Shown here: piece by piece, positions 1 to 41,567 of the stretch
How the letters are laid out: each line of letters starts with the position of its first letter
How positions within the stretch are numbered: position 1 is the stretch's first letter
Assembly: GCA_001603075.1 (NCBI GenBank)
Contig: LVBB01000080.1
Span: 113,289-154,855 of the forward strand
Reading direction: 5' to 3'
Length of the DNA: 41,567 nucleotides
DNA from: Phycisphaerales bacterium Planc_01
Lineage (GTDB): Bacteria > Planctomycetota > Phycisphaerae > Sedimentisphaerales > Anaerobacaceae
Program-made: the position numbers and the translations under genes
Notes under the pieces: generated by a model
Databases searched by the model: none
Told to the model about the DNA's origin: nothing
The model's input: only the letters and a program-made list of their open reading frames with translations

Positions 1-935
1 CTCTTGACCGGCTCGGGCGAGCCGTCGAGCCGGTCGCCGACGCGGATCGCCCGCAGCCGGTCGAGGCCGTACTGCACGTAGTCCTTCGAGATGTCGAATC
101 CGAGGAAACGCCGGCCCAGCTTCTTGGCCACAGCCAGCGTCGTGGCGCTGCCCGAGAACGGATCGAGCACCAGTTCGCCCGGATTCGAGCACGTCCGGAT
201 GATGCGACCGAGCAGTTGTTCGGGCATCTGGCAGCCGTGGAAGCCGGCGCGTTCCTTGAACGTTCCGGCGACGCGCGGAAAGTACCACGTGTCCTCCGTC
301 GGGTCGAACGCCTGTTCAATGTCGTGCGGCCGCAGCGTATAGGTCCGGTCCGTATCGGCCGGCGGCGCCAGCGATGCGGGCGCCCATGTCCCGTCGTCGC
401 CGACCATTTCGCCGGCCATCGAGGCGGGGCGGATGATCCATGTGTCGTCGGGCAGCCGGCCCTTCGGATTGGCCCGCTGGTCGTTGTAGACCAGCTCGCG
501 GGCCGAGGGCACGCGGTTGTCGAGATCGTCGTCGCGGAACGTGAAATGCTCGCGATCCTTGATGAAATGGAACAGGTGCGTGTGCGACCGTGTGAACTTG
601 TGGGCGCAGTTGACGCCGAACGTGTAGTACCAGATCACCCAACTGCGGCAGTGAAACCCGGCCTTCTGGCTCTCGAGTTTCAGCTCGGCGGCGTAGTCGT
701 CGCCGATGGCCAGCCAGAACGTTCCGTCGCTCTTGAGCACGCGGTAAACCGCTCGGATCCACCGGCTGCACCAGTCGATGTACTGCTGGTGCTCGACGGA
801 GTCCTCGTACACGTCGTAACTGTAACCGATATTGAACGGCGGGTCCGCGAAGACCAGATCGGCGCTGCCGGCGGCAAGCTGATCCATTCCTGCGATGCAA
901 TCGCCCAGTCGTATCGTATTGACGAATTCATCCAT
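1..935 (-). CDS. Site-specific DNA methyltransferase, beta class (C-terminus cut by window edge)
   Basis: This gene encodes a probable N6-adenine or N4-cytosine DNA methyltransferase using S-adenosylmethionine. The visible 311 residues carry the catalytic motif [13 protein letters not shown] near residue 31 and, much later (about residue 258), the AdoMet-binding motif [10 protein letters not shown]. Catalytic motif before AdoMet motif is the order of the beta class (CcrM and M.RsrI type). No stop codon occurs before position 1, so the C-terminus lies outside. The ATG at 935 is chosen because GGAG sits 9 bases upstream; an in-frame ATG at 950 has no clear ribosome binding site. A good promoter lies at 1106-1134. 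No restriction endonuclease is visible on this side, so it may be an orphan methylase, but the gene beyond the edge is unseen. The target sequence cannot be read from the protein. Confidence 0.9.
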
Positions 936-1105
936 GCCCGACAACTCCATCTCAGGCCGGTGGCCTGGTCGTGTCACAACCCTCGGCGCGGGTCGCCAGC
1001 CGCATCGTCACGCACGCGCCGTCGCTTCTGTCCGCCACCGGATATGGCGGCAACGGGGAATCCCGGCGACATCGGCGGAAGACGTTTCTTCCACCGGGTG
1101 GCGTG

Positions 1106-1134
1106 ATTATAGGGGCATTGGGATTGGAATTCAA
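1106..1134 (-). promoter_or_regulatory. Sigma-70-type promoter for the DNA methyltransferase
   Basis: On the minus strand, TTGAAT (1129-1134) and a perfect TATAAT (1106-1111) are separated by 17 bases, predicting a start near 1099 and a leader of about 165 bases. The rest of the 936-1261 gap holds no gene I can support. Confidence 0.65.
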
Positions 1135-1261
1135 GGTGGGATCTCGGCCGTCGAGCCGCTGTCGCGGCGGTTCGTACGCGCATCGTTTTGGCGGGTCCCG
1201 CAGGACCGCCGGGAACGGCCTGTCTTGCGAACGGCGCCGAGGTGTTGACGTGCGTGCCGGA

Positions 1262-2551
1262 TCAGCCCTTCTTCTTGCCGAAGAGGGGCTTCTTTTCCTT
1301 CTTGGGCTTCTCGGCCTTGGCGGGTTTCTCTTTGGCGGTCTTTTTGTCCTTGGCCTTCTTTTCCTTCTTGGCCTTGGGCGCCTTGGCGGCCTTGGGCTGC
1401 TTCTCGCCGCCTACGACGAAGGAAGCGCCGGTGACGAGGATCGAAACGACCGTCGCGCCGGCCAGGATGTACCAGACCACGCCCTGGATGGATTCGAGGA
1501 TCGAGGGCATGACCTCTCTGTGTGCGGCCACGACGACGATCGTGGCGTACAGCAGAGCGGCCAGGGGCAGGAACAGAAGGATGCCGAGCATGTTGCTCTG
1601 GGTGTCCGGCGGGACCTCGACGAAGGCCTGGGTGATCGCCACCGGCGCCGCGACCATGGGCTCGGGTGCGGCCATCTCGACGTCGGCGACGGCGTGCTCG
1701 GCCTCGGCGGCCATGTCGCCAACCATGTCGCTCTCTTCGCCCGCTGCGCCCTCTTCCCCGCCTTCGGCGGTGTAGATCTCATCGAGAATACCGCCGAGGC
1801 TCGTGTCGTCGGCCTGAAGGCTCAGATCGAGCAGGCCCGAGCCGCTGCCGAAACTGTCGAGGTTGACATCGTCCTCGATCTCTTCCAGCGAGGCCTCGGT
1901 GCTCGTACCGGCCGGGCCGACTGTCTCGGCCAGCGAATCGTCGGTGACGTCGTAGTCGGCGTCCGATTCGCCCAGGACATTGAGACCCTCACCGGTCAGG
2001 GCGGTGTCCATGTCGGTGATGTCGCTTTCGCTGTCGAGGATCCCGGACTCAGGGGCCAGAGAGATCTCCGACTCCTTATCGCTCAGTCCGGCCACCGACT
2101 CTTCCTCATCGGCAAGGCCGATCATGAAGTCCTCGTCTTCGGCCGACACTTCGGCGGGCTCTTCCTCTTCGGTCAGTTCCGCGGAAAGGTCCAGCGCACT
2201 GGTGGCGTCGGCATCGGCCGAAAGCTCCACGTCGGAAACCTCTTCCAGAGCGGGGGCCTCTTCCTCTTCCAGTCCGAACAAAGGCTCCTGGTCGGCCGCC
2301 TCTTCGGCGACGGGTTCGAGTCCGAGCAGCTCCTGCGTGCTGGCGCCCGCCTCCTCCGGCTCCAGACCCAGGTCCAGGTCCATGTCGGGGGCCTCTTCCA
2401 GAAGGGCGTTGACCTCCTCAATCTTGAAAAGGAGGTTGGACCCGTCGCGGAACTCGCGGAGCTTACCGTCTTCGGCCAACTGCTTGACCTCGTCTTCGGT
2501 TTTCCCGAGCTTCTCGGCCGTTTCCTTCAGCGAGTAGAACATGCCAGCCAT
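1262..2551 (-). CDS. HTH-domain protein with acidic linker, two C-terminal membrane segments and a Lys-rich tail
   Basis: The N-terminal 55 residues look like an excisionase/MerR-type helix-turn-helix (FYSLKETAEKLGKTEDEV, then FRDGSNLLFKIEEV), the fold used for DNA binding. A very acidic, low-complexity stretch rich in Glu, Asp and Ala follows for about 250 residues. Two membrane segments lie at about 321-343 and 358-380, and the last 45 or so residues are a KAPKAKKEKKAKD-like lysine tail. The ATG at 2551 is chosen because GGAG lies 9 bases upstream; in-frame upstream starts (2560, 2566, and a TTG at 2572) are less well placed. If the HTH binds DNA, the protein would tether it to the membrane. 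Alternatively the HTH-like fold may bind protein. I do not recognise a named family for the whole chain (429 residues). Confidence 0.85.
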   Translation of the reverse strand: MAGMFYSLKETAEKLGKTEDEVKQLAEDGKLREFRDGSNLLFKIEEVNALLEEAPDMDLDLGLEPEEAGASTQELLGLEPVAEEAADQEPLFGLEEEEAPALEEVSDVELSADADATSALDLSAELTEEEEPAEVSAEDEDFMIGLADEEESVAGLSDKESEISLAPESGILDSESDITDMDTALTGEGLNVLGESDADYDVTDDSLAETVGPAGTSTEASLEEIEDDVNLDSFGSGSGLLDLSLQADDTSLGGILDEIYTAEGGEEGAAGEESDMVGDMAAEAEHAVADVEMAAPEPMVAAPVAITQAFVEVPPDTQSNMLGILLFLPLAALLYATIVVVAAHREVMPSILESIQGVVWYILAGATVVSILVTGASFVVGGEKQPKAAKAPKAKKEKKAKDKKTAKEKPAKAEKPKKEKKPLFGKKKG

Positions 2552-2626
2552 AATCACCATCTCCATCGACAAGAACGCACGGTGGGGCGTACTTGGAATC
2601 CCGAAATGAACTTTCCTAGACTGCTT

Positions 2627-2655
2627 ATTTTACCGCAAGACAAAGGATTATGCAA
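2627..2655 (-). promoter_or_regulatory. Promoter for the membrane HTH protein
   Basis: On the minus strand, TTGCAT (2650-2655) and TAAAAT (2627-2632) are separated by 17 bases, about 75 bases upstream of the chosen start codon. Confidence 0.6.
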
Positions 2656-2726
2656 CTTTTTTTTGCTGGGCGGTCTACCCGTGCGGGTCCGATAACGGCA
2701 ATTCTCACGTGCGCGCAACGGCCCTC

Positions 2727-2754
2727 TTGCATCCGGCCGCCCTCTTTATATAAT
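2727..2754 (+). promoter_or_regulatory. Promoter for tRNA-Pro
   Basis: TTGCAT (2727-2732) and a perfect TATAAT (2749-2754) are spaced by 16 bases. The predicted transcription start is near 2761, about 20 bases before the mature tRNA 5' end. Confidence 0.7.
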
Positions 2755-2780
2755 ACGAACCACCGGGTTCCAGGTGCGTT

Positions 2781-2855
2781 CGGGGTGTAGCTCAGCTTGG
2801 CTAGAGCGCCTGCTTTGGGAGCAGGAGGCCGTAGGTTCGAATCCTATCACCCCGA
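2781..2855 (+). tRNA. tRNA-Pro (anticodon UGG)
   Basis: The acceptor stem CGGGGTG (2781-2787) pairs fully with CACCCCG (2848-2854). The D stem GCTC/GAGC, the anticodon stem CCTGC/GCAGG with loop TTTGGGA, and the T arm GTAGG-TTCGAAT-CCTAT are all present. The anticodon TGG is at 2816-2818 and the discriminator base is A (2855). CCA is not encoded. A promoter lies just upstream. A second, decayed copy of this tRNA lies at 12733-12809. Confidence 0.97.
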
Positions 2856-3053
2856 TTCTTCCAGGTCTTCATCAGCGATATGCTTCAGGCAGACCATTTG
2901 CCTCGATTTCTCCGTCAGATCCGTGCTACAGGCCCGACTACACTTGCAGTACCGGCTCCGGCTGCTCCACGGAGCGACTCGGGGTACGAACCCTGCCCAA
3001 TTCTCCCGGCCTGTTGAAGGGCAGCAGCGTCCGGCCGGGCATCCGCCTGCCGA

Positions 3054-5207
3054 CTACTCCGGATACCAGACCAGCGTGGGCGGGTTCAGGCCGGACCGCT
3101 GGTAGAGTTGGTTGCCCTGTTCTACGATCTGACGCACCTCCGCCAGGTCCACGCCGAGCAGCATGAGACGGTGTGCCAGAAGATGACAGTACAGGGCCGC
3201 ACGGCGTTCGTAGTCGTGGGCCATCGACGCGTTGCCCTGTTGATGAAACCCGCTTGCGATGCGCAACTGGGCCTGGCCGACGTGCTGCATCACCTGCCGG
3301 AAGGCGTCCCGTTGGTGCAGGTGATAAAGCGCAATGGCCTTCTCTTTCCAGGCGGCGTCCTGATATTCGCGGCCCGTAGCTCTGGGCTGTGCTGCGACCT
3401 GATACTCCGGCAGGTTCCCGATAGCCTGCTCGGCAACCTCGAGCGCCTCGGCGAATCGCCCTGCCAGGTTGAGCCTCTGGGCGTGCGCCACCTGCGCATC
3501 ACCCAACCACCAGCGCCGCAATTCCGGTGTCACTCCCGGTCCGGGCTCGGAAAGCTTGGCCTCGGCCTCCTGGACGCGTTTCCTGGAACTGGCCAGTGAC
3601 TCGGTGCTGCCCCGAGCCGGTTCGAGGGCGCCGGAGATTGTCACCGGGATCACTTGCGGCGCCTCGGGCACGCTCAGCGTCAGGTCATAGGGCCCCACAC
3701 CCATCGGCACGAAACCGTGGAAGCTGGTTTGTCGCTCGCCTTCCTTGGCCCGGGCCCACAGGAAGCGGTCGCGCTGGCCGCGCACCTGGATGCGAAGGCG
3801 ATAGAGTCCGGGCGTCAGATCGGGGACATAGACTATGATGCGGATGTGGTACGGGTCGTGCCAGGCGAAGCTGGGCATGGGGGCGCCCGCCGGCCCTTGG
3901 CGATTGTTCGCGTCGGGGGCGTCGATGCGCATGTGCACCTGGGAGGTCGGTGGCGGCGGCGGACGGAACTCGACGATTCGGCGCCAGGGTTCCGGCGACC
4001 CTCGCACGGCTTCGAAGACAGCCGAGAAGCGGCCCTCGAAATCCTGGTCCTCCCAGACGGTCAGGTAGTAGGGGCCGAGATCGAGCTGTGTCGGGATACG
4101 CTCGAGGCTGCCGATGGCGTCTATACCGGTGGACGCCATCTGCTCGAGAATCGGTACCCCGGTCGTGGGGTCCTCCCAGCCGCCGAGCTGGAACGTGTCG
4201 CCGCGGTTGACGGTGAAGGCCTTGTGTGGGGTGGGGAAGCGGCGCTTGGGGTCCGGATCCTGCGCCGATGGCTCACGGATCAGTTCGGTCAGGCGAAGTT
4301 GAACGGGCACATGGTTTCGGACGTTCAGGCGCACGTAGAATCGCCAGAATGCGACCCGGCTGCCGGGAGAGCCCTCCAGTTGCGAGCACATGGCATCGAC
4401 GATCTCCGGATCGGCCAGGTCCGGTGGGGTGCGCGCGGGCGGCTCGACGGCCTGGTTGCGCACGGCGGCGAGCTGTTGCTGGAGTTGGCGAATCTGCGCG
4501 CGGAGTTGGCGCTGCTGATCGTCGATCTCGCTCTGGCGATGTTCGGCGCGGGCGATGTTCTCGCGGCAGGTGACGCAGTTGGCGCGGGCCGTTTCGGACT
4601 TGAGCACCTCCGCCTGGGCCTGGCGGACGAAGTCCTCAACGCCCTCGAACCGGCGCCGGTACGGCTCGTGTGCAAGCTGGATGCCGGCACGCATTTCCGC
4701 TTCAATGGTGCGATGGTATGTCAGCCAATCAAACCTCGCGGCGATCTTGTCATACAGTCCGCTGACCGCTCGCGGAATACGTCGTTGTGGTGCTTTGATG
4801 AATCCAAGATAGACATGATCCAACCAGGACTGATCTGCCGGCGGGATCTGGTCCAACCGCGCGCTGGCGTCCTCAAACGCCTGCTTCCTCGCTCGGATTT
4901 GTTCCAGATAGTGATTTGCGGCGGCTTCCCAGTTGCTTCCGACGGCAGCCAACGGCTCCTGCTCCGCGAGATTCCTCCGGTTCGTTTCGAGGACCTGCGT
5001 CTGCTGGAAATACTCGTTCTCAAGGGCGGCGAGGTCCCTTTGCAGATTGGCAATCTTCTCTGCCGTCTCGTCGTTCTGCCGGCTGCGTTCCTGGGCCGTC
5101 GCGGGAAGAACGCCGGCGAGAAGCAGCAGCAGGGCAATCTGGCACCGGTTCGCGATTCCCGGACGACCTTGGATTCGGTGGCGATGGACAACAGCGCGTG
5201 CGGTCAT
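3054..5207 (-). CDS. Exported coiled-coil protein with a CXXC motif and helical repeat C-terminus, function unknown
   Basis: I do not recognise this 717-residue protein. It starts with a signal peptide (hydrophobic run about 23-37, likely cut after ATA at residue 38). Residues 40-130 and 190-255 are rich in heptad-like Gln, Leu, Glu and Arg and should form coiled coils; between them ANCVTCREN (Cys211, Cys214) is a CXXC pair that could bind metal or form a disulfide. Residues 280-570 look beta-rich. The last 140 residues have TPR-like helices. The start is the ATG at 5207, which overlaps the TGA of the upstream ankyrin gene (ATGA), so the two are translationally coupled; an open frame upstream to 5519 is a shadow of that gene. 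The CXXC inside an exported helical region is unusual. The role is probably linked to the ankyrin partner (inference). Confidence 0.85.
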   Translation of the reverse strand: MTARAVVHRHRIQGRPGIANRCQIALLLLLAGVLPATAQERSRQNDETAEKIANLQRDLAALENEYFQQTQVLETNRRNLAEQEPLAAVGSNWEAAANHYLEQIRARKQAFEDASARLDQIPPADQSWLDHVYLGFIKAPQRRIPRAVSGLYDKIAARFDWLTYHRTIEAEMRAGIQLAHEPYRRRFEGVEDFVRQAQAEVLKSETARANCVTCRENIARAEHRQSEIDDQQRQLRAQIRQLQQQLAAVRNQAVEPPARTPPDLADPEIVDAMCSQLEGSPGSRVAFWRFYVRLNVRNHVPVQLRLTELIREPSAQDPDPKRRFPTPHKAFTVNRGDTFQLGGWEDPTTGVPILEQMASTGIDAIGSLERIPTQLDLGPYYLTVWEDQDFEGRFSAVFEAVRGSPEPWRRIVEFRPPPPPTSQVHMRIDAPDANNRQGPAGAPMPSFAWHDPYHIRIIVYVPDLTPGLYRLRIQVRGQRDRFLWARAKEGERQTSFHGFVPMGVGPYDLTLSVPEAPQVIPVTISGALEPARGSTESLASSRKRVQEAEAKLSEPGPGVTPELRRWWLGDAQVAHAQRLNLAGRFAEALEVAEQAIGNLPEYQVAAQPRATGREYQDAAWKEKAIALYHLHQRDAFRQVMQHVGQAQLRIASGFHQQGNASMAHDYERRAALYCHLLAHRLMLLGVDLAEVRQIVEQGNQLYQRSGLNPPTLVWYPE

Positions 5208-7237
5208 GGTCGGTCCTCCAGGGTCTCCAGCGATGGGAAGAACGGCATCGTCTGCACCTGGGCGATCCGCCACTGGCCGTCCACGCGCCGCAGCAGGAGG
5301 TCGGCGACGAACTCGTTCGTCTTCGCCTCGATATCCGGGACTCTGAGCCAGGCACGGGCCCGTCCCGTCTCGCCGTGGACTTCTGCGGAGACGACGCGGA
5401 ACTCGAAGCGGGTGGTCTCCAGATCTGGCGGCAGTTGCGCCGCAAGTTCCGCAGTCACGAACTGTGCGACCCGGCCACCGTCGCCCACGGTGAGCGCTCG
5501 AAGAAACCCCGCCGCGCATTCGCGCACGGCTGACGTTTCAGGGTCCTGCGAGAGTCTTTCACATGCCTGTTGCAGGAGCTGTCGAGTGGGTTCTCCCGCC
5601 GCCAGATCGAGCGCCGTGCAGCCCAGATACGTGCGCGGATTCGGGTATGCGCCGCCGGCCAACAACGCGGTGACTGCGTCCGTGCGCCCGAACACCGCGG
5701 CCAGATGCAGCGGCGTCGCGCCGCGCTCATCGGCCGCATCGACCGTGGCGCCGCGTTCACACAAGAGCCGGATCGTTTCCGCCTGTCCCGCCGCGGCGGC
5801 CAGGTGCAACGGCGTGCGGCTCTGGGTATCGGTGGCCTCCAGCAACAGATGGTGCGCCAGATACGCATCGAAGGACAGCCGCTCCGCAGCGGCGCCTGAC
5901 GACGGCTCGGAACCCACATCACCACCGGTCGCCCTTCGCTGAGAGTTGTGTTCGGGGCTGAACAGACTGAGCGGGCGGCCACTCGTGACATCGACCTCAA
6001 CCGGGACCTGCGACGGCGGCGGCGACGCCAACAGCGCCCGGACGGCTTCCATATGTCCGGCCGCGGCGGCCAGATGCAGCGCGGTCCGGCCGATGCTGTC
6101 GCACGACATCGGGTCGGCGCCCTGCTCCATCAGGGCACGGATGCGGTCTGCGGCGCCCGCTGCCGCTGCAGTCAGCAGCCCGTCGCCGCGATCGCCACTC
6201 GCAGAGGCGGTCGCGGACGGCGTATCCGCCAGCAGATCGACCTGGCCGTACGTGTCGGGGCGTTCTTGCGTCTCAGGGACCGGGCCGCTGGAGAAGTGCT
6301 GTATTCGGCAGCTCTGCTGACAGGCCAGAAGAGTGAACGGGTCTGTCACGCGCAGCTCGATGATCAGGGGGTGCTCCAACCCGGCGCGGAACTGAATCTC
6401 GTCGCAGCCGACCTCAAGATGAATGAGTTCTTTCGCTTGCGACGCCTGGAACTGGAGTGTTGTGGTGCGCGCAAACGGCTCGGGCTCTGGGGTGCGGCCG
6501 CCGGAGGATGCCGCCCGTACCGGCTGGCCGTCGGGATGAAAGAGGCGCAACTCCGCACGCACATCGGAGGCGGCCGGCGGGCGTGCGATCGTCGCTGAGA
6601 CGCGGATACGCGGCACCGGTGAACGGCTCGGTCGCCGGGGGTCGTCGCCCATGCCGCCGATGTTGCGTTCCGGCCCGCCGCTCAGGTGGGCCTCGGCGAT
6701 AAAGTCGACCAGATGCAGACCGCCGGATGCGGCCTCGCTGCCGTCGGGCGGATAGGAAATCTGCTGCTCGATACTGGCGCGCAGGCCGTCGCAGCTCACA
6801 CGCAGTGTGGCCAGCAGTTCATGCCTCCGATCGGCCGGCAAGTCGAGCACTCCCTCGGGCATCAGAAAGCGCGCCGGGTTCCAGTAGGCGGGATCGAAGC
6901 GGACCTGATCCCTGGCGGTGAAGCGGACGTAGCCGGCAGCATCGCGCCATGCGGCCGGCGCATCGGCCAGAGCGCGCACCGGATGGCGCGCCGCGTCACG
7001 CCACTCGAGCGTCACGTCGAGCGGCGCGTTCAACAGGCCGCGTCCCTTGATCTGGGCACAGATTGTAGGGGTCGGCTGCCCGTTCCAGGTGCCGCTGCGG
7101 TCGATCCACAGCCGTTCGATACAAAGCTGCCGCGGCGGCCAGGCATCCGTCGGGATCTGTGCGGCGATGCTGAGACATGTACTCGCGAGGATCAGTGTTC
7201 CCAGCGTCGCGCTCCGTGGCCAAGTCACGTGGGGCAT
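5204..7237 (-). CDS. Exported ankyrin-repeat protein with NTF2-like C-terminus
   Basis: The 677-residue product has a signal peptide (residues 1-27, LASTCLSIAAQ) and a beta-rich region of unknown type to about 340. Ankyrin repeats follow at about 352-404 and 471-548 (GRTALHLAAAAGHMEAVRALL, TPLHLAAAAGQAETIRLL, ATPLHLAAVFGRTDAVTALL), interrupted by a 65-residue insertion. The C-terminal 105 residues (FEFRVVSAEVHGETGRARAW, then VDGQWRIAQVQ) resemble an NTF2/SnoaL-like alpha+beta fold. Ankyrin repeats bind proteins. The ATG at 7237 has a strong AGGGAGG 5 bases upstream; open frame above it lacks coding features. The stop overlaps the start of the coiled-coil gene, so the two products are made together and may form an envelope complex (inference). 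The divergent neighbour is an ECF sigma factor. Confidence 0.88.
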   Translation of the reverse strand: MPHVTWPRSATLGTLILASTCLSIAAQIPTDAWPPRQLCIERLWIDRSGTWNGQPTPTICAQIKGRGLLNAPLDVTLEWRDAARHPVRALADAPAAWRDAAGYVRFTARDQVRFDPAYWNPARFLMPEGVLDLPADRRHELLATLRVSCDGLRASIEQQISYPPDGSEAASGGLHLVDFIAEAHLSGGPERNIGGMGDDPRRPSRSPVPRIRVSATIARPPAASDVRAELRLFHPDGQPVRAASSGGRTPEPEPFARTTTLQFQASQAKELIHLEVGCDEIQFRAGLEHPLIIELRVTDPFTLLACQQSCRIQHFSSGPVPETQERPDTYGQVDLLADTPSATASASGDRGDGLLTAAAAGAADRIRALMEQGADPMSCDSIGRTALHLAAAAGHMEAVRALLASPPPSQVPVEVDVTSGRPLSLFSPEHNSQRRATGGDVGSEPSSGAAAERLSFDAYLAHHLLLEATDTQSRTPLHLAAAAGQAETIRLLCERGATVDAADERGATPLHLAAVFGRTDAVTALLAGGAYPNPRTYLGCTALDLAAGEPTRQLLQQACERLSQDPETSAVRECAAGFLRALTVGDGGRVAQFVTAELAAQLPPDLETTRFEFRVVSAEVHGETGRARAWLRVPDIEAKTNEFVADLLLRRVDGQWRIAQVQTMPFFPSLETLEDRP

Positions 7238-7644
7238 GGCAGCCTCCCTATCACGCATGGGCGGATCGTGTCTGTGTGCCGAGCCGACCGGCCGATGCCA
7301 TCGGCGATCTATACGCCATTCTGTTGTGCGGCCCCCAGGCGATGCAAGGACTTTCTTGCGCATGGCCGATACGGGCCTCCTGGGTATGCCGATGAGGACG
7401 GGGCTTCCACGGACGGCCCCGGCATCGCCTTCCCGTGCCCGGGGCATTGGAATCAAGACAGACCACTCGAGGCTGGAAGGAGAAACAGAAACCAGAGACT
7501 TCGTTCATCGACCAGCCCCGGCTGGAGAAGCGGAGCCGCTCAAGGGAGAATTCACAATATCCTGGCGGCAGCAAACCCCTTGCCTTTTGCCTGTCCTTCG
7601 GCGACAATCATCCTATCAGAGGCCTAAAACGGTGGGGAGCCGGC
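7238..7644. other. Divergent intergenic region between the ankyrin gene and the ECF sigma gene
   Basis: This 407-base region holds no supportable gene. It must contain the promoters of both divergent units. Rightward, TTGCCT (7580-7585) and GACAAT (near 7603) at a 17-base spacing are a weak candidate for the sigma factor gene; I see no convincing sigma-70 promoter leftward. Autoregulation by the adjacent ECF factor would use an unknown promoter type. Confidence 0.4.
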
Positions 7645-8199
7645 ATGACGGACGTCACGCGCATCTTGAACGCTATCGGACGGGGGGACGCTAAGGCTAC
7701 AGATGAACTCTTGCCTCTGGTCTACGAAGAACTGCGGTTCCTGGCGGCGCAGAAACTCTCCCATGAACCTCCCGGCCGGACCCTTCAGGCGACGGCTTTG
7801 GTCCACGAGGCGTACATCCGGCTGGTGGGAGATGAAGCCCCGGGGTGGACCAGCCGTGGCCATTTCTTCAAAGCGGCTGCCGAGGCGATGCGTCGAATCC
7901 TGATCGACAGCGCACGGCGTCGAAAGAGCAAGAAACGCGGAGGCGACCGTCAGAAGATCGAGGTGGACGATGCCATCGCCTGTCTGCGCGAAGCCTGCTC
8001 GCCCGACGATCTGCTCGCCCTGGACGAGGCCCTGGCCAGGCTTGCTGAAACCGACCCCGTCAAGGCCGAGGTGGTCAAGCTCCGCTATTTCGCGGGTCTG
8101 ACCGTCGAGCAGACCGCCGAGGTTCTGGGAGTCTCCGCCACAACGGCCAAGCTCCACTGGGCTTACGCACGCGCCTGGCTGCTGCGGGAGATCGGATAG
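7645..8199 (+). CDS. ECF-type RNA polymerase sigma factor (TIGR02999-like)
   Basis: A 184-residue sigma factor that directs RNA polymerase to a special promoter set. Region 2 covers about residues 20-95 (ELLPLVYEELRFLAAQKL, then ALVHEAYIRLV and the basic RRILIDSARRRKSKKRGG). Region 4 covers about 128-182, with the HTH LTVEQTAEVLGVSATTAKLH. This pattern is that of the TIGR02999 family common in Planctomycetes and often found beside Ser/Thr kinases. The ATG at 7645 is chosen because GGGGAG lies just upstream and the family starts this way; upstream open frame is not coding-like. No anti-sigma gene of the usual type is adjacent. The kinase 110 bases downstream on the same strand may control it by phosphorylation, as shown for some other ECF/kinase pairs (inference here). 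Confidence 0.93.
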   Translation: MTDVTRILNAIGRGDAKATDELLPLVYEELRFLAAQKLSHEPPGRTLQATALVHEAYIRLVGDEAPGWTSRGHFFKAAAEAMRRILIDSARRRKSKKRGGDRQKIEVDDAIACLREACSPDDLLALDEALARLAETDPVKAEVVKLRYFAGLTVEQTAEVLGVSATTAKLHWAYARAWLLREIG

Positions 8200-8309
8200 C
8201 GGGCGCCCCTGGCAGTCCAAGCGACTTTTTTTGCGATTCTTCAAGAAATCTCCGTCCCATCGTGGGCTCGATTACGCGTTGATAGCAGGCCGGCTTCACA
8301 GGGAGTCCG

Positions 8310-10895
8310 ATGGTACAGTACGAAGAGAATCCGGAAGAGACGATCTTCAAGGTCGCCATCCAACGTCAGGACCGTAGTGAGCGGCAGGCTTATGTTCTGG
8401 AGGCCTGCGGCGACGACCGACGACTGTTGGCCGGCGTGGAGGCCCTTCTGCAATATCACGATTCGACCAGCTTTCTGGACGTGCCCGTGTTCGATGCCGA
8501 TGTCGGCCCGGACGAGCCCATGGTGGCAGGGGGCCCCGGGACGGTCATCGGGCGGTACAAGCTGCTGGAGAGGATTGGCGAGGGGGGGATGGCGGTGGTG
8601 TACATGGCCGAGCAGGCGCCGAGCACGCGGTCCGCACTGTTCGGGCCTGCGAGCACAGGCGTCCTGAGCGATAGCGAAGGAACCATCCGGCGGAAGGTGG
8701 CCCTGAAGATCATCAAACTGGGGATGGACACCCGGCAGGTGATTGCCCGGTTCGAGGCCGAACGGCAGGCCCTGGCGATGATGGACCACCCGAGTATCGC
8801 CAAGGTGCTGGACGCCGGAGCGACCGAGACCGGGCGGCCGTACTTTGTCATGGAACTCGTCCAGGGCGTCTCGATCACCGAATACTGCGATAAGAACAGC
8901 CTCAGCACCAAAGACCGGCTGGGCCTGTTCCTGGCTGTCTGCAACGCCGTCCAGCACGCCCACCAGAAGGGCATTATCCATCGCGATCTGAAGCCCTCCA
9001 ACGTCATGGTCACGCACCACGACGGCAGGCCCGTGCCCAAGGTGATCGACTTCGGGATCGCCAAGGCCACCAACCAGAAGCTGACGGAGAAGACCCTCTT
9101 CACCCGCTACGCCCACATCATCGGCACGCCCGCTTACATGAGTCCGGAGCAGGCGGAACTGAGCGACCTGGACATCGACACTCGCACCGATATCTACTCT
9201 CTTGGCGTCCTCCTTTATGAACTGCTCACCGGAACCACGCCCTTCAGTGAAGAGGAGCTTCGCAAGGCCGGCTACATCGAGATGCAGAGAGTCATCCGGG
9301 AACAGGAGCCCGCCAGGCCCTCCACCAAACTCAGCACCCTCGGCAAGACCCTGACCGACATCGCCAAGTGCCGCAACTCCACGCCCGATCTGCTGCGCAA
9401 AGCCGTTCGTGGCGATCTGGACTGGATCGTGATGAAGTCCTTGGAGAAGGACCGCGCCCGGCGGTACGAGACCGCCAGCGGCCTGGCCGAAGACGTCCGG
9501 CGGCATCTGGAGCACGAGCCGGTATTGGCCGGACCGCCGCGCGCCTGGTACCGAACGAAGAAGTTCGTCCGACGGCATGCCATGCTCGCGGTTTCTCTCG
9601 TCGCCGTGGGGATCGCCCTTCTGGGGGGCCTGGTTTCGAGCATGGCGATGTACCTCCGGGCCGAACGGGCGCGGGCCGAGACCGAGGCCGTCACGGCATT
9701 TCTCACCAACGACCTGCTCGCGTCGGTGTATCCAGAACGCGCCAAGGGCCAGGAGGTGACCGTTCGCTACCTTCTCGAAACGGCCGCGACAAACCTGGAC
9801 GGCAAGTTCTCCGGCAGTCCGCTCGTCGAGGCACAGGTCCGCCAGACACTGGGGTCGACGTACGCGAGGATGGGAGACCACGAGGCCGCACAGCCGCATC
9901 TGGAACGCGTTCTGGAAATCCGGCGCGAACGACTGGGCCAAGAGCACCCGGCCACGTTGGCTTCGCTGGATCGGCTCGGCATGCTCTTCTGCAACTGGGG
10001 CCGGTATGGGCAGGCCGAGCCGCTTCTTGTCGAGACGCTTGCCGCCCGAAGGCGTATCTTGGGTGAGAGACATCACGACACGCTGGAATCCATGGCCCAT
10101 CTGGCCTGGCAGTACATGTGCGAGGCCCGTTTCGAAGAGGGCATGACGCTGGCCGCCGAGGCACTGGAGGCCGGCCGCTCTATCCTGACTGAGGACGACC
10201 CAATTCTGCTGCGGTCCAAAGGTATTCTCGCGACCGGATACGTGACCACCATGCGGCACGCTGAGGCGATCTCTCTGGCCCGCGAGGGTTACGAAATCAG
10301 TCGTCGCGCATTGGCGGACGAACATGAGATCACGCTGTTCCTGGCCAACGTGTTGAGTTGGGCTTTGGAGGGCGACGGGCAGCTTGATGCGGCGACGGAG
10401 TTGGCCGCCCGGACGGTGGAGCTCGCCCGGCGGATCGTGGGCGAGGAACACAGTGTTACCGCCTGGGCAATGAGCAATCTGGGTGCGGCCTGCCTCGCCC
10501 AGGGGCGCTACGACGAGGCCGAGCCGTTCCTGGTCCGATCGTTCGAAGTTGCCATGAAACTGGGCGGGCCGGACCACACGGGCACAATCCTCTTCGGGCT
10601 CAGGCTTGCCAGACTCTATCACGCCCAGGAGCGGTTTGCCGAGCACGAGGAGCTGATCGTCGGGCTGGTGGAGGCCAGCCGCCGGACGCACGGGGAGAAC
10701 CACCCACAGACCGGGTACATCAAGTACTGGCTGCGGATTCGCGCCGAACGGCTTGAGGCGTTGGTCCAGCAACAGCGCGACGCCGGCGACCACGCCGCCG
10801 CCGAGTTGACCGCCGCCCGGGCTCGCCCGATCCGTGAAGCATGGCAAGGTAGCAGCAGCGAACGGTCCCCGTCTGCAAGCGGCCCCAGTCCATAG
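8310..10895 (+). CDS. Membrane Ser/Thr protein kinase with extracytoplasmic TPR repeats
   Basis: An 861-residue Hanks-type kinase. The glycine loop GEGGMAVVY is at 90-98, the ATP lysine K133 in VALK, the catalytic loop HRDLKPSN at 224-231, DFG at 247-249 and SPE at 278-280, so all key residues are present. One membrane segment lies at about 424-447, followed by TPR-like repeats from about 505 to 830 (for example ETLAARRRILGERHHDTL). The N-terminal 75 residues (EACGDDRRLLAGVEALLQYH) match the usual leader of planctomycete kinases of this type. The start has GGGAG four bases upstream. A roughly 21-residue insertion (103-124) separates the glycine loop from the VALK strand. Its likely targets are the ECF sigma factor upstream or the regulators downstream (inference). 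The topology places the kinase inside and the TPR outside the membrane. Confidence 0.95.
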   Translation: MVQYEENPEETIFKVAIQRQDRSERQAYVLEACGDDRRLLAGVEALLQYHDSTSFLDVPVFDADVGPDEPMVAGGPGTVIGRYKLLERIGEGGMAVVYMAEQAPSTRSALFGPASTGVLSDSEGTIRRKVALKIIKLGMDTRQVIARFEAERQALAMMDHPSIAKVLDAGATETGRPYFVMELVQGVSITEYCDKNSLSTKDRLGLFLAVCNAVQHAHQKGIIHRDLKPSNVMVTHHDGRPVPKVIDFGIAKATNQKLTEKTLFTRYAHIIGTPAYMSPEQAELSDLDIDTRTDIYSLGVLLYELLTGTTPFSEEELRKAGYIEMQRVIREQEPARPSTKLSTLGKTLTDIAKCRNSTPDLLRKAVRGDLDWIVMKSLEKDRARRYETASGLAEDVRRHLEHEPVLAGPPRAWYRTKKFVRRHAMLAVSLVAVGIALLGGLVSSMAMYLRAERARAETEAVTAFLTNDLLASVYPERAKGQEVTVRYLLETAATNLDGKFSGSPLVEAQVRQTLGSTYARMGDHEAAQPHLERVLEIRRERLGQEHPATLASLDRLGMLFCNWGRYGQAEPLLVETLAARRRILGERHHDTLESMAHLAWQYMCEARFEEGMTLAAEALEAGRSILTEDDPILLRSKGILATGYVTTMRHAEAISLAREGYEISRRALADEHEITLFLANVLSWALEGDGQLDAATELAARTVELARRIVGEEHSVTAWAMSNLGAACLAQGRYDEAEPFLVRSFEVAMKLGGPDHTGTILFGLRLARLYHAQERFAEHEELIVGLVEASRRTHGENHPQTGYIKYWLRIRAERLEALVQQQRDAGDHAAAELTAARARPIREAWQGSSSERSPSASGPSP

Positions 10896-11123
10896 CGGTG
10901 TCCACGGCACCCTGACCGGGATCGATGAAGAAGAGAGTCTTTTGAAAGCACGAGTGCATTGTCGTGACGCAGAGGGTCTGCGCGCACAAAGGTCGCCGTG
11001 GGCGAGGTCTGTCATACTGCCCCGGCAACAGAGGAACTGAAACCGCTGGACAGATTCTCACGGCATCCGCCATGTGTGCGGATGTCGATCCGCAAGAGCT
11101 GTTTTGAAGAAGGAGGTGTCACC

Positions 11124-11732
11124 ATGGTCACAAGAAGGAACGTCGTCGTGCTGAGTTCCCTGGTTTTCGCTGTGGTCCTGTTCACAACGGCCTGGAGCGT
11201 CCTTGCCGTCGGCGAGGACGGTGCGGCGTGGCCGCCGGACACGGGTCCGCGATTCGACGGGGCCTGGATCGTGGCCGCCCCGTCGCCTTCGGGGAGCACG
11301 ATCATACACACATCGTTGCAAACCGCACGGGATATCCATGGCCTGCGCTATACGGTGGTGATGGAGCACTCTCAATGCTCCCCCACGGTTTGGGGAATGT
11401 TCCCCGAAGCGAACAAGCAGACCAATATGGTCGGGTATTCGGAAAAGACCGGCCCCACAACCAATCGGGGGACGATGATCGGATATGGCATTAAGACGGG
11501 TGAAGTGGAGGATGAACTGGTCTACATCGAGGTTTGCTCGTACGAATCAGAGTTGGTCGGTGACAACACCGCCGTCAATACCGCGACCCAGTCTTTCTAT
11601 ACGCCCGACCAGGACACCGATGGTGATGGATTCCCGGATGAAGGGCAGGAACCGGTTCTGTGCATGCCCTATACGGTCAATGTGAGACGAGTCACATTCG
11701 TTCCGATGTGCGTGCCGACTCCGATGCCATGA
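11124..11732 (+). CDS. Secreted protein with four cysteines and a calcium-loop-like motif, function unknown
   Basis: I do not recognise this 202-residue protein. It has a clear signal peptide (VVVLSSLVFAVVLF, cut near residue 29, SVLA-VG). The mature part contains four cysteines (85, 138, 180, 196) that could form two disulfides, and DTDGDGFPDE at 164-173, which resembles the calcium loops of thrombospondin type 3 repeats. The ATG at 11124 is supported by AGGAGGT 7 bases upstream; the longer open frame from 10998 is less likely. It lies 228 bases after the kinase and 108 bases before the regulator gene, all on the same strand. It may be the product controlled by, or the ligand of, this signalling cluster (inference). 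Confidence 0.8.
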   Translation: MVTRRNVVVLSSLVFAVVLFTTAWSVLAVGEDGAAWPPDTGPRFDGAWIVAAPSPSGSTIIHTSLQTARDIHGLRYTVVMEHSQCSPTVWGMFPEANKQTNMVGYSEKTGPTTNRGTMIGYGIKTGEVEDELVYIEVCSYESELVGDNTAVNTATQSFYTPDQDTDGDGFPDEGQEPVLCMPYTVNVRRVTFVPMCVPTPMP

Positions 11733-11840
11733 CAAGCTGCCTGGATGAGGGGCTGCGGCACAGGTACGGTCGCGGCCCCTCTGTCCTGGCTCGGTCACGT
11801 GGCGCGGTGACGTCAAGTGCGCCGATACGAGAGGATTCGG

Positions 11841-12590
11841 ATGACACAAATGCGACAGAAGTGTGTGGTCTTCGTCGGAACATCGATATCGGTCCGTGAA
11901 ACGCTCGATCAGATTACCACTCGGCGCGGTGTCCCGATGCGCGCATTGGGTTCGGTGCGAGACGGCTGCGAACTCGTAGTGCAAAAGAAGAATGCGCTGC
12001 TCGTGGTGGAACTTGACGGAAATGCGGGACAAGAACTGCAGTGGCTGGCGCAACTGACGCACCAGCGCCCCCAGAGCTGCGTCCTTGCCATCGTCGATCG
12101 TGGCGATATTCCCACAACCGTCCAAGCCATGCGGGCCGGTGCCGACAACTGTCTCGAAAGGCCGGTCGATCCCGAACTGCTGAACTCGGCATTGGGCCAG
12201 CTTCTCCATCAGATCGACATCCAATCCGACGACTCGGTGACGCCGCTGACGCGCATGGAAACCACTGTGCTTGAGCACATCGTGCAAGGCAGAACGAACC
12301 GTCAGATCGCCGCCTCGCTGCACCGTTCGCCGCGAACCGTCGAAGTCCACCGCCGCCACATCATGTGCAAGCTGGGTGTCTGCACCGTGGTTGACTTGAT
12401 CAAGGCCGCCTCCGCAAGAGGCTTTCTGGGGGAATCGAATGGTGTGTCTCAGAGTCCAGAGGCCGATGGGGACAACGCGAATGGGCCGGCCGCCGTGTCG
12501 ATACACGGAATCCCAAACCAGCAGACTCGTACACGAGATTGCCCTGCCGCTCCGTCGGAGGTGCTTGACTGCGGCCGACAGGTGCAGTAG
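11841..12590 (+). CDS. FixJ/NarL-like transcription regulator with a degenerate receiver domain
   Basis: The 249-residue product has a receiver-like domain (residues 7-122) and a LuxR-type HTH at about 134-195 (LTRMETTVLEHIVQGRTNRQ, then RSPRTVEVHRRHIMCKLGV). The receiver fits the FixJ fold, with DRGDIPTTVQAMRAGADNCL matching the usual GHGDVPMAVRAMKAGA stretch. The residues needed for phosphorylation are changed: the acidic pair is replaced by G13-T14-S15, the acceptor Asp by Glu57, the switch Thr by Val85 and the Lys by Arg107. It should therefore not be phosphorylated normally. The ATG at 11841 has GAGAGG 6 bases upstream. The last 50 residues have no recognisable domain. No sensor histidine kinase is nearby, but a Ser/Thr kinase is. 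Confidence 0.92.
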   Translation: MTQMRQKCVVFVGTSISVRETLDQITTRRGVPMRALGSVRDGCELVVQKKNALLVVELDGNAGQELQWLAQLTHQRPQSCVLAIVDRGDIPTTVQAMRAGADNCLERPVDPELLNSALGQLLHQIDIQSDDSVTPLTRMETTVLEHIVQGRTNRQIAASLHRSPRTVEVHRRHIMCKLGVCTVVDLIKAASARGFLGESNGVSQSPEADGDNANGPAAVSIHGIPNQQTRTRDCPAAPSEVLDCGRQVQ

Positions 12591-12732
12591 AAGGGGATAT
12601 GTCATCGTCAATATGCTGTCGCGACAGAAACTGGATGACGTTGCACTTTTGCGGCGCTTTTGCGGCTGTTTCTGCGTGTATGTGATGGCTCGCACGTTGT
12701 CTGGTGATTCGTGTGAGTGCCGTTTCGGGTTC
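12591..12732. other. Intergenic stretch before the tRNA remnant, with a 12-base palindrome
   Basis: No gene is supportable here. CTGTCGCGACAG at 12616-12627 is a perfect palindrome and might be a regulator site. Together with the tRNA remnant and the short leader of the next gene it makes a 286-base gene-free stretch. Confidence 0.35.
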
Positions 12733-12809
12733 TGGGGTGTGTGATTGCGGTGTTTCACGGGGAGTGGTTTGGGAGCAGCAGGACATACGTTCGAATCCTG
12801 TCACCCCGA
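12733..12809 (+). pseudogene. Decayed tRNA-Pro copy
   Basis: The 3' part (12768-12809) matches the tRNA-Pro at 2814-2855 base for base with no gap and five substitutions, including the loop TTTGGGA, TTCGAATCCT and the TCACCCCGA end. The 5' end TGGGGTG can still pair with CACCCCG (first pair G-T). The D arm and the anticodon stem no longer pair and the T stem has a C-C mismatch, so it should not be functional. It could be a duplicated and decayed tRNA or the far attachment scar of an old integration into tRNA-Pro. Confidence 0.8.
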
Positions 12810-12876
12810 TCTTCCCCGGGCGGCCGCCATAGGTGTAGGTCGCCCGTCATTCGCAGGGAAAGGTCCGGTTGGGGGT

Positions 12877-14778
12877 ATGTTCCTGTCTCGTTGGATCGTT
12901 TTATCGCTTCTTCTGGTGGCGCCGGCCTGGGGCGCCGAGCCGGGACCGATCCGGCTCTATGACCTGACGTATACCCTCGATATCGATGCGGCGAGGCCCG
13001 ATCAGGTGCAAATGGCGTGGGACCATTGTCACGCGGTGGCCGCCTTGCAGGGGCTGGTCAATCGTCACGAGCCGGTGCTCTACATCCGTTTTGCCCACTC
13101 GCGGTACCGCAACCGGAACATCGACCATTTCTGGCTGGAGAAGCTGTCCGAGCCGGGCGGATGGCTCCACGGCCGGCCGATCCAGCACATCGAGACCCTC
13201 ACCGACCTGATCGCGCAGTTCCGCTCGTACGTTCGCGGGGTCGTGGTCTACGACCCGAACGTCGCGGCCACCAGCAACGTCGCCTCGACGGTGGCCGGCG
13301 CCGAAGACCTGCTGCCGGTCCGCTACGATCCCAGCGAGGGCAGTCTCTACCGCCTGCTCGTCGAGGGCGAGCCGGCGCTGCCGGTCCGGCGGTGGCTGGT
13401 CAGGCCGGATGGGACGTCCCTGTTCACCGGCGCCGGCCGGATACCCGGCACGGACCTGCCGTCGACGGGCTCGGCCAAGTGTGACGCCTATCTGTGGATG
13501 AAGCACAACTACCTCGACGCCGACCGGTGCGACGGCGCCTACGGGGCCTATTACCTCGATCAGTACTGGATGAAGAAGCCGCGAAACGCCGTGTTGAACC
13601 ATCACTGCCTGACCAACCACGATTTCTTCGTGGCCCGCAAGGCCTTCTTCTTCGATCTGGGCGTCTGGGTCGACGAGACGCCCGTCGACGATCCCGATCA
13701 GGAGTTGGGGACTGATCTGGAGACGCTCAAGGCCCTGTTGCTCAGTGCCTACCATCACGGCGGCAAAGAGAATATGATCCACATCGGCGGCTTCGTCCCC
13801 TGGGCGCACAAATACACCACGCACGGCGATGCGGGCGGACGCCACGACCCGGTGCCGACGGAATGGGAATACGGCCGGGTCATCAGCGCCTACAACGGCT
13901 TCATGGACGCCGACGCGATCAGTTACGGCGCGATGGCCAACGCCTCGTTTTTCATGCACTTCCCGATGCGGCCGGAATACCCCCAGCAGTGGGTGACGCG
14001 ACGGGAACTCGCCGAGCGCGGGTACCTCGACGCGGACGGGCAGGTCAAGTTCGACGGGCGCGAGTTCCTGATCTTCTACGTCGGCGATTACGACTGCGCC
14101 GCCTGGCTCTACCAGCGGACGATGGACATCTGGGACGACCCGGCGCGCGGCCAGGTGCCGATGATGTGGTGCATCAGTCCCGTGCTGGACCGGCGGGCGC
14201 CGATGGCGATGGACTACATGCGTCGCACCGCCACGCCGAACGACTACTTCGCCTCGGCCGACAACGGGGCGGGCTATTGCGAGCCGGGCATGCTCCAGGA
14301 GCCGCGCGGCGTTTCGGGCCTGCCCTGCGGACTGGACGCCTGGGCGCGGCACTGCAAGACGTTCTACGACCGATGGGGCCTGAGCGTCACGGGGTTCATC
14401 ATCTATGCGCACGGGCCGGAGCTGAACGAAGCGGGACTGGACTGCTATGCCTCGTTCAGCGGCAACGGCATCGTGCCTTCCGGCGGGCCCGCTTCGCTGC
14501 TGCACAAGGGTATGCCCGTCCTGCGGTTCGACCACGACGTCAACGAAGGCGATCCGGCCGACGCCGCCCGCCACGTGGTGCAGCGCATCGCCCAGCGTCG
14601 CGCCGAGGGCCATGCACCGTTCCACTGGTTCCGCAACATCCTCAAGACGCCCACCTGGTACGTGCGGACATATGACGCGATCCAGCAGATCAACCCCAAG
14701 ATCGAGTTGCTCGACGCCCCGACGTTCTTCGAACTATACCGCATCCACCTGGAGAACCAAGGTCCGTCGAGTCCATGA
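12877..14778 (+). CDS. Secreted GxGYxYP-family putative glycoside hydrolase
   Basis: The 633-residue product begins with a signal peptide (WIVLSLLLVAPAWGAEP, cut near residue 19). ADNGAGYCEPGM at about 461-472 fits the G-x-G-Y-x-x-P signature that gives the GxGYxYP family its name (here GAGYCEP, 464-470). Repeated aromatic and acidic motifs (YDLTYTLDID, FLIFYVGDYDCAAW) also agree. The family is assigned to putative glycoside hydrolases from context; its substrate is unknown. The ATG at 12877 follows a G-rich stretch; a longer frame from 12745 would run through the tRNA remnant and is rejected. The neighbours are pseudopilin-like genes on the opposite strand, converging on it. Length is in the usual range. 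Confidence 0.8.
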   Translation: MFLSRWIVLSLLLVAPAWGAEPGPIRLYDLTYTLDIDAARPDQVQMAWDHCHAVAALQGLVNRHEPVLYIRFAHSRYRNRNIDHFWLEKLSEPGGWLHGRPIQHIETLTDLIAQFRSYVRGVVVYDPNVAATSNVASTVAGAEDLLPVRYDPSEGSLYRLLVEGEPALPVRRWLVRPDGTSLFTGAGRIPGTDLPSTGSAKCDAYLWMKHNYLDADRCDGAYGAYYLDQYWMKKPRNAVLNHHCLTNHDFFVARKAFFFDLGVWVDETPVDDPDQELGTDLETLKALLLSAYHHGGKENMIHIGGFVPWAHKYTTHGDAGGRHDPVPTEWEYGRVISAYNGFMDADAISYGAMANASFFMHFPMRPEYPQQWVTRRELAERGYLDADGQVKFDGREFLIFYVGDYDCAAWLYQRTMDIWDDPARGQVPMMWCISPVLDRRAPMAMDYMRRTATPNDYFASADNGAGYCEPGMLQEPRGVSGLPCGLDAWARHCKTFYDRWGLSVTGFIIYAHGPELNEAGLDCYASFSGNGIVPSGGPASLLHKGMPVLRFDHDVNEGDPADAARHVVQRIAQRRAEGHAPFHWFRNILKTPTWYVRTYDAIQQINPKIELLDAPTFFELYRIHLENQGPSSP

Positions 14779-14921
14779 ACCCGCCGTTCGACCCCCGAGG
14801 TCGCTCCGTTCCTCTTCTTGGCCGGCCCCGGACGGCTCACTGGATCTGCGGCAAGTCGTGGAGACTGTCTTTGGCATCGAGCTTCCGCTGCCCGAAAAGC
14901 CTCTCGCATCCCATCGCTCCA

Positions 14922-14956
14922 CACTTCACACTTCACGCTTCACGAGTTACGCGTCA
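14922..14956. repeat. Degenerate heptanucleotide repeat array
   Basis: Five 7-base units run in order: CACTTCA, CACTTCA, CGCTTCA, CGAGTTA, CGCGTCA. The last unit includes the stop codon of the pseudopilin gene that ends at 14954. This is the first of three heptamer arrays in the pseudopilin region. Confidence 0.7.
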
Positions 14957-15820
14957 GTAGTCCTTGCATTCTCTCATCCATTTGGGCCAGTCCTCAGGCT
15001 GGACGCCGCCGGCTTTGGTCCAGCGGTTCGCCCGGTCGAAGTCGGAGGCCCACTTGAGGGTATACAGTTCCTTAAGGCCGACGCCACGGACGGACCAGTC
15101 GAGGAACATGCCGTTAGTCGCTCTGCCGTGCCGGTCCATGAGGAAACCGTTCAGGCCTGGGGCCCCGCTTCCCCAGCCGCGGGCGCCGGTGGAATAGGCC
15201 CTGTCTATCTCGGGCAATGGCCACCTCGCATCGAGCAACACGGGAATGCTCGCGTGGTCTCGGAGCAAGAAGATGTTCAACTCGGGGGGCTGGTCAGGCC
15301 GCGGATCGCGCTCGATGCGAAACGCCCTCAACAGGGCGCTGTTGTATCCGTAACTGCCCGCAAAGCGAGGCTCCGGCGTGAGAATCTGCCACGCCTCGGT
15401 GGACGTCCCGTTAGCTCCCCTTATGCGCCACGACATACTGGGGGTAGTTACGGATATGACAAACCCGCCACTATTGGGATCGTCCGGTCGGGGCCGGCTC
15501 GCCATCGGGCATAACGCGATGCCTCTCGTGTGGAAGCCGTGAAGGGCTCCGTGATCTGCATTGGGGTCCATGGCGCCGATGAACGTCCCGCGCAACAGCC
15601 AAAGAGCGCCGTAACCGCGTGCGAGGGAGGGAAGACGCCCCTCGTAAGCCTGGGTGTAGGCCGCCAGGGTCATCGCCCACTGGCGGAGGTTCGACTGGCA
15701 GGCCACGGTGCGGGCCTGGTTGCGGGCCCGGTGCAGCGCCGGGATCAGGATCGCCATCAACAGCGCGATCACCGCGATGACCACCAGCAGCTCGATCAGT
15801 GTGAAGGCTCTGTTCTTCAT
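14954..15820 (-). CDS. Pseudopilin-like protein with H-X9-D motif (DW variant)
   Basis: The 288-residue product starts [18 protein letters not shown], a type IV prepilin/pseudopilin signal with cleavage expected before Phe6, followed by one membrane helix. The C-terminal part has RHGRATNGMFLDWS, where His is followed by nine residues and then Asp-Trp; the common planctomycete form (TIGR04294-like) is H-X9-DG. The rest resembles the large planctomycete family of prepilin-like secreted proteins. The ATG at 15820 has GAGG 9 bases upstream. Its last 30 residues (VQPEDWPKWMRECKDY) closely match those of the next gene ([16 protein letters not shown]), so the two are paralogues. It is last in a three-gene leftward run. 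The substrate or surface role is unknown. Confidence 0.9.
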   Translation of the reverse strand: MKNRAFTLIELLVVIAVIALLMAILIPALHRARNQARTVACQSNLRQWAMTLAAYTQAYEGRLPSLARGYGALWLLRGTFIGAMDPNADHGALHGFHTRGIALCPMASRPRPDDPNSGGFVISVTTPSMSWRIRGANGTSTEAWQILTPEPRFAGSYGYNSALLRAFRIERDPRPDQPPELNIFLLRDHASIPVLLDARWPLPEIDRAYSTGARGWGSGAPGLNGFLMDRHGRATNGMFLDWSVRGVGLKELYTLKWASDFDRANRWTKAGGVQPEDWPKWMRECKDY

Positions 15821-15866
15821 GGTCTCAGTCCTCGATGCCCTCTGCCATCCTGGGCCAGGGCGACGG

Positions 15867-15924
15867 TCCGCCATAGGCGGATCGCCCCTACGGGCCAATG
15901 GTAGGGGCGAGGCATGCCTCGCCC
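15867..15924. repeat. Cluster of three adjoining palindromes between pseudopilin genes
   Basis: Three perfect inverted repeats sit side by side: TCCGCC-ATA-GGCGGA (15867-15881); a 10-base stem at 15882-15891 with 15901-15910 around a 9-base loop; and a 20-base perfect palindrome, GGGCGAGGCATGCCTCGCCC, at 15905-15924. It looks like a dispersed extragenic palindromic element. It may also act on the mRNA between the two pseudopilin genes. A partial echo (CCGCCATAGG then TCGCCC) occurs near 12824. Confidence 0.65.
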
Positions 15925-15943
15925 ACGAGATACGAGCGACGAT

Positions 15944-16840
15944 CTAATAGTCCTTGTACTTTCGCATCCACAGCGGCCAGTCCTCGGGTTTGACGCCCCC
16001 GGCTCTGGTCCACGGTCCGGCGGTGTTGAAATCGGCGTGCCATTTCAGCGTCCACAGTTCCTTGAGTCCCACGGGACGGACCGACCAGTCGAGAAAGAGG
16101 GCGTTGGTGGTTCCATTGTGTCGATTGATGATGATGTTTCCCGATGTGGCGTTCGGCTCGACGGCGGGCGGTGGCGGCATCTCGCCGTCGCCGACGCTGC
16201 CGGTGGGCTTGCCTGCGTCCAGCAGGAACGGCATGGCATGGCGGCTGCGGAGCGAGGTGATATCCCGGCCCCAGCGTATCGTGGCGCGGTAGGTGAAGGG
16301 CTGACCGGTGACCATGTGGTAGTTCAAGCCGTAGCTGCCTCGAAAGGAAGGGGTCGGCAGGATGATCTCCCAGGCGGCGAAGGTTCCGCCACCGTTGACC
16401 TCCAGGGTAGTTGTGCCGCTCGACATGGCGGCGTAAGCCCGGTCCCCCGTGGTCCGGGTGGCGGCGGGGCAGCAGGCGATTCGCTCGGTTTCTATGGCGT
16501 GGTAGCGCCCGTGTGTATTCGGGTCCCTCTCATAGTCAATCCGCAGCCCTCTCAGCAGCGACAGGCCCGGGAGAATCCCGGTATCGACGGGCAGCCAGTT
16601 GTCGTTATCCTCCAGATACAGCGCAATGGTCGTTCCCCACTGGCGGAGGTTGGACAGGCAGACAGCGGCCCGCGCCTGCTTCCGTGCCCGCGACAGAGCC
16701 GGGAACAGCAGGGCCAGCAGCAGCGCGATGATGCTGATGACCACCAGAAGCTCGATCAGGGTGAAGGCCCTGGGATTGATTATTGATGATTGATGATTGA
16801 TTCCTGGGGTGGATCGGCGTTTTGTCGGGTCATTGGCCAT
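15944..16840 (-). CDS. Pseudopilin-like protein, H-X9-D motif, heptamer repeat in its leader
   Basis: The 298-residue product has the prepilin signature [20 protein letters not shown], so cleavage is expected before the Phe at about residue 27. The C-terminal motif is [14 protein letters not shown], again H-X9-DW. It is a paralogue of the gene at 14954-15820 (shared ends around [10 protein letters not shown] and [10 protein letters not shown]). The ATG at 16840 is chosen, with AGAGGAA about 9 bases upstream; a TTG at 16849 is too close to that site. The leader peptide NHQSSIIN is coded by four tandem ATCAATC units, which is odd. It follows the next upstream pseudopilin gene by 15 bases, so it is co-transcribed with it. 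Confidence 0.9.
16774..16801 (-). repeat. Heptanucleotide tandem repeat (ATCAATC x4) in the leader of a pseudopilin gene
   Basis: On the coding strand four contiguous units read ATCAATC, ATCAATC, ATCAATA, ATCAATC, flanked by CCAGGA and CC. Seven is not a multiple of three, so gain or loss of one unit would shift the reading frame before the prepilin signature. Confidence 0.85.
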
Positions 16841-16855
16841 GGGGATCAATTCCTC

Positions 16856-17974
16856 TCAGCGACGGCCTTCGGCCGGACCGGGCGCGTCCGGCGGGCTCTC
16901 CGTTGCGCTCGCTTCGTTTGAGTAACCCAGCCGGCCCCAGGCGGCCCGTTGCGTTCTCTGCAAATCATAGAGGCCGTCTTCCGTCTGCGGTTGGTAGTTC
17001 GCAGTAGATTCGATCTGTTCGACGAACCAACCCGGTCCGACTTCCTTAAGCTGGCGTGGGATCCTCGCGGTCTCGGCTCTCCACTTCCAGTACTCGGCGT
17101 GACCGTCGGCGAAAGACAGCGTTACGCCGTTCGCGTGCTGGATCGGAGGAGGGAATCCCCATCGCCACTTGGGTTCGAAATAGGGCACGATGAAGGTAGC
17201 GCTTCCGTCCATCTGGCCTCTATCGCAGAAGACCAACCGCTCCGCCGCCCCCGGACTGACGATGTCGGACAGGCGCCCCAGACGCAGGACGGTCTGACTG
17301 ACACGGTTGCTCGGCGCGCCGCGATACAGGATGTTCTCTATATAGGTCTGGTGGGTCTGAAGCGTGCCGTACAGGTTGGACCCGTTGGCGGCCGAGCAGA
17401 TGCCGTAGGTGACCCAGTGGCTGGTCCGTTGCGGGCAACGATAGAAGTCGATGTCGGCCAAGTACGGCCAGAGGCTTCCCTTGTTGGGGTTTTCGACCAC
17501 ATCCTGCCGCGTATAGCTGGGATAGTTGAAGGCAGACCCGACCCAGCCGTGATACACTCTCCCGCTGATTCCCCTCTCCCCGGCCCAACCGTTGGCCAGC
17601 CAGTCGTCGTTTTCGTGGGCGTAGGTCAGCCAGGCGAGTGTGAGTTGGCGGAGGTTGCTCAGGCAGACGGCCCGGCGGGCCTGCTCGCGGGCGGCGCGCA
17701 ACGCCGGGACCAATAGCGCCAGCAGCAGCGCGATCACCGCGATGACCACCAGCAGCTCGATCAGCGTGAAGGCGTTGGGATTGATGATGGATGATGGATG
17801 ATTGATGATTCCTGGTGCGGACGGCGATTCGGCGATAAACCCTTTCCGTATTGTGAATTGCGCGCACCCAAAGCGGTGCAGTCGTTCGCTGCGATGGAGG
17901 CCGTTGTCATGCTCTATGGCCTCCCATCTGCCTTGGCATCTTTCGCCTTCGGTCTCCATGCCATGCACTCCCAC
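16856..17974 (-). CDS. Pseudopilin-like protein with H-X9-DG motif and unusually long leader
   Basis: The core carries [20 protein letters not shown] and, near the C-terminus, [20 protein letters not shown], the classical H-X9-DG motif. The downstream chain matches planctomycete prepilin-like secreted proteins. The start is uncertain. In this frame the only ATG codons are at 17974 and 17959, giving a leader of 60-66 residues before the expected cleavage site, far longer than usual, and no good ribosome binding site is seen. A GTG at 17867 lies in another frame that enters the same heptamer repeat. The gene may therefore be switched off or started out of frame in this isolate. It is the first gene of the leftward three-gene run and faces a beta-propeller gene across a repeat-rich gap. 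Confidence 0.75.
17782..17809 (-). repeat. Heptanucleotide tandem repeat (ATCATC[A/C] x4) in the leader of a pseudopilin gene
   Basis: On the coding strand the units are ATCATCA, ATCATCC, ATCATCC, ATCATCA, flanked by CCAGGA and ATCCC, the same flanks as the array at 16774-16801. It lies just before the codons of the prepilin signature. Confidence 0.85.
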
Positions 17975-18286
17975 CCGTACCCACAGTGAAGGCGAAGCTC
18001 GACGATCCGATGTGGATGTCTTTCTTCAGCGAACCGGAGAAAAATGCGAAAATTCCCACGACGCAGTTGCTCCCCACCGATGTTGCCGCGCTCGCCGGCC
18101 TTCCCTTTCCTTGGCATCGTCCGCGTTCGGTCTCCACGTCAAGGCCTCTCACTGAGGGTTCTCTACCATATAGTGAAGTGAGACGGGCGGATGTGACGGT
18201 GTTTTCGCGAAAACACGCGAGAAACGCCGAGATTCTTGCGACGACCTCGCCGGCAGCGGGTGCGACAGGCCTTTTGCTTTGAATCG
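17931..18286. repeat. Two imperfect tandem copies of a 178-base unit
   Basis: Copy A runs from 17931 and copy B from 18109. Both begin CCTTGGCATC, share TTCGGTCTCCA about 18 bases in, CAGTGAAG or TAGTGAAG in the middle, GATGTG, and a similar stretch ending near ACGACG. The copies are clearly related but diverged. They fill most of the 432-base gap between the divergent pseudopilin and propeller genes, where I see no convincing gene. Confidence 0.6.
18199..18216. promoter_or_regulatory. Perfect 18-base palindrome, possible operator
   Basis: GTGTTTTCGCGAAAACAC is fully self-complementary. It lies in copy B of the 178-base repeat, about 190 bases upstream of the beta-propeller gene. The matching place in copy A is not palindromic. 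It may be a regulator site or a hairpin; the partner is unknown. Confidence 0.4.
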
Positions 18287-18406
18287 CCGGCGGTTTGCCG
18301 CTATGGTGGGGCACAAATGGGGTTGGCATTCGTATGCCTCGGCAGGCACGTTTCGTGCGGGCCGGCAGAGGAGTCGGTGGTGAACACCCTTGGTGGAGAA
18401 GAGTTC

Positions 18407-19720
18407 ATGACGAGCGCAAGACGGGGTATTCTCAGTGTGACGGTCGTTCTTCTGTGTCTTCGGGTCGGCTTGGCGGGCCAGTGGCCCAACTGGCGTGGGC
18501 CGCACTTCAATGGCTCGGCCGACGAGCGCGACCTGCCCCAGTCCTGGACCGATACGGAGAATGTCCTGTGGACCGCGCCGCTTCCGGGCCCGGCGGCCTC
18601 GACCCCGGTGATCTGGGACGGCAAGGTCTTCGTCAGCTCGCCCGTCAAGGGCGGCGACGATCTGCTGGCCCTGTGTTTCGACGCGCGAACGGGCCGGCAA
18701 CGGTGGTCGACGACGGTGGCCCGGTCGGACCGCGACTTTCCCCGCAACAACCTGGCGACGGCGTCGCCGACGACGGACGGACGGCACGCGTTCTTCCTCT
18801 ACGGCTCGGGCGACCTGGCGGCCCTCGACTTCGACGGCAACCTCGTCTGGTCGCGGAACATCGAGACCGAGTACGGCAACATCACCTGCCAGTTCGGCTA
18901 CGGCGCCAGTCCGATGGCGTTCGAGGGCGCGGTGTACATCCCGGTCCTGCGGCGCGAGCGGGCGTGGCGCGAGCCGCGCGAAGGCGAGCCGTTCGATTCC
19001 TTCCTGCTGGCCGTCGACGGGGCCACCGGCAGAACGCTGTGGCGTCACGTCCGCGCCAGCGACGCCCAGGACGAATCGCTCGATTCGTATGCGACGCCCA
19101 TTCCATTCCGCAACGGGGACCGGACCGAGATCGTTCTGATCGGCGCCGACTACGTCACCGCCCACGATCCGCAGACGGGCGCGGAATTGTGGCGCTACTG
19201 TTACGCGACGGGCCGGAGGGACACGCGCTGGCGGCTGATCCCCTCGGTCGTCACGGGCGCCGGCATGGTCTTCGGCGTGCAGCCGCGAGGCGGCAACGAC
19301 CTCTTCGCGATTCGCCCCGAGGGGGCCGACGGCGTCCTCTTGCAGGATCGCGTCGTTTGGACGTTCGACCGGATGACGCCCGACGTGCCGACGCCCTTAT
19401 TCTATCAGGGCCGGCTCTATGTGCTCGACGGGACGCGAAACGGCAAGGTCGTCACCTGCCTCGATCCGACGACCGGCCGGATCCAATGGCACGGGCGGAT
19501 CGGGGGCGGCGGGCCCTGGCGCGCCTCGCTGACGGCCGCCGACGGCAAGCTCTACTGCATCAACGAGGACAGCGAGGCCATCGTCCTGGCTGCTGGAGAC
19601 GAATTCCAGGTCCTCCATCGCTTCGACATGAAGGACAAGCCGGTCCAGGCGTCGATCGCCATCGCCGACGGCCGTCTGTTCGTCCGCACCGCCAGCAAGC
19701 TGACCTGTGTCGGCAAGTAA
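18407..19720 (+). CDS. Secreted PQQ-like (BamB-type) beta-propeller protein
   Basis: The 437-residue product has a signal peptide (ILSVTVVLLCLRVGLAGQ, cut near residue 24) followed by WPNWRGPHFNGS, the characteristic start of planctomycete PQQ-like propellers. Repeated blades show A-x-D-x-x-T-G-x-x-x-W patterns: CFDARTGRQRW, AVDGATGRTLWR, AHDPQTGAELWRY, CLDPTTGRIQW. Such propellers act as scaffolds or, with bound quinone cofactor, as dehydrogenases; no cofactor evidence is visible here. The ATG at 18407 has GGAGAAGAG a few bases upstream, and the signal peptide begins there; an open frame back to 18236 is not coding-like. It is divergent from the pseudopilin run. Two small hairpins (18325-18338 and 18346-18358) lie in its leader. 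Confidence 0.9.
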   Translation: MTSARRGILSVTVVLLCLRVGLAGQWPNWRGPHFNGSADERDLPQSWTDTENVLWTAPLPGPAASTPVIWDGKVFVSSPVKGGDDLLALCFDARTGRQRWSTTVARSDRDFPRNNLATASPTTDGRHAFFLYGSGDLAALDFDGNLVWSRNIETEYGNITCQFGYGASPMAFEGAVYIPVLRRERAWREPREGEPFDSFLLAVDGATGRTLWRHVRASDAQDESLDSYATPIPFRNGDRTEIVLIGADYVTAHDPQTGAELWRYCYATGRRDTRWRLIPSVVTGAGMVFGVQPRGGNDLFAIRPEGADGVLLQDRVVWTFDRMTPDVPTPLFYQGRLYVLDGTRNGKVVTCLDPTTGRIQWHGRIGGGGPWRASLTAADGKLYCINEDSEAIVLAAGDEFQVLHRFDMKDKPVQASIAIADGRLFVRTASKLTCVGK

Positions 19721-19744
19721 CCCTGTCGCATCCGGAAAGAAGAA

Positions 19745-19777
19745 AGGCCGTGCATCGGACAAACCGGCGCACGGCCT
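19745..19777. terminator. Hairpin between convergent genes, possible bidirectional terminator
   Basis: AGGCCGTGC (19745-19753) pairs perfectly with GCACGGCCT (19769-19777). It sits between the convergent propeller and clpC stop codons. No U-rich tail follows on either strand, so its efficiency as an intrinsic terminator is uncertain. Confidence 0.5.
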
Positions 19778-19802
19778 CTGACTGCCTGCGGAGGACGTAG
19801 GG

Positions 19803-22310
<2,508 letters not shown>

Positions 22311-22396
22311 ATTCGTTAAACCCGCTCCAAAGAATGTCCGTTTTCATCCAGTTTCTGCGGCCTCGGAACCACCCCAGATTCCCCGTTCGGTACCAC

Positions 22397-22425
22397 GTTA
22401 TCCCATGGCTGAGGCGTTCTGTCAA
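22397..22425 (-). promoter_or_regulatory. clpC: Promoter for clpC
   Basis: On the minus strand a perfect TTGACA (22420-22425) and GATAAC (22397-22402) are spaced by 17 bases, giving a leader of about 80 bases. No CtsR- or CIRCE-type operator is evident. The remaining part of the gap to 22744 holds no supportable gene; a small hairpin, CGGCGG-ACAG-CCGCCG (22679-22694), lies just downstream of the next gene. Confidence 0.65.
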
Positions 22426-22744
22426 CTCAGCGGATACGAGAAAGGTTCACACCGCGAGCGAGTCCGTTTTCGCCGAGCCGAACACTGCACGGCCATACGT
22501 TATATGACGTCAGAGGCCGCCGTGTTCATCAGACCAGAGGACCAATCCCCTGGACAGGGTAGGTATCGGCAAAATGGGCGAGAAACTTTCCCTTCGCGTG
22601 AACGCAAAATGGCATCTTTGTTGGATTTGTGAGATAGGGCGGTGTCCGGAGGCTTCCAGAACTCCCCCCTGGCGGTTGCGGCGGACAGCCGCCGAGCCGG
22701 GCCCCCATCAATCCGGCCGGTCCGCCCGCCTGCCCCCATGCAGA

Positions 22745-23014
22745 CTACTTGTCGTCGCGATTGCTCTCTTCGAGCAGCTTGCGCAGATAGGCGTTCTCGC
22801 GACGCGTCGCTTCGAGATCGAACGCCTGGTACTTGATGCAGACGCGAAGGTAGTCCAGCAGTTCCTGGAGCGTGTCGATGCTCTTCTGGAGTTCCTTGCG
22901 ATTGGCCTCGGCCTGCTTGGCAAGGTCCGCCAACTTCTTGTGATTCGGATCGGTGCTCTCGCCGAACTGCTTGACCAACTCGTTCAGCGCACCTTCCAGA
23001 CTGGCCTCATCCAT
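22745..23014 (-). CDS. Small coiled-coil protein, function unknown
   Basis: An 89-residue, charged, almost wholly helical protein with heptad pattern (LADLAKQAEANRKELQKSID, then LEATRRENAYLRKLLEESNR). No signal peptide or membrane segment is present, so it should be cytoplasmic. The start is firm: GGAGGAG lies 6 bases upstream, and an extended -10 promoter is at 23070. It lies upstream of clpC on the same strand but 434 bases away with a separate clpC promoter, so it is probably its own unit. I do not recognise a named family. Confidence 0.85.
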   Translation of the reverse strand: MDEASLEGALNELVKQFGESTDPNHKKLADLAKQAEANRKELQKSIDTLQELLDYLRVCIKYQAFDLEATRRENAYLRKLLEESNRDDK

Positions 23015-23069
23015 CGGATTCTCCTCCAGTTGCTTTCACGTCGCTGTGCCGCCCCAGGTTCATGGGCCT

Positions 23070-23098
23070 ATTGTACCAGAGGGGGCCATCGGAAAGAA
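23070..23098 (-). promoter_or_regulatory. Extended -10 promoter for the small coiled-coil gene
   Basis: On the minus strand TGG-TACAAT (the hexamer at 23070-23075) forms an extended -10 with a weak TTCTTT -35 (23093-23098) at 17 bases. The rest of the 314-base gap (23015-23328) to the divergent ECF gene shows no supportable gene. Confidence 0.5.
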
Positions 23099-23328
23099 GC
23101 GCATTTGGAGCGGTTTTGGCCTCCATCTGTCATGTCGGCGGCGGCAAAGCGCCAGACGCGACGGCGTGTGTCGGGCGTAGCGTCTGCAAGCGATCTGCCG
23201 GAAAGTCATTCCGTGCCGATTATGGCGAGGGGACCACATTCTTCTGGCACGGCGATACCGAACCCCTACCATGGACGTCTCAGTTTGTGGTTGGTCCATC
23301 CGGCCCAGTGCCGTGTTCGGAAAGATCG

Positions 23329-23871
23329 ATGTGCAGTGAACGAGTACTGTTGGACAAGGCCGCCCGGGGGTGCAGGGATTCCCTGCGCCGGATTTATGAG
23401 ACGCACCGGGACCATCTGCTGACGCTAGCCCGGGGGCTCTGTGGCGACCGAAGCACAGCGGAAGACGTCGTGCACGATGTCTTCGTGGCGTTCGCCAGGG
23501 GCCTGCCGCAGTTGCATGTGAAGACGAGCCTCAAGGGCTACCTGAGCGTCAGTGTGTGCAACCGAGTGCGCGACCTGGCCCGGGCTGAGATGCGACGGCG
23601 TCGCGATCCGGGCCGCTTCGATCCCGGCCCGGCCGACATGGCCGCTCCGGACATCCGTGCGGCGGACGCCGAGTTGACCGGTCGGCTGCGTGCGGCGTTG
23701 GAGCGGGTGCCCCTCGATCAACGGGAGGTCCTGCTGCTGCGTGCCCAGGCGGGATTGAGCTTCGAGGAGATCGCGCGGCATCAAGGGATCTCCTCCAACA
23801 CCGCGCGCGGACGGTATCGATACGGAATCGACAAGCTGCGGTCGCTCCTGAATAGCGAGTGTGAACGATGA
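23329..23871 (+). CDS. ECF-type RNA polymerase sigma factor
   Basis: A 180-residue sigma factor. Region 2 runs from about residue 15 to 85 (LRRIYETHRDHLLTLARGL, then AEDVVHDVFVAFARGL), and region 4 from about 115 to 175 (ALERVPLDQREVLLLRAQAG, then LSFEEIARHQGISSNTARGR). It is of the general Sigma70_r2/r4 ECF type and is not a close relative of the sigma factor at 7645. The ATG at 23329 is chosen by domain extent, with GGAAAG a few bases upstream; the open frame up to 23062 is not coding-like. Its stop overlaps the start of the next gene (ATGA at 23868-23871), so the two products are coupled. This arrangement is typical of a sigma factor with its membrane anti-sigma partner (inference). Confidence 0.93.
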   Translation: MCSERVLLDKAARGCRDSLRRIYETHRDHLLTLARGLCGDRSTAEDVVHDVFVAFARGLPQLHVKTSLKGYLSVSVCNRVRDLARAEMRRRRDPGRFDPGPADMAAPDIRAADAELTGRLRAALERVPLDQREVLLLRAQAGLSFEEIARHQGISSNTARGRYRYGIDKLRSLLNSECER

Positions 23872-26800
23872 GACCGGCAGAGCAACAGATAGAACGGCTT
23901 CTCGCAGGATTGCAGGACCATGCCTCGTCGGCCTTCGACGAGCGGACGCTGCGGGATATGTTCGCGGCCCTGGAAATCTCTACAGGCGGATTCCCTGTCC
24001 GTCGCTGGCAGGATATTGGCAGAGCGATCATGCAGAGTCGAATTACGAAATTGGCGGTCGCAGCGGTGCTGCTACTGGCCGTCCTGCTGCTGGTCCGCCA
24101 CCTGACCGGCCGCGAATCGACCGTCGCGCCGGCAGGCAGAGGCCATACCGTCGCAGAAGAACCCCACATTCCAAATGCTCCGGCCTTCCCGGAGACCATT
24201 GGCCAGCGAGAACAAGAGCGACTGGCCCGGGAACTCGCCACCGCCCGGGAACTCTTCGCCCAGACCGACGTGACGGGACTGCTGCACCTGCTCGACACCG
24301 GACTGGAGCCGACCAGGATCGCCATCGCGGGCTACCTGGCCCAGATCGGCGATGCGTCGGCCCTGCCGGCCCTGCAGAGACTGGCCGACCAGTGGCAGGG
24401 GCCTGCGGACGACAATCCGTTCCAACGGAGTGTCGAACAGATCCGAATCGCAGTTCCGGAAGAGAACCAGACGGACACCGAGGACTTGTCCACGACACAG
24501 CCGCAGTTGCCGGTTGGCGGGGTCGCCGTGCCTGACGGCATGCATATCGTGGTCCGCGTGACGGAGAAGGCCACCGGCCGACCGATCCCGCGGGCGACCA
24601 TCCAGGCCCGGATGGGCAGCGAGAGCGGGACGCACGCCGCCGACGATCTCGGGGTGTTCGTCTTCGACCTGAGTGAATCGATCCCCGACCAGGTGAGGAT
24701 CGCCACGCCCCACGAAGGATACGTCTGCCAGGGCGTAACCCTTCAGGGCCTGAGCCGGGAGAGACTCCCAAAGACGATCGAGTTCTCGCTTGAGAAGGGG
24801 ATTGTCATTGGAGGCCTCGTCCAGGATGAGGAAGGCCGGCCCGTCGAAGGCGCCAGAGTCGAATCGTACATCGGCGAAGAGCAACAGTTCGATCGGCCCT
24901 GCGTCAGCGTGCGCATCGAATTGACGACAGACGCCGAGGGACGCTGGCGCGCAGGGGGTGTGCCGCGCGAGGTCAATCGCCTGTGGTTCAACGTGTACCA
25001 TCCTCAGTTTGCCGACGGTGGCTTCGAAATGCCGGGGGACCTGAAGCTCGACGATCTCCGTGCCGAACAGGCGGTCATGGTGCTTGCGCAGGGCATCACC
25101 GTGACCGGTCGGGTGACGGACCTGGCCGGCAAGCCCATCGCCGGCGCCGAGCTTCTGGCGGGCAGCGACTACTTCGCCCGCGATTGGACGCAGACTGACG
25201 AAGCGGGCCACTTCGAGTTCCGACACCTGCGTTCGCTGAACCAGTCCTTCCTGCTGACCGTCCAGGCCCCGGGCTTCGCGCCCCAGCGGAGGGAACTGCC
25301 CTCGGTGAAGGACCTGGCGCCGGTGGACCTTGTCCTGGAGCCGGCCAGTCTCCTGATCGGCCGCGTCGTTGACTCGGCGGGCAGACCCATCGCGGATGCC
25401 TTCCTCACCACGGAAGACTGGAATGGCTGGCGCACGGTCAAGTGGCAGGGCCGCACGGACGCCAACGGCATGTTCGTCTGGGATTACCCACCTCATGATG
25501 CGATCGCGATTCGTATCAGCAAATCAGGCTATCGAGAATTCGAGCGACAGGTCGTTGCCGATGATCGAGAGCAGACCTTCGTTCTGGCCCGGCCCACGAC
25601 GATCCAAGGCTCGGTCACCGACAGCGAGACCGGGCGGACAGTCGATCGGTTCAAGCTGACCCCCGGTGCCCGTTGGCCCGGTGGCACCCGTGCCACATGG
25701 CAGACGTCGGAAGGCTGGGTCAAGTGGTTCACGGACGGGCGATACAGCTACACCTTCTCCGGTGACGCCGGCACCTACGCGGTCCGCATTGAGGCCGAAG
25801 GCTACCTGCCCGTTGAATCACCGTTCGTCGACGCCAACGAATCGGAGGTCACCATCGACATCGCTCTGACCAAGGGACAGGGTCCCTCCGGCTACGTGCT
25901 CGACGCCAACGCCGCGCCGGTCGAGGGCGCCGAGGTCTTCTGGCACAAGACCATACTGATCCAGGACGGCGAAATAATGGGCAGAACGCAACCCGCCTAC
26001 GCGAAGACCGACCGCGAGGGACGCTTTGCGTTCAAACCGGAGGATCGGGAAGACCTGTTCGTGGCGATCTGCGAACAGGGCATAGGCGTCGTTGCTCATG
26101 AGGAGCTTGTCGATAGCGGGATCATCATGCTGACGCCGTGGGCTCGCGTGCAGGGCCAGTTGCGCATCGGCACGAGGCCGGGCGCGAACAGGCGATTGCA
26201 GTTGGTCAGCCAGGAGCGGTTCCTGGGAAGTATTGCTCATTGCACAAATGAGACGTCGACGGATGAGCAGGGTCGATTCGTGTTCGAGAGGGTCCATCCA
26301 GGGGAATTCCGCCTGTACAATCAGATCTATGAGGTTCTGCCTGGCCAGACTCTCGAACTGTACCTCGGTGGGACCAGCCGGACCGTGAAAGGCGAATTGG
26401 CCCTGTCGATCCCGGCGGATGTTCCCATCTGGCCCGATCTGTACCTTGCCGCGATCGGAGAGCCTGTGCCGTTCGAGAAGTACCCCAAACCACCGGGATA
26501 CGAGCAGATGAGCCCGGACGAAATCGAGGCGTGGATGGAACGCTATGGCCAGACTGCCGAGGGCAAGGCCTACGCCGACTGGCTCGGGCGGATGTACCAC
26601 CAGCCGAGCAGGAACCTCCGCGTCGAGATGGACGGCCGCTCTGGGTTTCATGTGGACAACGTTGAGCCGGGGGGCTATGCGCTGAAAGGTGTCATCCGCT
26701 TCTTGCCGGTGCATGACAGTTCCCGAATCAATGAGATCGTCGGGCGGCTCTGGCACGAGGTTGTGGTGCCGCCGTTTGCCGGCGACGCGGAGATGGATAC

Positions 26801-27278
26801 GCCGCTTGATCTCGGTACGCTGGCGGTCCTGCCGGGCGATCTGATGGTGGGGGACGCGGCTCCGGATTTCGATGCACCCAGCTTCGGCCCGGGCCGGATT
26901 CGCTTGGCGAACTACCGGGGCAAGGTGCTCCTCGTGGCCTTCGCCGCCTGGGGCTATACGAATCCCGTCTCGCCGGGCGTGTATGACCTCAGGGATCTCT
27001 ATCAGCGTTTCGGCGAGAACCCACGGTATGCTCAGGTGAGCCTGCTGTTCTCCGGCAACCCGCTCGTGGACAAGAGGATCATCGACGAGACGGGACTGGA
27101 CTGGCCCCATGGTATGCTGAATGCGGCCGGCAGAGAAGAAACGGAGTACCGCATTACGACCCGACGTCCTATGCCCTGGACCGTTCTGATCGGTTCGCGA
27201 GGAGAGATCCTTGCCATGGGGCTGCATGGCGAGGACCTGCAACAGGCCGTCGAAGAAGCGTTGAAGACGGTCCCATAG
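23868..27278 (+). CDS. Large membrane-anchored protein: putative anti-sigma region, regulatory-like beta repeats, thioredoxin-like end
   Basis: A 1136-residue protein translationally coupled to the ECF sigma gene. Residues 1-58 are cytoplasmic (EQQIERLLAGLQDHASSAFD), then a membrane segment at about 61-77. Residues 108-190 look like helical HEAT-type repeats. At least five CarboxypepD_reg-like beta domains follow, starting near 310, 409, 493, 576 and 670 (VIGGLVQDEEGRPVEGARV, VTGRVTDLAGKPIAGAELL, LIGRVVDSAGRPIADAFL). The last 145 residues (VGDAAPDFDAPSFGPGRI, then YRGKVLLVAFAAWGYTNPV) are a TlpA/AhpC-like thioredoxin fold lacking the catalytic cysteines. The N-terminus could hold the sigma factor, with the outer part sensing (inference); no HXXXCXXC zinc motif is present. 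Alternatively it is only a surface protein made with the sigma factor. Confidence 0.88.
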   Translation: MRPAEQQIERLLAGLQDHASSAFDERTLRDMFAALEISTGGFPVRRWQDIGRAIMQSRITKLAVAAVLLLAVLLLVRHLTGRESTVAPAGRGHTVAEEPHIPNAPAFPETIGQREQERLARELATARELFAQTDVTGLLHLLDTGLEPTRIAIAGYLAQIGDASALPALQRLADQWQGPADDNPFQRSVEQIRIAVPEENQTDTEDLSTTQPQLPVGGVAVPDGMHIVVRVTEKATGRPIPRATIQARMGSESGTHAADDLGVFVFDLSESIPDQVRIATPHEGYVCQGVTLQGLSRERLPKTIEFSLEKGIVIGGLVQDEEGRPVEGARVESYIGEEQQFDRPCVSVRIELTTDAEGRWRAGGVPREVNRLWFNVYHPQFADGGFEMPGDLKLDDLRAEQAVMVLAQGITVTGRVTDLAGKPIAGAELLAGSDYFARDWTQTDEAGHFEFRHLRSLNQSFLLTVQAPGFAPQRRELPSVKDLAPVDLVLEPASLLIGRVVDSAGRPIADAFLTTEDWNGWRTVKWQGRTDANGMFVWDYPPHDAIAIRISKSGYREFERQVVADDREQTFVLARPTTIQGSVTDSETGRTVDRFKLTPGARWPGGTRATWQTSEGWVKWFTDGRYSYTFSGDAGTYAVRIEAEGYLPVESPFVDANESEVTIDIALTKGQGPSGYVLDANAAPVEGAEVFWHKTILIQDGEIMGRTQPAYAKTDREGRFAFKPEDREDLFVAICEQGIGVVAHEELVDSGIIMLTPWARVQGQLRIGTRPGANRRLQLVSQERFLGSIAHCTNETSTDEQGRFVFERVHPGEFRLYNQIYEVLPGQTLELYLGGTSRTVKGELALSIPADVPIWPDLYLAAIGEPVPFEKYPKPPGYEQMSPDEIEAWMERYGQTAEGKAYADWLGRMYHQPSRNLRVEMDGRSGFHVDNVEPGGYALKGVIRFLPVHDSSRINEIVGRLWHEVVVPPFAGDAEMDTPLDLGTLAVLPGDLMVGDAAPDFDAPSFGPGRIRLANYRGKVLLVAFAAWGYTNPVSPGVYDLRDLYQRFGENPRYAQVSLLFSGNPLVDKRIIDETGLDWPHGMLNAAGREETEYRITTRRPMPWTVLIGSRGEILAMGLHGEDLQQAVEEALKTVP

Positions 27279-27318
27279 TGGGCGGTCTTCGCGAGGGTCG
27301 TTGGTCCGCCAGCGGTGT

Positions 27319-28932
27319 TCACACGCCGAAGATCAGGTCGAGCTTGCCGTGTTCGGGTGTCGGCAGGGGGGCTCGGCAATGGACGCAATCGGTCCGGCTC
27401 AGGCCGCGGCGTTTGCCGCAGGCCGGACAGGCCATCGTCGGCGTGTGGTTCAGCGCCCAGTAGACCAGAAAGCCCGCCAAGTTCAGCAGCGCGACGAACA
27501 CCAGCCAGAAGGCCAGCCGGTCCCACGACGCACGCCGGGGACGCCCGTGCCAGAATGTCAGCGCCAGCATCGCCGCCGTGACCAGCCAGCTCCAGACGCT
27601 GTAGTGCGGCCGCATCTCCTCGACTACCTGGATCAACTCGCGCACGAAGTCGTACTGCGCCAAGTTCTGCCAGAAACCCGCCGGGAAGGGCAGCCAGAGA
27701 AGGTCGGCCAGAGGCGGCGAGAACGCGGTCACAAACCGTTTCACGTTGGACCGAGACTCCACGTATCGGATGGCGCCCGGATCGCCGGGCAAGGTCCAGC
27801 TATAGCGATTCACCAGATTGAGACCGCCTGTCTCGTCAACGCGATACAATTCGACCGATTGATTCTTGGGTGTCCGGCGAAATCCGGTCCACCAGTCTGG
27901 ATTCCCACGTGCCGCCGGCGCCGGATACTCCAGCCACGTGCGGCGCAGGAAGACGCTCTCCTTCGTGGCCGCGAATTCACAGTGGTTGACATACCATTGC
28001 TGCCATTCCGGCGGCGTGGCGATCGTGATGGTCTGGTCGGGATCCTTCAGGATCAGATGGTGTACCTCGTCGCTCGTCCGGCAGTGCAGCAACGGACGAG
28101 TTCGCACCATCGTTTCGCTGTCTGCCTGTCGGAAACGATAGCTTGGGTTCATGGCCACGTATTCGATTGTGCCTTGAGGGTTTTCGGGAATCCGCTCGGC
28201 CTGCCGCGAGGCGAAGTTGATCTCGTAAATGTACCGCTCGGTCTGCCACAGGACTGTCGGGCTGTGGGAATCCCGCGGCCACCAAACCTGGCAGCTCTGG
28301 AAGCGACCGAAGGGCCGGACATCCGCTCTGGAGTCGGTCAACCCGGCGGCGCTCAGATAGCCCACGCGGCCGCCCTCCAGGCTGTAGCCGACGAAACAAT
28401 CGTCCCACGGAACATACCGCCATTGTTCCCGAAGCTGTTCCTGGGTTGCGACGGGAATCTCGAGAATGCGTGGCTCGGCGAGCTGCTGGAGGTTTCTCAT
28501 GCGTTCGTGTGTAAGACTATCACGCCGGGTATCCTGGGCCCATGAAAGGTAGTCATAGGGTTGTTCCTTGGCCGGGCCATCCCAGAGCAACCTGTCGTTA
28601 ACGTCGTAGACCTGTTCCTGGCCCGCTGGCGCATCGAATGGATACGGTCCGCGTAGCGCTTGCCATCGATTCTCACCGATCTGCGTCACGAGGTGCAGTG
28701 TCCCATCCGGAAGAAACTCCTTCTTTGCACCTGTGATCCTCTGTGTTCTGGCCTGCTCGGGATTCAGCTCCTGCTTCGGCTCCTTGGATGGCGCCGGGGT
28801 CGCCGTCCAGAAAACGTACGTCAATTCGAACGTGATGGCCTGCGCGAAGGCCACGAGCAGCAGGACCAGCAGTGTCGCCATGAAGACTCCGGCCGCTCGT
28901 GCGATGTAGTGGATAGGGTGTTTCGCGTCCAT
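27319..28932 (-). CDS. Membrane protein with C-terminal zinc ribbon, encoded with an ABC transporter
   Basis: I do not recognise the family of this 537-residue protein. Membrane segments are at about 13-34, 442-459 and 472-495; the large middle part (about 40-435) should be outside. The C-terminal tail has CPACGKRRGLSRTDCVHCRA (from about residue 502), two CXXC pairs forming a likely cytoplasmic zinc ribbon. The start has AGGAGG 11 bases upstream. The gene follows the permease gene by 19 bases and is last in the GntR-ATPase-permease unit, so it is probably part of, or regulated with, the transporter. The middle contains propeller-like phrases but I cannot assign a fold with confidence. Confidence 0.87.
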   Translation of the reverse strand: MDAKHPIHYIARAAGVFMATLLVLLLVAFAQAITFELTYVFWTATPAPSKEPKQELNPEQARTQRITGAKKEFLPDGTLHLVTQIGENRWQALRGPYPFDAPAGQEQVYDVNDRLLWDGPAKEQPYDYLSWAQDTRRDSLTHERMRNLQQLAEPRILEIPVATQEQLREQWRYVPWDDCFVGYSLEGGRVGYLSAAGLTDSRADVRPFGRFQSCQVWWPRDSHSPTVLWQTERYIYEINFASRQAERIPENPQGTIEYVAMNPSYRFRQADSETMVRTRPLLHCRTSDEVHHLILKDPDQTITIATPPEWQQWYVNHCEFAATKESVFLRRTWLEYPAPAARGNPDWWTGFRRTPKNQSVELYRVDETGGLNLVNRYSWTLPGDPGAIRYVESRSNVKRFVTAFSPPLADLLWLPFPAGFWQNLAQYDFVRELIQVVEEMRPHYSVWSWLVTAAMLALTFWHGRPRRASWDRLAFWLVFVALLNLAGFLVYWALNHTPTMACPACGKRRGLSRTDCVHCRAPLPTPEHGKLDLIFGV

Positions 28933-28951
28933 AAGCCCGACTTCCTCCTGT

Positions 28952-29659
28952 CTAAAACTCCCGGCTCAGAAAAGCCGCAACGGTCTGCACGAACAGGATC
29001 GCGATGGCCAGCACCGCCAGTGCGAAGACCCAGCCCAGATGCCACTGCACAAGGATCAAAAAGGCCGCCAGTGCCGCGAAGACCAGGCCGAAGATGCGAG
29101 TGGTGTACCAGCGGGCGGTGCTCAAGGCCGACAGCGCTGTGCCCAGATAGGCCACCAGACCGATGACGATGTAGATCCAGCCGACGACCAGTATTTGGAC
29201 GGGTTCCGGAATCGGAAGAAGACCCGGCCGGCAGGCGTACCAGTACAGGCCCGTCCAGACCAGGCCCAGCGAGACGAGAAGGCCGAGGATCGCCGCCGCC
29301 AGCTTGGCGCCGAGGATGCTCATTCGCGACGTCGAGCGGTGCAGTAGAAACGACCATGTCCGCGCGAAGAGGGGAACCCAGAAATGACATATGCCCAGGA
29401 CCAGACCCAGACCCGGCGCGATGAACGCCAGCCACATGGCCACCCACGCAAGGTGCGGTGAACGCACCAGATCATAGGTGTTTACGACCTCGCCGGGTCC
29501 CAGACCCTGATGGGCCGACCAGTGCTGGTACCGCATACGGGCGAAGCGCGCTTCGGAGTGCACCGTCAGCAACCCGACGCCCAGCAGGAGCAGTCCCGCC
29601 AGCAGCAGCCAGGGCAATGACTCGCGAAGCTCTTTTCGTAACAACGCCAGGAATCTCAT
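28952..29659 (-). CDS. ABC-2-type transporter permease
   Basis: A 235-residue integral membrane protein with about six hydrophobic segments (for example LPWLLLAGLLLLGVGLLTV, AWVAMWLAFIAPGLGLVLGI, AKLAAAILGLLVSLGLVW). The N-terminus RFLALLRKELRESLPWLL is typical of ABC-2 permeases. The start codon lies one base after the stop of the ATPase gene, so the two are coupled and form the transporter. The substrate cannot be deduced; related YtrA-controlled exporters handle antimicrobial or envelope stress (family knowledge, not shown here). Confidence 0.88.
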   Translation of the reverse strand: MRFLALLRKELRESLPWLLLAGLLLLGVGLLTVHSEARFARMRYQHWSAHQGLGPGEVVNTYDLVRSPHLAWVAMWLAFIAPGLGLVLGICHFWVPLFARTWSFLLHRSTSRMSILGAKLAAAILGLLVSLGLVWTGLYWYACRPGLLPIPEPVQILVVGWIYIVIGLVAYLGTALSALSTARWYTTRIFGLVFAALAAFLILVQWHLGWVFALAVLAIAILFVQTVAAFLSREF

Positions 29660-29660
29660 G

Positions 29661-30584
29661 CTAAGCCTTCTCCCACTGGAACAGCCGCCAGCGATGAGGC
29701 GGGGCGGTGAACTCGATGAACTGATCTTCGAGGTTCATCTCGACGAAATCAAAACGCTCGGCGCCGGCCTGCCGGGCCCAGTCGGCGACCTCCGCATCGC
29801 CGACGCCCACCAGCGTCAGTTCGAGCTGCCGCTCGCTGCGACGGAAGTGGAGCAGGCCGGCAAGCTCTACGTCGGCCGGCGCCGAGTTGTCGAAATGCAA
29901 TACGACCTTGCGGACCGAGGTCCGGAACTGTTCGAGCGGGCAGTCGGCCCGCAGCACGCCCCTGTCGATCACGACGATCCGGTCGGCGACGCGTTCGACG
30001 TCCGCGAGGATGTGACTGGAGAACAGCACCGTCCGCCCCTGGCGCGTGATCAGCTCGATCATCCCTTCGAGGAACTGCCGCCGGATAGCGGCGTCCAGCC
30101 CGAGCGTCGGATCGTCCATCACCAGCAGTTCCGGATTCGGCGCCAACGCCAACGCCAGCGAGACTTGGGCCCGCTGGCCGTTGGAGAGGTGCTTGATCTT
30201 CTGTCGCTTGGAAAGCTCGAAGTACTCGATCATCTCTGCGAAGAGCCGGCTGTCCCATTGCCTGGGGAAGAAGGCCCTCTGGAATTCCTCCAGTCGTCCG
30301 ATGGTCATCCAGCGCAACAGCCGATGGCCTTCGGTGACATAGCCGATGCGCTGGCGGATCGCCGGCGTCAGCGCGGTGGAATCGCAGCCCAGCAGGGTTG
30401 CCGATCCGGCGGTGGGTGTGAGCAATCCCAGCATCAGCTTGATCGCGGTGGTTTTGCCGGCGCCGTTGCGGCCGAGAAAGCCGCAGATGCACCCGCGCGG
30501 GACCCGCAAATCCAGATGGTCCAGCGCGGGCTTGGCGCCGTAGTACTTCGTCAGACCCTTCGTCTCCAGCACAATCTCAGCCAT
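29661..30584 (-). CDS. ABC transporter ATP-binding protein
   Basis: The 307-residue ATPase has Walker A GRNGAGKTT at 38-46, the signature LSNGQRAQVSLALAL, Walker B ELLVMDDPTLGLDA and the switch His in LFSSHIL. The signature LSNGQ deviates from LSGGQ but is seen in this subfamily. The C-terminal 80 residues are the accessory region found in CcmA/YtrB-type exporters. The ATG at 30584 overlaps the stop of the GntR gene by 8 bases; an open frame to 30617 would overlap further and is rejected. It pairs with the permease at 28952-29659. Confidence 0.95.
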   Translation of the reverse strand: MAEIVLETKGLTKYYGAKPALDHLDLRVPRGCICGFLGRNGAGKTTAIKLMLGLLTPTAGSATLLGCDSTALTPAIRQRIGYVTEGHRLLRWMTIGRLEEFQRAFFPRQWDSRLFAEMIEYFELSKRQKIKHLSNGQRAQVSLALALAPNPELLVMDDPTLGLDAAIRRQFLEGMIELITRQGRTVLFSSHILADVERVADRIVVIDRGVLRADCPLEQFRTSVRKVVLHFDNSAPADVELAGLLHFRRSERQLELTLVGVGDAEVADWARQAGAERFDFVEMNLEDQFIEFTAPPHRWRLFQWEKA

Positions 30585-30993
30585 TCTCCGCCTCGCCCTT
30601 ATCCAGTCTGTCCGCAAATTTCTCCATGCGTTTTTCGAAGAGCGCCACCAGCGCGTCGCGATCGAGCCCGAGGTTGACTGCCCGGCTGATGAGCGTGTCC
30701 ATTCGTTCGGCGAGGGCGTTGATCTGGGCGGCGTCCGCGTGACGCAACGCTGGGTCGCTGACGAACGTACCCGAGCCGGTCTTCGTCGTGACCAGGCCCG
30801 ACTGCTCCAGCAGCGTGTAGGCCCGCGCCACGGTGTTGGGGTTGATTACCAGTTCGGCCGCCAGGGCCCGCACCGCCGGGAGCTTGTCGCCGGTCCGCAA
30901 CTCGCCCCGCGCGATCGCGCCGCTGATCTGCTCGATCAGTTGCTGGTAGATGGGCGTCTCAGAACCGCTGGATATTTGCATCCAAAGTGCCAT
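30577..30993 (-). CDS. GntR-family regulator, YtrA subfamily
   Basis: The 138-residue product has the winged helix of GntR regulators (PIYQQLIEQISGAIARGELR, then RALAAELVINPNTVARAYTL and GSGTFVSD) and a short helical C-terminus, the size and form of the YtrA subfamily that controls adjacent ABC exporters. The start is taken as ATG 30993; no clear ribosome binding site is seen there, and 30981 (ATG) or 31008 (TTG) are possible. A perfect inverted repeat overlaps its promoter, so it probably represses its own operon and releases on a ligand. The next three genes are overlapped or close-spaced. Confidence 0.92.
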   Translation of the reverse strand: MALWMQISSGSETPIYQQLIEQISGAIARGELRTGDKLPAVRALAAELVINPNTVARAYTLLEQSGLVTTKTGSGTFVSDPALRHADAAQINALAERMDTLISRAVNLGLDRDALVALFEKRMEKFADRLDKGEAENG

Positions 30994-31022
30994 AGCGACC
31001 GTTCGCAACTTATCCGCACGAC

Positions 31023-31049
31023 AAATGTACTAATATCAGTAGTACATTT
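31023..31049. promoter_or_regulatory. GntR/YtrA-type operator, perfect inverted repeat
   Basis: AAATGTACTA (31023-31032) is the exact reverse complement of TAGTACATTT (31040-31049), with a 7-base spacer. It lies 30 bases upstream of the GntR gene start and overlaps the -10 of the promoter at 31046-31074, a layout that suits autorepression. Confidence 0.75.
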
Positions 31050-31074
31050 TGTATTATCTGTTCGCGCACTTCAA
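31046..31074 (-). promoter_or_regulatory. Candidate promoter of the GntR-ABC operon
   Basis: On the minus strand TTGAAG (31069-31074) and CAAAAT (31046-31051) are spaced by 17 bases. Each box matches four of six consensus positions. The -10 overlaps the inverted-repeat operator. Confidence 0.45.
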
Positions 31075-31113
31075 GCCCTTTTTTGCAGAATGAGTGATTT
31101 TTCTTTGCGGGCG

Positions 31114-31140
31114 GCCCCTCCCGGTTTAGCCGGGAGGGGC
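31114..31140 (-). terminator. Strong hairpin downstream of the serpin gene
   Basis: GCCCCTCCCGG (31114-31124) and CCGGGAGGGGC (31130-31140) form a perfect 11-base stem with loop TTTAG, 37 bases after the serpin stop. A clear U-tract does not follow, so it may be a weak intrinsic terminator or an mRNA-stabilising stem. Confidence 0.55.
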
Positions 31141-31176
31141 GCAAGGTGTTTGCAGGAAAGACGTTAAGATGCGTGG

Positions 31177-32451
31177 TCAGTCTTGCGGCCGGGGGTCCGA
31201 GACGCGGCCGAGAAAGAGGATGCTGCCGGAGGTGTTGTCGCGGATCATGAAGAGGAACGGGTGATCGGCCTGGAAAACGGGCGTTCGATCCGGCATGGCC
31301 GAGGTCAGTCTCATCACCACGCCCGTCGCGGCGGCCGCTTCGGTGCCTTCCTCGTTGACGTCGACGTAGGCTTGGTGAATCACCGCCGAGATGAACAGGT
31401 CGCGCCGGCCCGTCATGCCCGAGAAGTCGGCGGCGCCGCCGAACGCCTGCCCCATGCCCATCGAGCGCAACACGCTTTCCAGACTGAACTTACTGGTCAT
31501 CTTGAACTTGGGGATCGAGACGATCACCTCCCGCTCGCGGAGGTCGTCCAGCCATCTCGCGATGTTCTCGGCGGTCAACTGCTGTTCGAGCCGCCCGATT
31601 CCGTCGGCTGCCTTCGGCAGCAGGATGACCATCGACAGCTCATCGCCAACGTACGGCAGTTGCAGCACTTGTAGATTGTCGGCCTCGGCATAGCCAAACC
31701 GGGCCTTCTGATTCATCATGGGGACCTGAACCTTGCTTGCGTCCAGCAGGGTGAAGGGGGCGTCCTGCGTCCGGTCCTCGTCGAACTGGCGGGCCCAGTT
31801 GCCTTTGAAGTAGATCGCGTTGGTGAGCACCAGCCGGGTCATCGGCCCGATGGCGCCCTGGCTGATGAGGTCCTTGATCTTGCCGTTAGTCTGCTCTTCG
31901 ACCCACGTGTTGATGGTCCGGCGGGCCTTTTCGGCAGAGGCGACGAAATCGACGTTGCGGATGCGCCCGCCATACTCGGCCTCGACGAGCCTGGCGAACG
32001 CGTCGAGGAAGGCGAAGTCCTTCTGGCCCCACAGCGCATTGGCGACCCGCAACTCATAGGCGTCCGTGCCGCCCCGCGCGTTGAGATCGTGAATGATCCG
32101 CCCGAACGCGCCGGCGAACTCCTCGGCCGTCATCGGCTTGCCGGCTACGCCCAGCTTCGCCAAGACCTGGGGCGACGTCGGGTACCACATCGCCTCGGCC
32201 ATTTGCCGCTCGGTCTCGCCCCGCGCCCCGGCGTAGGTCATCCCCAATGCCGTCGAGACACTGTAAGGCGAGAAGAACAGGTTGCCGTCGCCGGTCCGCA
32301 ACTTCTCGTAGAGGGCCAGAGCGAGCTGAGTGTTCCCATCGACCACCGCTTGGTGGGCGGCAGCCGCGATCTCGGCCTTCTCGTCGGCCGAGCCGTTGGC
32401 GGTGCAGCCGAGAACCATCATTCCGATCACTGCCGTGCTGAGCGTCTTCAT
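31177..32451 (-). CDS. Serpin-family protease inhibitor, lipoprotein
   Basis: The 424-residue product has the full serpin fold: FFSPYSVSTALGMTYAGARG near the start, LVLTNAIYFKGNWARQFDED in the middle, and the end HPFLFMIRDNTSGSILFLGR. The hinge EEGTEAAAATG (367-377) is the small-residue, Ala-rich form needed for an inhibitory serpin; counting from Glu367 as P17 puts P1-P1' at Thr383-Ser384. The N-terminus MKTLSTAVIGMMVLGCTANG has a lipobox with Cys16, so it is likely anchored on the envelope facing outward. The ATG at 32451 has GGAAGGA 7 bases upstream. Serpins trap serine or some cysteine proteases; the target is unknown. It stands alone, between a GntR-controlled operon and a divergent acetyltransferase. 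Confidence 0.96.
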   Translation of the reverse strand: MKTLSTAVIGMMVLGCTANGSADEKAEIAAAAHQAVVDGNTQLALALYEKLRTGDGNLFFSPYSVSTALGMTYAGARGETERQMAEAMWYPTSPQVLAKLGVAGKPMTAEEFAGAFGRIIHDLNARGGTDAYELRVANALWGQKDFAFLDAFARLVEAEYGGRIRNVDFVASAEKARRTINTWVEEQTNGKIKDLISQGAIGPMTRLVLTNAIYFKGNWARQFDEDRTQDAPFTLLDASKVQVPMMNQKARFGYAEADNLQVLQLPYVGDELSMVILLPKAADGIGRLEQQLTAENIARWLDDLREREVIVSIPKFKMTSKFSLESVLRSMGMGQAFGGAADFSGMTGRRDLFISAVIHQAYVDVNEEGTEAAAATGVVMRLTSAMPDRTPVFQADHPFLFMIRDNTSGSILFLGRVSDPRPQD

Positions 32452-32607
32452 CGGTCTATCCTTCCAAGAAAGAACTCTTTCCACTCGCTGTGACGGTCAT
32501 TCTACCGTTCCGGTTGACACGTGTCCGTCAAGAATTGTCCGAATCGCTTGAGCGGGGCGGAGAACGCCGCTAAGATGCCGGTCCTGGGAAAGTCAGAAAG
32601 GGCAGAC

Positions 32608-33090
32608 GTGATTCGCACCACCCATCTTGAGATCACCGGCGAGGATCAGTGGGTCCGCAGGAACCGCTGCGACATCGGCTTCGAAGTCCGCGAGTGCGTG
32701 GTCAAGCAGCCGCGTTTCAATCGGTTCCTGTACGAGTACATCGGGCAAGACTGGAAGTGGATCGCCCGTCTCGCCTGGTCGGATGATCGCTGGCGCGAAT
32801 ATGCGGCCGCCGACAACCTGCGAACGTTCGTCGCCTATCGCGAGGGTTCGCTCGTCGGCTACTACGAATTGCAGCAGCAGGGCGAGAGCGTCGAGATCCG
32901 CATCTTCGGCCTGACTCCAGAATTCCTCGGCCAGGGCCACGGTGGAGCCTTGCTCGATCATGCCGTCGAGAGCGCCTTCGCCTGGGGCGCCCGCCGCGTC
33001 TGGGTCCACACCTGTACCAACGACCACCCCCGCGCCCTCGACAACTACCTTAAGAGCGGCTTCGCAGTCTTCAAGATCGAAGAGAAATAG
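32608..33090 (+). CDS. GNAT-family N-acetyltransferase
   Basis: The product (160 residues from GTG 32608) carries the acetyl-CoA-binding segment FGLTPEFLGQGHGGALLDHA, with the Q-x-x-G-x-A motif, and the end HTCTNDHPRALDNYLKSGFA typical of GNAT proteins. A GTG start is chosen because the protein then begins IRTTHLEI, which is where members of this group usually begin, and AAAGGG lies upstream. An ATG at 32575 is a possible longer start. The substrate is unknown. It is divergent from the serpin and 136 bases before the HAD fusion gene on the same strand. Confidence 0.88.
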   Translation: MIRTTHLEITGEDQWVRRNRCDIGFEVRECVVKQPRFNRFLYEYIGQDWKWIARLAWSDDRWREYAAADNLRTFVAYREGSLVGYYELQQQGESVEIRIFGLTPEFLGQGHGGALLDHAVESAFAWGARRVWVHTCTNDHPRALDNYLKSGFAVFKIEEK

Positions 33091-33226
33091 CCCCGCCCCC
33101 GCGTCGCCAAGCAGGAGAGAACTGTTCTTGAATGTGCCGGTTTCAGCGGCTATAAGGTGGCGTTCCCGTGTCCGGCCGGTGCCGGGCGGTGTGCAGGTGA
33201 TTTGTCGGTGTTCTGAGGTGGCTTCC

Positions 33227-35266
33227 TTGACGCAGTGCAGCACAAACACGGATCTGATCGTAACGGATCTTGGCGGCACGATGGTCCGGACGGACGACGC
33301 GATCCTCGCGGCGGTCCGGCAGGCGGCGACCGAACTTGGCATTCCCGACGGACATCCCGACCCGGTCTATGGCGTCTTCGGCACGAGCATCTGGCAGTAC
33401 ATTCACGCCTGGCTGCCCGACGGGCACAAGGACCGCACCGACGCCTGTCACGAGCGGTTCTGGGAGCTGTTTCCCCACGCGGTGCTCGACCAGATCGGGG
33501 CGTTCGACGGGGTCGAGGAGGCCCTTGTCGAGCTGAAGCGGCGGGGCCTTCGAGTCGCAGTGCTCAGCGGCCTGAAGATCGAGTCGATCGAGCGGATCGT
33601 TGCGACATTTCGATTTCAGGACTGGGACGCCGTGCGTTCTTCGATGCCGCTGAAGACCGCCGCCGACTCGCGCGCCGAGGGGATCAAACGCCTGGTCGAG
33701 GAATTCGGCGTCGCGCCGCAACGCACGATCTATATCGGCGACACCGACCACGACGTCCGCCAGGCCCGCCAGGCCGGCGTGCGTGCCGCCGTCGTCAAAA
33801 CCGGCGGTCAGGCCCGCAAGCATCTGCACAAGATCGAGGCCGAACAACCCGACCATCTCCTCGCCTCCTGGCCCGACCTCCTGAATGTCGTTGCCGCCTG
33901 CGTCGTCATTGTCGGGTGCCTGATGGGTCTGGCCGGATGTGCGTCGTCGGCGGGCCGCCAGGCGCGGAAGTACCTTGTGGCTCCGACTGTTCTGCCGGGC
34001 GTTGAGGCGGAAATGCAGACGGCCGGGTTCTGGATCGGCCGGCTGGCTGAGCCCGACCGCGTCATTCTCTCTGAGGATGAGATCGACGAATTGAACGACG
34101 ATATACGGACCCGCCTGCAACTGACGAAAGACATCGCCAAATTCCCACGGGAATTCGACGGGCCGGAGTTGCGTGCGATCCTGCAGTGCGAATTGGACAG
34201 CTTTCGGGCCAGGACCTTGTATGGTGCCGACGGCCGCAAGGTGGGTGAGTCGTTTTACACATCCGTGGAAGAGAGCATGCGGCTTGCCTCGATTGACGCC
34301 CGGATTCACGTGCGGTTCGCTCTGGTGGTCTGCAATGCCGACCAGAGGTTGCTGCCGACCGCCGAGGGCCTGTACGCCGAGGCGGGGGACGTCGATTTCG
34401 ACGAAGCGCAGAACAGCGCCCTGGATATCGGCACGCCCGTGGCGATCCTGCACGCGAGCGCCGACGGGCGGTGGCTCTATGCGCTGGGACCGTCCAGCGA
34501 CGGGTGGATCGAAGGGCAGAAGCTGGCGTTGTGCTCGCAGGAGCAGTTGCGGGACATGATGAACCGGCCGTTCATAACGGTCGTCCGTGCCAAGGGCGAT
34601 GTCTGTCTGGATGCGAAGCTGACCCAGCATTATGGCTTTGTCCGCATGGGATCGAAGCTCCCTCTGGCGGAGGATTCCGACGGCGATTTCGTGGCTGTGC
34701 TGTTGCCCACGCGGCGGGAGGAGGGGACTGTGCAGGTGCAAACGGGTTATCTCAAACGTCGGGAGACAGTTGCGGGGAATCTCTCGTACACACCCCGGCA
34801 CATCATCGAGCAGGCGTTCGAGATGCTCGACACGCCGTATGGCTGGGGCGGGGCCAATGGTCAGCAGGATTGTTCGCAGTTCGTGCAGGAGGTGTTCGCC
34901 ACGGTGGGCATCCAAATGCCCCGGAACTCCTCCGACCAGGCCCGGGTGGGCCGGATGCAGAAGTGTTTCGAGCCGGACGACTCCGACGAGGACAAGCTGG
35001 AAGCGGTGCTGACGCACGCGATCCCCGGCGTGACTGTTCTCCACACGAAAGGCCACGTCATGCTCTACGTGGGGGATGTGGCGGGCCGGCCCTACGCCAT
35101 CCACTGCGTCTGGGCCTATCGCGAGCCCGGCAGTGACGCCGACGTCATCCGCGTGATCAACCGCGTTGCCGTCACTGACCTGCACCTCGGCGAAGGCTCC
35201 CGCGTCGGATCGCTGTTGCGTAGACTCAAATCCATCCGGGAGATCGCGCCTGTCCCGCAGCAATAG
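33227..35266 (+). CDS. Fusion of a HAD-family phosphatase, a membrane or lipoprotein-signal segment, and an NlpC/P60 peptidase
   Basis: One uninterrupted frame of 679 residues (from TTG 33227, with GAGGTGG 5 bases upstream; GTG 33218 is the alternative). Residues 10-218 are a HAD hydrolase: nucleophile in VTDLGGTMVR (Asp14), motif II VLSG and motif IV YIGDTDHD, resembling phosphonatase-like enzymes. Residues 221-238 (VVAACVVIVGCLMGLAGC) look like the hydrophobic core and lipobox of a lipoprotein signal. The rest is a murein-peptidase-type protein: a stabilising/SH3-like region, then NlpC/P60 with Cys549 (QQDCSQFV), His610 (GHVMLYVG) and His626. No stop or separate start with a charged signal N-region is visible between the parts. 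Either a real fusion spanning the membrane, or two genes joined by loss of a stop or by a sequence error. Confidence 0.85.
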   Translation: MTQCSTNTDLIVTDLGGTMVRTDDAILAAVRQAATELGIPDGHPDPVYGVFGTSIWQYIHAWLPDGHKDRTDACHERFWELFPHAVLDQIGAFDGVEEALVELKRRGLRVAVLSGLKIESIERIVATFRFQDWDAVRSSMPLKTAADSRAEGIKRLVEEFGVAPQRTIYIGDTDHDVRQARQAGVRAAVVKTGGQARKHLHKIEAEQPDHLLASWPDLLNVVAACVVIVGCLMGLAGCASSAGRQARKYLVAPTVLPGVEAEMQTAGFWIGRLAEPDRVILSEDEIDELNDDIRTRLQLTKDIAKFPREFDGPELRAILQCELDSFRARTLYGADGRKVGESFYTSVEESMRLASIDARIHVRFALVVCNADQRLLPTAEGLYAEAGDVDFDEAQNSALDIGTPVAILHASADGRWLYALGPSSDGWIEGQKLALCSQEQLRDMMNRPFITVVRAKGDVCLDAKLTQHYGFVRMGSKLPLAEDSDGDFVAVLLPTRREEGTVQVQTGYLKRRETVAGNLSYTPRHIIEQAFEMLDTPYGWGGANGQQDCSQFVQEVFATVGIQMPRNSSDQARVGRMQKCFEPDDSDEDKLEAVLTHAIPGVTVLHTKGHVMLYVGDVAGRPYAIHCVWAYREPGSDADVIRVINRVAVTDLHLGEGSRVGSLLRRLKSIREIAPVPQQ

Positions 35267-35313
35267 ACCCGTCCCGGTGCATGTGGAGCGTTGCGATCTG
35301 ACCTGTCGTCGGC

Positions 35314-35841
35314 TCACAGCCTCTTCTTCTCGAACCAGGCGAAGAGGGCCAGGCAGATCGCCCAGAACAGGGCGATGACGAGCCAGGCGCTCAGGCCCAG
35401 CGTTTCGGGCAGGCCGATGGGACCAAAGTCTTTCCAGGCCAGGACGGTCCGCTTGAAGAAGGGGTAGAGTTCCGCATAGACGGCCGCGCCGACGAGCATC
35501 CCCACGATGGCGAAGACCGCATGCCAGCGGCCCTCGCCCAGCGCCCCGACGGAGGTGCCGGGACAGAAGCCCATGACCGCCCAGCCGGCGCCGAAAAGGA
35601 CGCCGCCGAGCCCTACCGCGCCGAGGTTCATCGGCTTGTGCTTGAACGCCAGAACGTCGAAGTGCGCCAGCAGGTGCAGACCAACCATGCCGACGAGGAT
35701 CGCTGCCAGCATGAACTTCAGGATCGTCATGTCCTTCAATCGCATCGCGGCCACCTGCTTGTCAAAACGCAGCACGCGACCCTTCTGGAGCAGGAATCCG
35801 AACGCGACGCCCGTGAGTAATCCGAGGATCTGTTCATTCAT
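35314..35841 (-). CDS. YeeE/YedE-family permease, second half-size component
   Basis: A 175-residue membrane protein with about four hydrophobic segments and the family signature GFCPGTSVGALGEGR (Cys93). YeeE/YedE proteins (TsuA type) carry thiosulfate or related sulfur compounds inward, and the conserved Cys is needed for transport in studied members. The start overlaps the stop of the upstream YeeE/YedE gene by 8 bases (ATGAATGA), so the two halves are coupled and probably form one transporter. It is last in the peroxide-defence gene run. Confidence 0.92.
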   Translation of the reverse strand: MNEQILGLLTGVAFGFLLQKGRVLRFDKQVAAMRLKDMTILKFMLAAILVGMVGLHLLAHFDVLAFKHKPMNLGAVGLGGVLFGAGWAVMGFCPGTSVGALGEGRWHAVFAIVGMLVGAAVYAELYPFFKRTVLAWKDFGPIGLPETLGLSAWLVIALFWAICLALFAWFEKKRL

Positions 35842-36379
35842 GGTTCCGCCCTCCGTAGACGAGCCGGGCCACGACGATGCCCGTACCGAAGAAGAAGGCC
35901 AGCGCCACGAAGCCGCTGACGGACAGTTGCATCATGCCGCTGAGCCCGTTGCCGCTCGGGCAGCCGTCGGCCATGCGCGCACCGACCATGGCGACGATGC
36001 CACCGAGGATCGCGCCGACGGCCCGCTTGCCCACGCCGGGACCGAACCGTCGCGACCAGGTCGGAGGAACCGCCTCAGCGCGTAAGCTGCCGTCTGTCAG
36101 CGACGAGAGCAGCGCGCCGAGAAAGATCCCCACCACGAGCATGAACTGCCAGTCGACCTTGACTTTCTCCTTGGTGTAGTACTCGTTGGCGGCCACGTGC
36201 TCCTTCGCCACCGGTTTCTGGAGCAGACCGGCGGCGCGGACGAACGTCGTCGAAGCGCCGAGATAGTTGGTCTTGCCGAGTATCTTCGTCGTCGCCAAGG
36301 CCGATGCGATGGCCAGGATGCCGGTCATCGCTCCGGCTACGTAGGGGTTCCACCCCTTGTCATCCGTTCTCCACTTCAT
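35834..36379 (-). CDS. YeeE/YedE-family permease, first half-size component
   Basis: A 181-residue membrane protein with about four hydrophobic segments and ADGCPSGNGLSGMM (Cys140), the second typical YeeE/YedE cysteine motif. The ATG at 36379 is chosen because AAAGGAGG is 8 bases upstream; the extra open frame to 36487 is proline-alanine rich and overlaps the peroxiredoxin gene. It is 97 bases downstream of the peroxiredoxin, across a strong hairpin. Likely role: uptake of a sulfur compound with its coupled partner. Confidence 0.92.
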   Translation of the reverse strand: MKWRTDDKGWNPYVAGAMTGILAIASALATTKILGKTNYLGASTTFVRAAGLLQKPVAKEHVAANEYYTKEKVKVDWQFMLVVGIFLGALLSSLTDGSLRAEAVPPTWSRRFGPGVGKRAVGAILGGIVAMVGARMADGCPSGNGLSGMMQLSVSGFVALAFFFGTGIVVARLVYGGRNHE

Positions 36380-36417
36380 TTCGTGAGCCTCCTTTGCTGG
36401 CTCATGCGGGGCCGGTG

Positions 36418-36441
36418 GGGCGGCAGGGGGGGCTGCCGCCC
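36418..36441 (-). terminator. Hairpin between peroxiredoxin and YeeE/YedE genes, possible attenuator
   Basis: GGGCGGCAG (36418-36426) and CTGCCGCCC (36433-36441) form a perfect 9-base stem. No U-rich tail follows on the transcribed strand, so read-through into the permease genes is likely, with the stem perhaps setting expression ratio or mRNA stability. Confidence 0.45.
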
Positions 36442-36476
36442 GCAACGTGAGTCGTCCTTTCTCAAACACCTGGCCG

Positions 36477-37160
36477 TCAGTTTGCACCGTGCGGGCACTT
36501 CTTCAGGACCATGAACCAGTCGAGGACCTTCGTGTCGGCGGCCGGCTTCTCGACGCGGTCCTTGGCGGTGCCGCACGAGCCGGGCGGGGGCACGATCACG
36601 TCGTCACCGATCTGCCAGTTGGCCGGCGTGGCGATGCCGTGCTCGTCGCTGTGCTGCATGGCGATCAGCAGCCGCTTGACCTCGTCCATGTTCCGCCCAT
36701 TGCTCAGCGGGTAGTACAGGATCGCTCGCACGATGGCCTTGGGGTCCATGATGAATACCGCCCGCACCGCCTGCGTGCTGCTGGCAGCCGGCTGGAGCAT
36801 GCCAAAGGCCTTGGAAACCTCCATCGTCAGGTCGCTGATGACCGGGAAGTTCACCTCGATGCCCTTCATCCCTTTGTACTGGATCTTCTCCTTGATCGTC
36901 CGCAGCCAGGCGATGTGGCTGTACGTGCTGTCGATGGACAGGCCCAGCAGTTTGCAGTTGAGCTTCTCGAACTCGCCGGCCATGTTGGCAAAGGTCATGA
37001 ATTCGGTCGTGCAGACCGGCGTGAAGTCGGCCGGGTGAGAGAAGAAGATTACCCACTTGCCCTTGAAGTCCTCCGGGAAGTTGATGGGGCCCTGTGTGGT
37101 CTCTGCCTTGAATGATGGGGCCTTCTCGCCGATCAACGGCATGCGGTTCTCGTTACACAT
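36477..37160 (-). CDS. Peroxiredoxin, Prx6/archaeal-type
   Basis: The 227-residue product is an AhpC/TSA-family peroxidase. The peroxidatic site PADFTPVCTTEF gives Cys50, with the Prx6-type CTTE context. Additional cysteines at 196 and 222 near the C-terminus resemble the archaeal three-cysteine form, so a resolving Cys is possible. Length and the long C-terminal extension fit Prx6 rather than the short 2-Cys AhpC. The ATG at 37160 has AAGGAG 8 bases upstream. It lies 51 bases after katG on the same strand, so it belongs to the same peroxide-induced unit. It should reduce hydrogen peroxide or organic peroxides in the cytoplasm. Confidence 0.96.
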   Translation of the reverse strand: MCNENRMPLIGEKAPSFKAETTQGPINFPEDFKGKWVIFFSHPADFTPVCTTEFMTFANMAGEFEKLNCKLLGLSIDSTYSHIAWLRTIKEKIQYKGMKGIEVNFPVISDLTMEVSKAFGMLQPAASSTQAVRAVFIMDPKAIVRAILYYPLSNGRNMDEVKRLLIAMQHSDEHGIATPANWQIGDDVIVPPPGSCGTAKDRVEKPAADTKVLDWFMVLKKCPHGAN

Positions 37161-37211
37161 TCGTGGTGCTCCTTTCAGTTACGCATGGTTCTTTGGCTTG
37201 ATGGTTCTCAT

Positions 37212-39446
<2,235 letters not shown>

Positions 39447-39465
39447 CTATGTCTCGTGGTCGGGC

Positions 39466-39918
39466 CTATCGTTTGCCTTTCGCGCAGTTCGCACAAATCC
39501 CCCGAAGCTGTACTTGCGCCGATTCGACGCGACCGAATGACGCCACCGACCGGGGGATCGGAAGATCGTCCAAGGTCCGGCTGTAGAAGTCGTGGACCCG
39601 TCCGCACTCGGTACAGATGAAATGGTGGTGGTGCTCCATGTTGGCGTCGTAGCGGCCCCGCCCGGAGAGAATCTCGGCCTTGTGGACCAGACCCTGCTCC
39701 TCCAGGGTCGCCAGCGTGCGGTAGACCGTGTCCCGCGAGATCGCCGGCACCCGCCGGCGGACGTTCTGATAGATCGTCTCGGCGTCCGGGTGGTCCTCGG
39801 CGCCCGCCAGTTCGCGAAAGACCTCCATCCGCTGATGGGTGAGTTTGAGCCTGCCGCCCCGACACGTCTGGGCCAATCTCTCCATCCGTCGCTCGATCTC
39901 TGCTTTGGATACCGCCAT
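39466..39918 (-). CDS. perR: PerR-type peroxide-sensing repressor (Fur family)
   Basis: The 150-residue product has a Fur-type winged helix (RLKLTHQRMEVFRELAGAED, then ISRDTVYRTLATLEEQGLV) and two zinc pairs, CTEC (102, 105) and CANC (142, 145). Relative to B. subtilis PerR with an offset of six, the metal-sensing residues His43, Asp91, His97, His99 and Asp110 are all present. Asp at 110, where Fur has Glu, is the mark of PerR. It should repress this operon with iron or manganese bound and release on oxidation by peroxide. Its promoter and a PerR-like box lie just upstream. It heads the run katG-peroxiredoxin-YeeE/YedE. Confidence 0.92.
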   Translation of the reverse strand: MAVSKAEIERRMERLAQTCRGGRLKLTHQRMEVFRELAGAEDHPDAETIYQNVRRRVPAISRDTVYRTLATLEEQGLVHKAEILSGRGRYDANMEHHHHFICTECGRVHDFYSRTLDDLPIPRSVASFGRVESAQVQLRGICANCAKGKR

Positions 39919-39935
39919 TGTGATTCATCTCTAAA

Positions 39936-39950
39936 CAAGAATGATTCCTA
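39936..39950. promoter_or_regulatory. PerR/Fur-box-like operator upstream of perR
   Basis: CAAGAATGATTCCTA is a 7-1-7 partial palindrome (five of seven pairs) centred on 39943, similar to the PerR box TTATAATNATTATAA in spacing and in its core AAT-N-ATT. It lies just downstream of the predicted transcription start and would allow autorepression. Confidence 0.5.
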
Positions 39951-39957
39951 TTCAGGA

Positions 39958-39986
39958 AAGATACGCACATACGCCAATTTCGACAA
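39958..39986 (-). promoter_or_regulatory. perR: Promoter of the perR-katG unit
   Basis: On the minus strand TTGTCG (39981-39986) and TATCTT (39958-39963) are spaced by exactly 17 bases. The predicted start is near 39951, beside the PerR-like box. Confidence 0.55.
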
Positions 39987-40047
39987 TAAGGAATTTCCCT
40001 GTGACCGAAGGGATTTCCCCTGATGGGCATGCCTCCGCGAGGATTTC

Positions 40048-41567
40048 TCAGGAGGCCGAGGCGATGGATTCGAGGTGCTCCCAGCGTTGGAAGGCCTGGG
40101 CGTGTTGCGTCTCAAGGTCGGCGAGGCGTTTCTTGGCGGCGACGACGCTGTCGGGATTGCGGTACAACGCCGGGTCGGCCAGTTGGCCGTGCAATGCGTC
40201 CAGTTCGCTTTCCAGCGACTCGATCAGCGCCGGTAGCGACGCCAGTTCCTTGGATTCCTTGAACGAGAGCTTTCGCGGCTGGCCGGCCTTGCGGGCCTCC
40301 CTGTAGAGCTTCTTCTTATCGACTTTCGGTGTCGTGACTTCAGGCAGCTCCTGGCTTTCCTGCCGACGCCAGTCGTTATAGCCGCCGACATACTCGGCGA
40401 TAGTCCCGTCGCCCGTGAAAACCAGCGTACTGGTGACGACGTTGTCGAGAAACGCCCGATCGTGGCAGATCAGCAGCACCGTCCCCTGGAAGTTGACCAG
40501 CAACTCTTCGAGCAGTTCGAGCGTCTCGCTGTCCAGGTCGTTCGTCGGCTCGTCGAGAACCAGCAGATTGGCGGGCTTCGTGAAGAGCCGGGCCAGCAGC
40601 AGCCGGTTGCGTTCGCCGCCGGAGAGGTAGCGGACGCGCGTCTTGGCCCGCTCCGGCGTGAACAGGAAGTCCTGGAGGTAGCCGATGATGTGCTTGCTCT
40701 TGCCGTCGAGGGTCACCGTGCTCCCATTGGGCAACACGTTCTCCCAGACGGTCTTGTCCTCGTCGAGTTGCTGCCGCAGTTGATCGAAATAGGTGATCGC
40801 CAGTTGCGTTCCCTGCCGGATCGTGCCCGTCTGCGGCGTCAGCTCGCCCAGCAGCAGCCGGACCAGCGTGGTCTTGCCACACCCGTTGGGACCGATGATG
40901 CCCACCTTGTCGCCCCGCGCAATCAGAACGTCGAAATCCTCGATCAGCGGCTTGTCGTCGTAGCCGTAGCCGACGCCTTTGGCCTCCAGCACCATCGTGC
41001 CCGAGCCCTGGGCTTCGGCCAGCTTGAGCGTGGCGGTGCCGAGCTTCTCACGCCGGGCCCGGCGCTCGGCCCGCATCTTCAGCAGCGCTCGCACGCGACC
41101 TTCGTTGCGCCGGCGTCGCGCCTTGATCCCCTGGCGAATCCAGACCTCCTCCTGCGCGAGCTTCTTGTCGAATCGCTCCCACTCCTTCTCCTGCGCATCG
41201 AGCGCCGCCTGCTTGCGTTCGAGAAACGTATCGTAGTCGCACGACCAGTCGAACACCTGGCCCCGGTCGATCTCAATGATCCGCGTGGCCAGCCGGCGCA
41301 GCAGCATCCGGTCGTGCGTGACGAACAGCAGCGTTTTGCCCATCCCGAGAAGATACGCCTCCAGCCAGGCGATCGAGTCGATATCCAGATGGTTCGTCGG
41401 CTCGTCCAGCAGCAGCAGGTCCGGCTCGCAGACCAACGCCGCCGCCAGCAGCACCCGCCGCTTCTGGCCGCCCGAAAGGGCACTGTAATCCCAGTCAGGA
41501 TCGAGCGACATGCGCGTCGTGATCGCCGCGATCTCTTCGAGGACCGACCACGCGCGGTGGGCGTCCA
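40048..41567 (-). CDS. uup: Uup-type ABC-F ATPase (N-terminus cut by window edge)
   Basis: The frame is open to the end of the window, so the start and the first Walker A are missing. The visible 505 residues hold the end of the first ATPase module (ALSGGQKRRVLLA, LLLLDEPTNHLD, FVTHDR), a charged linker, and the full second module (GPNGCGKTTLVRL, YLSGGERNRLLLA, LLVLDEPTNDLD, LICHDR). The C-terminal 90 residues form a basic coiled coil, as in Uup. ABC-F proteins have no membrane part; they bind ribosomes, and Uup is also linked to DNA repair and transposon excision. An internal ATG at 41511 is not the real start. It is separated from perR by a 129-base gap holding the perR promoter. Confidence 0.95.
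   Translation of the reverse strand, partial: DAHRAWSVLEEIAAITTRMSLDPDWDYSALSGGQKRRVLLAAALVCEPDLLLLDEPTNHLDIDSIAWLEAYLLGMGKTLLFVTHDRMLLRRLATRIIEIDRGQVFDWSCDYDTFLERKQAALDAQEKEWERFDKKLAQEEVWIRQGIKARRRRNEGRVRALLKMRAERRARREKLGTATLKLAEAQGSGTMVLEAKGVGYGYDDKPLIEDFDVLIARGDKVGIIGPNGCGKTTLVRLLLGELTPQTGTIRQGTQLAITYFDQLRQQLDEDKTVWENVLPNGSTVTLDGKSKHIIGYLQDFLFTPERAKTRVRYLSGGERNRLLLARLFTKPANLLVLDEPTNDLDSETLELLEELLVNFQGTVLLICHDRAFLDNVVTSTLVFTGDGTIAEYVGGYNDWRRQESQELPEVTTPKVDKKKLYREARKAGQPRKLSFKESKELASLPALIESLESELDALHGQLADPALYRNPDSVVAAKKRLADLETQHAQAFQRWEHLESIASAS

What the first reader, a model, noticed from the sequence alone, without database searches (positions are those of the whole stretch)
33227..35266. 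In-frame fusion of a HAD phosphatase to an NlpC/P60 cell-wall peptidase through a lipoprotein-like segment
Both enzymes keep their catalytic residues. The joint is a hydrophobic run ending LMGLAGC, which looks like a lipoprotein signal without its own start codon or charged N-region. A real fusion would put a phosphatase inside and a wall peptidase outside on one chain. It may instead be a recent gene joining or a sequencing indel that hides a stop and a start.
Basis: partly seen in the sequence, partly recalled or inferred. Interest (0 to 1): 0.6.

Follow-up and report, generated by a model that had tools for sequence, protein, structure and literature searches.

The report
Conserved HAD–wall-peptidase gene fusion
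In two related bacterial species, two genes that are separate in a sister species (a hydrolase expected inside the cell and a cell-wall-cutting enzyme expected outside) have merged into one intact gene, joined through what used to be the export signal of the second; it is a real evolutionary fusion and not a sequencing error, but how the joined protein is sorted is unknown.

Summary
The fusion is real. Window 33227-35266 (+) is one open frame of 679 aa: a HAD hydrolase (about 1-222), a hydrophobic segment ending LAGC-238, and a DvLysin/PnpA-type NlpC/P60 peptidase (239-679). The same junction is uninterrupted in a second species of the genus (G005, 86% identical protein), and purifying selection acts on both halves (omega 0.23 and 0.27), so a sequencing indel is rejected. 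In a sister species (G002) the genes are adjacent but separate: the HAD gene has its stop where the fusion has Cys-225, and after a short gap the peptidase has its own start, charged N-region and lipobox. In G004 they lie about 11 kb apart. The fusion thus lost the HAD stop, spacer, peptidase start and N-region, keeping hydrophobic core and lipobox. Most likely the segment is an internal export signal (HAD inside, peptidase outside), possibly still lipidated and cut at Cys-238. That sorting is inferred, not shown. Modest interest.

The parts
33227..35266 (+). fused gene, TTG start, 679 aa
   Evidence: open frame; a GAGGTGG stretch just upstream of the TTG, also before the TTG in G005 and G002 (Shine-Dalgarno reading by eye)
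33227..33892 (+). HAD domain (residues 1-222); D14 at 33266, S114, D172, D176 kept; D+2 is Gly16
   Evidence: (HAD_2, Hydrolase), alignments, alignment of 14 sequences, coordinates
33878..33940 (+). hydrophobic joint LLNVVAACVVIVGCLMGLAGC (residues 218-238), lipobox LAGC with Cys-238 at 33938
33899..33901 (+). Cys-225 codon, at the position of the HAD stop codon (TGA) of the separate G002 gene
33941..35266 (+). peptidase part (residues 239-679 and stop): N-terminal region, SH3b, NlpC/P60 catalytic domain; C549 at 34871, H610 at 35054, H626 at 35102
32521..33090 (+). GNAT acetyltransferase gene directly upstream on the same strand; a like gene lies upstream of the fusion in G005 (by eye)
   Evidence: (PF00583)

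Best explanation
Two neighbouring genes, a HAD hydrolase and a lipoprotein-type cell-wall endopeptidase of the DvLysin/PnpA kind, were fused by loss of the HAD stop codon, the spacer, and the peptidase's start and charged N-region, while its hydrophobic core and lipobox were kept (shown by comparison with the separate genes; a deletion is the simplest way). The fused gene has been kept under purifying selection in two species (shown). Inferred: the retained hydrophobic segment, lengthened by the hydrophobic end of the HAD domain, now works as an internal signal-anchor, leaving the HAD in the cytoplasm at the membrane and the peptidase outside; the retained LAGC may still be lipidated by Lgt and cut by LspA, which would split the chain into a membrane-tethered HAD and an outer lipoprotein.
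For: Same fusion, no stop, in G005 at 86% identity. Selection: omega 0.23 (HAD) and 0.27 (peptidase) between the two fused genes. G002: HAD ends ..SWPDLVYVIAA-stop; peptidase begins with its own signal, in another frame. G004: both genes on one contig, about 11 kb apart; peptidase beside a KatG-like gene, which in the window lies a few genes downstream. Of 5 standalone relatives with a readable N-terminus, 3 have a strict lipobox (G002 LASC, G036 LTGC, G176 LAGC), G109 has SIGC and G004 none. LAGC and 18 of 19 residues of segment 218-236 are identical in G005. The segment is more hydrophobic (2.56, 2.43) than the three standalone signals measured (1.44-2.08). The own genome has LspA, Lgt and Mur-ligase matches, and this is its only NlpC/P60 match.
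Against: Topology and cleavage are untested. Charge does not favour N-in: the 24 residues before the segment have net -1 (G000) or +1 (G005), the 20 after it +3 or +1, so the positive-inside rule gives no support and in G000 points the other way. Lipoprotein signals normally start the protein; here the lipobox begins at residue 235. The low divergence of the segment rests on 20 codons. Some slackening of selection cannot be excluded: omega of the fused pair is the highest of 10 HAD pairs (0.19 on a 205-residue stretch; pairs of separate genes 0.09-0.10), and for the peptidase 0.27 lies within 0.24-0.31 for pairs among G000, G005, G001 and G002 but above the 0.18-0.19 of pairs with G004, of which G002-G004 is the only pair of surely separate genes. 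The structure model failed (mean pLDDT 32).
Confidence: 0.6

Rival explanations
1. The fusion stays whole in the cytoplasm or at its inner face: the segment is buried or a plain anchor, and the peptidase now acts on recycled muropeptides or is idle.
For: Charges do not favour export of the C-terminal part, and the charged N-region of the old signal is lost. Omega of both halves is not lower, and for the HAD half higher, than between separate genes.
Against: The segment is more hydrophobic than the three standalone signals measured; the lipobox is unchanged in both species; the peptidase is still under purifying selection with its triad intact.
Confidence: 0.22
2. Sequencing or assembly error that hides a stop and a start.
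For: The genomes are draft assemblies of many contigs, and G001's contig begins just after the joint.
Against: Two species share the junction base for base over 46 bases, with ordinary divergence on both sides; the separate state (G002) differs by a missing spacer, not by an indel.
Confidence: 0.02
3. An internal translation start makes a separate peptidase from the fused mRNA, so that the fused protein is a by-product.
For: CTG, ATC, ATT and one ATG codon occur in frame between 33800 and 33960.
Against: No in-frame GTG or TTG there; the ATG leaves 5 residues before Cys-238; no purine-rich ribosome site seen by eye before these codons.
Confidence: 0.08
4. Neutral fusion: one mRNA and protein with no joint function, kept only because each half is still needed. 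Compatible with the sorting model above.
For: No functional link between the halves is visible: G003 and G029 gave HAD-part matches and no peptidase match (75% and 87% complete), in G036, G109 and G103 the two are on different contigs, in G004 about 11 kb apart.
Against: None decisive; adjacency in G002 and fusion in two species would also fit a shared role.
Confidence: 0.5

Closest known systems
DvLysin (PDB 3m1u, Desulfovibrio vulgaris) and PnpA (6sqx, Photobacterium damselae): four-domain NlpC/P60 endopeptidases
   Same: Aligned over query 365-654 with 3m1u 118-406, E 5.9e-33, and over 329-594 with 6sqx, E 1.4e-20; Cys-His-His as in DvLysin
   Different: A HAD domain and an internal hydrophobic lipobox segment precede the peptidase here; PnpA has an ordinary signal peptide (passages). 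The c-clip domain was not recognised by Pfam.
Phosphonatase-like HAD hydrolases (TIGR03351, PhnX-like)
   Same: Best NCBIfam match, 70 bits, 2.8e-19 over 9-222; motif I without the second Asp (PhnX DxAGT, recalled)
   Different: Far below the family cut-off of 218.9 bits; not filed as a member
Standalone peptidases of the same genus, family and class (G002, G004, G036, G109, G176)
   Same: Related peptidase, 42-73% identical over the matched part; lipobox in G002, G036, G176
   Different: Own start codon and N-region, no HAD

Membership tests
DvLysin/PnpA-type NlpC/P60 endopeptidase | catalytic Cys-His-His (or Asn) | tested here: met
   C549, H610, H626; 8 of 8 aligned sequences; triads of DvLysin and PnpA from passages of PMC7860986
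DvLysin/PnpA-type NlpC/P60 endopeptidase | SH3b domains before the catalytic domain | tested here: met
   PF12913 at 386-429; alignment to 3m1u spans the stretch between it and the catalytic domain; the second SH3b is not called separately
DvLysin/PnpA-type NlpC/P60 endopeptidase | N-terminal c-clip domain | tested here: inconclusive
   no Pfam match in residues 239-365 at E up to 1; model too poor
DvLysin/PnpA-type NlpC/P60 endopeptidase | cleaves gamma-D-Glu-meso-DAP | not testable with these tools
   needs enzyme assay
HAD phosphatase (DxDxT) | nucleophile Asp, Ser/Thr of motif II, acidic pair of motif IV | tested here: met
   D14, S114, D172, D176 kept in 14 of 14 aligned sequences
HAD phosphatase (DxDxT) | second Asp of motif I | tested here: not met
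   Gly16 in 14 of 14
PhnX-like TIGR03351 | score above curated cut-off | tested here: not met
   70 against 218.9 bits
PA2803/PcrP non-catalytic HAD subfamily | loss of nucleophile Asp, motif II and motif IV residues | tested here: not met
   these residues are kept here; subfamily definition from passages of PMC12632274
Bacterial lipoprotein | lipobox with Cys after a hydrophobic stretch | tested here: met
   LAGC-238 in both fused proteins
Bacterial lipoprotein | short, positively charged region at the very N-terminus before it | tested here: not met
   lipobox begins at residue 235; net charge of the 24 residues before the segment -1 or +1
Bacterial lipoprotein | Lgt and LspA in the genome | tested here: met
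Bacterial lipoprotein | lipidation and cleavage at the Cys | not testable with these tools
   needs an experiment

The most novel reading that the evidence does not exclude
A natural self-splitting polyprotein: an internal lipoprotein signal, captured by gene fusion, is used by Sec, Lgt and LspA to make from one chain a membrane-tethered cytoplasmic HAD hydrolase and an outer, lipid-anchored wall endopeptidase in fixed 1:1 ratio.
Probability: 0.3. Interest if true: 0.6.

Novelty: new variant of a known kind. Interest (0 to 1): 0.35.

Why it matters
It shows a gene fusion with its earlier states still around: separate and distant, separate and adjacent, and fused forms coexist within one genus. 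Because the joint is a former lipoprotein signal, it poses a clean test of whether Sec, Lgt and LspA can use a lipobox some 235 residues into a protein, after a cytoplasmic-type domain. If they cannot, it shows an exported wall enzyme drawn into the cytoplasm by a deletion.

Tried and rejected
Sequencing or assembly error: rejected by G005. Exact deletion endpoints: a short CCTG match at both ends was considered, but the G002 sequence does not align with the joint well enough to place the endpoints, so it is not claimed. A promoter in the G002 spacer, suspected by eye, was not reported by the scan (0 found). Unusual conservation at the joint: its identical run of 46 bases is only the fifth longest in the gene, so no overlapping signal is claimed. 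Structure prediction: mean pLDDT 32.2, pTM 0.22, from 3 sequences, unusable; no fold search was run. The genome-contig scan gave two loci with the HAD part only. Wider searches found no third fusion: 6 genomes of the genus, 61 relatives, 89 of the family (17), 161 of the order (24), 397 of the class (51), 392 of the phylum (63), each with the own genome included; these sets overlap, the last two are samples, and only the best 7, 2 and 3 candidates per genome were scored. G176's long open frame looked like another fusion but is a standalone gene whose frame happens to be open over the end of its neighbour. The N-termini of the weaker peptidase matches (G204, G309, G328, G340, G649) were not examined. 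Literature: held 0 papers with all terms; one search held 265 with at least two of four terms, of which I saw 15 titles, none on such a fusion; (and 43) used 'NlpC P60' with a space, which may miss the form with a slash. So absence from print is weakly tested. sought internal lipoboxes and joined signals; their listings (4, 6 of 26, and 2 titles) showed none that I recognised; I opened none of these.

Full report
The observation. Window 33227-35266 (+) is a single open frame from TTG to TAG without internal stop. The 679-residue product has HAD_2 at 12-190, SH3_6 at 386-429 and NLPC_P60 at 536-616, all above Pfam's cut-offs. Between the two enzymes, residues 218-238 read LLNVVAACVVIVGCLMGLAGC, which holds the most hydrophobic 19-residue stretch of the protein. 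The gene starts after a GAGGTGG stretch that is also present in G005 and G002.

Is it an error? No. Of the 6 genomes of the genus (own included), G000 and G005 carry the fusion in one frame. The two proteins are 86% identical and share the joint base for base over a run of 46 bases. Omega between them is 0.23 for the HAD part and 0.27 for the peptidase part. Of the other four, G002 has the two genes separate and adjacent; G004 has both on one contig about 11 kb apart; G003 matches only with the HAD part (75% complete); G001's contig starts at residue 249, so its state is unknown, and no close HAD relative was found in it. No further fusion appeared among 61 relatives, 89 family, 161 order, 397 class or 392 phylum genomes; these sets overlap, the last two are samples, and in the last three only a few candidates per genome were scored.

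How it arose. In G002 the HAD ends SWPDLVYVIAA-stop, where the fusion has SWPDLLNVVAAC. The G002 peptidase then has its own signal, MEATVEMSTPRRGVSWFASCAVLMACLASC, in another frame. The 12 separate HAD sequences of the alignment end within about ten residues of this point (some may be cut by a contig end), so the HAD domain of the fusion is complete. The fusion lacks the stop, the spacer, the start and the charged N-region, and keeps a hydrophobic core and lipobox. The upstream serpin and GntR genes are shared by G000, G005 and G002; a KatG-like gene lies beside the peptidase in G004 and a few genes downstream in the window. A likely order of events is: genes apart, brought adjacent, then fused by a small deletion. 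The exact endpoints cannot be placed.

The two enzymes. The peptidase part matches DvLysin (3m1u, 2.6e-33) and PnpA (6sqx, 6.8e-21). [quoted passage not shown] C549, H610 and H626 correspond and are kept in 8 of 8 aligned sequences. It is the only NlpC/P60 match in its genome. The HAD part keeps D14, S114, D172 and D176 but has Gly at the second Asp position of motif I, in 14 of 14 aligned sequences. Its best NCBIfam match is the PhnX-like family, far below cut-off. Phosphonatases also lack that Asp (recalled). It is not like the non-catalytic PA2803 subfamily, which has lost residues kept here (passages of PMC12632274). Its substrate is unknown, and it may not be a phosphatase.

Sorting. Of 5 standalone relatives of the peptidase with a readable N-terminus, G002, G036 and G176 have a strict lipobox, G109 has SIGC, and G004 has no lipobox Cys. 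The fusion keeps LAGC in both species. The genome has Lgt and LspA and Mur ligases. The simplest reading is an internal signal-anchor with the peptidase outside, perhaps still lipidated and cut. Against this, charges around the segment do not favour that orientation, and nothing here tests export. Selection gives no clear answer: omega of the peptidase in the fused pair (0.272) lies within the 0.244-0.310 of the other pairs among G000, G005, G001 and G002, but is above the 0.178-0.189 of the pairs with G004; for the HAD (205 residues) the fused pair has the highest of 10 values, 0.186, against 0.094-0.103 for pairs of separate genes. So both halves are still constrained, perhaps somewhat less than before. 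The structure model was unusable.

Verdict. A genuine gene fusion, limited to one genus as far as searched, with an unusual joint. Its domain combination was not found elsewhere in the genomes searched, and there is no evidence yet of a joint function. Interest 0.35.

Noticed in passing
31177-32484 (-): Serpin (PF00079, 2.1e-125) whose start MKTLSTAVIGMMVLGC looks by eye like a lipoprotein signal; conserved upstream of the HAD gene in G005 and G002.
   Followed up: partly
35314-39918 (-): Two small membrane proteins that look like YeeE/YedE (by eye), then peroxiredoxin, a catalase-peroxidase-like gene and a Fur-family gene: an apparent oxidative-stress cluster downstream of the fusion.
   Followed up: partly
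HAD sequences (G000, G002-G005, G029, G036, G082, G103-G107, G109): A HAD family of this order with DLGGT in place of DxDxT in 13 of 14 aligned sequences and DIGGV in the other (G082); no function assigned by the searches made here.
   Followed up: partly
L033:2799-4913 (-): G005's fused protein runs 25 residues longer at the C-terminus than the window's.
   Followed up: no
35102-35107: His-626 is followed by Cys in G000, G005 and G001 but by Asp in the other 5 of 8 aligned sequences.
   Followed up: no
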